Origin: Synechococcus sp. JA-2-3B'a(2-13)
GTDB lineage: Bacteria; Cyanobacteriota; Cyanobacteriia; Thermostichales; Thermostichaceae
NCBI RefSeq assembly: GCF_000013225.1
Contig: NC_007776.1
Coordinates: 453,277 to 517,276 of the forward strand
Direction: 5' to 3'
DNA: 64,000 bases
Part shown: positions 1 through 64,000 of the stretch, in pieces
Layout of the letters: every line of letters starts with the position of its first letter
How positions within the stretch are numbered: the stretch's first letter is position 1
Notes under the pieces: generated by a model
What the model was told of the DNA's origin: nothing
Databases searched by the model: none
What the model saw: only the letters and a program-made list of their open reading frames with translations
Program-made: the position numbers and the translations under genes

Positions 1-4
1 CAAG

Positions 5-766
5 CTAGAAACGCACCGGAATGCCGTGGGCGGCCAAGTCGGCTTTGATTTGGGCAATCGTTAACTGGCCGTAGTGCAACAGAGAAGCCAACAGCGCTGC
101 TTCTGCTCCCGCTTCCTGCAGAGCCTGGCGGATGTGGGCACACGCTCCTGCACCCCCAGAGGCGATCACCGGCACCGACACCGCATCCACCACCCGCCGG
201 GTTAGCTCCAGGTCATAGCCGGCCTGGGTACCGTCGGCGTCCATGCTGGTGAGCAAAATCTCCCCTGCCCCCCGCTCGGCCACGCTTTTGGCCCACTCCA
301 CCGCGTCCAGGCCCGTCGGCTGCCGCCCCCCGCGCACGTACACTTCCCATCCCCCTCCCTGCGGCTTGGCGCGAGCATCAATGGCCACCACAATGCACTG
401 GGATCCAAACCAGCGGCTGGCCTGAGCCACGAGATCAGGATCCCGAACCGCTGCCGAGTTGAGGCTGACCTTGTCCGCCCCGGCCCGCAGCAGTTGTCGG
501 ATCCCCTCCAGATCGCGGATCCCCCCTCCCACCGTGAGGGGAATGAACACCTGCTCTGCGGTGCGCCGCACCACCTCCAGCAAGATCTCCCGCTCTTCGT
601 GGGTGGCGGTGATGTCCAAAAAGACCAGCTCATCGGCTCCTGCCTGATCGTAAGCCTGGGCCAGCTCTACCGGATCCCCGGCATCCCGCAATTGCACAAA
701 CTGGATCCCTTTCACCACCCGCCCTGCCGCCACATCCAGACAGGGAATGATCCGTTTGGCCAACAT
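5..766 (-). CDS. hisF: Imidazole glycerol phosphate synthase cyclase subunit HisF
   Basis: HisF is the (beta/alpha)8 cyclase subunit that, with the HisH glutaminase, turns PRFAR plus ammonia into imidazole glycerol phosphate and AICAR in histidine synthesis (cytoplasm). The 253-residue protein starts [12 protein letters not shown], with catalytic Asp in the CLDV strand, and carries the phosphate-binding VGGGIRD near residue 80, the second catalytic Asp region SMDADGT near residue 175 and VIASGGAG near 200. Length is normal for the family. It is the last gene of a minus-strand run rpsP-KH-ArsA-like-hisF, 61 bp after the ArsA-like gene. A 29 bp piece of a dispersed repeat lies just upstream (779-807). 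Confidence 0.97.
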
Positions 767-778
767 CGCTCTCTCCCA

Positions 779-807
779 AGGACTCCATACCGCTAACGCG
801 AACAGAG
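779..807 (+). repeat. Partial copy of dispersed hairpin element (central part only)
   Basis: Contains GGACTCC, then CCGCTAACGCGAACAGAG, matching the loop and right-hand part of the longer element copies at 38044-38178 and 52818-52956. The flanking stem arms are not recognisable here. It sits in the 61 bp gap between the ArsA-like gene and hisF, upstream of the hisF start. Confidence 0.5.
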
Positions 808-827
808 GGGAACAACTGGGGATCGTT

Positions 828-1931
828 TTAGCCGAAGCTGATGACCAGGAAGGGTTCTTGAAACTTGGCCCCGGTCACCTGCCGACCTGCCAAGCTGGGG
901 GGCAAGAACAAATTGCGCCGCTGATCCCCGGCGGTAATGGTCAGCTCCGGGCCTGACTGGCTCAGCTCGATTTGGGCCTTGCTGAAGCCGGGAATAAACA
1001 GCTTGACTGTACGGGATCCCTCGTCGATGGCCACGGGCGGCGGCACATCCGGCACAGCGAACATCCCCCCCACCGCTGCTTCCAAAGCCGACCAATCGGA
1101 TCCCTGACGCAGGGGGAGTGTTCGTAGTGTCAGCGGGAAAAAATCGGCGGCCGAGACCTCTCCCGGAGCCAGAGGGGTAACCCAGAGGCCACCCACCGTC
1201 AGCCCCACCATCTGAGCGCTCCCCCAAAGGTAACGGGCGGTTTGCACGGCCATCGGGTCAGGGGTGGTCACCAGGTGGGCCAACACGCGGCGCGGATTGG
1301 CAATAGCCTGTCGTCCCTGCTCCAAAAGGTTGGTCATGCCCCCCAACCGCTCTGGCAGATCCTCCAGGGAGGAAAATTCCACGGTGCTTACCGAACGCAA
1401 CAAGGGCTCGGCAAAGGGTCGCAGGGTTTTGGCCAAGTCGGATCCCAAAAAAGCTTGGGAGGCTCGCCGCCAGTACCAACTGGCCACCTCCGGGATCCCA
1501 AAGGCCCGCAAGGTGGTCAGATCCCCTGGCCCATCGTAGAGAATGCAGTCGTATTGGCCGCTGGCATCGTAACGGCGCAGAGCTTCCAGGGCCAGGGCCT
1601 GATCCATGCCCGGCAACACCCCCAGTTCCTGGCCGTAGATCTCCCGGAAAAAGGGGGTGCGCACGTATCGGGCTTCCAGCTCTTTGGCCGCCGTCCAGAA
1701 CTGCTCCAGCAGCTGGGTTGTCCGCAACTGCACCACGCTCAAGTTGGCAGCAATGGTCACCGGCTCGCCGGAAAGCGGGATCCCGCCCAAAAGCATTTCC
1801 AGCCCCGGCCCCGCCTGATGGCCCACCAACAGCACCCGCCGCCCCTGCTGGGCTGCGGCCCGAGCTGCCGCCACGGCCAAGGTGCTCCGACCTGTGCCCC
1901 CCTTGCCCAGAAAGGTGAGAATTTGGCTCAT
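828..1931 (-). CDS. ArsA/Get3-like P-loop ATPase with C-terminal Hsp20-like domain
   Basis: 367-residue soluble P-loop ATPase of the ArsA/GET3 superfamily. The N-terminus reads [20 protein letters not shown], a deviant Walker A loop in which the usual GKGGVGKT is GKGGTGRST, so the second Lys is replaced by Arg. A switch-like [13 protein letters not shown] follows near residue 150. The last ~80 residues ([20 protein letters not shown] onward) look like the small beta-sandwich Hsp20-like domain found at the C-terminus of many cyanobacterial ArsA homologues. It is unlikely to be a dedicated arsenite pump ATPase because there is no arsB nearby; the client is unknown. Its ATG overlaps the KH-domain gene by 4 bp, so the two are probably translationally coupled. 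Confidence 0.85.
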
Positions 1932-2203
1932 TCCCGCTCCTCCCGATTCCGCTCTCCCGCCTCTCCGTAGATATCGATGTACAGAGATTGACCTGCCAAC
2001 TGAGCTGCGGCCATCATCACCTGTCGAATCGCTTGCAGGGTGCGCCCGCCCCGCCCGAATACCCGCCCCCGATCCTTCGGGTCAAAGGCCAGCCGCAGCC
2101 ATACCTTTCGCCCGCCACAGGTGGTTTCCACATCCATTTGAAGAGAGGCGCTGCTGAGCAGCGGTTCGATCAAAAGATGGGCGAGAGCCTTGTAGTCTGG
2201 CAT
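1928..2203 (-). CDS. KH-domain RNA-binding protein (KhpA/YlqC-like)
   Basis: 91-residue single KH-domain protein. The RNA-binding signature GRVFGRGGRTLQAIRQVM (GxxG type) is at about residues 48-65. KhpA-type proteins bind RNA in the cytoplasm and in many bacteria are encoded next to rpsP, as here (52 bp after it). The stop overlaps the start of the ArsA-like gene (ATGA), pointing to one operon. Length fits the family. Confidence 0.9.
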   Translation of the reverse strand: MPDYKALAHLLIEPLLSSASLQMDVETTCGGRKVWLRLAFDPKDRGRVFGRGGRTLQAIRQVMMAAAQLAGQSLYIDIYGEAGERNREERE

Positions 2204-2255
2204 AGAGAGCTAGACGACAGGAGGGAACAACTGGCCAAGCCAAGCTTAGCCGACC

Positions 2256-2735
2256 CTAGGCCTCAACCGCTTCCTCAACCTGAGGCTTTTCAACTTCAGC
2301 TTCTGGAGGACTTAATTCTGCCGCTGCTGTCTCAGTGGCAGCTTCGCTCAATTCAGACTCGGGAACATCGGCGACCTCAGCCTCGGCCACGGATTCTGTT
2401 GCAGGGGCCTCTTCTGCCGCCTCAGGGATCCCAGCTTCAGGCTTGGCCATGGCCGGGATGCGAATCGAGGCAACCACTCCGCCTTCCCCTGCTTTCAACA
2501 TCTCGTAGATGCCGGCCTTTTTGAGGAGACTGTCCACGGTCTCTGTGGGCTGAGCGCCACAACGCAACCACTTCAGCAAGCCTGCCGTTTGCAAAACCGT
2601 CTCCTTGGTGCGCGGGTTATAGTAACCCAGTTCCTCTAGCGGACGGGCTTCACGGCGGCTTTTACTTTCAATGGCGATGATGCGATAGCTGGGTTGCCGC
2701 TTTTTTCCGTAGCGCTTGAGCCGCAATTTGACCAT
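2256..2735 (-). CDS. rpsP: 30S ribosomal protein S16 with long acidic C-terminal tail
   Basis: S16 is a primary binding protein of the 30S body. I start it at the ATG giving [19 protein letters not shown], the universal S16 N-terminus, although the reading frame is open further upstream. Residues 1-80 are the complete S16 domain ([32 protein letters not shown]). From about residue 85 to 159 the protein continues as a low-complexity Ala/Glu/Val/Pro tail ([18 protein letters not shown] and similar), which most S16 proteins lack at this length. First gene of the run with the KH, ArsA-like and hisF genes. Confidence 0.97.
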
Positions 2736-2984
2736 GGGGTATCCACTCCTTGGGGGACGCTCCGCAAGCTGTAAAGATCCAAAAAATCCAAAAAAGAGTT
2801 CGCCTAGACCCGCCAAGCCTGCTGAAGCCCCAGAACCTTACCCGGAGTCTCGCCGCTTGGCCGGTAGACATAGGCTTTTTATTTTAGGCGATCTTCCCCT
2901 CGACTGGAAAATGTCGGATCCCGGTTTGGAGGGCAATCTTCATGGCAGAGTTAAAGAGAAAACCCACACTCAGCGACGACCCCC

Positions 2985-3431
2985 ATGATCAACTACGCCG
3001 ATTTGACAGACGAGCAGCGCCAGCTCTACCTCAAAGCCCTGATCGCGGTGGCCCGAGTGGATGGCCAGTTGGACGAAGAAGAAACCTCTTTTTTTATGCA
3101 AATTGCAGAAGGGGTAGGCATCGAAGCGCCACTGGCCCAGACCTATCTGGCGGATGAAACAGGTGCGCCTTTGGATATCAGCGGGATCCCGCCCATGCGC
3201 AACGCGGCGGGGGCCTTGATCCTGCGGGATCTGGCGGCGATGGCGGTGGTGAACAGCCAGTTGGTGGAAAAGGAAGAGGAGCTTATTTTCCAGATCGGCA
3301 AAGCCATGCAGTTCAGCGCTGAGGAGATCAACGAGTTTATCGACTGGGCCTTCATGGGACTGCAGTGGCAACTGAAAAGCGCATCCCTGCTGGAGCGCTA
3401 TGCCCAGCCCTCCCCCCAACCTTCTGAATGA
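2985..3431 (+). CDS. TerB-like (DjlA N-terminal fold) hypothetical protein
   Basis: 148-residue all-helical cytoplasmic protein. LYLKALIAVARVDGQLDEEETSFF near residues 14-37 is the acidic D-x-x-x-x-x-E-x-E helix-loop-helix typical of TerB/DUF533-like proteins, and a second similar helix pair (LRDLAAMAVVNSQLVEKEEEL) follows near 80-100. Members of this fold are linked to metal or stress responses, but no specific role can be read from the sequence. Monocistronic: rpsP is divergent upstream and the metal-sensor gene convergent downstream. Confidence 0.75.
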   Translation: MINYADLTDEQRQLYLKALIAVARVDGQLDEEETSFFMQIAEGVGIEAPLAQTYLADETGAPLDISGIPPMRNAAGALILRDLAAMAVVNSQLVEKEEELIFQIGKAMQFSAEEINEFIDWAFMGLQWQLKSASLLERYAQPSPQPSE

Positions 3432-3553
3432 CCTGGGGTACTAGATAGCATCACAACGGCCAGCCCCCGCTGCAGATATTGACAGCCCAGTTTGGCGTTC
3501 CCCTGAGCCAAGCAAGGGGAGACTTTCATCAAGTTAAATCTGGCCATCGAGAC

Positions 3554-3949
3554 TTAGCTGATAAAGCGATCCAGAGCCCGCTGCAACTCTTCCAGCTCCA
3601 CCTCGATATTGCCGGTCTCGATGGCATGGCGGATGCAGTGGCGAATGTGATCGTCCAAAATCAGCCGCGCCACCCGATCCAGCGCTCCCTTGACGGCGGC
3701 AATTTGCAGCAGCACATCTGGACAGGGCTGATCCTGCTCGATCATGGAGCGGATCCCACGCACATGCCCTTCGATGCGAGCCAAGCGGTTGGTCAACTTG
3801 CGCCGAGACTGGGGATCATGATGGTGAGGCTGGGCCCGCCCAGACAGCGGCGGCTTTTCCAGCGCCAGCTCCCACTCCTCCTCCCAATCGGGTTCTGAAG
3901 GGAGCGGCGGAACGGAATGAGATCGAAGTGGGGGGACGGGATCCGACAT
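3554..3949 (-). CDS. CsoR/RcnR-family metal-sensing repressor (InrS-like)
   Basis: 131-residue DUF156/CsoR-family regulator: a tetrameric helical repressor that releases DNA on binding Cu(I) or Ni(II). The domain covers residues ~50-130. Candidate metal ligands are Cys in DQPCPDV on helix 2 and His and Cys in DDHIRHC, the conserved C-x(~24)-H-x3-C pattern. A His cluster (QPHHHDP) lies just before the domain. In Synechocystis the homologue InrS is a nickel sensor; copper cannot be excluded. The ~45-residue N-terminal extension is Pro/Glu-rich. No efflux gene is adjacent, so its target must lie elsewhere. Confidence 0.9.
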   Translation of the reverse strand: MSDPVPPLRSHSVPPLPSEPDWEEEWELALEKPPLSGRAQPHHHDPQSRRKLTNRLARIEGHVRGIRSMIEQDQPCPDVLLQIAAVKGALDRVARLILDDHIRHCIRHAIETGNIEVELEELQRALDRFIS

Positions 3950-4063
3950 AAAAAGGGCAAAGGACTGCCTGCATGATACCGCTTGGTTTTCCCCGAGAAC
4001 GATGGGGTACTCTACAATAGAAAAAGATGTGAAATTTTGTAAAACCTCTCATACTTTGGCTCC

Positions 4064-5035
4064 ATGACCTCTGTGCTCTCCCCCTTTGGCCCTGTAGAAG
4101 CGGATCTGGAGCGTTTACGCCAGAACCTAACGCGGTTGGTCAGTGCCAAGCACCCCATCCTGGCCATGGCTGCCGAACATCTGTTTTCGGCGGGGGGGAA
4201 AGGGATCCGGCCAGCCATCGTGCTCCTCATTGCCCGTGCCACCACCCCAGATGGAGAGATTACCCCACGGCATTGGCGCTTGGCAGAGATTACTGAGATG
4301 ATCCACACGGCCAGCTTGGTTCACGACGATGTCATCGACGCTGCCGATGTGCGACGGGGCATCGATACGGTGAATACCCTCTTCGACAATCGGATAGCCG
4401 TGCTGGCGGGGGATTACCTCTTCGGCCAAGCTGCTTGGTACTTGGCCAATCTGGACAACCTGGAGGTAGTGAAGCTCCTTTCCAAAGTAATCATGGATTT
4501 GCCGGAGGGAGAGGTGCGCCAGAGCCTCACCCGCTTCGACCCGGATGTGTCGATGGAAGACTACCTGGCCAAGAGCTTCTACAAAACGGCCTCCCTCATG
4601 TCCGGCAGTTCCAAGGCTGCTGGCCTGCTGAGCGGGGTTAGCGAGGAAGTGGCGGATCGCCTGTTCGATTTTGGGCGGGATCTGGGCATTGCTTTTCAGA
4701 TTGTCGACGATCTGCTGGATTTCACCGCTTCGGCAGAGACGCTTGGCAAGCCTGTGGGATCCGACCTCATCCAGGGCAACCTCACTGCACCCGTTCTGTT
4801 TGCCCTAGAGGAATTTCCCCAGATGCGAGAGCTCATTCTCAGGGAGCTGTCCAACCCGCAAGACCTGAAGCAGGCCCTGGAGTGGGTGTATCAAAGCGAA
4901 GGGATCCCACGCTCTCGTCAGTTGGCCCGCGACTACGCCCAGCGGGCTGCCGAAGCGCTGTATAGCCTGCCGGACTCTGCGGCGCGTCGTGCTTTGTTTC
5001 AGATGGTGGACTATGTGCTGGAGCGGCTGCACTGA
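4064..5035 (+). CDS. sds: Solanesyl (long-chain polyprenyl) diphosphate synthase
   Basis: 323-residue trans-polyprenyl synthase that makes the side chain of plastoquinone from FPP/GGPP and IPP. GGKGIRPAIVLL (IPP-binding Lys/Arg) is near residue 47. The first Asp-rich motif HDDVID is near 89, followed by the conserved RRG; the second, VDDLLDFTAS, is near 220, with GKPVGSDL after it. Full length for the family. A TACAAT -10-like box lies about 45 bp upstream at 4013. Convergent with lepB (28 bp between stops). Confidence 0.93.
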   Translation: MTSVLSPFGPVEADLERLRQNLTRLVSAKHPILAMAAEHLFSAGGKGIRPAIVLLIARATTPDGEITPRHWRLAEITEMIHTASLVHDDVIDAADVRRGIDTVNTLFDNRIAVLAGDYLFGQAAWYLANLDNLEVVKLLSKVIMDLPEGEVRQSLTRFDPDVSMEDYLAKSFYKTASLMSGSSKAAGLLSGVSEEVADRLFDFGRDLGIAFQIVDDLLDFTASAETLGKPVGSDLIQGNLTAPVLFALEEFPQMRELILRELSNPQDLKQALEWVYQSEGIPRSRQLARDYAQRAAEALYSLPDSAARRALFQMVDYVLERLH

Positions 5036-5063
5036 GCAGTCCCGACAGGGTCAAGCTGGCTTT

Positions 5064-5750
5064 CTACCGGGCTGTGTTGCCCAACACTTGGGCCTCTGGA
5101 AGAAGCTCAGGATATTCTGGCGGGGCGAAAAAGTGTAGGCGATTTGGGGGCCAAAAGCGAAAAATGGTGTTGCCGATGATGTTTTCTTCCGGCAAGAAAC
5201 CCCACACATGGGAGTCTTGGCTGTCGTTGCGGTTATCCCCCATCACAAAATAGGAGCGGGGAGGAACCACGAATTCGGATCCCTGATTGGGAACTCCAGG
5301 ACAGCGCTCGCCAGGGCAAGAATAGTCGGGGGGGGCATAGATGTAGTCTTCCCGCAGCGGGATCCCGTTGATGATGACCTCACCGTTGGCGATGCGAATG
5401 CGATCTCCCGGCAGGCCGATCACCCGCTTGATGTAGGCCCCGTCGAAGTTCAGTTTGGCGGGAGGGTTGAAAACAATAATATCGCCTCGTCTGGGCGAAC
5501 CAAAGCGGTAGCTGACCTTTTCCACCACCAGCCGATCCCCTTCTTCCAGAGTGGGCAGCATCGAATCGGAGGGGATCCAACGCGCCTCTGCCACAAAGGT
5601 GCGAATGCCGAAGGCCAGCAACAGAGCCAGCACCACCGTCAGAAGGTTTTCCCGTTGCGCCTGCCACCAGCTGCGGGATCCCGAGCTGGCAGGGGTTTCC
5701 CCTGATGGCGACTGGGGCTTGGGCAGAGGAGTTGGATCTTTTGACGGCAT
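5064..5750 (-). CDS. lepB: Signal peptidase I
   Basis: 228-residue type I leader peptidase that removes Sec/Tat signal peptides at the plasma or thylakoid membrane. Start chosen at the ATG giving MPSKDPTPLPKP; the frame is open upstream but without family similarity. One transmembrane helix (NLLTVVLALLLAFGIRTFV) is at ~33-51. The catalytic Ser lies in SDSMLPTL (~60) and the general-base Lys in YIKRVIGLPGDRI (~103). Box E GDNRNDSQDSHVWGF is near 178. The Pro/Ser-rich N-terminus is cytoplasmic. Confidence 0.96.
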   Translation of the reverse strand: MPSKDPTPLPKPQSPSGETPASSGSRSWWQAQRENLLTVVLALLLAFGIRTFVAEARWIPSDSMLPTLEEGDRLVVEKVSYRFGSPRRGDIIVFNPPAKLNFDGAYIKRVIGLPGDRIRIANGEVIINGIPLREDYIYAPPDYSCPGERCPGVPNQGSEFVVPPRSYFVMGDNRNDSQDSHVWGFLPEENIIGNTIFRFWPPNRLHFFAPPEYPELLPEAQVLGNTAR

Positions 5751-5911
5751 GGAAGCTAACGAACAAGACTTCACGATCTCAAGATTACCGCACCCAATCC
5801 AGGGCAGCAGAATGGGAGGCCCTCCCATTAAACCCCTGCCGGAGAGACGAATAGCCGGCAATAGCATAGGATGGGTATTCTGGTGTACCGTACTCGCGAC
5901 TGTTAGCCCCT

Positions 5912-6268
5912 ATGACGATTTCAACAGAAGAGCGCCTAGAGCGAGTCGAGCGCCTGGTCGAGGCCAATAGCCAAGCAATAGCTCGTCTCACCCAACAACA
6001 AGAGGAAGTTTTGAGGCGGATCGATCGGCTCTCAGGGGATAGCGAAAAACTCTCGGAGCGGGTTGAAAAGCTCTCGGGCGATGTCGAAAAGCTCTCGGGC
6101 GATGTTGAAAAGCTCTCGGGCGATGTCGAAAAGCTCACTTTTAAGTTCGACACCTCACAAACCATCGGGGAACGGCTGGAACGTCTGGCCACCAGCCTGA
6201 TTGCCGGTGCCACCATCAGCATCATTGCCGGAGTGATTTTGGTGCTGCTGCGGGAGGGATCCCGTTGA
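5912..6268 (+). CDS. Coiled-coil protein with heptad-repeat array and C-terminal membrane helix
   Basis: 118-residue protein of unknown function. Residues 5-75 form a near-perfect coiled coil made of heptads. Three exact VEKLSGD heptads plus a partial fourth are encoded by 21 bp tandem DNA units at 6062-6124, alternating GTT/GTC in the first codon. Residues ~92-112 (ATSLIAGATISIIAGVILVLL) form a transmembrane helix, leaving a very short tail. Small coiled-coil/one-helix proteins of this kind are common in cyanobacteria without an assigned role. Confidence 0.7.
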   Translation: MTISTEERLERVERLVEANSQAIARLTQQQEEVLRRIDRLSGDSEKLSERVEKLSGDVEKLSGDVEKLSGDVEKLTFKFDTSQTIGERLERLATSLIAGATISIIAGVILVLLREGSR

Positions 6269-6299
6269 AGGGATGTTGCTCGGGGCTGGTTTTGGGGGG

Positions 6300-7346
6300 T
6301 CAACTGCCGGAATTGAGTTTTTCCCAGTCCTGCTGGTGGATGGCGATCATCTGGGCTTGGGCTTGAATAGCTGCCAACACCTCCGTCATCAGGGGCCAGT
6401 CGCTCCGCGGCGGACTGGGGTACTGCTTAAGCTTGTCAACTGTGTTGCTGAGAGCACTTTGCAATTGTTGCAGCAGTTGATAGGTCTGTTGGGCCAAAGC
6501 TAGGGTCTCAGAGACGCGGAGGTTATTCTGGCCTTGTTGATATTTCTGGAGAGCTTCCCCTCGCAGGATGCTCAAGATGGCCCCTTCTCTAGAGGCGGCA
6601 GTCTGGCCACTTTTGGAGCGCTGCGGTATGATGCGCAACTGCAACACCAGTGGCTCCCCCCGGTACATCCGCTCCACCTCTGCCTGCTGCGGCTCCCCGA
6701 TCAACTCCGGATCCAGCGCCATCATCCGCTTCATGGCGGTGATCAACTTCGCTCGTATGGACTCGGAGAGATCTTTGAACAGATCCCGCAAAATCCCCTG
6801 CTGGCGGTAGCGCACTCGACAAGAAGGCCCCTCTTGAGGCTCCACGAAAATTTGCTCGGCTTTCTCATCCAAAGCCCGCCGCAGCATCGAGTTGAGCAAC
6901 TGCTGCACTGTCTCTTCTGATTCGTCGGCGGGGACGGACGGAGGCTGGGTTGGCCTCAACTGCGTGGGTGGCCCCGACACGGGAGCAGGAACCTCCCGAG
7001 TCACCCGGTTGGCTTGGGCCTGGAGGCGCAGCCGCTCCACCTCTGCCGGGTCGGGGGGATGGCTGAAGTAGTAGGCAATTAAATCCTGCTGCTGCTGAGC
7101 GGTGAGAGGGATTGGCTGGACGGAAATCTGGGAATAGGTCAGCATTTTGCTCACATAGTCCAGCGCCGCCAAATCCTGGGGATCCACCATGCCCAAGATG
7201 AGGCTGTCGGTATCCAGGGCCAAGGGGACGACTTGGTAGTAAATGCAGATCTCCACCGGCAAGTACTGGGCAATTAGAGCCGGCACTCGCGCCCGGTCAA
7301 CAATGGAGTGTTGTCCCACCGCCAGAGAGGCATCTGGATCAGTCAT
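6300..7346 (-). CDS. PilB/GspE N-terminal-domain protein without the ATPase core
   Basis: 348-residue protein resembling the regulatory N-terminus (MshEN/T2SSE_N) of type II secretion/type IV pilus ATPases: LPVEICIYYQVVPLALDTDSL, then LILGMVDPQDLAALDYVSK, near residues 30-70. After a Pro-rich linker (~125-150), residues 155-270 recall the N2 region of PilB (DEKAEQIFVEPQEGPSCRVRYR). It has no Walker A (GxxxxGKT), Asp box or Walker B, and ends in a Gln/Leu-rich helical tail. It may be a PilB paralogue that lost its motor, or a regulatory adaptor for the pilus machine. Divergent from pdxJ. Confidence 0.7.
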   Translation of the reverse strand: MTDPDASLAVGQHSIVDRARVPALIAQYLPVEICIYYQVVPLALDTDSLILGMVDPQDLAALDYVSKMLTYSQISVQPIPLTAQQQQDLIAYYFSHPPDPAEVERLRLQAQANRVTREVPAPVSGPPTQLRPTQPPSVPADESEETVQQLLNSMLRRALDEKAEQIFVEPQEGPSCRVRYRQQGILRDLFKDLSESIRAKLITAMKRMMALDPELIGEPQQAEVERMYRGEPLVLQLRIIPQRSKSGQTAASREGAILSILRGEALQKYQQGQNNLRVSETLALAQQTYQLLQQLQSALSNTVDKLKQYPSPPRSDWPLMTEVLAAIQAQAQMIAIHQQDWEKLNSGS

Positions 7347-7514
7347 GGCAAGCCCGGAGTGGATCCCGCACAGGCGAGACGTCGCTACCTGATCATAGAG
7401 TAAAGCCTACACCCTCGCGGCCTGAGGCCCATGGCATCCTGGCTCATCTGACCGGCGTAAATTGAATAATGTAATACTAGGGGTATTCTCCTCTACACCC
7501 AAAGCAGTAAAGCC

Positions 7515-8234
7515 TTGTTAAGTCTTGGAGTTAACATCGACCACATTGCCACCCTTCGACAGGCACGCCGCACGGTGGAGCCAGATCCGGTAGCGGCAGC
7601 GGTGATTGCCGAGCTGGCGGGGGCAGATGGTATTACAGTGCACTTGCGCGAGGATCGCCGTCACATTCAAGATCGGGATGTGCGGCTGTTGCGGCAAACC
7701 GTGCGCACCCACCTCAACCTGGAGATGGCAGCCACCGAGGAGATGGTGGCGATTGCCCTGGAGGTCAAGCCCGACTACGTCACTTTGGTTCCCGAGCGGC
7801 GGGAGGAGATCACCACCGAAGGTGGGTTGGATGTGGCGGGGCAGGTGTCGCGCCTCAGGGATGTGGTCGGCCAACTGCAGGGATCCGGCATTCCCGTCAG
7901 CTTGTTTATCGACCCAGATCCGACCCAAATTGCCGCTGCTGCCCAAGTGGGAGCCCGCTGGGTGGAGCTCCACACGGGGCGCTACGCAGAAGCCTCATCC
8001 GCAGCTCAGCGGCAGGTGGAACTTGACCACCTGGAAAAGGCCAGCCAACAGGCCCTTCAGCTGGGCTTGCGGGTGAATGCGGGACATGGTCTTACCTACT
8101 GGAATGTCGGCCCAGTGGCGCGGATCCCTGGCATGGAGGAGCTGAACATCGGCCACAGCATTATCAGTCGAGCGGTGCTGGTGGGGCTGGATCGGGCGGT
8201 GCGAGAGATGCGTCAGGCGATGGGACTAAGCTGA
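7515..8234 (+). CDS. pdxJ: Pyridoxine 5'-phosphate synthase
   Basis: 239-residue TIM-barrel enzyme that condenses 1-deoxyxylulose 5-phosphate with 3-amino-2-oxopropyl phosphate to pyridoxine 5'-phosphate (vitamin B6). Family blocks: [18 protein letters not shown] at the N-terminus, [17 protein letters not shown] near 40-57, [19 protein letters not shown] near 92, [12 protein letters not shown] near 190. Start is a TTG because no ATG precedes the conserved N-terminus. A TAATACT box about 45 bp upstream could be the -10. The DUF3318 gene follows after 14 bp. Confidence 0.96.
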
Positions 8235-8248
8235 GGAGCAGGCCCGGC

Positions 8249-8881
8249 ATGAACTCGGAATACTACGGCTACGAAAACTACGTTCTGGATCAGGCGGAGA
8301 TTGAGCGCCTGTTGGATCTGCTGCCAGCCAGTATGCGGGAGAGTGTGAAGATCTTGCCCGCCTCGGAACGGCAAACGGTGGTGATCAAAGGCCGTCGGCA
8401 AATGCCCTGGGAACGGCAGATGCGGCTGTTCATCAAGCCCTACGAGTGGCGGCAATTTACCCCCCTGCAGCGGGCGGGGCTGTTCCTGCACAAGGTGGGC
8501 TACTACAGTCGGGCGGTGTCGCGGCAGATCGACTTTTACCTGGCCATAGCAGCTCTGGGGGGGTTGAGCTTGATCTTCGAGGCCGTACAACAGGATCCCG
8601 TGGGAGCAACCGTTTCGGGTGGTTTGAGTGGCTTGGCCCTCTGGCAGTTGCGCCGCGACCAAACCAATGACCGTCGTCTGTTGGCTGCTGACGCCTATGC
8701 GGTGGATCGCCTGGTGTTGCGCGGGATCCCGCGGCTGCAGGCGGTGGAGGCCCTAGGGCAGGCGCTGCATGTGGAGGCCCGTCTGGAGGGGCGCTCGGGC
8801 AATGATCTGCTGGACATGTTGCGCTACCAAAACCTCAAGCGGCTGGCCCAGCGTCCGGCGGAAGACATTGTGTTGAGCTAA
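8249..8881 (+). CDS. DUF3318 domain protein (membrane-associated, unknown)
   Basis: 210-residue cyanobacterial conserved protein of the DUF3318 type; no function is established. N-terminal acidic/Tyr-rich segment (MNSEYYGYENYVLDQAEIERL), then ~95-135 contains two weakly hydrophobic stretches (FYLAIAALGGLSLIFEA and GATVSGGLSGLALWQL), possibly a hairpin in the membrane. The C-terminal third is charged and helical. A good Shine-Dalgarno, GAGGAG, precedes the ATG. It sits between pdxJ (14 bp) and birA (12 bp) in one operon-like run. Confidence 0.8.
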   Translation: MNSEYYGYENYVLDQAEIERLLDLLPASMRESVKILPASERQTVVIKGRRQMPWERQMRLFIKPYEWRQFTPLQRAGLFLHKVGYYSRAVSRQIDFYLAIAALGGLSLIFEAVQQDPVGATVSGGLSGLALWQLRRDQTNDRRLLAADAYAVDRLVLRGIPRLQAVEALGQALHVEARLEGRSGNDLLDMLRYQNLKRLAQRPAEDIVLS

Positions 8882-8893
8882 TCCCGGGTAGAG

Positions 8894-9727
8894 ATGCTTT
8901 CTCCCTCGCGGCTGGGATCCCAGGCGGGCCGGTGGGGCCGCCATCTGCTGCAAGTGGCGGTGACCGATTCCACCAATCGGCTGCTCTTGGACTGGGGCCG
9001 TCGGTTCCCACAGCCGCTGCCAGTGGGCACAGTTTTGGTCAGCACCCGCCAACGGGCTGGGCAAGGTCAACATGGGCGGGTGTGGCACTCGCAGCCGGGG
9101 GGACTATACCTGTCCGTTTGGCTGGGATCCCCGCCTTTGCATTACTCGCTGCTGGAACTGACCCTGGCCTTGGGCTGGGGCATTGCGGGCCGTTTACGGC
9201 AAAACCTTGGGATCCCGCTGCGGCTGAAATGGCCCAACGATTTGGTGGTGGTGGACGAGCAGCGCCCGGATTCTCTGCTCAAGCTGGGGGGGATCCTGGT
9301 GCAAAGCCGCTTTGGGGGGAGCGGGCAACTGCTGGGGTTGGTGGCCGGTGTGGGGGTGAATGTCAACAACCCCGTTCCCATTGGGGCAATCACCTTAGCC
9401 CAAATTTTGGGATCCCCTCTGCACCGCTCACTCGACTGCACCGAGATTGCCGGCTGGGTTCTGCAGGGGATGGAGCAGGGATTCCACGTCTGGTTGCAAG
9501 GGGGATTTGCCCCCGTTCGCTCAGAGTACGAAGCCTGGATGGTTAGGCCACAAATTCAATTTCAATGGCCGGAAACAAGCCCCACGATCTTGGGCCTTGC
9601 CGAGGATGGGAGGATGCGAGTACAAACACGGGGGGAGCGACATTGGCAACAGCAGCCATCCATTCTGACGCTTACACCCGACCAAGTTCGCTTGAGCTAT
9701 CACATGCCGGCGGGCGATAGCCTGTAA
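8894..9727 (+). CDS. birA: Biotin--[acetyl-CoA-carboxylase] ligase
   Basis: 277-residue class I biotin protein ligase that adenylates biotin and attaches it to the BCCP subunit of acetyl-CoA carboxylase. GQGQHGRVWHSQPGGLYLSV (~57-76) is the GRGRxGR biotinyl-AMP loop plus the W-x-x-P-x-G strand; LKWPNDLV (~110) carries the catalytic Lys/Asn/Asp; LGGILVQ (~132) completes the core. No N-terminal helix-turn-helix is present, so it is not a repressor. Start at ATG 12 bp after the DUF3318 gene. Confidence 0.93.
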   Translation: MLSPSRLGSQAGRWGRHLLQVAVTDSTNRLLLDWGRRFPQPLPVGTVLVSTRQRAGQGQHGRVWHSQPGGLYLSVWLGSPPLHYSLLELTLALGWGIAGRLRQNLGIPLRLKWPNDLVVVDEQRPDSLLKLGGILVQSRFGGSGQLLGLVAGVGVNVNNPVPIGAITLAQILGSPLHRSLDCTEIAGWVLQGMEQGFHVWLQGGFAPVRSEYEAWMVRPQIQFQWPETSPTILGLAEDGRMRVQTRGERHWQQQPSILTLTPDQVRLSYHMPAGDSL

Positions 9728-9744
9728 TTTCTCTTGTGTTTTTT

Positions 9745-10674
9745 ATGTGGCCTGTGTTGAACTCGGTGATGAAGCTTTTGGTTATGGCAGCGCGCCTTTT
9801 CTCCCCCCGAGCTCGGCGGCTGCGCTTTTGGCTGAAGCTGGGGCTGGCTCTGCTCTGGTTTTATCCCACTGCTCTGCTGGCCCAAACCCAACCAACCCCT
9901 TTGCCCCCGCCGCCTGTGGTGGAACCGGCCCTAGACACGCCTGGGGCGGCAGCCCTGCTGCTGGATGGAGCCATTCCTTTACGAGAGGGCAGCCCTGCGA
10001 CCCTTGAGGCAGAAACCCGCACAGAGACGGTCATGGGCCGTGAGATTGTGATTGAGCCCCAGAAGAACCATGACCGGGTTCCCCATGCTCAGCCTGAAAG
10101 TGGGGTGCCGGTGGTGCTGATGGAACGCAGCTCCGGTCGCCGCATCATCCTCGCCCCTGGCCAAGAGATTCGCATTGAGGATCCCAGCCAGCCCCAAGCT
10201 CCTGAACCGGGAACGCCGACGTTGCCTGAACTGGCCGTAGGTGAAGAACGACTGCTCTATCCCTTACCTCACCCGGTGCCGATCACTTCTGGATTTGGCA
10301 TGCGAATTCACCCCATCCGCGGAGAGCCAGAGTTTCATGCCGGGGTGGATTTGGGGGCCAGCATGGGCACGCCGATCCTGGCCTCTTTAAGCGGCAAGGT
10401 GGTCACTTCGGGATCCCTGGGGGGTCTAGGGATCACCGTTGTGCTGGAGCATGCCGGCGGTCGGCGCACTCGCTATGGCCACATGTCCGAAGTTGCTGTA
10501 ACACCGGGGGAAGTGGTAGAGCGGGGATCCGTCATCGGCTACGTGGGGGCGACCGGAGCGGTAACTGGGCCGCACCTCCACTTTGAGCTGTGGAAGCGGG
10601 CGGTGGGGCAAGGTTGGGTGGTTCTGGACGCCACAGATGATCTGAAGGTTGCTGTTGCCCAGCTGCCGGGTTAG
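9745..10674 (+). CDS. Secreted M23-family (LytM) peptidase
   Basis: About 309-residue exported peptidoglycan endopeptidase-like protein. A basic n-region and hydrophobic core (RFWLKLGLALLWFYPTALLAQ) form a signal peptide cleaved after LAQ. A Pro-rich linker is followed by the LytM domain in the last ~150 residues: GFGMRIHPIRG, then HAGVDLG (H-x3-D zinc ligands), RYGHMS and GPHLHFELWK (H-x-H). All M23 metal ligands are present, so it is probably active. The start is uncertain: GTG at 9736 and ATGs at 9745, 9769 and 9784 are all possible. tRNA-Leu follows. Confidence 0.88.
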   Translation: MWPVLNSVMKLLVMAARLFSPRARRLRFWLKLGLALLWFYPTALLAQTQPTPLPPPPVVEPALDTPGAAALLLDGAIPLREGSPATLEAETRTETVMGREIVIEPQKNHDRVPHAQPESGVPVVLMERSSGRRIILAPGQEIRIEDPSQPQAPEPGTPTLPELAVGEERLLYPLPHPVPITSGFGMRIHPIRGEPEFHAGVDLGASMGTPILASLSGKVVTSGSLGGLGITVVLEHAGGRRTRYGHMSEVAVTPGEVVERGSVIGYVGATGAVTGPHLHFELWKRAVGQGWVVLDATDDLKVAVAQLPG

Positions 10675-10757
10675 CCAGAGCCGGCTTGGGTTAGCATAGG
10701 TGGGCGGGCTCCAACTGGAATGCTGGCGCAGGTAACCAGTTGGGTCATGCAGGTTTT

Positions 10758-10838
10758 GCGGACGTGGCGGAACGGCAGACGCGCTAGACTTAGGATCTAG
10801 TGCCGCAAGGCGTAAGGGTTCAAGTCCCTTCGTCCGCA
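10758..10838 (+). tRNA. tRNA-Leu (anticodon UAG)
   Basis: 81 nt class II tRNA. The acceptor arm GCGGACG (10758-10764) pairs with CGTCCGC (10831-10837), followed by discriminator A. The anticodon stem CTAGA/TCTAG encloses loop CTTAGGA with anticodon TAG at 10791-10793. A long variable arm (TGCCGCAAGGCG region) and the T arm GGGTTCAAGTCCC are present. CCA is not encoded. Confidence 0.97.
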
Positions 10839-11071
10839 TGAGAATCCCCTACTTCCCCAGCCCCTTTCCCCCAAGAGGGCAGAAGTTCCCCCGGTCAACA
10901 GCAATGCTGACTGCCTTACGGTCGCTCGCCAGCAAGCCTAGGAGAGCCAAGGTGACAAAGCAAGCTCTCCCGCCGGCTAAAAGCAGACAGGGACACATCT
11001 CCCAGGCTAGAAGGCTTCTCGGTCCGCCTGCAGAGAAACTGGACTGGGTTGCTGCCACGAAAACCTTGGCT
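10839..11071. other. Gene-free spacer after tRNA-Leu
   Basis: 233 bp between tRNA-Leu and the GT9 stop codon. No convincing ORF, terminator hairpin or repeat was seen. Confidence 0.5.
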
Positions 11072-12085
11072 CTAGGCCGGAAAGATCACCTGCAGAATTT
11101 GCTCGGGGGCAATCGACTCCACCTTCCCATCGGCCCCCTTGACCGCCCGAAACGGCCCCTCTGAAGGCAGCAACCGCAGCGGGTCGGTGGGCCCAAACAA
11201 CGCCACCAGCGGCGTCTGCACCGCCACCGCCAAATGCATGGGAGCGCTATCGGCGCACAACAGCAGCGTTGCCCCACCAATCAAGGCCGCCAGCTGCCCC
11301 AGCCGGACAGGACGGCTCACCGGCAGCTCCGGCAGTTGCGCCAGAAAGCCCTCCGCCAGCTGCTCATCCTCTGGCCCCACCACCAGCACCAACGGCAGCT
11401 CCGGCCGCTGCTCCCGAAAACCCTTGATGACCTTGACCCAGTTGGCAGAGGGATAGATCTTCTGAATTCCCTTCTCCTGCGACAGCTGGCTGGCCCCCGG
11501 ATGCAACAGCACATAATCTTGAGCGGCATCCCCCAAAAGGCGCTTGCGTTCCTGCTCTGCCCACTCCAGGTCTGCTTTTTTCAGACGAATCTGGGGCAAC
11601 CCCGCCGGCGCAGCAATGCCAAACCCCTGCACCAGGTCGTGGTACATCTGGGCCGCATACTGGGCCGGCTTCAGGGGCACCGGGTCGGTCAGCCAAGGTC
11701 GCCCCGGCCCCGGCGGCGCATAGCCCACCCGCTTGGGAATGCCGGTCAGCCACAACAACAGCTTGACCCCCAAGCTTCGGCCCAGGCTCAGCACCCCGTC
11801 ATACTGCCGCTCCCGAATGCGCCCCAGCAGGTCGCTGAGATCCCCCAACGACAGCTGTTCTTTGAACGGAAAAGTCAGCACCCGACTCACCGAAGGACAA
11901 ACCTCGTAGGCAGCCGCCGCCCGCGGCTCCACAACCACCTCCAGCTCCGCCTCAGGAAAGCGCTGCCGCAAACTGGCCAAGGTGGGAAAAAACAAAATCT
12001 GGTCACCAATCCCGCCCGGCACCAAAGCCAAAAGGCGGGGGGCCAAAGGCGCTGTGCCGCCAACTGCTCGAGAAGCCACCTGCAT
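11072..12085 (-). CDS. Glycosyltransferase family 9 (heptosyltransferase-like)
   Basis: 337-residue GT-B enzyme of the ADP-heptose:LPS heptosyltransferase family. The N-terminal Rossmann start is LLALVPGGIGDQILFFPTLA (~19-38). The C-terminal nucleotide-sugar domain has VLLHPGASQLSQEKG (~190) and the acceptor/donor loop LLLCADSAPMHLAVAVQTPLV (~275), ending VALFGPTDP. The donor sugar cannot be told from sequence. It is divergent from a DegT-type sugar aminotransferase, suggesting envelope polysaccharide synthesis. Confidence 0.9.
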   Translation of the reverse strand: MQVASRAVGGTAPLAPRLLALVPGGIGDQILFFPTLASLRQRFPEAELEVVVEPRAAAAYEVCPSVSRVLTFPFKEQLSLGDLSDLLGRIRERQYDGVLSLGRSLGVKLLLWLTGIPKRVGYAPPGPGRPWLTDPVPLKPAQYAAQMYHDLVQGFGIAAPAGLPQIRLKKADLEWAEQERKRLLGDAAQDYVLLHPGASQLSQEKGIQKIYPSANWVKVIKGFREQRPELPLVLVVGPEDEQLAEGFLAQLPELPVSRPVRLGQLAALIGGATLLLCADSAPMHLAVAVQTPLVALFGPTDPLRLLPSEGPFRAVKGADGKVESIAPEQILQVIFPA

Positions 12086-12279
12086 AAAGCATCCTGTAGA
12101 AAGCTGTATCCAGCCTAGGGGATCCCCGCTTACTCTATCTCAGATTGGGTGGATAGATTCAGGGCCAGCTCGACCCGCGGAAGACAAACCCCAGAACCCT
12201 TCTGGGCCAGAGCGTTGTGTACACAGGCTCTCATCCGCGATGATGGGCTGTGGCCGCCACCTTCTGCAAAGGCAGCACC

Positions 12280-13437
12280 ATGACGGAGGAGCCGATTCCG
12301 CTGCTGGATTTGACGGGGCAGTACCGCGCTTTGGCCGGGCTGTTGCAGCCGCAGGTGGAAGCGCTGCTGGCCTCTGGCCAGTACATCGGCGGGGCGGCGG
12401 TGCAGCGCTTTGAGGAGCAGTTTGCCCAGTTTTTGGGGGGTGGCTCTTTGGAGGCCGTCGGCTGCAATTCCGGCACCGATGCCCTGGTGCTGGCTTTGCA
12501 GGCTTTGGGCATCCAGGCGGGGGATGAGGTGCTCACCAGTGCCTTCAGTTTTTTTGCCTCGGCTGCCGCCATCAGCCGGGTGGGGGCGCGTCCGGTGTTT
12601 GTGGATGTGGATCCGTGCACCTTTAACCTGGATCCGCAGCTGCTGGAAAGGAGCATCTCCTGCCGCACCAAGGCGGTGGTGGTGGTGCATTTGTTTGGGC
12701 AGGCGGCCAACATGACCCAGATTCTGGCTATTGCCCGGCGGCACGGCTTGGCGGTGGTGGAAGATTGTGCCCAGGCGGTGGGGGCCTGCTGGGGGGGCAG
12801 GCCGGTGGGCACTTGGGGGGAGGTGGGCTGCTTCAGCTTTTTTCCCAGCAAGAATCTGGGTGCGGCTGGGGATGGGGGGGCGGTGGTGACGCGGGATCCC
12901 CAACTGGCCAGGCGGGTGCGGGCTCTCAGGGAGCATGGGCAGACCCGTCCGTACCACCACGAGCATTTGGGTCTCAACAGTCGTTTGGATGCGCTGCAGG
13001 CGGTGATTCTCTCGGTGAAGCTGCCCCATCTGCGGGAGTGGAACTGGCGGCGGCAGGGGATTGCGGAGTGTTACCACCGCTTGCTGCAAGGGATCCCGGG
13101 CTTGATGTTGCCCCAGGTGGGGGTGGGGGGGAACTCGGTGTGGCACCAGTACACGGTGCGGGTGGTGGGTTCTGAGCCGTTGGATTCGCGGCGGCGGGAC
13201 GATTTGCAGCAGGGTCTGAAGGAGCGGGGCATTGGCAGTCGGGTTTACTATCCTCTGCCGTTGCCGCTGCAGCCGGTGTACCGAGGGCTGGGCTACAGGC
13301 GGGGGGATCTGCCCAATGCCGAGCTATGTGCGGCTCAGGTGTTGTCTTTGCCGTGTTTTCCTGAGTTGACCACCTGTCAACAAGAGCGGGTGGCTGCGGC
13401 CATTGCTGAAATCCTCTCAGAAAAAACCTGCCCGTAG
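12280..13437 (+). CDS. DegT/DnrJ/EryC1/StrS-family PLP aminotransferase
   Basis: 385-residue fold-type I aminotransferase that aminates keto-sugar nucleotides. Start chosen at the ATG giving MTEEPIPLLDLTGQY, with AAAGG upstream; an in-frame codon at 12250 lacks support. Family blocks: GCNSGTDALVLALQALG (~62), VVEDCAQAVGA (~158) and the PLP Schiff-base Lys in FSFFPSKNLGAAGDGG (~187). The C-terminal domain with GIGSRVYYPLPLPLQPVY is complete. Divergent from the GT9 gene, so a surface-polysaccharide role is likely. Confidence 0.92.
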   Translation: MTEEPIPLLDLTGQYRALAGLLQPQVEALLASGQYIGGAAVQRFEEQFAQFLGGGSLEAVGCNSGTDALVLALQALGIQAGDEVLTSAFSFFASAAAISRVGARPVFVDVDPCTFNLDPQLLERSISCRTKAVVVVHLFGQAANMTQILAIARRHGLAVVEDCAQAVGACWGGRPVGTWGEVGCFSFFPSKNLGAAGDGGAVVTRDPQLARRVRALREHGQTRPYHHEHLGLNSRLDALQAVILSVKLPHLREWNWRRQGIAECYHRLLQGIPGLMLPQVGVGGNSVWHQYTVRVVGSEPLDSRRRDDLQQGLKERGIGSRVYYPLPLPLQPVYRGLGYRRGDLPNAELCAAQVLSLPCFPELTTCQQERVAAAIAEILSEKTCP

Positions 13438-13439
13438 CA

Positions 13440-13478
13440 CTGGTTATGGTGATTTCAAATTACACTGAAGCAGCTTGT
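13440..13478 (+). repeat. Short dispersed sequence, copy 1
   Basis: About 39 bp beginning TGGTTATGGTGATTTC that resembles 57703-57742 (TGGTTATAGTTATTTC), with roughly three quarters of positions matching. Probably the remnant end of an insertion sequence or MITE. Confidence 0.35.
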
Positions 13479-13542
13479 AGATTCCAGACCTCTTTCTCCT
13501 TTGGAGAGGGGCCGGGGATGAAGGAGTGATGAGGGGACTGCG

Positions 13543-14742
13543 GTGTTGTGGAAACTAAGCCGAAAACTAGTTCCACTACTTCAACAGACGGGAAGCCTGG
13601 GGATCTTCTCCTCAGAGCAGGAATCAAGGCGCCAGGTTCGTTTTCTGCGCCGCTTCCGCTTCACCCGTATTGGGGGGCGGTTTGTCGGGATCGCCCTGTT
13701 GGTAAGTATTGCTGCTTTCAACACCGGCAACAATCCCCTGTACTTGTTGCTGGGGATGCTGCTCAGCCTCATCCTCATCAGCGGTACCCTCTCTGATATC
13801 ACCCTCAAAGATCTGGAGGTCAGCCGGCAGTTGCCTAGCCGCATTTTCGCCGGCCAGCCTGTCTTGGTGGGTCTCACGCTGGTCAATCGCAAACGGCGCC
13901 TGCCCAGCTTCTCGTTGCAGGTGAGCGAACGCATTGAGGGGCTGAGGCGGGAAGATTGGCCTTCCAGCTATGTTTTGCGGGTGGATCCCGGTGCCAAGGT
14001 GGACACTTTTTATCAGCAGACTTTTTCAAGGCGGGGAGCCTGGCAGTTGCAAGGTTTTGAAGTTGCCACCAGCTTCCCATTTGAACTCTTCCGCAAGGCG
14101 GTGGCAATTAGGGATCCCCAAACGGTGATCGTGTTTCCGCGGCTCGCCCCGGTTCAAGGATTGGCGCTGTGGGATCAGCTCAGCAGCGGCAACCAATTGC
14201 GCCCCCAACCCGGTCGAGAGGGAGACTACCTGAGCTTACGGCCCTACCGCCCCCAGGACGATGTGCGCTCTGTCCATTGGAAGATCTCGGCCAAACGGGA
14301 TCAACTAATCGTGCGGGAGTTGGAGCGTCCACGAGCCCAGGCCATCACCCTCTGTTTTGAAAACCGCTGGCAGCCCCAGAAAGAGAGGCCCGAGATCCAT
14401 CGAGACAAGTTGGAGCGAGCTGTAGAGCGCTGTGCCGGGATCCTCTTCTACTTGATGCGAGAAGGTTACCCGGTAGCACTTGTTACGTTACAAGAGCGGA
14501 CTCCTTTTGGGTCAGACCTGGCCCATCAAGATCACCTGCTGACCGTGTTGGCACGACTTACTTTTGTCGGGGATCCCCAGCTCAGCCCTCCACTGGAAAG
14601 AGAACCTGATCCCTCTGTCAAGTTTGACCTCACCCCTCAAGATCGCTGTGTGCTGCTGGCCCATCCCGACCAGGATGGAAAATCTGCCCCGGCCCATCTC
14701 ATCCACACGGGATCGCTGTTGCAATTTATCCCAATTGAGTGA
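13543..14742 (+). CDS. DUF58 domain membrane protein
   Basis: 399-residue protein. Two transmembrane helices at ~45-85 (FVGIALLVSIAAF, then LYLLLGMLLSLILISG) are followed by a beta-rich segment. The DUF58 signature REGDYLSLRPYRPQDDVRSV continuing into HWKISAKRDQLIVRE is at ~223-258, and a vWA-like C-terminal half follows. DUF58 proteins usually sit beside MoxR AAA ATPases and act in envelope assembly or maturation; no moxR is adjacent here. Start is a GTG, the first candidate before the conserved region. Confidence 0.85.
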   Translation: MLWKLSRKLVPLLQQTGSLGIFSSEQESRRQVRFLRRFRFTRIGGRFVGIALLVSIAAFNTGNNPLYLLLGMLLSLILISGTLSDITLKDLEVSRQLPSRIFAGQPVLVGLTLVNRKRRLPSFSLQVSERIEGLRREDWPSSYVLRVDPGAKVDTFYQQTFSRRGAWQLQGFEVATSFPFELFRKAVAIRDPQTVIVFPRLAPVQGLALWDQLSSGNQLRPQPGREGDYLSLRPYRPQDDVRSVHWKISAKRDQLIVRELERPRAQAITLCFENRWQPQKERPEIHRDKLERAVERCAGILFYLMREGYPVALVTLQERTPFGSDLAHQDHLLTVLARLTFVGDPQLSPPLEREPDPSVKFDLTPQDRCVLLAHPDQDGKSAPAHLIHTGSLLQFIPIE

Positions 14743-14846
14743 GCTTCAGGCCCATTTTGATAGCAGGATCCATCTGAGATTGTTTGGAAAGCTTGGCTTG
14801 CAGATCCTTGCAAAGCTTTAGGTTGAACTGCTGGAGAAGTGGTGGT

Positions 14847-15806
14847 TCACTGCTCCAACTTTTGTCGCAATTCTGGAATGGCCCGCCGCATTTGTCGATA
14901 GCCCTCCTGAATAATCGGATCTGCTTGATGAAAATCGAAGATCCCATACTGGCTCAGCTTGGGTTGTAAGGGCAAATCCGGCGGATGTTCGGCTAAAACA
15001 CTGCGGGTAACGATTTGCTCCATCACGTTCAACGTCTTGCCAATAACGTCGAAAATATTGGGACCAGAGGGCTCATCTGGAAACCATTGGCTAATTTTTT
15101 CTTGGATCCCTTGTTGTAGGGATTGATAGCGTTTGCGAATGCGGGTGATGAAGTTGGTTTCTTCTTCGATCACTTCTCCTTCAGCATTCAAGCGCTGTCG
15201 CCGTTGAAGGGTTTCTTCCACCTCTGTTTCTTCCAGTTGCGACTCCACATCCGCGGGATCCACATGGTTGAGATTGACCGCGATGACAACATCGGCCCCC
15301 ATCTCCCGCACCACTCGCACCGGCACCGGATTGACAATGCCTCCATCTCCGAGATAGCGCCCTTCGTAGTAAAAGGGTGTAAAGATCCCTGGGATAGAGA
15401 TGCTGGCCCGCACGGCATCTGCCATTTTGCCCGAACGCAACAGCACCTCCTGGCCTGTGATCAAGTCGGTAGCCACACAGCAAAAGGGGATCCCGGCCTC
15501 TTCAATACACAGCTCTTGCAAATGTTCTGTCAGCAGCTCATAAATTTTGTTGCCATCCAGCAGGCCACAGGTGGGAAAGACCACATCAAACAAAGACAGG
15601 ATCATCTTCCAGTTGAGATCTCGCACAAAGTCTTCCAGCTCATCCAGTTCTCCTGCTGCATAAATGGCTCCCACAAAAGCGCCAATGCTCGTCCCAGCAA
15701 TGTAGTCAACGGAGATCCCAGCCCGCTCTAGAGCTCGAATCACACCAATATGAGCCCATCCCCTCGCTCCGCCGCTGCCCAGTGCTAATCCCAGTTTTTT
15801 GCCCAT
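14847..15806 (-). CDS. Patatin-like phospholipase (RssA-type)
   Basis: 319-residue patatin-fold acyl hydrolase. Oxyanion loop GSGGARGWAHIGV (~9-21), nucleophile elbow GTSIGAFVGA (~37) and the catalytic Asp motif GDGGIVNPVPV (~157) are all intact, giving the Ser-Asp dyad. The C-terminal 130 residues are charged and helical. Start chosen at MGKKLGLALGSGG; the frame extends 12 codons upstream without similarity. Last gene of the run nadK / histidine phosphatase / patatin. The substrate is not predictable. Confidence 0.92.
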   Translation of the reverse strand: MGKKLGLALGSGGARGWAHIGVIRALERAGISVDYIAGTSIGAFVGAIYAAGELDELEDFVRDLNWKMILSLFDVVFPTCGLLDGNKIYELLTEHLQELCIEEAGIPFCCVATDLITGQEVLLRSGKMADAVRASISIPGIFTPFYYEGRYLGDGGIVNPVPVRVVREMGADVVIAVNLNHVDPADVESQLEETEVEETLQRRQRLNAEGEVIEEETNFITRIRKRYQSLQQGIQEKISQWFPDEPSGPNIFDVIGKTLNVMEQIVTRSVLAEHPPDLPLQPKLSQYGIFDFHQADPIIQEGYRQMRRAIPELRQKLEQ

Positions 15807-15870
15807 GATTGCTCCCTCAAAAAGAGACCCAAAAGACCTCAAGAATCCTAAACCTTGCTCCCTCTAACAA

Positions 15871-16509
15871 TTAGGTACCTGCCCTTTCTCGCAGATCGGA
15901 AGGCAGATAACTGCGTTCCCCTAAGATTTCCAGAAGGGGGCCATAGCGGTCGAACTTGACCACGCTGACCGAGGCGGCCAAAACCTCAATGCGATCCCGG
16001 TAGCGACCCAGGTCGATGCCCAGCAGGCTGCAGAGAATAACCCGAATGGTGGCCTTGTGGGAGACGATCAAGACGTGGCCGCCTGTCCATTTTTCCTGGA
16101 TCTCGGCCACAACCGGCATGGCCCGATTGGCAATTTGCACGGCGGTTTCGCCCCCCGGAGGGGCGTTCCAGGCCGGCTCGGTCATCCAGCGCCAATAGGC
16201 TTCTGGGTAGGCTTCTTGCGCCTCAGCGTGGGTTTTGCCCTCCCACTCGCCGTAGTGAATTTCTCTTAGGCCCTCTCGAATCTGCATCTCCAAGCCAACT
16301 TTCTCGGCCAGGGGGCTTAGGGTAGCCAAGGCGCGCCGCATTGGGCTGACGTAGAGAGCTTGCCAAGGGATCCCAGCATAGGCTGCGGCAAAGGCTTCTG
16401 CCATTTGTTTGCCTTCGGGGGTGAGGTCGGGATCGAGAGCGCCGCAAAAGCTGCCGGAACGGCTGTAGGGAGTTTCGCCGTGTCTGAGGAGGTAAAGTCT
16501 CAGGCTCAT
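15871..16509 (-). CDS. Histidine phosphatase family protein (phosphoglycerate mutase-like)
   Basis: 212-residue branch-1 histidine phosphatase. The phosphohistidine motif LYLLRHGETPYS is at 5-16; the second catalytic His is in VLIVSHKATIRVIL near 150; the YGEWEGKTHAEA loop is near 88. Such proteins include cobalamin phosphatases and broad phosphatases; the exact substrate is unclear. 45 bp after nadK and 64 bp before the patatin gene, same strand. Confidence 0.9.
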   Translation of the reverse strand: MSLRLYLLRHGETPYSRSGSFCGALDPDLTPEGKQMAEAFAAAYAGIPWQALYVSPMRRALATLSPLAEKVGLEMQIREGLREIHYGEWEGKTHAEAQEAYPEAYWRWMTEPAWNAPPGGETAVQIANRAMPVVAEIQEKWTGGHVLIVSHKATIRVILCSLLGIDLGRYRDRIEVLAASVSVVKFDRYGPLLEILGERSYLPSDLRERAGT

Positions 16510-16554
16510 GGGAGATGTGCGGATGGGTGGTGAACTTCGCCACTCTAGCTCTCC

Positions 16555-17523
16555 TTATCCCCCTTCGGGGCGGTGGTTGGTGGTGGGGATGTAAATGCGG
16601 CTGCCCGCCCACTGCAGTTTTTCCCGCAGAGTGCGAAAGTAGGAGAGCTCTTTTTCCAGGATCATCAGCTTGGCCGGTGTAGGCGCTTGCTGAATGTGAA
16701 CCCACTGGCCGGGATTCACCGACTGGGCCAACACGCCATCTGTCCACAGGCGGGTCAACCCTTCGGGATCGGCAAGAGGCCAAATGTCCACCCTGGCTGT
16801 GCCGCTGATGACAATAGGACGGCTAGACAAACTCAGGGGACAAATAGGGGTGATGATGATGGCGTCGAGGGTGGGCTCGAGGATGGGGCCATTGGCTGCC
16901 AGAGTGTAAGAGGTGGATCCCGTCGGTGTGGCCACCAGCACGCCATCCCCGTGGTACTGATCCAAAATCTCTCCGTTGACCTCGATCTCCATGATCGCGG
17001 CGGGCAGCCGTTCTCGGTTGATCGGCTTCAGGCAGATCTCATTGAGGGCATAGTAGACTTCGCTAACCGGACGGCCTTGCGACTTTCCCTCTCCACGGGC
17101 GGCCAAGGGATCCCCTTGCCCCAACTGCGGCTGTTCCCAAATCTGGGCTTGCAACATCATGCGGGCTTGCAAGAAAAAATCCCCTGCCTGAATGCGATCC
17201 CAGGGATCCTGTTGCAGCACCCGCTCCGACTGGGCCAAAAACCCCAGCCTACCCCCCGCTTTGATCGGCAAAATCGGGATCCCATGGGGAGCCAGGTATC
17301 GTGCCGCCGCCAACACCGAGCCATCTCCCCCCAGCACCACCGCCAGATCGATGGGATCCGAGGTGGCCTCCAAAAAGACTGGGTAGGGGTTGTGGTGCAA
17401 GCCGGTGGGAGCCGTTAACACCGTAACACCGCGCCGGCGCAACTGCTCCGCACACCTCTGGCAGGCGGCTTTGCTCTCCCGATCCCCCTCTTTGTAGGCA
17501 ATCACCACCAAGCCCAAGTCCAT
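16555..17523 (-). CDS. nadK: NAD kinase
   Basis: 322-residue ATP-NAD kinase that makes NADP+. GGDGSVLAAARYLAPHGIPI (~67-86) is the catalytic GGDG loop; GHLGFL-type KAGGRLGFLAQ follows; the NAD-binding GDGVLVATPTGSTSYTLAANGP is at ~190-211. I start at the ATG giving MDLGLVVIAYKEGD, which matches the usual start of cyanobacterial homologues; TTG 17538 and ATG 17535 lie upstream. First gene of the nadK / histidine-phosphatase / patatin run. Confidence 0.94.
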   Translation of the reverse strand: MDLGLVVIAYKEGDRESKAACQRCAEQLRRRGVTVLTAPTGLHHNPYPVFLEATSDPIDLAVVLGGDGSVLAAARYLAPHGIPILPIKAGGRLGFLAQSERVLQQDPWDRIQAGDFFLQARMMLQAQIWEQPQLGQGDPLAARGEGKSQGRPVSEVYYALNEICLKPINRERLPAAIMEIEVNGEILDQYHGDGVLVATPTGSTSYTLAANGPILEPTLDAIIITPICPLSLSSRPIVISGTARVDIWPLADPEGLTRLWTDGVLAQSVNPGQWVHIQQAPTPAKLMILEKELSYFRTLREKLQWAGSRIYIPTTNHRPEGG

Positions 17524-17538
17524 GGTCAACCTCATCAA

Positions 17539-17892
17539 GGGATCCCTGTCGATTGTCCCCTTCTTCAGGCTGGGGATTGCTCAGGATAATCCAGACTCTC
17601 CCCCCCAAAGTTAACCAGAAAATGTTCTCTTGGACGGTGAAACCGATCACCGCAGCTCTCCCTTGAGCGTCACTGCCCCCGCCAGAGCTTTCTTCTACAA
17701 CTTTTAAGTAACAGTTAAGTAAATCTGAGAAGTCACCTTGAAGAATCAACCGAAAACCCCGCCATTTCCAACAGATGGCCCCAATCCGGATCCCTGAGTT
17801 CAGCCACCGGCGTAGGCTGGTGCAGACCTCAGCAATTCGGTTTATGGTATGGACATTCCCCCTGCAATTCCTCTTCTCCAAGCTGCAAACCC
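17539..17892. promoter_or_regulatory. Intergenic region with Pho-box-like direct repeat
   Basis: 354 bp divergent spacer between nadK and the kinase gene. It holds two TTAAGTA copies at 17704-17710 and 17715-17721, an 11 bp period (one helical turn). Read on the minus strand they are CTTAACTG, TTA, CTTAAAAG, resembling the cyanobacterial PhoB box (CTTAACCT repeats at 11 bp). No gene is visible in the spacer. Regulation by PhoB is inference only. Confidence 0.35.
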
Positions 17893-20133
17893 ATGACCGC
17901 AGATCTCACCAACCGCATTTTGGGCAACCGCTACCAGCTGATTCAAGAAATTGGTAGCGGTGGTATGGGATCCGTCTTCCGCGCCTTAGACTTACACAAC
18001 AACGGCCAAGAGGTAGCCGTCAAGATCCTCTATGCCCCCATGCTGCTGAGCCGGGGCGACTTCCAGACAGACTTGCGCCGTCGCTTTGCCGAAGAGATCC
18101 GCGTTAGCACCCTTCTGGGGCAGCATCCTCGCATCGTCAAGGTTTTGGATCACGGCCAAGAGGGGGAGCAGGCCTACTTGGTGATGGAGTACCTCAAGGG
18201 GCAGGATCTGGGCAAGCTGATCCGAGAAAAAGGGGCTTTGCCGGTTCGACAAGCCGTTCGACTAGCCTTGCAGGCCTGTGAGGGGCTGCACTTTGCCCAC
18301 ACGTTTCAGGCCAAGGTAGAGGGTCGCGAGATTCGAGGCGTTATCCATCGCGACATCAAACCCAGCAACCTCTTCATCGAGCAAGTTTTTCAAAATGGCA
18401 AGCTTATCCCCCAACTGAAAATCCTCGACTTTGGCGTGGCCAAAACCCTGGCGGATCACACCCTCAGCCTGGGCACCCAAAAAGGGGGAGGATTTATCGG
18501 CACAGCTCGCTACGCCTCTCCCGAACAGATGCGGGGCAAAGCCTTGGATGCCCGCTCGGATATCTACTCCTTTGGGGTAGTGCTCTACGAGATGCTGACG
18601 GGATCCATGCCCTTTCAATTGGAAACTGACTCTTTGCACAGTTGGATCCACGCCCATTGCTACGAAAGCCCAATCGAGATCAACCCGAAGGCAGCCCCCC
18701 AGCCGATCCCACCCCCTTTAGCAGCGGTGGTGATGGATTGCCTGAAAAAAAACCCAGACGAACGACCGCAAACGATGCGGGAGCTGGGGGAACGACTGCT
18801 GCAAGCCTATGACCTGACGGCAACCACCCAACTCTCTAGTGGCCAAGCCAGCACTGTGATCCTGCCCACCGGCAGCGCTAAGGCTCAACGGGATGCTCCA
18901 CCCTCTTCTGACCCCAAGCCACCAATCCAAACCACCCGCAATACAGGATCAGCTTCTGGAGCCTTTGAAGATATCCGCGATGAGGATCTGGATCTCATCG
19001 AAGATGAGCCGGTCTCTCCCCCCTCCCCAGGTGCAGGGATCCCCTATTACATCACCGAGCGGGAACCCTCCTCAGCAGAAGCTTCGCCGGAAACACCGGA
19101 TCCCTCTCCCCAAAGTGAGGATGAAACTCCCAAAACGCCCTCCACAGTGATCCCAGCCAGCAACGCTCTCCCGACCGTTCAGGATCCCCCCGTCGCTCGC
19201 CCTGCTACACCACCACGAACTAATACTCCCCGCACCCGCCCTCTGCCACAAGCTGCCCCCCAAACGGTTCTACAGCCTTCCGGCAGCAGTCTGAAGTGGG
19301 TCTTGGCCGGGGGATCCCTGGGCGTTATGGCTTTGCTGGCCGCCTTTTTGCTGTGGCCACGTCCAGCGGTTCGCGATACCCAGGAACAGCCGGATCGCAC
19401 CCCAACTCCCGAACCCAAGGTAGAGCCCATACGCATAGAGCCTATACCCGTAAAACCAATCCTAGGGATCCCAACTCCCGGTTCTACGCCTACCCCTACG
19501 CCCGAAGCAACCCCCACGCCTACCCCTGAGGTAACTCCAGCGCCGACACCCACCCCGACTCCAGCACCAACACCCACTCCGGTGCCGACGCCCACCCCGA
19601 CGCCGACGCCCACCCCGACTCCAGCGCCAACACCCACTCCGACACCGACACCCACCCCGACTCCAGCACCAACACCCACTCCGACACCGACGCTTACCCC
19701 TATCCCTCGATTCACCCCGCTTGTCCCTCGTACTCCTACCCCCACCCCGACTCCATCCCCCACTCCCACTGCCACACCTGCCCCAGCAACGCCAACACCT
19801 GCGGCAGAGCTGGCCCTCAGCGGCGAGTGGCTTTACGAGGGAGGATCTTTTATCTGGCAGGGATCCCTGTGCAAGGTCAATGTTGCGGCTGGCGTCCAGG
19901 AAACCGTCTCCATTCGTCAGGAGGGCAACCAGATCAGCGTTTCCTCCCCCAGCTTTTCTGAGCGCAGCGGCCAGCTTATCGGCAGCCAACTTTCTGTTAG
20001 CGGCAGGATAGGGGGTAGCGGTACCCCAACCGTTGCTTGGAGTGGCACGGTCAGCCCTGACGGGCGCGTGATTCGCGGCAGAGCCACCTGTGGCAGCGCT
20101 GACTTTGCCATCAAGCTCACCCGCCAGAGCTAG
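17893..20133 (+). CDS. Transmembrane Ser/Thr protein kinase with Pro-Thr repeat linker
   Basis: 746-residue PknB-type kinase. The kinase domain is at ~15-300: [13 protein letters not shown] glycine loop, EVAVKILYA lysine, IHRDIKPSN catalytic loop (~152), [22 protein letters not shown] activation/P+1 segment and [16 protein letters not shown] Pro/Ser/Glu-rich juxtamembrane region follows, then one transmembrane helix ([21 protein letters not shown], ~468-490). Residues ~530-635 are almost pure PTPTP repeats, ending in a ~105-residue extracytoplasmic domain with one Cys pair (C at SLCKV and ATCGS). Topology implies sensing outside the membrane. Its stop overlaps the convergent lipoprotein gene by 4 bp. 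Confidence 0.92.
19486..19800 (+). repeat. Low-complexity tandem repeats encoding (Pro-Thr)n
   Basis: Imperfect tandem repeats of CCNACN-type hexamers organised into longer units (CCGACACCCACCCCGACTCC recurring) inside the kinase gene. Such DNA is prone to slippage, so repeat number may vary among strains. Confidence 0.8.
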
Positions 20134-20852
20134 AGGCCGACACCCCCCCCTCGGTCTCCGCCGCCGCCGTCTTCCCTATCGTCCGGTTTCTGTTGCCGTT
20201 GAGGCGGTGGAGGAGGAGCAGCAAAGCTTTCGCTCACAACTTCGATGGTGTAAGGGCCTCGCCCAGGGCTGCCCGGCCCAGCGGCTGGAGAGGCATTTTG
20301 CGCCCAGTAGCTTTCCACCCGGAGCAAGTAGCAGCGGTTTTGCCGCACGGGGATGGTTAGCTGAGAGGTGGTAAAGTTGCCAGGGGCAGCATCATCATTT
20401 ACAAAAACGTCAGGATCCAATCTCCGGTTGCTGTCATAGCTGCCGATGACCAATAGCGGGTCGAAAACCGGGCTGGTCAGCCGGATTGTAACCCCGGTAA
20501 CGTTGGCTGCAGAGGGAAAGTAAAGAAACGCATCTGAATAGAAGGTAAACGTGCCGGGAGGGGGTGGGAATTCCCGGGCATTTTGAATATTGCCCCTCTC
20601 ATCAAAATAATACTCCAAAAGGCTATTCGGCCCCAAGGTTCCACTGCGCCTATCCCCCTGTCGGCGCAGACCAATCGATGCAAAAAGGCCTGGACTGAAG
20701 GCTTGTTCGCAGACGTTCACCAGAGGCGGTATTGTACTCCCTCCACTTCCTCCACAGCCTGCCAAAACCGCAGCTGAGGCCAAAAGGCCCAAGAAAACCC
20801 TCTGCAGGGATCCCTGCGGAGCTCTAGAAGCATTCGATGCTGGCCCTGGCAT
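20130..20852 (-). CDS. Secreted lipoprotein with possible pre-peptidase C-terminal-like domain
   Basis: 240-residue exported protein. Signal peptide [24 protein letters not shown] carries a lipobox (L-A-G-C, Cys ~33), so it should be lipid-anchored. The mature part is beta-rich; the block [12 protein letters not shown] and final PYTIEVVSE resemble PPC (pre-peptidase C-terminal) domains, but the match is weak. The C-terminus is a Pro/Gln/Gly-rich tail. ATG 20852 is preferred over GTG 20870 because GGAG lies 6 bp upstream. Convergent with, and 4 bp overlapping, the kinase gene. Confidence 0.7.
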
Positions 20853-21084
20853 AAGCACTCCTCCGGACACCGGATGTCAATGTTCCTCTAGATTACGATG
20901 CTCTGAGCAATTCTCAGCAAAATGCAGATCACTGACAGGATTTTCCCACGTTTAGGCTTGCACCGGCTTGGGGGGGCTGTTCCGCTGTTGACCTCGAGAA
21001 GGGAGCTTCAAGGGCGTAGTGGGGCCGTTGAGCCAATTTTGTCCTCAGGAAGGGATCCAGAGCAAAACCCTTTTTCGCAGTGGA

Positions 21085-23058
21085 CTAATCACGACCAGCG
21101 TCGGGCTTCTTGGTGAGGGTGAGGAAGAAATGGGCCAGGGCTGCCACACATTCTCGATCTTCGAAGAGTAGGTGGCATCGCTGCCGAACCTCCTCAGCCA
21201 TGTGGTAGCGAAACTCAGAATCGGATCCCAGTTTTACGGCCAAATCCTCATAGCTTTTCAGATCCGAGGCAATTAAACTGTCCAGCTCCATTCTTTTGAG
21301 AATGGCATAGGTATGCCGCCCCCGCATCAGCTTTCCAGGGCAAGTGATCACAGGCAATCCGACCGCAACGGCCTCTAAGGTGGTGATCCCACCTGACCAG
21401 CCATAGGAATCTAACATAAGATCGGCACAGCGGTTGAGATCCAAGTAGTCTTGATAATCCAATCCGGGCAGGATCAGGCAGTGGTCTTCTACATTGAGGC
21501 CATACAAAGAAAAAGCCTGGGTGAGCCGTTCCCGAAATTGTCGGGCAATAGCAGCATTGGGTAGAGCCAAAAAAACAAATTGAGCGTTGGGCACTCGCTG
21601 AGCAATAGCGGCAAAAAGATAGTCATATTGGGGCAGATATTTACCCAAGTATTGACAAGCTAGGTAAACCACTGCGTTTCTGCGCAGGCCGAAATCCTCA
21701 CGATAGCGCTTTTGCTGAGGCAAAACCGGCTTTTCGAAGCAAGTGCCCAAATGAGGTAGCCGGATCAAGGTTTCACTGTAGTGTTCCTGAGCATCCTCTG
21801 GCTCCATTAAATCGCTGGAGAGGAAATAGTCAATCGTAGAAAGCCCAGAAGTTACAGGATGAGCCCAAGTGGAGCACTGTATCGGTGCCAGTCGCAGGGA
21901 AGCCAGTTGCAGAATAAGAGGTGAAAGACCAATCTCCAAATACACTAAAATATCTAGCTGATCCTGCAGGATTTGTCGGGCTGCATCCTCAAGTCCGGTG
22001 GGAATGTGTCGAAACACATCGGCATATTGACGATACCGGTCTGTCATGAAATCGGTTCTGGGATCCAAGTGATAAGCGAAAACTTGAAACTTCCGCTCAA
22101 AGTTAGCCTGTCCATCAGCCCAATTGGCGTTCAGGTACTTAACCCAACCCAGAGATAAGCGGCTGTAAGAGCAAGCTCGCATGGAAGCTGAGGCAAACCC
22201 AACTCGGATGGGATCCTCTGGCTGGGATTGGTGAGGAAGATATCTCCACTGGGAATAGCAAGCGTTGACTATACGTTGAACAAACTGGGCATATTTTTTC
22301 TGTAAATCCAGGTCGTTGTAGCCTTGGTACTGTAGGTAGTGATTGGTTCCCAGTCCTGATGCCCACAGCGCTGTGCGACGTTGCTCCTCTGTTTCTAGGG
22401 GAGTTTCCTCAATAAGACGATCCAGGTGCTCAACAAAGCGAGCACGAAAGGAGTTGAGCTCTTCCTCACTCTGATAGACTGCCGGCAAGTAGAGATGATA
22501 AAACCAACGAGCCTGTTCTAACTGGGGATCCAAAGCCAATGCTTTCTCCAGGTGATCCAAGGCAACAGCGTGTTCTCCTTGATCTCGGTAGGCGATAGCC
22601 AGATTCAGATGCACCTGCGCCAAAGGGATCCCTGTCTGTTCATCCGAGTTTTCCAGTAGAGGATTGAGTAGGGCAATGGCTTCTTCGCTACGTCGCAGGT
22701 TAACTAAGATTTTTCCAGCTTGAAAGGCAGATCCAGCAGCGTGTGGATTCAGTTTCAGGCTTTGCTGATAACAGGATAGCGCTTCCTCCAGTTGACCCAA
22801 AGACTCATAGACGACACCCAAATTGTGGTGATACAGAGCCACTTCGGGATGTTGCTCAATGGCTTCTGCAATGAGAGCCGCTGCCAATTCCGAGTCTCCT
22901 CTGGCTTGAGCTACCGTTCCCAACAGGTGAAGGGCATCTGCATGCTCAGGAAAATCCGCCAAGATTTCGGAGTAAATGGCTTCTGCTTGTCGCAAATCTC
23001 CTGCTTGCTGGGCTTGGATCCCGGCTAGAAGTTTGTTTGTAAGTATCCAGTCTGACAT
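21085..23058 (-). CDS. TPR protein with SPINDLY/OGT-like (GT41) glycosyltransferase domain
   Basis: 657-residue protein. N-terminal TPR repeats at ~5-170 (QQAGDLRQAEAIYSEILADF and EQHPEVALYHHNLGVVYESL are typical). From ~265 the C-terminal half matches bacterial O-GlcNAc-transferase/SPINDLY (Glyco_transf_41): RVGFASASMRACSYS, LEIGLSPLILQLASLRLAPI, QCSTWAHPVTSGLSTIDYFL, DLMLDSYGWSGGITTLEAVA and GLPVITCPGKLMRGRHTYAI, the nucleotide-sugar binding region. Such enzymes glycosylate Ser/Thr of proteins. First gene of the 21-36 kb island. Confidence 0.88.
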   Translation of the reverse strand: MSDWILTNKLLAGIQAQQAGDLRQAEAIYSEILADFPEHADALHLLGTVAQARGDSELAAALIAEAIEQHPEVALYHHNLGVVYESLGQLEEALSCYQQSLKLNPHAAGSAFQAGKILVNLRRSEEAIALLNPLLENSDEQTGIPLAQVHLNLAIAYRDQGEHAVALDHLEKALALDPQLEQARWFYHLYLPAVYQSEEELNSFRARFVEHLDRLIEETPLETEEQRRTALWASGLGTNHYLQYQGYNDLDLQKKYAQFVQRIVNACYSQWRYLPHQSQPEDPIRVGFASASMRACSYSRLSLGWVKYLNANWADGQANFERKFQVFAYHLDPRTDFMTDRYRQYADVFRHIPTGLEDAARQILQDQLDILVYLEIGLSPLILQLASLRLAPIQCSTWAHPVTSGLSTIDYFLSSDLMEPEDAQEHYSETLIRLPHLGTCFEKPVLPQQKRYREDFGLRRNAVVYLACQYLGKYLPQYDYLFAAIAQRVPNAQFVFLALPNAAIARQFRERLTQAFSLYGLNVEDHCLILPGLDYQDYLDLNRCADLMLDSYGWSGGITTLEAVAVGLPVITCPGKLMRGRHTYAILKRMELDSLIASDLKSYEDLAVKLGSDSEFRYHMAEEVRQRCHLLFEDRECVAALAHFFLTLTKKPDAGRD

Positions 23059-23259
23059 CTACTACAAGATGGCTAGAAATTCTCCTGACTTGTCTGCCCA
23101 GTATAGTTTTTTCCAGTTATAGTCAGTTCAGTTGGGGATAAGATGACTTTACAGGCAAGATAACATGCAAGTAGACCTAAAGAGGAAGCTTAGATCTGAG
23201 AGAGAGTCGTATTTGTTCCGCTCCGTGGCTCATTTTTTTACTTTGTTCAGCTACTTTAC

Positions 23260-25281
23260 CTAAACGTAAGCTCTGCTCAGGTAACAGAGACAGCCGTAGT
23301 TACCTTGAGAAATCTCCCCCTGCCAGAGGAGATGAGAGGGATCCAGCATCTGGTCAATCCGCTTGCGGTCTTGCTCAGAAGTAAACTCCACGTAAATCAC
23401 CTTGATGTCTTTGAGCTGCTCTTGCAGGCTGGTCAACACCTCCACCTCCTCTCCACCTGTAGCCACCCTGAGCACATCGATGGGCTCCAAACCCAACTCC
23501 TTGAGGGCTGCCCTAGCTTCCCGGAAAGGGAGCACCTGCTCCACTCCCCACTCGGCCTGAGGATCCTCCGGCCAGAGCCGACAAGTTCTGCAACTATCCT
23601 GCCCCGCTAGCCCCACTGGATGCACAAAGCAGTTGCCCAGGCCAAGAGCATTCTGCTGCAGCAGGTGCAAGGCCAAGGGATCCACCTCAAAACAATGAAT
23701 GGCCGCCTCAGGGCAGAAACCCCGAAAACAAACGCTACCAAGGCCTACCCCAGCTCCGATGTCGATAACCGTCTGCACCTGACTAGACAGAAACACAGGA
23801 AAGTTAAGATACGTCCTCTCGTAAAAAACGGTGTCTGGGTAGAGCCTTACCGAAAGCCTGAGTTTGCCAAAGTCAAAGCCAGTCAACACTGCTGCTTCCG
23901 TTAACTTACTGGCATTGGCCAAAAGAAGTTGGTGGTCCTCTGCCAAGACAAAAGCAAAGTTAGCCCTCACAGGCCGCCCCAGCCGCTGCAAGTCCTGAGC
24001 TGTGCACACCACAGCATCAAAGCTAGGCCAACTGCTCGGCTCCCCCCTCACCTCATGCACCCGCTCGGACACTCCCTTCTGCTGCAGCAGACCACAGGGA
24101 TCCCCAAACCCCTCTTCCACGTACAGCTCCAGCCGCGGCAGGTCCAGCAAGTCTGCGGCTATCACCCCAGGACAGCCTCGGCCAACAAATACCCTCAGTC
24201 GCTCCTGCACGCGATGCAGCTCTTGAATGGGCTCGTAGATTCCTAGTCGTGTGTCTATCCAGGCAGAGCTGGCCGTGCTGACAAAGTAGCGCACATCAGA
24301 GCGGGGCGAGTAACGAAAGGGCTCCGGCAGCTCTCCCCCAAACACCCAGTCCAGCAGGTTCTGAATGCGGTGGCGGGGATGCCAGTGTTGGTCGAAAGTG
24401 TGATAAGCGCGGCGGGCAATTTGAATGGCCTCCTGGGGATGGTCTAGGTAGTAGCGGATTTTCTCCAGGAGTTGGGCTTCGGAGTTGTAGGTGTCGCAGT
24501 AGGTGCCGGGCGCCAAAAGTTCGTCCAATCCTGAGGCGAAGGAGAGCTGGTCAGTAAGCAGAAAGCCCCCTGCAGAAATCACTTCCAGGTTCCTTAAGTT
24601 CAGATCCCCGTTCATGCTGCAGTTGAAAGAGATTAACGAGCTACCAAATATTAGTTGAGGATTGTGGACTCGAGTCTTTATAAGTAGAGGTAGACCCAGT
24701 TTTTTCAAGGACATGATCAACTTAGGACGTCTGTAATGATAAGAGTTAAAATTAAGGTTACCCACAAACGCAACTCTAATTTCTTTCTTTTCTATCCAAC
24801 TGGAGCTGGTGAGACAAGCGGGAATGAAAGGCAGCCAAGCTAGCCTTTGAACTCCTGCTGCTGCGAACCAGTGGAGGTGCTGTCGGTCATAGGCGGTGGC
24901 AATATAATCAAAGGCTTCAGTGGCCCAGTAAGTTAGAAGGTGGGTGATAGGGAGCACGTGATGATGCGTATCTCCGGCTAGCAAGACAGTTGGGCAGCCA
25001 AATTTTTTCGTGTTGAAAGGACTAGTCAGATCAACACTCGATGTCCAGACAATCACCAAGTCAAATTCTTTGTCTTCGACTTGATCTGAATACTGGACAA
25101 ATTCATAGAGGTCAAAGTCTTTGTCAGGACACTCAACTAAGCTTTTTGGAACACTAAAAAAATCAAATATCTGTCTTCTAACCTTTCCTTTCGGACATAG
25201 AGTTACTTGACGCTCTGAAAGAGTGAGAGGTGGGACATAATCAGGTGGAGTCGTCCAAACTAGTAGAACTCGAGGATTCAT
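23260..25281 (-). CDS. CgeB-like glycosyltransferase fused to FkbM-type methyltransferase, copy 1
   Basis: 673 residues. N-terminal ~360: GT-B-like fold of the CgeB/DUF3880 type, with GDLNLRNLEVISAGGFLLTD and APGTYCDTYNSEAQLLEKIR matching the conserved sugar-nucleotide half. C-terminal ~200: class I SAM methyltransferase of the FkbM type, with SAM motif VIDIGAGVGLGSVCFRGF and ECFEVDPLALHLL-like HCFEVDPLAL; the late IDVLRVATGGEEVEVL replaces the usual IDxLKIDxEG, so the catalytic loop is atypical. Tandem paralogue of the next gene; the last ~445 residues are nearly identical between them while the first ~225 have diverged. Confidence 0.85.
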   Translation of the reverse strand: MNPRVLLVWTTPPDYVPPLTLSERQVTLCPKGKVRRQIFDFFSVPKSLVECPDKDFDLYEFVQYSDQVEDKEFDLVIVWTSSVDLTSPFNTKKFGCPTVLLAGDTHHHVLPITHLLTYWATEAFDYIATAYDRQHLHWFAAAGVQRLAWLPFIPACLTSSSWIEKKEIRVAFVGNLNFNSYHYRRPKLIMSLKKLGLPLLIKTRVHNPQLIFGSSLISFNCSMNGDLNLRNLEVISAGGFLLTDQLSFASGLDELLAPGTYCDTYNSEAQLLEKIRYYLDHPQEAIQIARRAYHTFDQHWHPRHRIQNLLDWVFGGELPEPFRYSPRSDVRYFVSTASSAWIDTRLGIYEPIQELHRVQERLRVFVGRGCPGVIAADLLDLPRLELYVEEGFGDPCGLLQQKGVSERVHEVRGEPSSWPSFDAVVCTAQDLQRLGRPVRANFAFVLAEDHQLLLANASKLTEAAVLTGFDFGKLRLSVRLYPDTVFYERTYLNFPVFLSSQVQTVIDIGAGVGLGSVCFRGFCPEAAIHCFEVDPLALHLLQQNALGLGNCFVHPVGLAGQDSCRTCRLWPEDPQAEWGVEQVLPFREARAALKELGLEPIDVLRVATGGEEVEVLTSLQEQLKDIKVIYVEFTSEQDRKRIDQMLDPSHLLWQGEISQGNYGCLCYLSRAYV

Positions 25282-25310
25282 CAGTCTCAGAGCTTCCTAA
25301 AGATTGCCTT

Positions 25311-27365
25311 CTAAAGATTACCACTGCTTTCGTAGAATATGCATCTATTCAGATAACATAAGCACCCGTAGTTACCCTGAGAAACTTCCTCCTGCCAGAG
25401 GAGATGAGAGGGATCCAGCATCTGGTCAATCCGCTTGCGGTCTTGCTCAGAGGTAAACTCCACGTAAATCACCTTGATGTCCCTAAGCTGCGGCTGCAGG
25501 TTAGCCAATACCTCCACCTCATCCCCACCCGTAGCCACCCTGAGCACATCGATGAACTCCAGACCCAGCTCCTTGAGAGCTGCCCTGGCTTCCCGGAAAG
25601 GGAGCAGCTGCTCCACTCCCCACTTCGCTTGAGGATCCTCCGGCCAGAGCCGACAAGTTCTGCAGCTATTCTGCCCCGCCAGCCCCACCGAATGCACAAA
25701 GCAGTTGCCCAGGCCAAGAGCATTCTGCTGCAGCAGGTGCAAGGCCAAGGGATCCACCTCAAAACAATGAATGGCCGCCTCAGGGCAGAAACCCCGAAAA
25801 CAAACGCTACCAAGGCCTACCCCAGCTCCGATGTCGATAACCGTCTGCACCTGACTAGACAGAAACACAGGAAAGTTAAGATACGTCCTCTCGTAAAAAA
25901 CGGTGTCTGGGTAGAGCTTTACCGAAAACCTGAGTTTGCCAAAGTCAAAGCCAGGCAACACTGCTTCCATTAACTTACTGGCATTGGCCAAAAGAAGTTG
26001 GTGGTCCTCTGCCAAGACAAAAGCAAAGTTAGCCCTCACAGGCCGCCCCAGCCGCTGCAAGTCTCCCACCGTGCACACCACCGCATCAAAGCTGGGCCAA
26101 CTGCTCGGCTCCCCCCTCACCTCGTGAATTCGCTCGGGCACTCCCTTCTGCTGCAGCAGGGCACAGGGATCCCCAAACCCCTCTTCCACGTACAGCTCCA
26201 GCCGCGGCAGGTCCAGCAAGTCTGCGGCTATCACCCCAGGACAGCCTCGGCCAACAAATACCCTCAGTCGCTCCTGCACGCGATGCAGCTCTTGAATGGG
26301 CTCGTAGATTCCTAGTCGTGTGTCTATCCAGGCAGAGCTGGCCGTGCTGACAAAGTAGCGCACATCAGAGCGGGGCGAGTAACGAAAGGGCTCCGGCAGC
26401 TCTCCCCCAAACACCCAGTCCAGCAGGTTCTGAATGCGGTGGCGGGGATGCCAGTGTTGGTCGAAAGTGTGATAAGCGCGGCGGGCAATTTGAATGGCCT
26501 CCTGGGGATGGTCTAGGTAGTAGCGGATTTTCTCCAGGAGTTGGGCTTCGGAGTTGTAGGTGTCGCAGTAGGTGCCGGGCGCCAAAAGTTCGTCCAATCC
26601 TGAGGCGAAGGAGAGCTGGTCAGTAAGCAGAAAGCCCCCCGCGGAAATCACTTCCAAGTTCCTTAAGTTCAGATCCCCATTTTGGCTGCAGTTAAAGGAA
26701 ATCAGAGAATGGGCAAACCATTTGGCTGCCTCTTGGCGGTTGGCTGTTTTGATGAGGATGGGCAAATCTGCATTCTTTATGGCTTGAACCAGCCGGCAAC
26801 GCCTGGGATGGCGGGATCCCTGTTGGCCGATAAAGACCACTTGATTTTCTCTATCTTCCACCCAATCGTGGGTAACAGTGCGCATGGAGATAAGAGGCAA
26901 CCAGGCAAGATTCTCAGCGCCTGCTGCGGCAAACCAGTGCAAATGCTGGAAGTTATAGGCAGTAGCGACGTAATCAAACCCTTCAGCAGCCCAGTAGGCC
27001 AAGAGATGGTTGATGGGAAACTTCCAGTGGTGGGTGTCTCCAGCTAGCAAGAGTGTGGGGCATTTAAACTTCCTTGTATTTAGGGGATTACTCTGGTCAA
27101 AGCTGGAAGTCCAAACAATAACTAGGTCAAACTCCTTATTTGTAATTTGCTCAGACTGCTGCACAAAGTCATAGAGGTCATAGTCTCCCTCTGGGCACTC
27201 CACCAATTCCTTAGAGAGATTGACAAAGTTTAGTCCAAAGCCCTTGGCTCTCCTCTTGGGGCAAAGACTGACCTGCCGATCTGAAAGCTGCGGGGGCGGG
27301 ATATAGTCTGGCGGAGTTGGCCAATTGAGGAGAATTCGCGGAGCATTGGCCTTGATGTCTTGCAT
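25311..27365 (-). CDS. CgeB-like glycosyltransferase fused to FkbM-type methyltransferase, copy 2
   Basis: 684 residues, same two-domain plan as the downstream copy: CgeB-like glycosyltransferase (NGDLNLRNLEVISAGG near 240) and FkbM-like methyltransferase (VIDIGAGVGLGSVCF near 515). ATG 27365 (MQDIKANAPRILLNWP) is preferred over TTG 27380. The N-terminal 225 residues differ substantially from copy 1, yet 478 bp inside the C-terminal part (26162-26639) is identical to 24093-24570. 29 bp separate the two copies, so they are probably co-transcribed. Confidence 0.85.
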   Translation of the reverse strand: MQDIKANAPRILLNWPTPPDYIPPPQLSDRQVSLCPKRRAKGFGLNFVNLSKELVECPEGDYDLYDFVQQSEQITNKEFDLVIVWTSSFDQSNPLNTRKFKCPTLLLAGDTHHWKFPINHLLAYWAAEGFDYVATAYNFQHLHWFAAAGAENLAWLPLISMRTVTHDWVEDRENQVVFIGQQGSRHPRRCRLVQAIKNADLPILIKTANRQEAAKWFAHSLISFNCSQNGDLNLRNLEVISAGGFLLTDQLSFASGLDELLAPGTYCDTYNSEAQLLEKIRYYLDHPQEAIQIARRAYHTFDQHWHPRHRIQNLLDWVFGGELPEPFRYSPRSDVRYFVSTASSAWIDTRLGIYEPIQELHRVQERLRVFVGRGCPGVIAADLLDLPRLELYVEEGFGDPCALLQQKGVPERIHEVRGEPSSWPSFDAVVCTVGDLQRLGRPVRANFAFVLAEDHQLLLANASKLMEAVLPGFDFGKLRFSVKLYPDTVFYERTYLNFPVFLSSQVQTVIDIGAGVGLGSVCFRGFCPEAAIHCFEVDPLALHLLQQNALGLGNCFVHSVGLAGQNSCRTCRLWPEDPQAKWGVEQLLPFREARAALKELGLEFIDVLRVATGGDEVEVLANLQPQLRDIKVIYVEFTSEQDRKRIDQMLDPSHLLWQEEVSQGNYGCLCYLNRCIFYESSGNL

Positions 27366-27492
27366 TTCTCGACTCCCCAAGTTGAGCGGCAGGTTCTTCT
27401 AGCTCCTACAGGCTACTAGGATTGGACACAACAACAAGGGATCTCTGTTGCCCTGGAAAACGATAAGCCGAGCATAGGTTATAAGCAACCCC

Positions 27493-27815
27493 ATGGATCC
27501 CTGTCTGCAAGAGCCGAATCCAGTTTACCTGCCTGGATGGCCCCTACCCAAGACGAGCTCTCCTACGACAATGGCATACCCATGGAAAGCTGGCGGCACA
27601 CGTGCCAGATGGACTTGCTCATCTCCACCACCCATGCCGAGCGAGGTTTTGAGGCTGTACCCAGCGAAGTGGGAGGGTAGGAGGCCACCTGGATTCTGTG
27701 GGCCACTGCCGCTGGGGAACTGATGCCTGCCAAGGCTGAACTGGAGCAGCAAAGGGCTGAGCGCCTGGCCTAAAAGTTGTGAGAACTGGGGGTGGATCCG
27801 GGTACATTAAGCTAG
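27493..27815 (+). pseudogene. Decayed Uma2/DUF820 endonuclease-fold gene
   Basis: The start reads MDPCLQEPNPVYLP, then a frameshift near 27531-27537 continues with MAPTQDELSYDNGIPMESW and CQMDLLIS, the conserved N-terminus of Uma2-family proteins. Stops at 27678, 27771 and 27780 interrupt the frame. The middle (including the catalytic PD-(D/E)XK part) is deleted, and the tail ELEQQRAERLA, then KL, then ELGVDPGTLS matches the family's usual C-terminus, ending at TAG 27813. Clearly non-functional. Confidence 0.75.
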
Positions 27816-27839
27816 AGCAGACGTCAGGGATCCCTCCCC

Positions 27840-28316
27840 ATGGATTGCCAAGACCTTGCTCAGGATCTTCTCCTAGAACTGGAGCAAGCTCAGAGTCTCA
27901 CCCAGCTCTTAGATTGGGCTTTAGCCTGCCTTCCTAGCCAGCAAATCTTCTGCCAGATTGGCTGGGAAGAGTCCGCAGCTGTTTTGCAGGCAATGCTTCG
28001 CTATCCTGAAAAGTTAGCAGTGATTCTACGGAATCCCCTACAGAGCTCATCCGAAAAGTCAATCAGCACAGAAGATATCCAAACCCAAATTTCTCAGTTG
28101 GGATTAGAAGAACGGGTTCTACTCCTAGAAGGCCCCATCCCTGCCCTTTTGGCAGATCTCGGTCAATGTTTCCCAGAGACCCAGATTGGCGTTTGTTTCT
28201 GGACTGAACTCACGGACTACCGTACCTGTCTGCTTCAGCTAGAAATCGCAGGAGCCCCGCACTGTACCCGTAGGGTCAGTGTCGGGAGGAATGCGGAAGT
28301 TATGATAGAACCATGA
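27840..28316 (+). pseudogene. 5' fragment of a methyltransferase-like/2OG-oxygenase gene, cut by TnpB element
   Basis: Native coding runs from the ATG to about 28250. The protein (MDCQDLAQDLLLELEQAQ onward) ends with VLLLEGPIPALLADLGQCF and IGVCFWTELTDYRTCLLQLE, reminiscent of strand 4/5 of a class I methyltransferase-like fold. The rest of the frame to 28316 reads through the left end of the inserted element and is not native. The 3' part of the gene resumes at about 29530. Excision of ~1.28 kb would restore one frame. Confidence 0.6.
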
Positions 28317-29530
28317 CCCAAGTCCTGACCATATCCTGCAAGCTCAAGGTGTCCCCGTCGCAAGCCGCCAAATTGGACGCGACTTTGGAGGCTTTTGGCC
28401 AAGCCTTGAATTGGGTCAACCAGAACACGCCGGAGAAGATCGTCAACGCGGTCAAGCTGCAATCCCTTTGCTACTACGAGATTCGAGCCCGGTTTGGCTT
28501 GTCCAGTAACTTGGCTCAACAGGTGTGCAGACGGGTAGCGGGTTCCCGCAAAGTGGCTAAGCAGAAAAAGCGTCCCGTCAAGGAGTTTAAGAGCGGCTTT
28601 GTTACCTACGACGCTCGTATCTTTTCGTTCCGCGAGAAAGACTGGACGGTGTCGCTGACCACGGTGGAGGGTCGGGAGCGCTTTGAGCTGGCGATTGGCC
28701 GCTACCAGAGAGAACGGCTGGCGGACTCCAATCCCAAATCTGCCACTCTGGTCAAGCGTAAAGACGGCTCCTACTCCATTCAAATCTGTGTGGAAGCGGA
28801 GCCATCCCCACCGCAACGCACGGGCAGAGTGCTGGGGGTGGACTTGGGAAGGACAGATATTGCCCATACGTCAGACGGGGACAATTGGAATGGACAGCAG
28901 TTGAACAGAGTCCGCGACCGCTACTCCCGGTTGAGGGCGGTACTCCAACGCAAAGCCAGTAAGGGCACACGCAGTTCGCGGCGCAGATGCCGTCAACTGC
29001 TGCAACGGCTGTCTGGCAAGGAGAGGCGCTTTCAAACGTGGGTCAATCATCGCATCTCTAAAGCTATTGTCTCTAGGGCAAAGGCTACCAACAGCGCTAT
29101 CGCCCTGGAAGACCTGACAGGGATCCGGGAAAGAGTCAATCAACAGCCCCGCAGCAAAACCGAGCGGCGCAGGGCCAACAGTTGGGCGTTTTATCAACTC
29201 CGTCAGTTTCTGGAATACAAGGCGAGGGCTGCAGGGGTTTCTCTGATTCTTGTGCCGCCTGCTTACACGTCGCAGACCTGTCACCGGTGCTTACACATCC
29301 ACCCTGAGCAGGGCAAGTCCTACCGCAGTGGCAAGTCGTTCAAGTGTGGGCACTGTGGATGGGAAGGGGATGCGGATTTGAATGGTGCGAATGTGATTGC
29401 GCTTTTGGGGGCTGTCGTAAACCAGCCTAGAGGTTCGGGCCTGTTTTGTTCTCTGGTAGAGCAGGGCAGGCTCAGGGCTACTGAAAGCCCGCTCCGTACC
29501 GCTTTAGCGGTCGGAGTCGGGTAGTTTACT
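28255..29530 (+). mobile_element. IS200/IS605-group (IS1341-type) element carrying only tnpB
   Basis: About 1.27 kb. The left end has a hairpin at 28260-28281: CACTG, bulged T, ACCC, loop GTA, GGGT, CAGTG. The right end has an analogous hairpin at 29492-29516: CTCCG, bulged T, ACCGC, loop, GCGGT, CGGAG, followed by TCGGGTAGTTTAC. Shared bulged-T geometry fits TnpA-recognised subterminal hairpins. There is no tnpA and no obvious target duplication, as expected of the group. Exact ends are uncertain by ~10 bp. It interrupts the surrounding gene in sense orientation. Confidence 0.8.
28313..29524 (+). CDS. tnpB: TnpB (OrfB) RNA-guided nuclease of IS200/IS605 element
   Basis: 403 residues. RuvC-like catalytic residues are visible: Asp in VLGVDLGRTDIA (~175), Glu in IALEDLTGIRE (~264), Asp in DADLNGANVIA (~350). 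The zinc ribbon is TCHRC (~320) and FKCGHCGW (~343). The length and N-terminal HTH-like region fit an intact TnpB. By analogy with characterised TnpB proteins it should bind an omega-RNA from the element's right end (overlapping the 3' end of this gene) and cut DNA matching the adjacent guide. The gene looks intact; activity is inference. Confidence 0.9.
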   Translation: MTQVLTISCKLKVSPSQAAKLDATLEAFGQALNWVNQNTPEKIVNAVKLQSLCYYEIRARFGLSSNLAQQVCRRVAGSRKVAKQKKRPVKEFKSGFVTYDARIFSFREKDWTVSLTTVEGRERFELAIGRYQRERLADSNPKSATLVKRKDGSYSIQICVEAEPSPPQRTGRVLGVDLGRTDIAHTSDGDNWNGQQLNRVRDRYSRLRAVLQRKASKGTRSSRRRCRQLLQRLSGKERRFQTWVNHRISKAIVSRAKATNSAIALEDLTGIRERVNQQPRSKTERRRANSWAFYQLRQFLEYKARAAGVSLILVPPAYTSQTCHRCLHIHPEQGKSYRSGKSFKCGHCGWEGDADLNGANVIALLGAVVNQPRGSGLFCSLVEQGRLRATESPLRTALAVGVG

Positions 29531-29532
29531 CT

Positions 29533-30450
29533 TTGCTACTGCGGGATTACTTGGCCGACTCAGCCCTATACTTGGTCAACCATTGCCGCTACGGAGCCAT
29601 AGCCCAAGCCAACCTAGATTTGATGGGGATAGATCCCAGTTTTCATCTGCAGAAGGTTTTGCCCAATCTAGGCCAAGGGATCCATCTCCTCACTTGGGAT
29701 CCCCAGCACAAAGGGTTAACCGAGCAGGATCTCGCTCACATCCAAGCAATTGGCCCTGGATCACTGCTGGCAGCTAACCCGGTATTCCTGACTTTTACCC
29801 AGCCGGATCCCTCAGAACCCAACCGGTTTTACCCCTGTAAATACATCAAGCTGGATAACTTCCTGCCTCAAGAGCTCAACCAAGCCATTCTCCAACATGC
29901 CATTACCCACCAAGACAAGTTTATCCCTTCCAAGAGCTACAGCAAGAGCAACACCGAGGCAGAGTCACTAAAATTTCGCCGCTCCCTGAGGCTGGACTTC
30001 GCTTACTTTCAGGAGCATGGATCCCTGCTGCGAGAAAAAATTGCGGCTGTTGCTCCCCAAATCTTCGCCGAGCTAGGCATTGAGAACTTTGACATTCAAA
30101 TCTTTGAGATGGAGATGATTGCCAGCCATGATGGCTGCTTCTTTACCGCCCACACCGATAACTCCTACCCACAAACTGCCTTCCGCCAGGTGAGCTGCGT
30201 ATATTACTTTCACAAAGAGCCAAAGCCTTATCGAGGAGGTGAGCTGCGCATCTACGATACCCAAAGGCAAAAACCTCATCCACCAATCCTGCACGGGGCA
30301 TACGATGAGGTAACTCCTACAAATAACAGCATCGTCTTCTTCTCCAGCAGTTGCCTACATGAAATCCTGCCGGTATTTAGCCCTAGCCAAGCCTTTGCCG
30401 ATAGCCGCTTCACTATCAATACTTGGCTAGGAGCCAAGCAATTCACCTAA
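29533..30450 (+). CDS. 2OG-Fe(II) oxygenase (prolyl-4-hydroxylase type), 3' part of split gene
   Basis: 305-codon frame from a TTG just outside the TnpB element. The first ~70 residues (LYLVNHCRYGAIAQANLDLM) appear to be the end of the upstream methyltransferase-like domain. From ~95 there is a complete P4Hc fold: iron ligands in FTAHTDNSY (H-x-D) and SCLHEILPV (H), and the 2-oxoglutarate Arg in DSRFTINTW. Residues YYFHKEPKPYRGGELRIYD fill the core. The oxygenase domain could still be expressed alone, but the native start was lost to the insertion. Followed by a GT92-like gene after 17 bp. Confidence 0.75.
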   Translation: MLLRDYLADSALYLVNHCRYGAIAQANLDLMGIDPSFHLQKVLPNLGQGIHLLTWDPQHKGLTEQDLAHIQAIGPGSLLAANPVFLTFTQPDPSEPNRFYPCKYIKLDNFLPQELNQAILQHAITHQDKFIPSKSYSKSNTEAESLKFRRSLRLDFAYFQEHGSLLREKIAAVAPQIFAELGIENFDIQIFEMEMIASHDGCFFTAHTDNSYPQTAFRQVSCVYYFHKEPKPYRGGELRIYDTQRQKPHPPILHGAYDEVTPTNNSIVFFSSSCLHEILPVFSPSQAFADSRFTINTWLGAKQFT

Positions 30451-30467
30451 AGGCTTGCAGCTCCACC

Positions 30468-31433
30468 ATGGCCAGAGTTTGCATAATTACCACTGTTCGG
30501 GATCCAGGCGTGTGCTTGGAGTCGTTCATTCGCTATCACCTTGCCCTTGGAATTGCCCATATTTATATCTTCTTTGACGATCTAGAGGATCCCGCTATTC
30601 AGGTGGCACTTCAGTTTTCCGATGTAACGGCTATTCCCAACGATGAAGCTTTGCAAGTCCAACAAGCATTGGGGAATGTTCTCTATCCAAAATATGGCCC
30701 TCATGTTGGCTATGAGGTCATGGCTCGTCAGATCCTTAACGTAGAAACTGCTATACAACTTGCCCTGGATCAGGGCATGGACTGGATTCTTCATATTGAC
30801 GGAGACGAGCTTTTTTATCCTGGCCAGACAACGGCTCCAAATTGGTTTGATCGAGTAAGCGACGACATATTTCAAGTTACGTTTCTAAACCACGAAGCAG
30901 CTCCCGAAGCGTTTGAGATCGAAGACTACTTCCGCGAGGTCACTTTATTTAAGAGAAATCCTGCTATTTTGGATCCCGGATTCTATACCCAGTTTCAGAA
31001 GATCTCTAGTAAGAGTCAATACTTTTTGGCTTACCAGAATGGAAAGTCAGCAGCTCGGATCTATCCCTCTCTTCTGCCTAACAGCGTACATAGCTTTGAT
31101 ATTCCAGGGGATCATACTCTAGTAACGTCGTCTCCCTCTATTTTGCACTACTTGAACTGCGGATTCCAGAACTACTATAAAAAATACGCCCAACCGGGAA
31201 ACTTTCCCGACTACTGGTGGCGCTCCAAGTCTAATCCTATTCGGGTGCCTTTTCACTTAACCTCACGGGATGCTTACTGCTCGGGAGATAGAACTCGCAT
31301 GGAAGCTCTCTATCAGGAGTTTATACTTTACAACAATCCTGAAGCCAGTCAAAGCCTCATGGAAAACGGCATTCTCACACGCATTTGCTACCCTTCCCAG
31401 CTACTGTCATCTCTCTCTACCTCACCGGTTTAG
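30468..31433 (+). CDS. GT92/GT2-like glycosyltransferase
   Basis: 321-residue GT-A enzyme. Start set at MARVCIITTVRDPG, the first strand of the fold. Conserved features: FIRYHLALGIAHIYIFFDD (~22-40) and the DxD-type motif WILHIDGDELFYPG (~108). The C-terminal segment ILHYLNCGFQNYYKKY is typical of DUF23/GT92-related transferases. 17 bp after the oxygenase fragment, so originally in one operon with it. Sugar and acceptor are unknown; context suggests protein or surface glycosylation. Confidence 0.82.
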   Translation: MARVCIITTVRDPGVCLESFIRYHLALGIAHIYIFFDDLEDPAIQVALQFSDVTAIPNDEALQVQQALGNVLYPKYGPHVGYEVMARQILNVETAIQLALDQGMDWILHIDGDELFYPGQTTAPNWFDRVSDDIFQVTFLNHEAAPEAFEIEDYFREVTLFKRNPAILDPGFYTQFQKISSKSQYFLAYQNGKSAARIYPSLLPNSVHSFDIPGDHTLVTSSPSILHYLNCGFQNYYKKYAQPGNFPDYWWRSKSNPIRVPFHLTSRDAYCSGDRTRMEALYQEFILYNNPEASQSLMENGILTRICYPSQLLSSLSTSPV

Positions 31434-31478
31434 TCTGAGCTCTTATCCGCTCTCCAGTGCGAGACTAGTCAGGGTAAG

Positions 31479-31501
31479 AAAAAGGCTCCCTATAGGGAGC
31501 C
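31479..31501 (-). terminator. Rho-independent terminator of the prepilin gene
   Basis: Perfect inverted repeat GGCTCCC-TATA-GGGAGCC (31484-31501) followed on the minus strand by TTTTT (31483-31479), 28 bp after the pilin stop codon. Confidence 0.85.
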
Positions 31502-31528
31502 ATGGAGTACTTGAAGTGAAAAGAGAAA

Positions 31529-32044
31529 TTATTGAAAGACGTTACAGCTCTTACCAACGAAGGTATCCAGAGAAGTCACAGCTGCCTCCTGCGCTCCCAG
31601 CCCAATGGTGCATTGAATTTTGCTGCCAGACCTGGTGATGTATGGAGCACCGTTGGATGTTGTGTCCCACCTTAGTGCGTGAGGAGCAGTGGTCGAACGT
31701 TCAGTAGGCACTGGATCTTGGTAGTTGGGAGCCCTCCACGGATCGTTCATGTACTTGTCAGTATAGTCTCCAGCGTACTTGATCCTAACATACTTGTCAG
31801 GATAGACGCCGAAGTCGAGTCGGTAGACTTCAGAGGCACGGCCTACTTCAGTGAGAGCCGCTTGAGCTTCGGCTGTACGGGAGCGGCGCACTTGGTTTAA
31901 GAACTGCGGGATTGCCACTGCAGACAGCACACCCACAATTACAATCACCACCAACAGCTCAATCAGGGTGAAGCCCTTGGCTTTGGAGAGAATTTGCTGA
32001 GCCAGTTTGGCCCGCAACAGAGACTGACGAGACTTTGCACTCAT
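31529..32044 (-). CDS. Type IV prepilin-like protein (PilA family)
   Basis: 171-residue class III-signal prepilin. The leader ends in SKAKG and the mature N-terminus is FTLIELLVVIVIVGVLSAVA, with cleavage between G and F by PilD and Glu+5 present. This is followed by the amphipathic helix IPQFLNQVRRSRTAEAQAAL and a soluble beta domain with a C-terminal disulfide candidate (CTIGLGAQEA, then KSCNVF). ATG 32044 is preferred over the upstream codon at 32065. Its own terminator lies just downstream. It sits inside the glycosyltransferase island, and is the only pilin here. Confidence 0.92.
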   Translation of the reverse strand: MSAKSRQSLLRAKLAQQILSKAKGFTLIELLVVIVIVGVLSAVAIPQFLNQVRRSRTAEAQAALTEVGRASEVYRLDFGVYPDKYVRIKYAGDYTDKYMNDPWRAPNYQDPVPTERSTTAPHALRWDTTSNGAPYITRSGSKIQCTIGLGAQEAAVTSLDTFVGKSCNVFQ

Positions 32045-32247
32045 GAGTACCAGATCCTTTAGCAAACTAGAGAGTTAACTGTGCAGCTCACCTGCTAGTG
32101 CTAACTTACCCCGCTCAAGGGCGATTCATAACAGCCTGCTCCCTGGCGCAATTGCGGATTTTTGCCAGATGAGCCTGACACAGGTCAGTGGTTTAGCTGA
32201 GCCGGCCTCAGCATGGCAGACTAAGACTAGCACTCTTCCTTCAACCT

Positions 32248-35200
32248 ATGAACCCTACGCTGCAAGCCCGGATCCTGGAAGCCAAGCAACTGTTTCAGCA
32301 GTCTCCCGATGCCTTTGCGGAGTGGTTGGTTGCTTTTTACCGAGAGCAAGGCGCAAAGGATTGGCGGGAGTTCCTGTGGGGTTTCTTTGACCTCTCTCCA
32401 TCTTCATTGGCCAATGAGCCAGCCTTCCCCTCTGAGCCAGAGGCAATTACCCTATCGGCGCTGGAGCAGGCTTTGGCTGCTGGCCAGCTGAGCCTTGCTT
32501 ACCAGCTCTACACGCCTCTGGTGAGAACAGGGATCCTGTCCCAGGAGAAAGTCTTGGATTTGTTACTATCCCTCGCAAGTCGTCTAGAAAATAGCCCCAC
32601 GCAGGATCCACAGCAGCGTCTTCAGGCTTGTCTAAAGCTGCGGGAGATGGCCTTTGAGCTGGATCCAAGCCGGCGGGACAACACCCAAGTTTTGCTGATG
32701 CGGACCCTGCAAGCTCAGGATGAGCTGGCAGTTGGCTTTTATGGGCAGGCTTTGGCGGAGCAATTGGCCAGTTTGGGAGAAGAGCAGACCCTAGACATCA
32801 CCCAGGAGCCCCTCCTGACTCAACTTCTCACTCGGCTATGGGATGACGGCTACCTGGATTTGTTTTTTGAGGTGGCCACAGCTTTACAAGCTCGTCTTTT
32901 GGAGGACCAGAAATCCGGATTTGCTGCTTTGCTAGCCCAGCTGGCTCATGCTGTGGATCCCGAGCAAGCCAATCGCTACAAAGGGCTATGGATCATAGAG
33001 GACTTGATCGGCGATTTCTTTCAAAAAGCAGCTTGCGCTCTTTTTCAAAACTCTACTAGCGATGGCTATTCCATTTTAGGAGAAGCTCTCATCACGGCGG
33101 CCGAGAGCTCACAGGTGCAAGAGAACTTTACTCTTCGTCTATCCCTTCTATCAGAATCGCTGGAAAAGTTGATCCATGCTGCCCAGCCAGAACGGATAAA
33201 CCTTGTTATCCAGAAAATTATAGACTTAATTTTATCGAGGGAAGCCGACTTAGGATCACTAAGAATTAACGATGAAAATCTACTCGAGAGTCTAACGATT
33301 GCTAAAGTCATTCTGTTTCGAGTTTGCTTTTGCTGGAGCTATCTAACTGATGATCGCTCTCTGATTCGTCGTTACCAGCAGATTGGTGGTAGAATCTTTA
33401 ACGATTGCCTAAGCTTAATGGCTTCTCAGCGAGACTTCCTCTGGTCAGAGTATTGGCAGAGAAACCAGCAAGATTACTGCAGATCCGGTAGAGCTGAGCG
33501 CAAGTTGCGAGTAGGCTTTCTGGGTAACTGCTTTCAGCGACATTCGGTTGGCTTTCTCAGTGAGGCTACTCTCAGGAACCTATCTCGCGATCTTCTGGAC
33601 GTTGTCTACTACTACTACTACCAGGGGTGGAAAAATGAAGATATGGCCAGTCATGACAATATGTATCAAAAGTTTCGCTCTCACGAAAATCTCCATTTTC
33701 GCTTTTTTCCAGGAGAAACCAATCCGCCTCAAGTAGCTGCTCAAGCGCGTGAGGATCGCATCGATATCATGGTTTTTATGGACTCCCTTACCAGTCACGA
33801 TGCCAGCATCGTAGCAGCTTTGCGGGCCGCTCCTATCCAAATTGGTTGGCTTGGCGGAGATGCTGTCGGTTTGCCAGAATTTGATTACTTTTTCGCCGAT
33901 CCCTATATCCTTCCTGAAGATGCACAGGCCGATTACCATGAAAAAATTATCCGCTTGCCTAGCTACTGTGCTGTTGAGTATCTGGACATTACTCCTGCAG
34001 ATGAGGTGAATTTCAAAAACAAGCTGAGAATAGGCCCGCAAGATATTGTTTTCCTAACTGCGGCCAGTGCTTACAAGCGTACCCCCGAATGTATTGATGC
34101 CCATCTGCAAATCCTGAAAGCTGTTCCCAAGGGGATCTTGATCGTCAAAGGCTCGGGGGAAATTGCCACGGTTATCAGGCGCTATCAGGAAAGAGCCAAA
34201 GAATTAGATGTTTTGGATCGCGTCCGATTTCTAGCCAAAACCGGCACTGTAGAAGAGCATCGCGGCCAACTGGCTTTGGTGGATCTGGTCTTAGATACCT
34301 TTCCCTACACAGGCGCAACCCACACTATGGAAGCCCTCTACATGGGCGTGCCAGTTCTCACCTTGGTAGGTCGCCATTACTATGGTCGAATGAGCTATAG
34401 CTTGCTGAAAAATGTAGGCCTTGAAGATTGCATCACTTGGTCGGTGGAAGAGTTTATCCAACGCGGGATCCAACTGGGCAATGATCCGGAGTGGATTAAT
34501 CGGATCAAAAGGCAAATCAAGGATTCTCGCCGTTGGTCGGTGATTTGGGATCCAAGAGAACATGCTCGCAGCATGGAAGCTGCCTTCTTCCATATTCTAG
34601 AAGGTAAATCCCACGAAACTTATACGTTTCACCCCAACGACTTGTACTCAACTCCAGATGAATGGAATCAAGCTGGGATCCAGCTCATTCGATCCCTAAG
34701 TGCTGATGCTTCGGTTTCAACGCACCAATCCGCTTGGGAAGAAGCGCTGTCTTTGTGGCGAAGGGGCTTGGCAAGGGATCCCTATCATGTTCCGTGTTGG
34801 CTAAACCGAATCCATGCCCTATTGGTATTGGGCGATCGCTCTCGCGCTTTTGAAGATGCCTACGCTCTCCTAGAATTTCTATGCACGGAAGCACAAAGTA
34901 TGCAACCTTCTCAGTTGACAGATGTTCCTATCTGGGTTGAAAGCGAAGGTTCTGCGGATCCGGGTGCTTATACAAAATACAGTTACCTATACTATCTAGC
35001 CAAGTGGATGGCTGCTCACGTTGGGGTCGTGTACAGCCCAGAAGCCATGCGATTTTGGAACCTAGCTTATTCGATAAACCCAGATGATAGACAAGCAGCT
35101 CTGGCGGTAGCGATTGAGCTTCTCTCGCAGAAAAAGATAGAAGGGCTAATACCAGTCAACCACATACTTGGCCTTGACCCAACCCATCAACAAGCAAGTC

Positions 35201-36042
35201 TGGTCAAGCAAATTGCAATGTGGGAGGTTGTACCTCAAGTGAAAACAGCTTCTTCCCCTGCGCAGCCCGATCTTTACTTTGACTACGAAAATTGCAAGTT
35301 ATTCCTCGAACCTTCGTTTTCAAGTATCGTCACCCGCGTCTTACTTGCTCAAGGAGAATGGTTTGAGGATGAGATTAGCTTCTGCAAGCACTTTTTAAGA
35401 CAAGGGATGAATGTAATCGACGTAGGGGCAAATGTTGGGGTATACACTTTCCTTGCTGCACATCGGGTAGGCCCTACGGGTAGTGTAATCGCAATTGAGC
35501 CCACGGCTTCTTGTCTTCAGTGTATGCGAAAGACAATAAGTGCCAGCTCCCTAGAGGATGTTGTCTTCCTCATAGAAGCCGCCGCTGGGGATCATGAAGG
35601 CACTGTTCAGTTACAAGAGGAAAGAGCTAGTGTATTCAACTCTATCGGCGATTCAAAGCAAAGGCCGGAACAAGTATCGAATGATGGAAAGGTTGTAAAT
35701 CTCATTACTCTGAACTCTGTCTGGCGCTCGAGAGGTGAACCCCAGATTGATCTCATCAAGATTGATGCAGAAGGTGCAGAAGAGCAGGTTGTCTCCGGTG
35801 GGCTAGAATTACTTGCCGCCGGCCACCCTATCGTTATTTTCGAGAACGAACATGTCTCCAAGGTTACCGGAACTGCTACAGCTAAAATACTGGAGCCTTT
35901 AGGCTATGAGTTTTATACGTACAATCGTTTCCTGAATAAGCTAACTATGGTCAGACCTCAGCAATACCCAGTTTCTGCTCTAAACATCATTGCAATTCAT
36001 CCCTTGGATCTGGAAAAAGTTGCAGACATGATATCGGTTTAG
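32248..36042 (+). CDS. Giant TPR/SPINDLY (GT41-like) glycosyltransferase fused to FkbM methyltransferase
   Basis: 1264 residues. N-terminal ~1-400 is helical, TPR-like. The SPINDLY/OGT-like core is at ~410-790: RKLRVGFLGNCFQRHSVGFL, AAPIQIGWLGGDAVGLPEFD, VFLTAASAYKRTPECIDAHL, LVLDTFPYTGATHTMEALYM and VPVLTLVGRHYYGRMSYSLL. A second helical/TPR section is at ~800-1000. The C-terminal ~1040-1230 is a FkbM methyltransferase: GMNVIDVGANVGVYTFLAAH and IDLIKIDAEGAEEQVVSGG, with intact SAM and DxEG motifs. Gene ends at 36042. Architecture suggests one polypeptide that adds and O-methylates a sugar on protein. Confidence 0.87.
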   Translation: MNPTLQARILEAKQLFQQSPDAFAEWLVAFYREQGAKDWREFLWGFFDLSPSSLANEPAFPSEPEAITLSALEQALAAGQLSLAYQLYTPLVRTGILSQEKVLDLLLSLASRLENSPTQDPQQRLQACLKLREMAFELDPSRRDNTQVLLMRTLQAQDELAVGFYGQALAEQLASLGEEQTLDITQEPLLTQLLTRLWDDGYLDLFFEVATALQARLLEDQKSGFAALLAQLAHAVDPEQANRYKGLWIIEDLIGDFFQKAACALFQNSTSDGYSILGEALITAAESSQVQENFTLRLSLLSESLEKLIHAAQPERINLVIQKIIDLILSREADLGSLRINDENLLESLTIAKVILFRVCFCWSYLTDDRSLIRRYQQIGGRIFNDCLSLMASQRDFLWSEYWQRNQQDYCRSGRAERKLRVGFLGNCFQRHSVGFLSEATLRNLSRDLLDVVYYYYYQGWKNEDMASHDNMYQKFRSHENLHFRFFPGETNPPQVAAQAREDRIDIMVFMDSLTSHDASIVAALRAAPIQIGWLGGDAVGLPEFDYFFADPYILPEDAQADYHEKIIRLPSYCAVEYLDITPADEVNFKNKLRIGPQDIVFLTAASAYKRTPECIDAHLQILKAVPKGILIVKGSGEIATVIRRYQERAKELDVLDRVRFLAKTGTVEEHRGQLALVDLVLDTFPYTGATHTMEALYMGVPVLTLVGRHYYGRMSYSLLKNVGLEDCITWSVEEFIQRGIQLGNDPEWINRIKRQIKDSRRWSVIWDPREHARSMEAAFFHILEGKSHETYTFHPNDLYSTPDEWNQAGIQLIRSLSADASVSTHQSAWEEALSLWRRGLARDPYHVPCWLNRIHALLVLGDRSRAFEDAYALLEFLCTEAQSMQPSQLTDVPIWVESEGSADPGAYTKYSYLYYLAKWMAAHVGVVYSPEAMRFWNLAYSINPDDRQAALAVAIELLSQKKIEGLIPVNHILGLDPTHQQASLVKQIAMWEVVPQVKTASSPAQPDLYFDYENCKLFLEPSFSSIVTRVLLAQGEWFEDEISFCKHFLRQGMNVIDVGANVGVYTFLAAHRVGPTGSVIAIEPTASCLQCMRKTISASSLEDVVFLIEAAAGDHEGTVQLQEERASVFNSIGDSKQRPEQVSNDGKVVNLITLNSVWRSRGEPQIDLIKIDAEGAEEQVVSGGLELLAAGHPIVIFENEHVSKVTGTATAKILEPLGYEFYTYNRFLNKLTMVRPQQYPVSALNIIAIHPLDLEKVADMISV

Positions 36043-36256
36043 AAAGTTGGATCCGAATTTTGCTCTTTTGCTTGTGTTGAGCAAGGAGCTTTCCAGGGCT
36101 GGGTGGTTTCTGTTGTATGAGCAAGTCATTCAACTTTTCTGGGGAACAGAGCTTGCAGTGGGGGTGGGCAATCGTAAGTAGACAGCTCATGCCAAGAAGT
36201 CCAACTGACGTTAGACACTGCAGGCGCCGCGAGCAAGCCAATTTGAGCAAATTCAA

Positions 36257-36775
36257 CTAACCGGAAGAGCGTAGCAACTGCATCAGCTGCTGGGGCGTCA
36301 TCTGCTCGTAGGGCTCAAAGGGCTGGTGGATCCAAGGGTTATCCGGCAAATAGTCCACATAGTAGTCGGGTTGATAGACGGAGGCGGCCTTGTACCACAG
36401 TACGCCGGTGCGGATCTCCTCCACGTAGAAGCCATAGTGGTGCTTGAGCCAGTGGACAGAGCGCTTTAGGGTCATGCCAGAGTCTGCCAGATCGTCCACC
36501 AATAGCACGTGGCTGCCCAGGTTGGCGGTGGTCATGGCTAGATCCCGCGAGAAGGTCAGTTGCCCCCGCTGGCGGTTACCAGGCCCAGAGTAGGAAGAGG
36601 CTGAGAGAATAGCCAGGGGCAGGTCGAAAAGACGGGCCAAGGTATCGCCAATGCGCAGCCCCCCCTTGGCAATACAGACGATTTGGTTAAATTCCCACCC
36701 GCTTTCGTAGACTTTGACGGCCAACTCCTCGATTTTGCGGTGGTAGTCGGCCCAGGTAATGGAAATTTCGTGCAA
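36257..36775 (-). CDS. Purine-type phosphoribosyltransferase
   Basis: 172-residue PRTase fold. The PRPP-binding loop HVLLVDDLADSGMTLKRSV (~87-105) has the two acidic residues and the D-S-G-x-T phosphate loop. The N-terminal WEFNQIVCIAKGGLRIGDTL is typical of xanthine/guanine or hypoxanthine PRTases. The purine specificity is not determinable. Divergent from the SPINDLY-FkbM gene end and 65 bp upstream-oriented from ilvE; nothing odd in length. Confidence 0.85.
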   Translation of the reverse strand: MHEISITWADYHRKIEELAVKVYESGWEFNQIVCIAKGGLRIGDTLARLFDLPLAILSASSYSGPGNRQRGQLTFSRDLAMTTANLGSHVLLVDDLADSGMTLKRSVHWLKHHYGFYVEEIRTGVLWYKAASVYQPDYYVDYLPDNPWIHQPFEPYEQMTPQQLMQLLRSSG

Positions 36776-36840
36776 GGGATCCCCCTCTACCCATCTAGAG
36801 TGCTCAGTTTAATAATGACGCTTCTCCCCTCGACTAGGGA

Positions 36841-37761
36841 CTAGCTTTCTTTCAGAGGGATCACCTTCACCCAATGGGCATAGACGGGATCCCGATTTTC
36901 GGTGATTGCCGTTAGCTTTTGCCGCAACTGCTCGGTGATGGGGCGGGAGGGGGGCAGGACGTACTGCTCGATCTGGCGGATGGGCGTAATCTTGGCAGCA
37001 GTGCCAGTCAGGAAAGCTTCATCGGCAATCAACAGCTCCGACTTATCGACAGGCCGTTCTTGGGTAGGGATCCCCAGATCACGGGCCAGGGTGAGGACAC
37101 TGTCGCGGGTGATCCCTTCCAAGATATCTTGGTCGAAGCTGGGGGTAATCAGCACGCCATTGCGCACGATGAAGATGTTCATGCCCGAGGCTTCGCTCAC
37201 TTTGCCCTGGGAGTTCATCAAAATGGCCTCGTCATAGCCAGCCTGCGCCGCCTCGGTTTTGGCCAAAGAGGAAGTGATGTAGGCGCCGGTGATCTTGCCC
37301 CGCAATGGTAGGCTGCGATCCTCTTGCCGGGCCCAAGAGCTGATGCGGCAACTGACTCCCTCTGGCGAGAGGTAGTCCCCCAGTTCCAAGCCGTACACGA
37401 AAAAGTCTTTCTCAATGTTGTGCAGCCGCGGCGAGATGCCTAGGTCGGAGGTGTACACCAAGGGGCGGATGTAGAAAGACGTGGAGGGACGGTTTTTTCG
37501 GATCAGCTCGACGATCACCTGCTCAATCCGTTCAGCAGGGAGATCAAAACAGAGCAGGCGGGCGCTTTGACTCAGTCGTCGGCAATGGCGATCCAGACGG
37601 AACACCAGAACTTGATCCGGGTTTTGCGGGTCTGGGATCCCGCGCAAGCCGCCAAACGCCGCTGTCCCGTAGTGCAGAGCATGGGTGGCAATGGAGATCT
37701 TCGCCTCGGCAAAAGGGACAATCTGGCCCTGAAAGTAGGCGTAGGGCAGAAAATCTGGCAT
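36841..37761 (-). CDS. ilvE: Branched-chain amino acid aminotransferase
   Basis: 306-residue fold-type IV PLP enzyme that interconverts Val/Leu/Ile and their keto acids. Conserved HALHYGTAAFGGLRG (~26-40), the Schiff-base Lys within GKITGAYITSSLAKTEA (~148), EASGMNIFIVRNG (~185) and the EAFLTGTAAKITPI cofactor/PLP phosphate region (~242). ATG 37761 (MPDFLPYAYF) is preferred over GTG 37770. Full length. Confidence 0.93.
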   Translation of the reverse strand: MPDFLPYAYFQGQIVPFAEAKISIATHALHYGTAAFGGLRGIPDPQNPDQVLVFRLDRHCRRLSQSARLLCFDLPAERIEQVIVELIRKNRPSTSFYIRPLVYTSDLGISPRLHNIEKDFFVYGLELGDYLSPEGVSCRISSWARQEDRSLPLRGKITGAYITSSLAKTEAAQAGYDEAILMNSQGKVSEASGMNIFIVRNGVLITPSFDQDILEGITRDSVLTLARDLGIPTQERPVDKSELLIADEAFLTGTAAKITPIRQIEQYVLPPSRPITEQLRQKLTAITENRDPVYAHWVKVIPLKES

Positions 37762-37770
37762 GGTCGGCAC

Positions 37771-38429
37771 CCACCGGGGTAGGAATGAGAGGTAGGAATA
37801 TTATCACCGATTCGTGCAGTGCCGGGAGCTCCAACGTCAGCATGACTTCCCTGCCTGTAGTAGCAGCACGCGGGATAGGCGTAGAGCATGCCTCTAACCC
37901 CCAAAACCCTGAACTTTGCTGAATTTACTGAGCTTTAGGCGGTTTGGCAAAAGTCATTGAGAGGGATATAGTAGACCAAGTTTCCCCCTGATCCTTGAGT
38001 CCACCGCAACGGTTGCCGGGAAGTGAAGGGGGAAAGCGCTCGGGGGGTATTCCTCAGGGCTTTGCGGGATACCGCCTTCCTGCTTGGACTCCGTCCCGCT
38101 GACGCGAACAGAGATAGGCAGGATGCGATCGCTTCTTTCCTGAACCATGTTCAGGAGAGTTCAGCGTGAATGTATCAGGTATTCCTCCCCCGCAGCAGCG
38201 TTGTTTAGCCAGTCAGTTTCCGAGAGGGTTGGATTGGAGAAGCAAACAGTTCGTAGCTGAAGAGGGGCCGAGCAGCTACACCCTATGACGCAAAGGGGGT
38301 GAACTCCTTGTGAAGGCAGCAATGCTCCTTGTGGCAAGGCTTCTTTGGTCTCAGGGTGGTAGGGTAAGGAGGTGGTTGCTCAAGCAGCTGTAAATAAAGC
38401 CTGCAAAACTTTCGATTGCTGCCTTACTT
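37771..38429. other. Long gene-poor stretch with dispersed element
   Basis: About 660 bp between ilvE and the PepSY gene. It contains the dispersed hairpin element (38044-38178). No credible gene is seen otherwise; a 41-codon frame from GTG after the element (VNVSGIPPPQQR...) resembles the RuvC leader of the other copy but ends at 38287. Confidence 0.6.
38044..38178 (+). repeat. Dispersed hairpin element, copy A
   Basis: 135 bp homologous to 52818-52956. Landmarks: GGTATTC, CTTTGCGGGATACCGCC, stem arm TTCCTGC, TTGGACTCCGTCCCGCT, GACGCGAACAGAG, stem arm GCAGGAT, GCGATCGCTTC, a second small hairpin TGAAC-CAT-GTTCA, then GTTCAGCGTGAATGTATCAG. Function unknown. Confidence 0.75.
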
Positions 38430-38690
38430 TTGCTTGGCATTTTGTCCCCCGCTAGCCCGATGCTGTCGACGGGTGGGAGCCGGAGGGCTGCTTTTGCCCA
38501 ATCTTTTGCTCTGGGTATCCCCATTAAGGAAGCTATTCGGATCGCTCGATCTGCTGTTCCCAATGCTGTGATCAAAGAAGTTGAGTTGGAGCGCGAAGAT
38601 AGACGCCTAGTTTGGGAAGTGAAATTTACCAACGATATTGAAGTTAAGATCGACGCCACTACCGGCAATATTGTCGATATCGACGACTAG
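38430..38690 (+). CDS. Small PepSY-domain secreted protein (start uncertain)
   Basis: 86 codons from a TTG, or fewer. The last 55 residues, IPIKEAIRIARSAVPNAVIK continuing to IEVKIDATTGNIVDIDD, form a complete PepSY domain. Upstream the open frame extends to 38394 and adds KPAKLSIAALLLL, making a convincing signal peptide with cleavage near FAQS, but no start codon precedes it. Reading further back meets TAA at 38391, and then TTG 38376 after AAGGAGG. The true start may need a recoding event, or the gene may carry a nonsense mutation in its signal peptide. Confidence 0.7.
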   Translation: MLGILSPASPMLSTGGSRRAAFAQSFALGIPIKEAIRIARSAVPNAVIKEVELEREDRRLVWEVKFTNDIEVKIDATTGNIVDIDD

Positions 38691-38955
38691 CACCCAGGAG
38701 ATGCCCTCTGCATAGGCGGGGGTGAGCGTTGCCGGAAAAGGTTGTAGCTGTTACTGCTTGATGAAAAAGTAGCGACCTTGAGAACTGCGAAAGCTGGGTT
38801 GTGCAAAGGTCAGGGATCCCTTTCCTTTTGGGCATGGGGAAAGCGTCTACACGGTAGCTGCCTGATGGCTGAAGCCGGTTCGACAGCTGGCTAGGGACAG
38901 GTGGCGGGGTCAGGCTGAGCTAGAATGCTGTCTATCCGTCTTGCTGCTCCCCCTG

Positions 38956-40398
38956 ATGGACGACCCCCCTTTAGCCTCGGCGGCTACTTTCCCCAACACT
39001 GAGCTTTCGTGGGGAGATGCGTCGCTTAGTCTCCTTTGGGTCATCGGTCTTCTGGTCATCAACGCTTTCTTTGTCGCAGTCGAGTTTTCCTTGGTATCGG
39101 CGCGGCGCTCCCGGATAGTGCAGTTGGCCAGCGAAGGGAACCGGCAGGCAGCTCTTGTGCAAAAAGCCCAGGAACAACTGGAATATGCCCTCTCCACCAC
39201 CCAGTTGGGCATTACTCTGGCCAGTGTATTGCTGGGCTGGATTGGAGCCACCCAAGTTTCGCCCACGCTGTTTTTGGCCTTGAGCCGCTTGGACTGGTTT
39301 CAGGGTGTGGATCCGGCCCTTATTCGAGGGGTGGCAGTGGTGTTGGTGTTTTCGCTGCTTACCTACTTGCAGATTGTGGTGGGGGAGCTGATCCCCAAGA
39401 CTCTGGCCATCCTCTATTCGGAGCCGATTGCGCTCAAACTGGCCTGGCTCAACCGCTTGGTAAGCCGCTTCTTGCATCCTTTTGTCGAGCTGCTCCGCTT
39501 CTCCTCCCGCTGTGTGCTGCGCATCTTGGGCGTCCGCATCCCCGAGGCCACTTCCTTTTACAGCACCATGACGGTGGAGGAGCTGCAACTGTTGATCGCT
39601 TCCTCGGTGGAGTCGGGCAACATCGAGGCGGAAGAGCGAGAGCTGTTGAGCAACATCTTCGAGTTTGGCGAGACGGTGGCCAGCGAGGTGATGATCCCGC
39701 GTACCAGCATCGACGCGGTGCCGGAAACTGCAACGGTGCAAGAGGTGCTGGCCGAGGTGGCCGAATCAGGACACTCCCGTTACCCGGTCTACGGCGAGTC
39801 TTTGGATGACATCCGCGGGCTGATCCACGTTAAGGAGTTGATCGGCCAGTTGGCCAAGGGATCCATCGACCTCCACAGCCCCATCACGCCTTTTATCCGC
39901 GAGGCCCACTTTGAGCCGGAGAACAAGCCGATTGCCGAACTGTTGCCCGAAATGAGGCAGCACCACTGGCCGATGGTGGTGGTGGTGGATGAGTTTGGCG
40001 GCACGGCGGGCCTGATCACCATTCAAGACTTGGTGGAGGAGATTGTCGGCAAGCTCTCCGATGGCCCGGATCCCAACACCAAGGAGCCGGACATTCAAGA
40101 ACTCGACGAAAATACCCTGCTCATTCAGGCTCAGCTAGATATTGAAGAGATCAACGAGCGCTGTGGCCTCAACCTGCCTCTGCACGAGGATTACCAAACG
40201 CTAGGGGGCTTTTTGATCTACCACATGCAGAAGATCCCACGTGCTGGGGAAAAGTTCACCTACCAAGAGATGGAGTTTCAGGTGGTGCGCATGGAGGGGC
40301 CACGGGTGGATCGGGTGAAGGTAGCCCGCCGCCCCGGCACTCCGGCAAACTCCCTACCGCTGCTCCCCCCGGCGCAAACGGCAAAAACCCGTCCATAA
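38956..40398 (+). CDS. CNNM/CorC (HlyC)-family membrane protein with CBS domains
   Basis: 480 residues. The N-terminal DUF21 membrane domain has ~4 helices (LLWVIGLLVINAFFVAVEFS, LVFSLLTYLQIVVGELIPK). It is followed by a CBS pair (~195-320: MIPRTSIDAVPETATVQEVL and VVVDEFGGTAGLITIQDLV, with the EEIVGKLSD box) and a C-terminal CorC_HlyC FAD-like/transport-associated domain. Related proteins are implicated in Mg2+/Co2+ efflux; 'hemolysin' is a legacy label. ATG 38956 is preferred over TTG 38941. A TAGAAT box lies ~35 bp upstream. Confidence 0.92.
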   Translation: MDDPPLASAATFPNTELSWGDASLSLLWVIGLLVINAFFVAVEFSLVSARRSRIVQLASEGNRQAALVQKAQEQLEYALSTTQLGITLASVLLGWIGATQVSPTLFLALSRLDWFQGVDPALIRGVAVVLVFSLLTYLQIVVGELIPKTLAILYSEPIALKLAWLNRLVSRFLHPFVELLRFSSRCVLRILGVRIPEATSFYSTMTVEELQLLIASSVESGNIEAEERELLSNIFEFGETVASEVMIPRTSIDAVPETATVQEVLAEVAESGHSRYPVYGESLDDIRGLIHVKELIGQLAKGSIDLHSPITPFIREAHFEPENKPIAELLPEMRQHHWPMVVVVDEFGGTAGLITIQDLVEEIVGKLSDGPDPNTKEPDIQELDENTLLIQAQLDIEEINERCGLNLPLHEDYQTLGGFLIYHMQKIPRAGEKFTYQEMEFQVVRMEGPRVDRVKVARRPGTPANSLPLLPPAQTAKTRP

Positions 40399-40413
40399 AC
40401 CTGCTGGAGAGGA

Positions 40414-42000
40414 CTAGGCCGTTGCTTTGACCACCTTCAGGGTTTGTAGGCGCACATCCTCTGGGCCGTTGATAAAGCCGCCTGCCTCATGCACCAACAG
40501 CAGATAGTTCACCGCCTCTTGAGTCACCTCTTCTCCCGGCACCAAAATCGGGATCCCAGGTGGATAGGGGGAGATGATCTCGGCGCAGATATGGCCCACT
40601 GCTTCTTGGAAAGGCACCCGCTGAATGGGAGCAAAAAAAGCCTCCCGGGGTGATAGCCGTTGTGGTGGCAAGCAAGGACGGGGCAGTTGTGCCAGCCGCT
40701 GCATTTTTTCCATTGCCGCTCTGGATGGGCGGGATCCCTGAAAATGTTGCGACAGGGCGGCGAAACTTTCCACCAGGCGGTCAATGTCTCGCTGGGTATT
40801 GCCGATGCTGACAATGAAGACCACATTGTGCAGGGTGGACATCTCCGGCTGCACGTGGAAGTGATCGTTAACCCAGTCGTGAGCATCGAAGCCGAACAAC
40901 CCCAGCTCTGTCACCGTTACCGTGAGACGGGTGCGGTCGAAATCGAAAAAACCAGGGGTGGAGCCGATACGCTCTGGGCCAAAACAGCGCAAGCCGGGGA
41001 TGCGGTTGAGACGGGCGCGGGCTTGATCTGCCAAAGCCAAGGCTTGGCCCAGCAGGGCTTCTCCCTCCAGTGCCATCTGCCGCCGCGCCACATCCAGCGA
41101 CATCATCAGCACATAGCTGGGACTGGTCGATTGCAGCAGTTGCAGAACGTTGCGCACCCGGTTGGGGTCGATACGGGATCCCTGCAGGTGGAGCAGCGAG
41201 GCTTGCGTCATGCCGGAGATCACCTTGTGGGTGGACTGCACCACCAGATCGGCTCCGGCTTCCAGGGCCGAGATGGGCAATTCCGAATGAAACCCAAAAT
41301 GGGGCCCGTGGGCCTCGTCCACCAATAGCGGCAGGCCGTGGGCATGGGCGATGGCTGCCAGAGATTCCAGGTCGCAGCAAACCCCGTAGTAGGTGGGGCT
41401 GACTACCAAAACGCCTTTGGCATCGGGATGCTCCGCCAAGGCCCCCTCCAAACCGGCTGGGGTAATCCCGTGGGCAATGCCCAGCTCCGGGTCAAAATCC
41501 GGCTCGATATAGGCCGGCACCGCCCCAGAGAGGATCACCCCGGCAATGGCGGATTTGTGGCAGTTGCGCGGCAAGAGGATCTTGTCTCCCGGATCGCACA
41601 CCGCCATCACCAGTGTTTCCACGCCACAGGTGGAACCGTTGACCAAAAACCAACTGCGATCCGCTCCATAAGCTGCTGCCGCCAGCTCCTGGGCCTCTCG
41701 GATCACGCCATCGGGATCGTGGAGGTTGTCCACCTCTGGCAACTCGGTCAGATCCGCCCGGAAGACGTTCTCTCCCAAAAAGGTCCGCAAGTCGGCAGGG
41801 ATCCCACGTCCCTGTTTGTGGCCTGGCGTGTGAAAAGGAGCCTTATCCAAGCTGCAATAGTGGCGGATGGCCTCAAATAGAGGTGCTCGCTCCTGGGCTT
41901 TGCGATCCAGCGAGCGCAAGCAACGAGAGGTTTTGGACAGATTGGACAGAACCACAGACCACTCCTCAACACACCAGGTGGGCATTTTGTGATTATCCAT
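40414..42000 (-). CDS. Orn/Lys/Arg decarboxylase (group III PLP)
   Basis: 528-residue fold-type I PLP decarboxylase. APFHTPGHKQGRGIP (~50), VNGSTCGVETLVMAVCDPGD (~125), LPLLVDEAHGPHFGFH (~228) with Asp binding the PLP pyridine, and the Schiff-base Lys in QSTHKVISGMTQASLL (~263) are all present. The C-terminal domain with PYPPGIPILVPGEEV is complete. It could act on arginine, lysine or ornithine; polyamine synthesis is likely. ATG 42000 is chosen among 42021 (GTG), 42000 and 41985. Overlaps no gene; 77 bp from the divergent DUF2854 gene. Confidence 0.9.
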   Translation of the reverse strand: MDNHKMPTWCVEEWSVVLSNLSKTSRCLRSLDRKAQERAPLFEAIRHYCSLDKAPFHTPGHKQGRGIPADLRTFLGENVFRADLTELPEVDNLHDPDGVIREAQELAAAAYGADRSWFLVNGSTCGVETLVMAVCDPGDKILLPRNCHKSAIAGVILSGAVPAYIEPDFDPELGIAHGITPAGLEGALAEHPDAKGVLVVSPTYYGVCCDLESLAAIAHAHGLPLLVDEAHGPHFGFHSELPISALEAGADLVVQSTHKVISGMTQASLLHLQGSRIDPNRVRNVLQLLQSTSPSYVLMMSLDVARRQMALEGEALLGQALALADQARARLNRIPGLRCFGPERIGSTPGFFDFDRTRLTVTVTELGLFGFDAHDWVNDHFHVQPEMSTLHNVVFIVSIGNTQRDIDRLVESFAALSQHFQGSRPSRAAMEKMQRLAQLPRPCLPPQRLSPREAFFAPIQRVPFQEAVGHICAEIISPYPPGIPILVPGEEVTQEAVNYLLLVHEAGGFINGPEDVRLQTLKVVKATA

Positions 42001-42077
42001 CCCAATGGAGGCTAAGTCCACCGCTGGCGCTTTTCCTGCTAGCCTGGGTTTTCAGGTGGCCTTTCTTCCTCTCCTGT

Positions 42078-42644
42078 ATGTTTGAAAAACTGCCCTTCCC
42101 CCTGAGCACTCTCGTGTTGCTGGCCGGCGTTGCCGCCACGGCTTGGGGCTTTGCCCACTACAACGATCCCACCCTCAATCTCATTGGCCTGTTTGCCGGG
42201 ATCCCCTTGCTGTTGGGAGGGGTGACCATGAAGGTAGTGGAACTCAAGCCGGTACCTGCCCTGGCCGCCCCTTCTCTCGAGGTGATCCAAGCCCGCGCCC
42301 AGCAGGCCACGGAAATTCAAAAGCAAGTCCGCGCCGATATCACCAAATATAGCTACGGGGCTAATGCCCACCTGGAAGATGCCCTGGAGTTTCTGGGTCT
42401 GCGCGGCCCTCTGGAAGCAGATCTGCCCAAGGTGAGAGGGTACAGAGAAGAGCTGCGAGATGGCCGGTATACCTTGGTGCTTCTGTTCGATTCCCCCAAG
42501 GTTCCCTTCCAACAATGGCAGGAAAGCTACCAGAAAAAAATGCAAGGCTTCTTTGGCCGAGATGTGGAGGTGCAACTGGGGCAGCCCCAAGAAAATCAGG
42601 TGGAATTGGCGCTTGTTGCCCGAGGTGGATCCCAGGCCACTTGA
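42078..42644 (+). CDS. DUF2854 membrane protein
   Basis: 188-residue cyanobacterial/plastid conserved protein. Start at the ATG giving MFEKLPFPLSTLVLL. Two N-terminal transmembrane helices (PLSTLVLLAGVAATAWGFAH, LNLIGLFAGIPLLLGGVTMK) are followed by a soluble domain of ~120 residues (LEVIQARAQQATEIQKQVRA, YTLVLLFDSPKVPFQQW). No function is established for the family. Divergent from the decarboxylase gene and convergent with pilQ. Confidence 0.8.
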   Translation: MFEKLPFPLSTLVLLAGVAATAWGFAHYNDPTLNLIGLFAGIPLLLGGVTMKVVELKPVPALAAPSLEVIQARAQQATEIQKQVRADITKYSYGANAHLEDALEFLGLRGPLEADLPKVRGYREELRDGRYTLVLLFDSPKVPFQQWQESYQKKMQGFFGRDVEVQLGQPQENQVELALVARGGSQAT

Positions 42645-42837
42645 AGAAGCCATTAGCTGCTGAGTGCAACTCAACGGATCCCGAAGCTAATGCAGCCAGT
42701 AACTCAGGACTGTCGAGAGTTAACTCATGAGGGGTGTGGGGAGCTATGGGTCCTGCGCTGTGCCTATAGTATCAGTGTTAGGAGGATGTCACGAAACTTG
42801 GCAGTTCGGCATAACCCTATTTTACGGATTGGGAATT

Positions 42838-44928
42838 TTACGGATTGGGAGGAAGACCAAAAGCAACATTATCATCCATAATGTAGGGCGTTAGCATGAA
42901 GACCACCTCATTGCGCTCGTTATTCACACTCTGAGAGCGGAACAAAGCACCCAAAAGAGGCAAGTCGCCTAGGAAAGGCACTTTTTGAACGTCAACGATG
43001 TCCCTGTCTTGAATGAGGCCAGCAATAATAAAGGTTTGCCCATCTCTTAACCTGAGCTGAGATGCTTGTAGCTGCCTCCTGTCAATATTGAAAAGTAGAA
43101 TGCCTGCAAAGTCTCCGCCTCCCAATATTTGACTGGGTACAGGAATAGAAATTTCCGGCTGAATGGTCAGGGTAACAAACCCATTGTCATCTATTCTAAC
43201 TTCTGAGACGTCAAGGATAACCCCAGCATCCTCTCGCTGCAAACGCTGAGTAACAACTGGAGGCTGGTTTTCGCCCTGGGGTATGGTGATGGTTTCAACG
43301 TTAACGGGCACGCTGGTTGCAATGCTAATTCGACTGGATCCGCCATCTGCCACCACAACTTTGGGGTCAGTTAGAATTTTTCCAGTTCCATTTTGTATTG
43401 CAGACTGCACTCTTAGAGCCAAAGACTGCTGCAGCCGGTTGAGAGTGTTAAATATTCCCGTGATGGATCCTGATGGGCCTGCAGGGCCGATAGAGCTTAC
43501 CGAGGATCCCGCAGGTTGATTGAGCGGTCGTCCACCAAAGTTGGCGTCTCCCAAGGTTCCAAGGGCAAAGTTGCCAGATGCCCCTCCCAAGTTAACTGAT
43601 AAGCTTTCGTTTTTGTCCAAGCGAATATCAACTGCTCTCAGGGAAATCAAAACCTGTCGCCGACGCACATCCAATTGGGCAATCTGAGCAGCCGCGATGT
43701 CCTGCTGCCGCGAGTTGCCGATCACCGTAATGGAGTTGGTGCGCTCGTCCACAACGAATTGGGCACCGGGAGCAACGGCGTTCAAAACTTCTTCCAGCCG
43801 ACTGGCCAAATCGGTGGCGACTGCCTGATTCACGCGGTAATTGCGCACCAGGATCCCAGTCACCCCTGGCAGGTTTTGTCCAACAAATACGGTTTGGCCC
43901 CTTCGCTGGGCTTGCAACTGTTTTAGCCGCAAGATAAAGTTGAATGTCTCCTGTAAGGGCGAGTCTTGCACATCCAGAGAGATGGTTAGATCGGGTGGGA
44001 CGTCGTTGAGCACCACATTCAACCCTGCTCGCCGCACCAACAAGCTCAGCACATCGCCCACAGGAGCATCTTTCAAGGTCAAGCTAATCCTGGCATTGGA
44101 TCCGAGATCCACTGTAGGTGGATCAGGCAGGATTGTGCCAACGGCAATATCGCCAGCAGGAGGAGCCACAGCTCTCCCCTGAAAAGGAGATTCGGTGGGC
44201 AAACTTCCCGGCGGCAATTGAGGTTGGTTGAGCTGGCCCACAGGGGGGACCTGAGAAATCACGGGTGCAGCAGGAACAGCAGGTGCAGGAGGAGCCGCTT
44301 GAGTTGTCTGCGGAGGGGCAGGGTTTTGAGCGACCGGTTGGGAGGCAGGGGCAGGAGCTGCGGGCTGAGGAGCAGGAGCCACGGGCTGAGGTCGGTTTAG
44401 TGACGCCGGTTGGCCGGGCGCTACTGGGTTGGACGAGGGTTGAGGGGGAACCGCCGCTAGGGGGGCCGGTGGAGCAGAGGGTAGGCCCTCAAAGTCGAAG
44501 ACCAACTGCGTCGGGCTGCGCCGAGCCAGCAAGCCTTGGGGAGCTGCGGCCACACCGGCTATTTCTATCCGCACGCTGTCGTTGCTCAACTGCCAGGCCT
44601 CAATGAAGCGCACCCCTGGCAGGGGAGACTCTTGGCGATAGCGGCCCTGGCTTCCGCTCAATTGAGCATTGGTGATGTCCCCGATCCAAGATTGTCCCTG
44701 CTGGGTAAAGAACACCTGTGGGCGAGCGCCCCCTTCGGTGTTGATCTCCAACTGCATGCGGTTGCCGTTGGGCACCAGGCGGATATCTGTGATGCGGCTG
44801 AGGCGTTGCGGGTTTGCGGAGGTCAACTGTTGAGCGGCTGCCTCATTGACCCGGCTTTCTAAGGCCAATGGGGGCAGGGACAGGATCAAGCCCAACGCAC
44901 ACCCATAAGCAACTCGACGGTTCATCAT
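42838..44928 (-). CDS. pilQ: Type IV pilus secretin PilQ with AMIN domain
   Basis: 696-residue outer-membrane secretin for pilus extrusion and DNA uptake. A signal peptide is followed by an AMIN peptidoglycan-binding domain (~45-125: RITDIRLVPNGNRMQLEINT). A Pro/Ala/Gln linker (~150-265) precedes STN and secretin_N domains (~280-430: VGDVLSLLVRRAGLNVVLND, then FVVDERTNSITVIGNSRQQD). The secretin barrel ends IVDVQKVPFLGDLPLLGALF, then NEVVFMLTPYIMDD. ATG 44928 is taken with GTGAGG just upstream. Last gene of pilMNOQ; no pilP was found between pilO and pilQ. Confidence 0.95.
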   Translation of the reverse strand: MMNRRVAYGCALGLILSLPPLALESRVNEAAAQQLTSANPQRLSRITDIRLVPNGNRMQLEINTEGGARPQVFFTQQGQSWIGDITNAQLSGSQGRYRQESPLPGVRFIEAWQLSNDSVRIEIAGVAAAPQGLLARRSPTQLVFDFEGLPSAPPAPLAAVPPQPSSNPVAPGQPASLNRPQPVAPAPQPAAPAPASQPVAQNPAPPQTTQAAPPAPAVPAAPVISQVPPVGQLNQPQLPPGSLPTESPFQGRAVAPPAGDIAVGTILPDPPTVDLGSNARISLTLKDAPVGDVLSLLVRRAGLNVVLNDVPPDLTISLDVQDSPLQETFNFILRLKQLQAQRRGQTVFVGQNLPGVTGILVRNYRVNQAVATDLASRLEEVLNAVAPGAQFVVDERTNSITVIGNSRQQDIAAAQIAQLDVRRRQVLISLRAVDIRLDKNESLSVNLGGASGNFALGTLGDANFGGRPLNQPAGSSVSSIGPAGPSGSITGIFNTLNRLQQSLALRVQSAIQNGTGKILTDPKVVVADGGSSRISIATSVPVNVETITIPQGENQPPVVTQRLQREDAGVILDVSEVRIDDNGFVTLTIQPEISIPVPSQILGGGDFAGILLFNIDRRQLQASQLRLRDGQTFIIAGLIQDRDIVDVQKVPFLGDLPLLGALFRSQSVNNERNEVVFMLTPYIMDDNVAFGLPPNP

Positions 44929-45141
44929 CCTCACACCTCACTCCTTCACCCAGTCGTATTCTTGCTTCACCTCGCCACGGGTGCCTTTGGCCTCGTTCAC
45001 CCCGTGCTTCCCTGATCAAAGCCGAAATCTCGGACTTTGCCACTACCTGTAGCCGTTTCGGAAGAAATTTTTCCCAGATCTTCGATTCGGCAACACTATC
45101 CGTGCTGAACCGGCGGTTGTTCCCGTCTTCTGAAAACCAAA

Positions 45142-45167
45142 GGGGATCCCGCACTGGCAGGATCCCC
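45142..45167. promoter_or_regulatory. Inverted pair of GGGGATCC palindromes between pilO and pilQ
   Basis: GGGGATCC (45142-45149) and GGATCCCC (45160-45167) can form an 8 bp stem with a 10 nt loop in the 262 bp pilO-pilQ gap. It could be an mRNA processing or attenuation hairpin, or simply two neighbouring iterated palindromes. Confidence 0.3.
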
Positions 45168-45190
45168 CCCTGAGTCAAGGCATGGCTGGG

Positions 45191-45892
45191 CTACTGACCA
45201 GGTGCCGTTTGCCCTTCAGGTGGAGGAGCAGTGCCCAACGGAACGTCTTTGTTGTAGATGTAGGCAATCAAATCAAAAGCAGCGTCCAGTTCCCCTGTGT
45301 CTTGAACAGGATTTAAGCTGATGTTGCTCACCCGGAACAGCGTGCGCAGACGTTCTATATCTCCCATCAGATTGATCAGCTCCGTATAGGGGCCACGCAG
45401 AGCGACACGGGTGGTCTGCACTTGGATGGCGGGAGCGATGATCCCAGGCACTTCCGGATTGGCCGAAGACGCTGGAGTCAGTGGAGAAGGGCTAAAGCTG
45501 CGCAGCTCGCTGTTGGGCTGCCCCTGCACCAGCCGGTTGAGATCCAGCAGTTGTGTGTCGGCATTCTCGGGGGTGGAGAGCAGGGCACTGATCTGTTCCC
45601 GCTCCACGCGAGCTCTCTCGACCTGATTGGGCACATCTTGCAAACTGGCAATCTGGCTCTTTATGTCCTGCAACTGGGTGGTTTTGTTGGCTACCTCCCT
45701 TTCCAAAGCCTGTACCTCCTCGATCAAGGGGCGAAGTTGGGTGAAGGCCAGAAACCCCGCCGCGGCTAACCCTGTGATCCCGATTAAAAGACCAATTCGA
45801 ATGGGGGTCAGCTCCACGCCCAGCAGTACCGGCGGACCTGCCGGGGGAACCACCAGTTGTTCGTCGGGAAAACCTTCAACCGATCCAGTCAT
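45191..45892 (-). CDS. pilO: Type IV pilus assembly protein PilO
   Basis: 233-residue inner-membrane alignment-complex protein. The cytoplasmic N-terminus is Pro-rich, then one transmembrane helix (IGLLIGITGLAAAGFLAFTQ, ~33-52), a coiled coil (LIEEVQALEREVANKTTQL), and a ferredoxin-like periplasmic domain (YTELINLMGDIERLRTLFRV). Partner of PilN; the start overlaps the pilN stop (ATGA), indicating translational coupling. Confidence 0.92.
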   Translation of the reverse strand: MTGSVEGFPDEQLVVPPAGPPVLLGVELTPIRIGLLIGITGLAAAGFLAFTQLRPLIEEVQALEREVANKTTQLQDIKSQIASLQDVPNQVERARVEREQISALLSTPENADTQLLDLNRLVQGQPNSELRSFSPSPLTPASSANPEVPGIIAPAIQVQTTRVALRGPYTELINLMGDIERLRTLFRVSNISLNPVQDTGELDAAFDLIAYIYNKDVPLGTAPPPEGQTAPGQ

Positions 45893-46599
45893 CAGTTCGC
45901 CTCCACTCGACGCAAAATGCGGATCTTTTCAACCAAGCCTATCGCTCCCCGCTGCTCCAGCTCGCGGGTAAATTCTGGGTCAGGATCCCCCAGGGTACGG
46001 ATGGTTACGGTTATGCCGTAGGTAACGCTGGGCTCGGTTACGTCTGTGCCGTCCACCCGGGAGCTGCTGTTCAGGACGGCGCTGGTAACAAAGTTGGAAT
46101 CCAGCAGGGTGAGCAAAAAGTCGTTCACCAGGGGAAAGTCCAGCGCCCCTCCTTGGATATTGACAGTATCCCCGGAAGCGCTGATGTTGGTTATCCATAC
46201 CCCCTGGCCGGGGATCTTGCGCCGCAGCTCTTCCAAGATGGCCGACCAAGGCTGGACGGATCTCAGAAAGGAGCGGAACCCTTCCGTTTGGGCGCGAATG
46301 GTTTGCAGCTCTTGATTGGCATTCTGCAGCTGGGACAACTCAGCATTGGCTGTGCTGAGCTCACTGTCAAGGCGAGCCCGCTCCGCCCTCAAGGTTTCTC
46401 TCTGGCGGGAAAAGCTGTCTTGGAAATACCAAAAAGCTCCCATCGCTACAGCAGCAACAGCAACCCCCAGGCCAATGGCCGGGATCCAATTCTGGGATCC
46501 CTCTGCAGCCTCAGCTGCGACTACTGGTCCCCCACCTGTTCGAGCTGTGGTGAGGACATCCGGCCTTTCTTTGAGGAAATTGATCTCCGGTGTGTACAT
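45892..46599 (-). CDS. pilN: Type IV pilus assembly protein PilN
   Basis: 235 residues. The conserved N-terminal INFLKERPDV is the PilM-binding peptide (family INLLP-like). One transmembrane helix (WIPAIGLGVAVAAVAMGAFW, ~38-57) is followed by a coiled coil and a ferredoxin-like domain (WSAILEELRRKIPGQGVWIT). 60 bp after pilM. Confidence 0.93.
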   Translation of the reverse strand: MYTPEINFLKERPDVLTTARTGGGPVVAAEAAEGSQNWIPAIGLGVAVAAVAMGAFWYFQDSFSRQRETLRAERARLDSELSTANAELSQLQNANQELQTIRAQTEGFRSFLRSVQPWSAILEELRRKIPGQGVWITNISASGDTVNIQGGALDFPLVNDFLLTLLDSNFVTSAVLNSSSRVDGTDVTEPSVTYGITVTIRTLGDPDPEFTRELEQRGAIGLVEKIRILRRVEAN

Positions 46600-46659
46600 C
46601 TCTTTAACCGCCTTGTGCGCTATTCCATCGGTTGGGCGAGCTTGCGCTGCCTGCTGCCG

Positions 46660-47817
46660 CTACTTGGTGTCTTCCCGTAACGCCAACCCCAGGGCCACTC
46701 CCATTGCTGGGCGTTCCTCCAGGGGCAGTTCCACTGAATCCGGCACGACAATGTTGCCAAAGGGATCCGCCAACTCCACCGCCACGCTCAACGACTGAGA
46801 TAAGAAGCCGTCGATTTGGCCGATGCTTGCCCCAGTTCCGGCCAGCAGTACTTTCACCACAGGCGAGCTGCTTTCTGTGCTCGTAAAGAAGTCGATGGAG
46901 CGCTTCAGTTCATCCGCCAAATCGGAGACAACGCGCGTTACTGCTGCTACACCGGGATTGCTGGGCGCTGGCTGTTCTCCCGTGGCCAAAATATCGGTGG
47001 GGTTGATCAAGGGTAACCTCAGAGTTCGCAACAGGTCGCCGGTGCGGCTAAGCGGCAGATTCAGGGATTGGGCCAGCACCTGCCGCATGTGGATGGTGCC
47101 GATGTTGACGGTGCGGGTAAATTGCGGGATCCCGTTCACCAAAATGCTGATCTCGCTGCTGTCGTAGCCGATGGAGCTGAGCAACACGGCCTCTTGGGGG
47201 CCGTACTGGATTAGCTGATCGCGGATGGTGCGAATGAGGGAGAAGCTGGCCAGCTCCACACAGCGCACCTGCAAATTGGCTGCCTGCAGCACCTCCAGGT
47301 AGTTGTCCACCACCTCTTTGGGGATGGCCACCAGCAAGACTTCGATGCGCTCAATGCCATCCTGGGAAAGATCGAGACCCAAGGGCTGGTAGTCGACATC
47401 CGCCTGATCCCGCGGATAGGGAATGTAAAGTTCGGCCTCCTGCTCCAAAACCACCCGGCGCAGCTCATCGGCGGGTAGGTCGGCAGGCAGGCGAATGAGA
47501 CGAACGATGGCCTCCCTTACGGGCACTGCTGTGGCTGCCGGCAGGTTGGTGGGTACCTTGTTTTCATTGAGCAAATTCATCAGGATCAAGCCAACTGTGC
47601 TCGGATCGAGGATGCGTCCTTCGACCATCGCCCCTTCTGGCATGTCCACGCTGTGGTAGTGGGCCAGACGATAGCGACCATTGCCCTGCTTTTTCAGTTG
47701 GGCAACGGCGATGCGCTCGGGGTTGATGTCCACCCCAAGCATGGTTCGGGTTTTGGAGCCACCGAAAAAGCTAAACACACCGGGAAACCCCGCCCTTTGC
47801 GCTACTGCTAGAGGCAT
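46660..47817 (-). CDS. pilM: Type IV pilus assembly protein PilM (actin-like)
   Basis: 385-residue cytoplasmic actin-fold ATPase of the pilus alignment complex. MLGVDINPERIAVAQLKK (~27) is the phosphate-1 region, LSSIGYDSSEISILVNGIPQ (~203) the phosphate-2 region, and KVLLAGTGASIGQIDGFLSQ (~322) the adenosine site. ATG 47817 is preferred over TTG 47826. It lies 180 bp downstream of kaiC on the same strand and opens pilMNOQ. Confidence 0.94.
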   Translation of the reverse strand: MPLAVAQRAGFPGVFSFFGGSKTRTMLGVDINPERIAVAQLKKQGNGRYRLAHYHSVDMPEGAMVEGRILDPSTVGLILMNLLNENKVPTNLPAATAVPVREAIVRLIRLPADLPADELRRVVLEQEAELYIPYPRDQADVDYQPLGLDLSQDGIERIEVLLVAIPKEVVDNYLEVLQAANLQVRCVELASFSLIRTIRDQLIQYGPQEAVLLSSIGYDSSEISILVNGIPQFTRTVNIGTIHMRQVLAQSLNLPLSRTGDLLRTLRLPLINPTDILATGEQPAPSNPGVAAVTRVVSDLADELKRSIDFFTSTESSSPVVKVLLAGTGASIGQIDGFLSQSLSVAVELADPFGNIVVPDSVELPLEERPAMGVALGLALREDTK

Positions 47818-47997
47818 ACTACCCAATTTGTAGGTGGGTTACCACTGTTCGCCATTGGCCGCGGGGAAATCCTTGTCTGGGCCGATCCCTCCCTGCCAGC
47901 CGCAAGTGCAGGGCTTGCGCGGTGTTGAGCGGTGTTGGAAATTCGCTTGACTCAACGGGTCTGTTGCCGCGCCCACTCACGGAACTGTTGTAACCGC

Positions 47998-49623
47998 TCA
48001 CAACCCTTCTTCCTCGAGGGCCTGGACGTTTTGCACAATCCGGGAGAGCTCGTTTTTCTCATCCACATTGATGCGGGTCGGGGATCCGCTGATGATGCGC
48101 TCGTAGCCCCGGAAGGAATCGCGGATTTGGATGCCTGCGTTGGAGATCAGGTACTCGCGGATCCCTTTGTCGTGCCAGGATCCCCGCATTTTGAAGACGT
48201 TGAGGGCGCGGGCCATTTCTCCGCGGATCTCCACGTATTGCAGCAGGATAATCGTGTCGGTGATGGTGGAAATATGGGATTCGGTGATGGAATGGGATCC
48301 CATGAATTGGTCGGTGGTGTTGGTGAAAAAGCCGGTGATCTCCTCCTGCTTGGCCAGGCCAGTTACCCCGATTACAAACTGGCGGAAGGCATTTTGGCTC
48401 ACTCCCCGCGCCAGGGCTGACAGGGAGTCGATGGCCATGCGGGAGGGCTTGAAGGCCATCATCTCGGTTTTGATCTTCTGCAGGTGGTCTTCCAGGCCGG
48501 CAGATTCTGGGTAGGCGCAGATGATCTTGAGGAGGCCCTGCCGCTCGAACTCTTCCAGGTCAATGCCCCAGGAGGAGGCGTTGCGGGACAGCTGCGCCCG
48601 CGACTCTTCGTAGGCAAAGAGAATGCAGCGTTCCCCATCCAGGCAGCCCCGCTCCAGGAATTTGCTCACCAGCGAGGTTTTGCCCGTGCCGGTGGCGCCG
48701 GTGGCCAAAATAATCGAGTCCTTGAAGAAACCGCCGCCGCACATTTCGTCCAGCTTCTCGATGCCGGAGGAGACCCGCACGTTGGAGGAGCGCTGCGTCA
48801 GCTGCATGGCTCCCAAGGGGAAGATGTTGATCCCGTCGTTGGTGATGGTGAAGGGATATTCCCCCTTCATGTGGGTGGTGCCCCGCAGCTTCAAGATCTC
48901 AATGGTGCGCCGCCGTTTCTCTCCCTCCAGGATGTTGCGCAGGATCACCACGTTGTCGGAGACGAATTCTTCCACACCGTAGCGGGCGATGGGACCGTAC
49001 TCGTCGGTGCGCTCTGTGGTCATGACGGTGGTGACATTGGCCTGCTTGAGGCGGGCCGTCAGGCGGAACAGCTCCCGCCGCACCACACCGGCAGGGTCGT
49101 ATTGCTGAAAGATGGCCGTCACCGAGTCGATGGAGACCCGCTTGGCTTTGTATTTGCGAATGGCGTACTGGATGCGCTCGATGAGGGCCGACAAATCAAA
49201 GTTGCCGCTCACCTCATAGCCTTCGGGATCGGGGGAGGCATCCAGGATAAACAGTTGGCCCCTGTCGATGAGGGCCTGCAGATCCCAGCCAAAGCTGGAG
49301 GCATTGCGAATGATATCGGCGGGGGTTTCCTCGAAGGTGACGAAGATCCCCGGCTCTTGATACTTCACGATGCCGTTGTAAAGGAACTGCATGGCAAACA
49401 GGGTTTTGCCGGTGCCGGAGGTGCCGCTGACCAAGGTGGTGCGTCCCAGGGGTAGCCCACCGTGACTGATGTCTTCAAAGCCCTCGATGCCCGTCTGTTT
49501 TTTGGGGATCCCTCGCAGCTCTGAGAGATCCGCCCGGTGGTTGTCTGGGGTTGGTTCGGTGGAGTCCTCTGCGGTGTTATCTTGTGGCTTTTCTGGCTCA
49601 GAAGGCCCCAATGACTGGTTCAT
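47998..49623 (-). CDS. kaiC: Circadian clock protein KaiC
   Basis: 541-residue double RecA-like clock ATPase/autokinase. CI Walker A GTSGTGKTLFAMQF (~79) with catalytic Glu pair in FVTFEETPADI; CII Walker A GATGTGKTSLVSKF (~318) with FAYEESRAQL. The phosphorylation site reads SITESHISTITDT; Thr, Ser and Thr equivalent to T426, S431 and T432 are all present, with Glu instead of the usual Asp after the first Thr. Start at MNQSLGPSEPEK; the N-terminal tail is ~25 residues longer than in S. elongatus. Downstream of kaiB by 28 bp. Confidence 0.97.
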   Translation of the reverse strand: MNQSLGPSEPEKPQDNTAEDSTEPTPDNHRADLSELRGIPKKQTGIEGFEDISHGGLPLGRTTLVSGTSGTGKTLFAMQFLYNGIVKYQEPGIFVTFEETPADIIRNASSFGWDLQALIDRGQLFILDASPDPEGYEVSGNFDLSALIERIQYAIRKYKAKRVSIDSVTAIFQQYDPAGVVRRELFRLTARLKQANVTTVMTTERTDEYGPIARYGVEEFVSDNVVILRNILEGEKRRRTIEILKLRGTTHMKGEYPFTITNDGINIFPLGAMQLTQRSSNVRVSSGIEKLDEMCGGGFFKDSIILATGATGTGKTSLVSKFLERGCLDGERCILFAYEESRAQLSRNASSWGIDLEEFERQGLLKIICAYPESAGLEDHLQKIKTEMMAFKPSRMAIDSLSALARGVSQNAFRQFVIGVTGLAKQEEITGFFTNTTDQFMGSHSITESHISTITDTIILLQYVEIRGEMARALNVFKMRGSWHDKGIREYLISNAGIQIRDSFRGYERIISGSPTRINVDEKNELSRIVQNVQALEEEGL

Positions 49624-49651
49624 CCCACTCTCCTTGCTCCTGCAGCCTGTC

Positions 49652-49954
49652 TCAAGCCTCTTCGTCCAATTCTTCGTAGAGCAGATCCAGGCCGATGAGC
49701 ACTTTCTCGCGGTTGGACAGATCGCCAATAATCTTCCGCACCGGTGGCGGCAGGATTTTGGCCAAGGTCGGCGTTGCCAAGATCTTATCTTCCTCTGCCA
49801 GTTGCGGATTTTTCAAGACATCGATCACCTTCAGGCTGTACACGCCGCGGAACTCCTTTTCCAAGATGTCTTGCAAGGTGCTGAGGGCACGCAGAGAATT
49901 GGGGGTGTTGCCCGCCACGTAGAGCTTGAGAACATAGGCTTTGCGAGTGGACAT
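49652..49954 (-). CDS. kaiB: Circadian clock protein KaiB
   Basis: 100-residue fold-switching, thioredoxin-like clock protein that binds phosphorylated KaiC and sequesters KaiA. Conserved [20 protein letters not shown] (~7-26), the [20 protein letters not shown] block and the cis-Pro-rich [20 protein letters not shown] (~60-79). Two bp after the kaiA stop; 28 bp before kaiC. Confidence 0.97.
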
Positions 49955-49956
49955 AA

Positions 49957-50961
49957 TCAGGGATCCCTTGGGGCAGGTTTGGGAATGGAGCGGCGGTACA
50001 TTTCGCTCAGGTGGGCCATCACATCGATCAGGGTAAGGCGGTAATCCAGCAGGATCTCTTCGCTGCGGCCTTCCAGCTTCAATTGTTTGGCAAAGTCTTC
50101 CATCAAGTTCATGTGCAGCTCCAGCAGTTGAGCAGCGCCGATATCGGCAAAAAAGGCCAAGGCCACCAGCTCGTCGATGCGGGCATTGACGGTCTCGGGA
50201 GATTGAAAATAGTCCAAGACGATTGCCTGGTAAAGGTTACGCAGCCGTCGCATGAGGGCTTGCTGCTCGTGGGGCGGGAGGCGACGGTAAAACAGCTCTG
50301 GGTCACGATGATAGTACACTCCGGCGTAGCCCAGCCGTTCCCGCAATTTCTCCGCCAGCCGCCGTTGTTGTTGGTTGCTGTAGGCCAGGTAGGGCTGATC
50401 GCTGGGATGCACTGGGCCCTGCGGGAGGCCGCAAGTGGGAGACATCTGCAGAAACAAGGCGATGGCCCGATCCACCAGCAGCTCCAAGACGGAAGGGGAT
50501 CCCGAAGCGGTACAGTCGGCCCGCACCTGCCCCTTCAGCTCCTGTGGCGAAATGGGACGGACGAGGGTGGCGTTGTGGTAGAAAAACTGCTCTCGCTTGA
50601 GCAATGCTTTCACCAAAGATGAGGTGGCAGGGATCTCTCCTTCCGTCTCCGGTGTTTCCTTTTGCAGGTGGGATTCTTCCAGCACAATCGCCAACACCGT
50701 CGGCAGCAGCAGTCCCCACGCGCAGAGCTGATTGCCCAGATCGTGCAGCTCTTGCAGCCGAGTGGGATCCACCAGGAGCACCAAGCAATCGACATGGCCG
50801 TCTTGTTTTCTGAGAGCCTCTAGGAAGGTAGCTTGATCCTGAAAACACTCGACAACAAAGCGTTCAGGGGGTAGCCAGTCCTCGCAAGCTAGGGGCTCTC
50901 CTGCTGGCGGCTCCCAATCCAGCAACAGGTTGATGCGCAGTGGATGGGTGTCAGGCAACAA
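49957..50961 (-). CDS. kaiA: Circadian clock protein KaiA
   Basis: 334-residue KaiA that stimulates KaiC phosphorylation. The N-terminal pseudo-receiver domain (~1-150) is full length, then a linker and the C-terminal four-helix dimer domain (~200-325: [20 protein letters not shown], then [17 protein letters not shown]). Start is a TTG because no ATG fits the conserved N-terminus. First gene of kaiABC; divergent from a nucleoside hydrolase with 121 bp between them, which must hold the kai promoter, though no clear box stood out. Confidence 0.94.
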
Positions 50962-51082
50962 GACAAAGGATGAAGATATATTTCCTATCTTAAATCTGAC
51001 CGGGATCCGCGCTCACCGGCCAGAGGAAAAGAGCGGGAGAAAAACCTAAACTAGGGGTGAGTGAGCTGCTGCCGAGATCCCT

Positions 51083-52018
51083 ATGGTGCCCCTGATCATC
51101 GACTGTGACCCTGGCCAAGACGATGCGGTGGCTCTGCTGCTGGCTATGGCGTCGCCAGAAGAGCTGCAATTGCTGGGCATTACCACGGTGGCCGGCAATG
51201 TCTCCTTGGACAAAACCAGCCGCAATGCTCGACAGATCTGTGAATTGGCCGGTCAGCCGCAGATGGGGGTGTATGCCGGCTGCCCTCGACCTCTCTTGCG
51301 CCCTCTGGAAACCGCCGAGCAGGTGCATGGCAAAACCGGGATCGACGGAGCGGATCTGCCGGAGCCCCAGATGCCTTTGGGATCCCAGCATGCGGTGGAG
51401 TATCTGATTGAAACCCTGATGGCTGCCCCTGAGCCGGTTACCTTGGCTTTGCTGGGCCCGATGACCAACTTGGCAGTGGCCCTGGTGCAGCAGCCTCGGA
51501 TTGTGGAGCGCATCCAGCGGCTGGTGTTTATGGGGGGATCCGCCTTTGAGGGGAATGTTACCCCGGCAGCCGAGTTCAACATCCTCACCGATCCCCACGC
51601 CGCCCAGATCGTGCTCAGCGCCGGGATCCCGGAGGTGGTGATGCTGGGCTTGCACGTCACCCAACAGGTCCTCAGCACGCCGGAGCGGATTGAGCGCATC
51701 CGCGCCCTGGGCACCCGCGTTGGGCAGACGGTGGCCAATATGCTCACCTTTTACGGTAAGGTCGACGTAGAACGCTACGGGCTACCGGGAGGGCCATTGC
51801 ACGACCCTTGTGTGATTGCCTATCTGTTACAGCCGCAGTTGTTCGAGCTCAAGCCCTGCTACGTCGAGGTGGAAACGGCTAGCCCCTTGAACCTGGGCCG
51901 GACGGTGGTGGATCGCTGGGGATCCAGTGGTCGCCTCGCCAATGTTCAGGTGGCTTTTGGGGTGGATGCCCAGGGGTTTTACCACCTGCTCACCGAGCGC
52001 CTGGGCCGTTACCGATAA
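51083..52018 (+). CDS. Inosine/uridine-preferring nucleoside hydrolase
   Basis: 311-residue Ca2+-dependent nucleosidase. N-terminal PLIIDCDPGQDDAVALLLA is the metal-binding DxDxxxDD motif (~3-21). GITTVAGNVSLDKTSRNA (~34), LALLGPMTNLAVALVQQ (~120) and GNVTPAAEFNILTDPHAAQI (~163) follow, with the catalytic C-terminal PLHDPCVIAYLL (~242). It splits purine or pyrimidine nucleosides into base and ribose; specificity is unknown. pgsA follows after 18 bp. Confidence 0.92.
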   Translation: MVPLIIDCDPGQDDAVALLLAMASPEELQLLGITTVAGNVSLDKTSRNARQICELAGQPQMGVYAGCPRPLLRPLETAEQVHGKTGIDGADLPEPQMPLGSQHAVEYLIETLMAAPEPVTLALLGPMTNLAVALVQQPRIVERIQRLVFMGGSAFEGNVTPAAEFNILTDPHAAQIVLSAGIPEVVMLGLHVTQQVLSTPERIERIRALGTRVGQTVANMLTFYGKVDVERYGLPGGPLHDPCVIAYLLQPQLFELKPCYVEVETASPLNLGRTVVDRWGSSGRLANVQVAFGVDAQGFYHLLTERLGRYR

Positions 52019-52036
52019 TTCTGATAGTTCTGATCC

Positions 52037-52615
52037 TTGAGGCCAGATCCGAAGGTGGAGAATCCCAGCGCCGTCCAACGTGCCAAGCTGGAGTGGGTGA
52101 ACCTGCCCACCGCCGTCACCCTGCTGCGGCTGGCAGGGATCCCTTTTGTTTTGCTGGGCCTGAGCCTGCGATCCCCACTGGGGGAGAGGTTGGCCCTCTG
52201 GGCGTTCCTGTTGGCGGCGGCAACCGATTGGCTGGATGGCCATTTGGCCCGCCGTTATGGCTTGGTAACCGATATGGGCAAGTTTTTGGATCCTCTGGTG
52301 GATAAGCTGCTGGTGTTGGCGCCGCTGCTGGGCCTGCTGGAACTGGGGCGGATCCCCGCTTGGGGCGTGTTTTTGCTGATGGGGCGGGAGCTGGCCATCG
52401 CCGGCTGGCGGGTCAACCAAAGCCAAATCCGCGGTGCCAATTTCTGGGGCAAAGCCAAGACGGTAACCCAAATCCTGGCCATTGCTTTGCTGATTTTGGG
52501 GTGGCCGGGAGGGATCCCTTGTTTTTGGGTGGCGGTGGTTCTCACCCTGATCTCGGGCCTGACCTACCTGCACACCGATCATCCCCATCATGCGCAGTCA
52601 CCCGGCAGGCCATAG
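52037..52615 (+). CDS. pgsA: CDP-diacylglycerol--glycerol-3-phosphate 3-phosphatidyltransferase
   Basis: 192-residue CDP-alcohol phosphatidyltransferase making phosphatidylglycerol phosphate, essential for photosynthetic membranes. The catalytic motif DWLDGHLARRYGLVTDMGKF continuing to LDPLVDK shows D-G-x2-A-R-x8-G-x3-D-x3-D at ~60-85. Four to five transmembrane helices. TTG start at 52037; GTG 52055 is an alternative. Confidence 0.92.
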   Translation: MRPDPKVENPSAVQRAKLEWVNLPTAVTLLRLAGIPFVLLGLSLRSPLGERLALWAFLLAAATDWLDGHLARRYGLVTDMGKFLDPLVDKLLVLAPLLGLLELGRIPAWGVFLLMGRELAIAGWRVNQSQIRGANFWGKAKTVTQILAIALLILGWPGGIPCFWVAVVLTLISGLTYLHTDHPHHAQSPGRP

Positions 52616-52934
52616 CCCTTGTCAGATCCCCCCGCCCCTCGCCGACAGAGGAGCATGACTCTAGTCAATAATAAGCTCAACTATACTGAAAATAATGTAT
52701 AATATGTTCAGTACGGATTACTACCAGTTGATCTTTCTGTTTACTTTCGAGTCTGCCAACATGGTAGCCAAAGCAAAGCAGAAAATTGGTAGTAAGACGA
52801 CACGGAAACTGCGCTTTGGGTATTCTACTCAAAGCTTTGCGGGATACCGCCATTCTGTTTGGACTCCGTCCCGCTAACGCGAATGGAAACAAACAGAATG
52901 CTATCGCTGCATAGTTGAACAGTGATGTTCAGCA
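52616..52934. other. AT-richer spacer with dispersed element upstream of ruvC
   Basis: About 320 bp, AT-richer than the flanks (GTATAATATG near 52693 looks like a -10). The right half is element copy B (52818-52956). A 60-codon frame from 52695 (MYNMFSTDYYQLIF...) briefly recalls the start of nicotinate phosphoribosyltransferases but runs into the element; not called as a gene. Confidence 0.5.
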
Positions 52935-52956
52935 GTGTTCAGCGTAAATGTATCAG
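52818..52956 (+). repeat. Dispersed hairpin element, copy B
   Basis: 139 bp homologous to 38044-38178. Stem arm ATTCTGT (after GGGATACCGCC) pairs with ACAGAAT; the loop has GGACTCCGTCCCGCTAACGC. A second hairpin, TGAACA-GTGA-TGTTCA, follows. The 3' end, GTGTTCAGCGTAAATGTATC, encodes the ruvC start and first residues. Confidence 0.75.
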
Positions 52957-53441
52957 ACACCCCACCTGAGCAGCGCATCCTCGGCCTAGATCCAGGTCTG
53001 GGAACCATGGGTTTTGGTTGCATTCTGGCGGGATCTGCGGGGTTGAAACCTGTGGATTATGGGGTGATCAGCACCCCCAGCCAACACTCGATGCCGGAGC
53101 GGCTGCAAACGCTGCACGAGGATTTGAGCCAGTTGCTGCGCCAACTGCGCCCGCATCAGGTGGGGCTGGAAAAACTTTTTTTCTACAAAATGGGCAATAC
53201 CATTGCCATCGCCCAAGCCCGTGGCGTGATCCTGCTCACCTTGGCCCAGCATCATCTGTTGCCGGTGGAGTTTACGCCCGCCCAAGTCAAGCAAAGTTTG
53301 ACAGGCTACGGACGCGCCGACAAGCAGGCTGTACAAGCTGCCGTGGCCCGGGAACTCAACCTGCCCAGCTTGCCCCGCCCGGATGATGCCGCCGATGCCT
53401 TGGCGATTGCCATCACAGTCTGGCACCACCGCTTCTCTTGA
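52935..53441 (+). CDS. ruvC: Holliday junction endodeoxyribonuclease RuvC
   Basis: 168-residue RuvC. Core begins [18 protein letters not shown] with catalytic Asp (~19). The other acidic residues are Glu in [20 protein letters not shown] (~75), and two Asp in [14 protein letters not shown] (~150). The start is a GTG giving [13 protein letters not shown], an unusual ~13-residue leader wholly encoded by the end of dispersed element copy B. Most RuvC proteins begin directly at RILG(I/L)DPG. No alternative start lies closer. Confidence 0.95.
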
Positions 53442-53536
53442 GGGATCCCCTCCCTGTCAATCCCCTACCTTTAGCAGAGATAAAGATTGGCCAATAAAGA
53501 TGGGCTAGACTCAGTACAGCGAGAAGCACAAGCCCT

Positions 53537-54190
53537 ATGCCTTCTTCTTCCGTGGATGTTCGCGAGCTACCGCTGTTTCCCTTGCCGGAGGTGGTGCTGT
53601 TTCCGGGCCGACCTCTGCCGCTGCACATTTTCGAGTACCGCTACCGCATGATGATCAACACCATTCTGGAGACGGATCGCCGCTTTGGGGTGCTGATGTT
53701 CAATCCCCAGACGGGATCCCCAGTGCGGGTGGGCTGTTGTGCTGAGGTGTTGCAGGTGCAGCGATTGCCGGATGACCGCATGGACATTTTGACCTTGGGG
53801 CAGCAGCGCTTCCGCGTCTTGGATTACGTGCGGGAAAAACCCTTCCGGGTGGGGCTGGTGGAATGGATTGAGGATGAGCCGACCACCCCTTCCGATGACC
53901 TGCAGAGCTGGGTGCGCCAGGTTACCACTCTCCTTCAAGATGTGGTGCGTCTCTCGGGCAAGCTAATGGAGCGGGATGCACAGTTGCCGGAGCAGCTCCC
54001 CACCACCCCCATAGAACTGTCCTACTGGGTGGCTAGCCACTTCCATGGGGCCCCCCAAGAGCAGCAAGCTCTGCTGGAAATGGTCAGTACCGAAAGGCGG
54101 CTGCGCCGGGAAGCCGAAATTCTCGAGTCCACCCGCAAGCACTTGGCCGCCCGCACGGCCCTCAAGGATCTGTTCACGGAAATTTCCTGA
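53537..54190 (+). CDS. LON-substrate-binding-domain protein (no protease)
   Basis: 217-residue protein homologous to the N-terminal domain of Lon and to cereblon-like stand-alone PUA-type proteins. ELPLFPLPEVVLFPGRPLPL (~9-28), LHIFEYRYRMMINTILETDR and FGVLMFNPQTGSPVRVGCCA are conserved. The C-terminal third is helical (ERRLRREAEILESTRKHLAA). No AAA or Ser-Lys protease domain follows, so it may recognise or hold substrates. Cytoplasmic. Confidence 0.88.
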   Translation: MPSSSVDVRELPLFPLPEVVLFPGRPLPLHIFEYRYRMMINTILETDRRFGVLMFNPQTGSPVRVGCCAEVLQVQRLPDDRMDILTLGQQRFRVLDYVREKPFRVGLVEWIEDEPTTPSDDLQSWVRQVTTLLQDVVRLSGKLMERDAQLPEQLPTTPIELSYWVASHFHGAPQEQQALLEMVSTERRLRREAEILESTRKHLAARTALKDLFTEIS

Positions 54191-54343
54191 GGTTCCTGTC
54201 AGTTGGTCAGGTCTGCTCCCATCTGTTCTGGTGGCTCTTGTGGACCTTTCCAGAGAGTGCCCTTTGCCTTGCTCGACCAGGCAGAGCAGAATGCTTCCCC
54301 CGGAAAGGTTGGGTATTTCTTGAGGATCCCTTCCCCGTTTTTC

Positions 54344-55075
54344 ATGGCCTACGCTCGCCGCTACTTGCGCTTTCCCTCTCAGATCTTGGGCCGGGAAATG
54401 GAGATGCTCCACTTTGGGCATCACGGCTACCCGCTGATCTGTCTGCCCACCAGCAACGGGCGTTTTTTTGACGTGGAAGATCGCGGCATTATTGCCAGCC
54501 TCAGCCATCATCTGGAACAGGGCTATTTGCAGGCTTTTTGCGTGGAAACCCTGGATTGGGAGACTTTGTTCAACCGCCAGCTGGACTTGCCCCAACGGCG
54601 GGAGCGTTGGCTGTTGCTGGAGCAGCACTGGGTAGAAGAGCTGATCCCCTACGCCAAGGCCGAGGCGCAAAATGAGTTTCTGGTGGTGGCTGGGTTTTCC
54701 CTGGGAGCTACCCATGCTGTCAACCTCACCTGTCGGCATCCCGGCCTAGTGCGCCGTTGTTTGGCTCTGGGGGGGCCCTACGATGTGGCCGCTCTCGGCT
54801 CTGTCACCGGCTGGGATCCCCAACGGGCAGAGCAGGAGCTGTATTTCATCAACCCGCTGGCCTATATGTCCAACATGAGCCGGCAACTCTGGGATCAGTT
54901 GGGCGGGCGCAACACCGAGCTGAAGTTGCTCACCGCTCGCCACGACCACTGCCTCAGCGACAACCTGCGCCTGGCAGAAGTGCTCAGCCGCAACGACATC
55001 CCCCATCAACTGGAGGTATGGGAGGGGGATCACGACTGGCCCACTTGGCAAGCGCAAATCCGCGCCTTCGCGTAG
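54344..55075 (+). CDS. Esterase-like alpha/beta hydrolase
   Basis: 243 residues. Start set at MAYARRYLRFPSQ; the frame is open for 47 codons upstream without similarity. Nucleophile elbow VVAGFSLGATHAVNLTCRHP (G-F-S-L-G, ~115), then GGPYDVAALG (~142), Asp near TARHDHCLSDN and His in WEGDHDWPTWQ (~232) complete a plausible Ser-Asp-His triad. Similar to the 'esterase family' (putative esterase D/antigen 85-like) proteins. 37 bp before the ATP-grasp gene, with which it probably forms an operon. Confidence 0.85.
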   Translation: MAYARRYLRFPSQILGREMEMLHFGHHGYPLICLPTSNGRFFDVEDRGIIASLSHHLEQGYLQAFCVETLDWETLFNRQLDLPQRRERWLLLEQHWVEELIPYAKAEAQNEFLVVAGFSLGATHAVNLTCRHPGLVRRCLALGGPYDVAALGSVTGWDPQRAEQELYFINPLAYMSNMSRQLWDQLGGRNTELKLLTARHDHCLSDNLRLAEVLSRNDIPHQLEVWEGDHDWPTWQAQIRAFA

Positions 55076-55111
55076 GATCCCTTGCAGGGAATAGCTTTTG
55101 AGAGAGCTTTG

Positions 55112-56170
55112 ATGATTGAAGACTATTGGGTTGGCAGCCTGCACTTCAGCGAGCCTTTTGGGGACGATACTCTGGCTCGCCTCAACGCACTTCCCCCTGT
55201 TCAAGCTCGCAACGGCCAAACTTACAAGATCCGGGCCGAACATGTCACCATTCACGAGGTGAACCTGGATTACCGCACCAAGTATCGCCTGATCCTGGAT
55301 CGTTTCAGCTACCTTTACCCCCAAGCCATCGGCCTGTTCATGGGCTTTGCCTTTCGGGGGGTTTACCTCATCAACAACCCGTTTAGCTTTTATTACTACC
55401 TGCGCAACAAAGATGCTGCCTACATGGTGGTCAAAGAGCTGGGGATCTCCATCCCCAAAACTTACATTCTGCCCCCTAAAGAAGCCCCCGCATTGAAAGC
55501 AGAGGACTTTAAGTATCACAAGTTTTTCGATTGGCAGGGGATGGCGGAAGATCTGGGCTGGCCAATTGTGATTAAGCCGGCGGAGGGGCGAGAGGCCATT
55601 GGAGTAGAAATAGCCCACAACATGGAGCAGCTCCTCTATTTTTACGACCGCTCTGGATCTCAGGTGATGATGATCCAAGAGAAGGTCAAAACCCCTTACC
55701 CTTGGCAGATTCGCGCCCTCTGCATTGGCCGAAAGATCATTCCGATCAAGTATATCTTTCGCAAGTTCGATGCCAGCGAATATCTGTTTGATCCAGAATT
55801 TCTTACCCCGGAAATGGGCCAGAAAGTCATCAATACCTGTCGGATTATCAATCGAGTTTTGGGCTATGAAATGAACTCGGTGGAGCTATTCATCGACGAG
55901 CAGGGAGAGCTGCAGGCCATCGACTTTAACAATCCGGTGCCCGATGGACGGCTCAAGGCTTTGGGAGAGATCTTCTATAACGATTACCAGCAGGCCCTTT
56001 GCGATTTGGTCTTGGACATCGTGCGGGAACAGCGTCCTTTCGACTTCCTGCCCCCAGATATCAACCGCTTTGCCCACATTGCCCGACGGGCCGATCTCAC
56101 CCGCGAGCAGAAGTTTCAGATGGCTTTGGAATTGGCCAACCGTTACTACGAGCCCAGGGATCCCGATTAA
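55112..56170 (+). CDS. ATP-grasp domain protein (RimK-like ligase)
   Basis: 352 residues. Start at MIEDYWVGSLHF; TTG 55082 is possible. ATP-grasp fold: N-terminal pre-ATP domain, KDAAYMVVKELGISIPKTYI (~104), ATP-binding WPIVIKPAEGREAIGVEIAH (~150-169), QVMMIQEKVKTPYPWQIRAL (~190) and metal/catalytic LQAIDFNNPVPDGR (~270). Such enzymes join a carboxylate to an amine or thiol via an acyl phosphate. Substrate unknown. Lies between an esterase and a FemAB-like transferase. Confidence 0.85.
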   Translation: MIEDYWVGSLHFSEPFGDDTLARLNALPPVQARNGQTYKIRAEHVTIHEVNLDYRTKYRLILDRFSYLYPQAIGLFMGFAFRGVYLINNPFSFYYYLRNKDAAYMVVKELGISIPKTYILPPKEAPALKAEDFKYHKFFDWQGMAEDLGWPIVIKPAEGREAIGVEIAHNMEQLLYFYDRSGSQVMMIQEKVKTPYPWQIRALCIGRKIIPIKYIFRKFDASEYLFDPEFLTPEMGQKVINTCRIINRVLGYEMNSVELFIDEQGELQAIDFNNPVPDGRLKALGEIFYNDYQQALCDLVLDIVREQRPFDFLPPDINRFAHIARRADLTREQKFQMALELANRYYEPRDPD

Positions 56171-56214
56171 AATCAAACCAGAACCCACAAGTGTGGTTTT
56201 CCGCTGGGGAAGTT

Positions 56215-56415
56215 GTGGACGGGCAAAGGAGCAGCAGCGTGGTTTCCGACCCCGTTTCAGGGTGGTACGTGATCAAGCAGGCGCAGGGATCCTGCCAGGT
56301 GCTGCATTTGGCGGCGTTGAGTCGGCAAGAGCATTGGGGGCCTTTTCCCAGCCAAGCTGAGGCAACTGGGCGGCGGGTTGGTCTGATCCGAGCAGGCAAA
56401 TGTCAACCGGGTTGA
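56215..56415 (+). CDS. Small conserved protein (66 residues)
   Basis: 66 codons from GTG (GGGGAA upstream) or 74 from GTG 56191. The C-terminal WGPFPSQAEATGRRVGLIRA followed by GKCQPG strongly recalls a widespread ~60-80-residue cyanobacterial family (often mislabelled DDE-transposase-like) ending RRVGLIRAGKCQP. No membrane segment. Overlaps the FemAB-like gene start by 16 bp, suggesting translational coupling. Function unknown. Confidence 0.6.
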   Translation: MDGQRSSSVVSDPVSGWYVIKQAQGSCQVLHLAALSRQEHWGPFPSQAEATGRRVGLIRAGKCQPG

Positions 56416-57587
56416 AATGGCGCTGGTGCCACGATATTCGCGAGATCCCGGCAGGGGCCTGGCACGCCTTGCAAACGGAGCGCACCTCTCCTTTTTTGGA
56501 ATACGAATGGTTGCACAGCCTAGAGAGCTCAGGTTGTGCCAGCCGCAGGACAGGGTGGCTGCCCTGTCACCTGTTGGTGGAGGCGGACGGCCAGTTGGTT
56601 GCTGCTGCCCCCTTGTATTTGAAAAGCCACAGCCAGGGGGAGTTTGTCTTTGACCAAGAATGGGCTGCAGTTGCCGGCCAATTGGGGGAACGCTACTACC
56701 CGAAGTTAATCGGCATGGCCCCCTTCACCCCGGCCACGGGCTATCGCATCCTCGTCCATCCCGAGTATTCGGAAGCAGAGGTGTGGTCGTTGATGCTGGC
56801 AGCCATTGACCGGTTTTGCCAAGAGAAGGATATTTCGGTGTTTAGCTTGCTTTATGTAGATCTGGACTGGCGGACTCAATTGGAGTCGGATGGATTTACG
56901 CCCCGGATCACCCACAACTACCAGTGGCACAACCCCGGCTACCGCTCTTACGAAGACTTTTTGAGCCAGTTCAATGCCAACCAGCGGCGCAACATCAAGC
57001 GAGAGCGGGCTGCAATGGAAAAAAGCGGCCTAGAACTCAAGATTTACACAGGAGAGGAGATCACGCCCCGCCTGTTGTCTCTGATGTACGACTTTTACAG
57101 CAACACCTGCGCCCAATTTTGGAACTGGAGCAAATATCTCAATCGCCGCTTTTTCGAGTCTCTCTATCCCAACTATCGGGAGCGAGTTGTGCTGGTGGCC
57201 GGGGAACGGAATGCAGAAATTGTGGGGATGTCTTTTTGTATTCGTAAGGGAGATCGCCTGTTCGGGCGCTACTGGGGTTGTCGGGAGGAGGTGAAGTTTT
57301 TGCACTTTAACGTTTGCTACTACGAGCCCATTGCCCTCGCCATCCGAGAAGGGATCCGCAACTTTGATCCCGGCGCAGGGGGATCCCATAAGATTCGACG
57401 GGGATTTCCGGCCACGCCTGTGTACAGCTACCACCGCTTCTACAGCCGAAGGCTACAACAGGTTTTGGTGCCCTACCTAAACCGGGTTAACCCTCTCATG
57501 TTGGCCGAGCTGGAGAACGTGAATCAAAACGAGGTTCCTTTTCGAGAAGATGTTTTGCCTTCTCTATCTGCTTTGACCAAGGAGTGA
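56400..57587 (+). CDS. FemAB/GNAT-like acyltransferase (DUF482)
   Basis: 395-residue protein of the peptidoglycan-bridge/FemAB-like DUF482 group. FLEYEWLHSLESSGCASRRT (~32), LVAAAPLYLKSHSQGEFVFD (~62), YEDFLSQFNANQRRNIKRER (~180-199) and EIVGMSFCIRKGDRLFGRYW (~272) mark the paired GNAT fold; FDPGAGGSHKIRRGF (~320) is the family's conserved C-terminal motif. FemX proteins use aminoacyl-tRNA; for DUF482 the substrate is unproven. Start overlaps the 66-residue gene. Confidence 0.85.
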   Translation: MSTGLKWRWCHDIREIPAGAWHALQTERTSPFLEYEWLHSLESSGCASRRTGWLPCHLLVEADGQLVAAAPLYLKSHSQGEFVFDQEWAAVAGQLGERYYPKLIGMAPFTPATGYRILVHPEYSEAEVWSLMLAAIDRFCQEKDISVFSLLYVDLDWRTQLESDGFTPRITHNYQWHNPGYRSYEDFLSQFNANQRRNIKRERAAMEKSGLELKIYTGEEITPRLLSLMYDFYSNTCAQFWNWSKYLNRRFFESLYPNYRERVVLVAGERNAEIVGMSFCIRKGDRLFGRYWGCREEVKFLHFNVCYYEPIALAIREGIRNFDPGAGGSHKIRRGFPATPVYSYHRFYSRRLQQVLVPYLNRVNPLMLAELENVNQNEVPFREDVLPSLSALTKE

Positions 57588-57702
57588 ACCACTTCATTGG
57601 ATGGGGTTTTCAATCCCGTAAGCAGTTGGCGGCTGACATGCTTTTTGCCTTGCTACAGCTTTTTCCGGCAATGCTGACTCCAGCCAACACGACCTGACCT
57701 AT

Positions 57703-57742
57703 GGTTATAGTTATTTCGAATTTCGGCGAAACAGCCTAATGG
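57703..57742 (+). repeat. Short dispersed sequence, copy 2
   Basis: TGGTTATAGTTATTTCGAAT and about 20 bp further resemble 13440-13478. It ends at the rlmD start codon. Probable IS/MITE end remnant. Confidence 0.35.
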
Positions 57743-59133
57743 AACATCCGATCCCTTCCGGCCTTCCTGATCCCGTTAAACCTGGGGATCTCTTGGCGTT
57801 GGAGGTCACGGCCCTGACCCCCCAGGGAGATGGCATTGCCCACACGGTAGGACTTGGACAAGGGCGAGTGGTGTTTGTGTCCCAGGCGGTGCCCGGGGAT
57901 CAGGTGGTGGCCCAAATAACCGAGATCAAGCGCAACTACTTGGTCGGGCGAATTCGGTCGCTGATTTCTCCCTCTCCCCAACGGGTGCGACCAGCCTGCA
58001 TTGTGGCGGACAAATGTGGTGGCTGCCAATGGCAACATGTCAGCTATGCCCAGCAATTGGCCACCAAGCAGCAAATCCTCAGGGATGCACTGGAGCGGAT
58101 TGGCGGTCTGACTCTGCCGCAGCCTGTCCCTATTTTGGGATCCCAGCAGCCGCTGCGCTATCGCAACAAGGTCACCTACCCCATGGCCAAACCGGAGGGC
58201 CAGCCCTTGCGCATGGGCTACTACCAACGGGGCAGCCACCGCCTGGTGAACCTCAACCAATGCCCCGTGCAAGACGAGCGGCTGGATGTGTTCCTGAGGG
58301 AAATCAAGCGCGATCTTCAAGAGACGGGCTGGAGTGTGTATGACGAAAGTCGTCACCAAGGTCATCTCCGCCACTTGGGTTTGCGCATCGGTCGCCGCAC
58401 CCGCGAGGTGCTTCTTACCTTGGTCAGTTGCAGTCGTCGCCTGCCCCATCTGGAAAGCTGGGCCGAACGCTGGATGCAGCGCTACCCCGACCTGGTGGGG
58501 GTCTGTCTCAATCTCAACTCGGCCCGCACCAATGCCATCTTCGGCCCGGAGACTGAGGTGATTGCCGGTCGGGGGTCTTTGCGGGAGGAATTTGCCGGTT
58601 TTTCCCTCTGGATCGACAGCACCTCTTTCTTCCAGGTCAACACAGAGCAAGCAGAAGCCTTTTTTACCTGGATAGCCGACCAACTGAACCTGCGGGGAGA
58701 GGAAACCATCCTGGATGCCTACTGTGGCATCGGCACCTTAACCTTGCTGCTGGCGCAACGGGCGAAACGGGCGATGGGGGTGGAAGCTTTGCCGGAAGCG
58801 GTGGCCCAAGCCCGCTACAATGCCCAGTTCAACGGTATCGCCTCAGCCCAATTTTTCCAGGGCACGGTGGAACAGGTTTTGCCGACCCTGCCCCCTGCCG
58901 ACATTGTGGTGCTGGATCCGCCGCGGCGCGGCTGCGACCGCCAAGTGCTCGAGACCCTAAAGCTGCGACGACCACCACGCATCGTCTACATTAGCTGTCA
59001 CCCTGCCACTTTGGCGCGAGACTTGCAGATCCTACTGGCAGAGGGATCCTATCGCCTTACCCAATGGCGGGCGGCTGACTTCTTTCCCCAAACCGGGCAT
59101 GTGGAGGGGGTGGCCTTTTTGGAGCGAGTTTGA
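57739..59133 (+). CDS. rlmD: 23S rRNA (uracil-C5)-methyltransferase RlmD/RumA-like
   Basis: 464 residues. TRAM RNA-binding domain (~12-75), then a [4Fe-4S] Cys set: C-x(~6)-C-x2-C in ACIVADKCGGCQWQH (~84), with the fourth Cys in NQCPVQDERL (~175). SAM methyltransferase: SFFQVNTEQAEAF (~297), ILDAYCGIGTLTLLLA (~325), VVLDPPRRGCDRQVL (~390) and the catalytic/nucleophile Cys in IVYISCHPATLARDL (~416). Methylates U1939 or U747-type uridines of 23S rRNA; which one is uncertain. Confidence 0.93.
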   Translation: MEHPIPSGLPDPVKPGDLLALEVTALTPQGDGIAHTVGLGQGRVVFVSQAVPGDQVVAQITEIKRNYLVGRIRSLISPSPQRVRPACIVADKCGGCQWQHVSYAQQLATKQQILRDALERIGGLTLPQPVPILGSQQPLRYRNKVTYPMAKPEGQPLRMGYYQRGSHRLVNLNQCPVQDERLDVFLREIKRDLQETGWSVYDESRHQGHLRHLGLRIGRRTREVLLTLVSCSRRLPHLESWAERWMQRYPDLVGVCLNLNSARTNAIFGPETEVIAGRGSLREEFAGFSLWIDSTSFFQVNTEQAEAFFTWIADQLNLRGEETILDAYCGIGTLTLLLAQRAKRAMGVEALPEAVAQARYNAQFNGIASAQFFQGTVEQVLPTLPPADIVVLDPPRRGCDRQVLETLKLRRPPRIVYISCHPATLARDLQILLAEGSYRLTQWRAADFFPQTGHVEGVAFLERV

Positions 59134-59159
59134 AGAGTACGCACCGCTGACCAAAAGGC

Positions 59160-59878
59160 GCGGCAAGCCCCGTCCTTCAGGGCAGGGAAGGATAGCGCCG
59201 ACCGTAGCCGACGCCCTTTAAAAACGCAGTGCCGGCCATGTGAATATCGTTGTCATCACGCATAGGTCAAGAATACGATTGAGCGGTGCAACGACTTCAA
59301 GCCTTCAAGTACGAATTGCTGCCCAACAGCCAGCAGGAACGGCAGATGCTCCTGGGAAGAACGTCCGCGCCAAGTCAGCGTTAAACAAAGCCATTCTCGA
59401 CCAGGGGTGGTATGAGTTCCGCTGCATGCTGGAGTACAAGCTGGCCTGGAAAGGCGGCAGGCTCATTGTCGTGCCGCCGCAGAACACGAGCCGCACCTGT
59501 CCATGTTGCGGCCATGTTTCATCAGACAACCGCCAGACCCAAGCCTGGTTCGAGTGCGTGGCGTGCGGCTATGAGAATAACGCCTTTCGCGGCAGCGGGC
59601 CGGAGGCCTTTCGCGGCAGCGGGCCGGAGGCCTTTCTGGTCGGTGCCATCAACATCCTTGCTCGCGGGATACAGCTGTTGCGAGACGAAGGGCAGGACAC
59701 GACCGACGCTGCGGTCGGGATGCGGGTGGGTGAACCACCCGTGTCAGCCCGGATGGCCTGTGGATCGAACTGCACGGGCGGTCGGAAGCAGGAACCCGCC
59801 GAGACGACTGCGCAAGGAGCCATCCATGCGCAGCGTGGTAGGAATCTCCGGCCTTCAGGCCGGGGAGGATGTCAACAC
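59160..59878 (+). mobile_element. Decayed IS200/IS605-type tnpB element
   Basis: Left-end hairpin CCCCGTCC-TTCA-GGGCAGGG at ~59168-59187; right-end hairpin CTCCGGCC-TTCA-GGCCGGGGAG at 59846-59867, then GATGTCAA. Inside: a TnpB N-terminus (VQRLQAFKYELLPNSQQERQ from GTG ~59285), then a large deletion and frameshift. Next comes the C-terminal RuvC/zinc-ribbon part (LIVVPPQNTSRTCPCCGHVS and ECVACGYEN). A 24 bp tandem duplication encodes FRGSGPEA twice at ~59585-59632. Non-functional. Confidence 0.8.
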
Positions 59879-59953
59879 AGCTTGCCCTCAGGGTCAGCAC
59901 AGGTGAGAATAAAAAAACAGAGAAGCCATCCTCAAGCTCATTTTTGTCTGCCT

Positions 59954-60673
59954 GTGAATCCTGTTCGCACCCTCTCCGCCACCAAAGCGGCCTTTTTCAG
60001 CGCCTACCCTCGCCCGATCAACGCCGTCTATCGCCGGGTGGTGGAGGAGTTGTTGGTGGAGCTGCACCTGACCACCGTCAACAGCACCTTCGTCTACGAT
60101 CCGTTTTTTGCCTTGGGGCTGGTCACCCTCTACGACGGGCTGATGGAAGCCTATCACCCCCCTGAGCAGCGAGAAGCCATTTTCAACGCCCTCTGTAAGG
60201 CTCTGCACCTCAAGCCGGAGGTGTTGCGCAAGAATGCCCGCGATCTGCTGGAGTTGATGGGAAGCGGGGATCCCCGTCAAAGACTTGATCTCCTCTGTCT
60301 CAAGCCAGAGGCGGAAGATGTGGGTGGGTTGAAAGCCATTTTGGAGCGCATGACTCAGCCGCCCTACGCCTACAGCCGGGTCTTAGCTGTTGGCCTTTAC
60401 ACAGCCTATGAAGTTGTGGCCAAGTCCCTTTACGAAGAACCAGAAGAACGCACCCGCCGCTTTTTGGAGAATGTGGTGAGCAAGCTGCCCTTTTCAACAG
60501 AGCGGGTGAGAAAAGATCTGGAGCTCTATCGCAGCAGTTTGGATCGCATGAAGCAGGCGCGGGCTGTGGTCGAGGAGATGGTAAAAGCCGCCCGGCGTCA
60601 GCAGGAACGCCGCCAATCGGCCGCCTCTTTGCCCGAGACTTCCCTCGGCGACCCAAGCAAGCCTGGCAGCTAA
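59954..60673 (+). CDS. thf1: Thylakoid formation protein Thf1/Psb29
   Basis: 239-residue Thf1/Psb29, needed for FtsH-dependent PSII repair and thylakoid maintenance. GTG start giving MNPVRTLSATKAAFFSAYP. Conserved PINAVYRRVVEELLVELHL (~20-38), YDPFFALGLVTLYDGLM (~48) and PYAYSRVLAVGLYTAYEVV (~135), with a coiled-coil C-terminus. The same frame is open upstream into the TnpB remnant, so automated annotation may report a 477-residue false fusion. The IS remnant ends only ~75 bp before the start and may have displaced the native promoter. Confidence 0.93.
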   Translation: MNPVRTLSATKAAFFSAYPRPINAVYRRVVEELLVELHLTTVNSTFVYDPFFALGLVTLYDGLMEAYHPPEQREAIFNALCKALHLKPEVLRKNARDLLELMGSGDPRQRLDLLCLKPEAEDVGGLKAILERMTQPPYAYSRVLAVGLYTAYEVVAKSLYEEPEERTRRFLENVVSKLPFSTERVRKDLELYRSSLDRMKQARAVVEEMVKAARRQQERRQSAASLPETSLGDPSKPGS

Positions 60674-60682
60674 ACCCCGGCC

Positions 60683-61387
60683 CTAAGCCAGATACTGAGC
60701 CCAAGTTTCCACCACCTCGGGGGATCCATACCAGCGCCGTCCACCCCGACCGGAATGGTAGCAGTTGGGCAGAGTGAGGTTAACAGCCCCCTGCAGGTGG
60801 GCAGCCTCGATGGGGGTAATGCCATCGCCCCACAATTCCCCCTGTCCAGCCGTGAGCCAATAGCTGTTGTAGGCCAGCCAAGCCAGATAATGCTCCTGTC
60901 GCCACAGGGATCCCAGACTCAACCTCTGCCCCTGGATGACCCTGCCCGCCACGCACACATATTTGACCTCGGGCCAAAAGGCCCCCGGATAGTGGGTGTT
61001 GACAAAGTCCAAATTGCGCTTCGTCCAGCGCTCCCGGCTGGTGTGGGGGGATCCCAAGCTAATCAGCGCAGCGACCTGCTCCCGCCCCTGCCACACCTGT
61101 CCCCCATAGGGCACGGATCCCAGGTAGATGCGGGCAATCCAGCCGCCGGCGGAGTGGGCCACCAGGTTAACTCGGTCAACCCCAAACTCAGCGCAGGTCT
61201 TTTGGATGGTCTCTCGAAGGGCCCACAGGATGGGAGTGACAGGCCTTCCCCCCAGCGTGGGAAACCAACTGCGCACCTGCAACGGCACCACCCGTGCCGC
61301 ATAGCCGCGGGCTTCCAGCTCTTGGCGCAGGGGCTCATACTCCGACGCACCCGCCAGATAACCGGGCAAAATCACCACAGGGGCCAT
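60683..61387 (-). CDS. Lipase-like alpha/beta hydrolase
   Basis: 234 residues. N-terminal VVILPGYLAGASEYEPLRQE is the oxyanion strand of triacylglycerol lipase/PGAP1-like hydrolases; the nucleophile elbow is VNLVAHSAGGWIARIYLG (~93-110). GDGITPIEAAH (~186) supplies the Asp and NCYHSG (~208) the His. No signal peptide. 3 bp after the GNAT stop on the same strand, so an operon. Substrate unknown. Confidence 0.85.
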   Translation of the reverse strand: MAPVVILPGYLAGASEYEPLRQELEARGYAARVVPLQVRSWFPTLGGRPVTPILWALRETIQKTCAEFGVDRVNLVAHSAGGWIARIYLGSVPYGGQVWQGREQVAALISLGSPHTSRERWTKRNLDFVNTHYPGAFWPEVKYVCVAGRVIQGQRLSLGSLWRQEHYLAWLAYNSYWLTAGQGELWGDGITPIEAAHLQGAVNLTLPNCYHSGRGGRRWYGSPEVVETWAQYLA

Positions 61388-61390
61388 ACG

Positions 61391-63315
<1,925 letters not shown>

Positions 63316-63670
63316 CCACCCCTATTAAACCCAAGCAGGGCAAGGAATGCAAGACCCATTTGCGAGGGATCCGGAAAAAAGTCGGCAAAAAGAGCTGTGG
63401 CGAGGGGGTTTTGGGGCTGGAAAGCCTTGTGGCGCAAGGCATCGAGGGATCCGACGAAAGAATCGGCCTTTGCGGCTTTTGGCGGATCGCTCGCGGAGGC
63501 GTTGATACCGTTTGGGTGTTGTCTTGGAAACAAGGGTGAGTACCCGAGCCTCAACCGGAGTTTGCGGGGCTTGGCGATTGCCCAAGGCGTGCCCCCTAGC
63601 CGCGGGTGTAGCCGGCTGGGGGATGAAAGCAGATACGATGTTTTCAACTTTTCACAGTCGGAGAAATCTC
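63316..63670. promoter_or_regulatory. Spacer between CRISPR array and potD; probable CRISPR leader
   Basis: 355 bp without a credible gene. If the array is transcribed leftward as its repeat 3' end suggests, the leader and its promoter lie here, next to repeat 63280-63315. It contains GGATCC/GGGATCC palindromes. A potD promoter must also lie here. Confidence 0.5.
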
Positions 63671-64000
63671 ATGAAAAAGTGGATTGCCTCGGCTACAACC
63701 CTGCTCTGCTGTGTGCTTGTCCTGGTTTTGTTTTGGCCCCATGTTACCTCTGCCCAGAGGCAGACCCTCAATCTCTACATCTGGTCAGAATACATCGATC
63801 CCGACATCCTCACCGCCTTTGAAAAAGCCACCAATAGCCGCGTGCTGGTCAGCGTGTACGAATCCAACGAAGACATGGTGGCCAAACTGCGGGGGGGAGG
63901 CACCAGCCAGTACGACATTGTTGTTCCCACCGACTACATTGTGCCCAACATGTTGGAGCTGGGACTGCTGCAGCCTCTCAACAAAGAATTGATCCCCAAC
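63671..64000 (+). CDS. potD: Spermidine/putrescine ABC transporter substrate-binding protein PotD-like (partial)
   Basis: 110 codons, truncated by the window edge. The signal peptide MKKWIASATTLLCCVLVLVL is followed by mature LNLYIWSEYIDPDILTAFEK and YDIVVPTDYIVPNMLELGLL, the classic PotD/PotF N-terminal lobe with the polyamine-box residues W-S-E-Y and D-Y. Periplasmic; delivers polyamines to a PotABC importer, presumably encoded further right. GGAGAAATCTC precedes the ATG. Confidence 0.92.
   Translation, partial: MKKWIASATTLLCCVLVLVLFWPHVTSAQRQTLNLYIWSEYIDPDILTAFEKATNSRVLVSVYESNEDMVAKLRGGGTSQYDIVVPTDYIVPNMLELGLLQPLNKELIPN

Follow-up and report, generated by a model that had tools for sequence, protein, structure and literature searches.

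The locus

Do four closely packed genes on one strand of the chromosome of a hot-spring cyanobacterium constitute a single pathway, or have genes of different history come to lie side by side? The question is raised by a run in a 64,000-nucleotide stretch, hereafter the window, of the genome of Synechococcus sp. JA-2-3B'a(2-13). A sequence-only reading had described the run as a hydrolase, a RimK-like ligase, a small conserved protein and a FemAB/DUF482 acyltransferase, encoded on the same strand with short gaps or overlaps. It had proposed that the set might build or modify a peptide- or peptidoglycan-like product, with the small protein as a possible substrate or carrier. The coordinates and strand were confirmed, and the four genes are as follows.

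EST, 54344..55075, + strand: alpha/beta-hydrolase esterase of 243 aa, assigned by PF00756; likely triad Ser119/Asp201/His230
ATPG, 55112..56170, + strand: ATP-grasp ligase of 352 aa, assigned from weak family scores, a profile match to structure 3r23 and invariant residues
SML, 56215..56415, + strand: cyanobacterial protein of 66 aa with a GTG start and no family model
FEM, 56400..57587, + strand: FemAB_like (PF04339) acyltransferase of 395 aa

The gaps are 36 nt between EST and ATPG and 44 nt between ATPG and SML, and SML overlaps FEM by 16 nt. Pairwise comparison with congeners gave low dN/dS ratios for EST (0.05-0.08, n=4), ATPG (0.02-0.04, n=4), FEM (0.04-0.07, n=4) and SML (0.08-0.15, n=2), by a simple counting method in which some dS values are near saturation. 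The four are therefore genes rather than chance open reading frames, and in the pairs compared all seem to experience purifying selection, strongest on ATPG and weakest on SML. Models of defence systems gave no match to the four proteins at E<=0.01, and the literature search returned no paper whose title or opening lines of the abstract matched either the four-gene set or a pairing of esterase and ATP-grasp.

Family membership and active sites

The hydrolase call for EST holds. The protein scores 39.6 bits against PF00756 (Esterase; cut-off 22), and the expected residues are widely kept, Ser119 in 26 of 27 homologues, His230 in 27 of 27, and Asp201 in 8 of the 9 rows of alignment A1. By score and by these Ser-Asp-His residues, EST is a member of the PF00756 esterases. 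The start at 54344 coincides with the first residue of homologues. One homologue, in G008 (L137:6531-7262), has Ala at the position equivalent to Ser119, and since the nucleophile is thereby replaced that esterase may be inactive.

The acyltransferase call for FEM was equally sound: the FemAB_like model PF04339 matches over its full length (positions 2-369 of 369) with 482.3 bits (cut-off 27), placing FEM among FemAB_like/GNAT proteins, and the FemAB-type model TIGR03019, which bears on the FemABX enzymes that transfer aminoacyl groups from tRNA to a peptidoglycan precursor, gives 18.2 bits (cut-off 260). In G107 a stop seems to cut the FEM frame short, and in G199, G207 and G219 the gene looks divided among frames or pieces, through either decay or sequencing error. 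We take PF04339 to correspond to COG3146. Those parts of the literature on DUF482/COG3146/PF04339 that were available yielded no established function. A table in PMC3223725 records one negative test of a function proposed for COG3146.

The RimK-like label for ATPG needs qualification. The resemblance to ATP-grasp ligases stands, although the best Pfam score is a sub-threshold ATP-grasp match of 17.4 bits (cut-off 31.4). The RimK models also fall short, with 30 bits for TIGR00768 rimK_fam (cut-off 143.4), the best NCBIfam model, and 13.9 bits for PF08443 (cut-off 21). A homologue from another class of the phylum (G035, 52% identity) just passes PF08443 at 21.2 bits, so the label is loose but not wrong. 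Residues K100, K155, R201, E258, D271 and N274 of ATPG do not vary in any of the 15 aligned homologues. In the ATP-grasp superfamily, the roles that fall to K100, K155, E258, D271 and N274 are those of ATP-binding lysines and metal-binding acidic or Asn residues. Thus ATPG has the expected binding residues, and its score reaches the cut-off of no curated model. Its best match among profiles of solved structures is the D-Ala-D-Ala ligase 3r23 (E 8.1e-7); a structure prediction from the window sequence and two close homologues (pLDDT 37.5) was too poor for a fold search. A graspetide assignment found no footing: no graspetide ligase is among the 18 models that NCBIfam gave for ATPG, and the candidate precursor considered, SML, is found without ATPG and has decayed beside a retained ATPG.

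The histories of SML and FEM

FEM is present in 38 of 39 genomes (the window genome and 38 relatives), and its near-universal presence implies a core role of its own. SML is also widespread, with homologues in 25 of the same 39 genomes and in 46 of 291 genomes of the phylum. It carries the motif WGPF...EA..RRVGLIRAGKCQP and matches nothing in Pfam or NCBIfam at E<=1. A structure prediction from the window protein and one other (pLDDT 45.8) was too poor for a fold search. Pfam and PDB profiles gave SML no convincing relative, and they lent no support to reading it as a graspetide precursor or a SPOR-like domain.

Outside the order, SML keeps different company. The 27 loci fetched (20 of the 46 phylum matches and 7 among the relatives) contain FEM in no case, and in 24 of them (among L102, L103, L105-L108 and L147-L164) a ctp protease gene is arranged tail to tail with SML, within 400 nt in 23 cases and at 458 nt in one. 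At 21 of these 24 loci ispG lies beyond ctp, and the protease at the one locus checked is CtpC by NCBIfam. This small conserved cyanobacterial protein thus gains a better context, convergent with a protease gene, which is a lead to its function; the literature search on that context found no paper.

Within the order the arrangement changes. Three of its other members were searched: EST and ATPG occur in none, FEM in all three, and SML beside FEM in two (G199 and G201), where the SML-FEM pair thus exists without EST-ATPG. In the third, G200, which belongs to the same family, FEM is present and SML has no match. SML also adjoins FEM in four genus members, the window included. In the remaining two, EST, ATPG and FEM are full-length, yet the SML frame is broken by stops in G195, and in G194 there is no SML match, only a short remnant visible by eye.

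These distributions bear on the proposal that ATPG and FEM modify SML as their peptide substrate or carrier. Its position between the two in 4/6 genus genomes, its overlap with FEM and its two cysteines, invariant in 13/13 aligned sequences, would suit that role. However, 21 of the 39 genomes have SML and no ATPG, and because of this SML is not the dedicated substrate or carrier of ATPG. Together with its decay beside retained ATPG, EST and FEM in 2/6 genus members and the complete absence of FEM from the SML stretches outside the order, this makes the substrate proposal, in the form that includes FEM, very improbable indeed.

The histories of EST and ATPG

EST and ATPG have far narrower distributions. 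ATPG is found in 6 of the 39 genomes, precisely the six members of the genus, and EST in 7, the same six and a 36% homologue in G213. Across the phylum, ATPG is detected at E<=1e-40 in 3 of 386 genomes, those of the window, the congener G197 and G035, the last being the single case among the 18 genomes of its class. Among 194 genomes, 12 more contain weaker relatives (E<=1e-10, 25-33% identity), all 12 from outside the class of the window. A profile search for EST gave 17 of 386 genomes: the window, G197, G008, G237 and 13 of a deep-branching class, ten of which also hold a weak ATPG relative, always on a different contig.

The closest relatives of each gene lack the other as neighbour. For EST, the nearest outside the genus (61-62% identity) are those of G008 and G237, beside which no ATP-grasp gene was found, one of the loci (L133) being a short contig. 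For ATPG, the G035 locus has an adjoining NUDIX gene and no EST on its 11-kb contig, and G035 is absent from the 17 EST-positive genomes. The plasmid collection has no ATPG match at E<=1e-5, and viral contigs gave no match to ATPG or EST in a search reaching close relatives only. The G+C content of ATPG is 0.517, against 0.578 +/- 0.043 in 42 long open reading frames of the window that were chosen mechanically and may include some that are not genes. A foreign origin by composition was rejected, since the deviation is only 1.4 sd; the case for acquisition therefore rests on distribution.

One unit, two units or chance?

The strongest argument against dividing the run is its persistence. With a 20-kb query, 54.35-57.57 kb of the window forms one continuous DNA match in 5/5 congeners, so that the four-gene block, counting the window genome, is kept 6/6, which argues for one unit. 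The downstream flank takes several forms: RlmD, 3' of FEM in the window, is at that place in 0/5 congeners, and by mechanical calls the first open reading frame after FEM differs in each, although a response-regulator gene no more than about 1 kb away is common to G195 and G196. In G197 the upstream match breaks about 100 nt before EST and EST-ATPG is intact; misassembly is possible at this point because G197 is a draft assembly. The gaps are short and SML overlaps FEM. Transcription signals are no commoner than in shuffled sequence, with 2 promoter-like sites (1.6 expected) and 6 terminator-like sites (6.0 expected), the latter including a hairpin at 55078-55090 in the EST-ATPG gap whose sequence is not conserved in G194.

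Because the block is kept while its downstream flank varies, a joint operon of all four genes is possible. Such a genus-specific operon of all four, or of EST, ATPG and FEM, would act jointly, for instance in assembling or capping a peptide-like molecule, and SML would be a dispensable helper. Against it, 32 of 38 FEM-bearing relatives have no ATPG, and the unrelated-looking order Nuc-PgsA-RuvC-LON leading to EST is likewise kept in 4/5 congeners, so that gene order is weak evidence; we judge a joint function of this kind unlikely. The same upstream conservation, without obvious functional links, would fit a reading in which EST and ATPG arrived separately and are co-directional neighbours by chance, without common function, as would the finding that the closest relatives of each occur without the other adjoining. 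Nevertheless, the two are adjacent in 6/6 genus genomes, the gap (29-45 nt in the five congeners) is always short, the pair withstands the altered upstream flank of G197, and related esterases are paired elsewhere with another ATP-grasp enzyme (see below), so that chance, too, is an improbable explanation.

The favoured reading is a division of the run. On balance it probably comprises two units of different history, an EST-ATPG pair of hydrolase and small-molecule ligase beside SML-FEM, the pair having most likely been acquired next to SML and FEM after these had been rearranged. The expectation of neighbourhood conservation was thus borne out within the genus and failed beyond it: outside the genus the four genes are not neighbours, which the sequence-only reading had itself named as counting against a single four-gene pathway in relatives.

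Repeated sequence was also seen near the run. A repeat of about 306 bp at 52649-52957, between pgsA and ruvC, has, among the matches listed, dozens of copies in the window genome and in G194 that are about 91-100% identical. On the other side, a single open frame at 59240-60673 fuses a TnpB-like end (NF040570, 75.7 bits, cut-off 100) to Psb29/Thf1 (TIGR03060, 199 bits), and part of that frame, 59333-59875, is found again at several other places in the genome.

Esterase and ATP-grasp pairs elsewhere

EST matches were found in 14 plasmid records, of which five were fetched for their neighbourhoods. An esterase gene lies directly 3' of an ATP-grasp gene on the plasmids of Peptoclostridium, Sinorhizobium and Pararhizobium, but not on those of Thiodictyon and Rhizobium lusitanum. 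The same pair is present in the deep-class genomes G010, G032 and G053 and absent in G004 and G018. These assignments come from tblastn with five ATP-grasp queries and Pfam scans of chosen open reading frames; four loci (L132, L133, L138, L146) are on short contigs, and a locus without a match need not lack such a gene. Beyond the phylum, the search covered the plasmid collection and one pattern scan of genome contigs, which was confined to close relatives and yielded two records from congeners.

In a tree of 27 esterases, the three plasmid pairs, the three genome pairs and two unpaired esterases form one clade (local support 0.93), spanning Bacillota, Alphaproteobacteria and the deep class of the phylum of the window. 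Pairing is well supported as real in this clade, and its frequency there (6/8) lends moderate support to a partnership of esterase and ligase. Of the plasmid-borne relatives of the Peptoclostridium ligase, four are near full length; the esterase accompanies three of them but not the one in Massilia. The Thermostichus esterases group with the unpaired ones of G008 and G237 (support 1.0). In a third clade, another ATP-grasp_4 gene was located 0.6-2 kb downstream in G026 and G044, and the remaining members yielded none. The paired ligases carry PF13535 (ATP-grasp_4), and tblastn at E 1e-3 gave no match between ATPG and the plasmid or genome pairs. The EST-ATPG adjacency itself was seen nowhere outside the genus, and it would be a second, independent case of pairing, for which the evidence is suggestive. 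A broader generalization, in which esterases of this kind (presumably COG4947) and ATP-grasp ligases form a general two-enzyme module whose ligase has been exchanged for one of an unrelated subfamily (three phyla having ATP-grasp_4, the genus the ATPG type), is a tentative and rather doubtful extension.

Proposed functions

ATP-grasp enzymes use ATP to convert a carboxylate to an acyl-phosphate, which is then attacked by an amine. ATPG would most likely activate a carboxylate in this manner and couple it to an amine or other nucleophile of a small molecule, and EST, presumably co-transcribed with it, would most likely hydrolyse an ester or acyl bond on the same molecule, before or after ligation. 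SML and FEM would be two older cyanobacterial genes that were brought together within the order. FEM would keep a separate core acyl-transfer job, and SML would be dispensable here, some members of the genus having lost it.

The picture of a four-gene pathway, appealing but with weak support, is thereby corrected, two of the four genes being older and having other histories. A modest lead remains in the adjacency of EST and an ATP-grasp ligase; other phyla show a comparable pair, though with an unrelated ligase. If the module is real, its products would be a hitherto undescribed class of small metabolites with amide or ester linkages.

Relation to known systems

FEM is a full-length member of the FemAB_like family. 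ATPG is comparable to the ATP-grasp amide ligases (the superfamily of Ddl, RimK, LysX and GshB) in its invariant ATP- and metal-binding residues and its match to 3r23, but differs in scoring below the cut-off of every curated model and in its narrow distribution.

A further comparison is provided by distant relatives of ATPG (26-33% identity) in the deep-branching class. At seven loci (L090-L094, L096, L097) such a relative is the last gene of an operon that carries CP_ATPgrasp_2-like and GCS2 genes and, in 6/7, an M29 peptidase gene, the Pfam names coming from one representative each; an eighth locus, on a short contig, has GCS2 alone. The run resembles a pathway to a peptide or to a small-molecule amide, and because distant relatives of ATPG sit in such operons, ATPG itself would belong with the amide-forming ligases of small molecules. 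In the window, by contrast, none of these genes adjoins ATPG; a lone distant GCS2-like match (28%) lies elsewhere in the window genome, and G035 has none at E<=1e-5.

The esterase-ATP-grasp_4 pairs of Peptoclostridium, Sinorhizobium, Pararhizobium, G010, G032 and G053 differ in that their ligase is of another subfamily than ATPG and comes first, whereas EST comes first in the window. Their likeness to the EST-ATPG pair lies in an esterase about 27-35% identical to EST that adjoins the ligase gene on the same strand.
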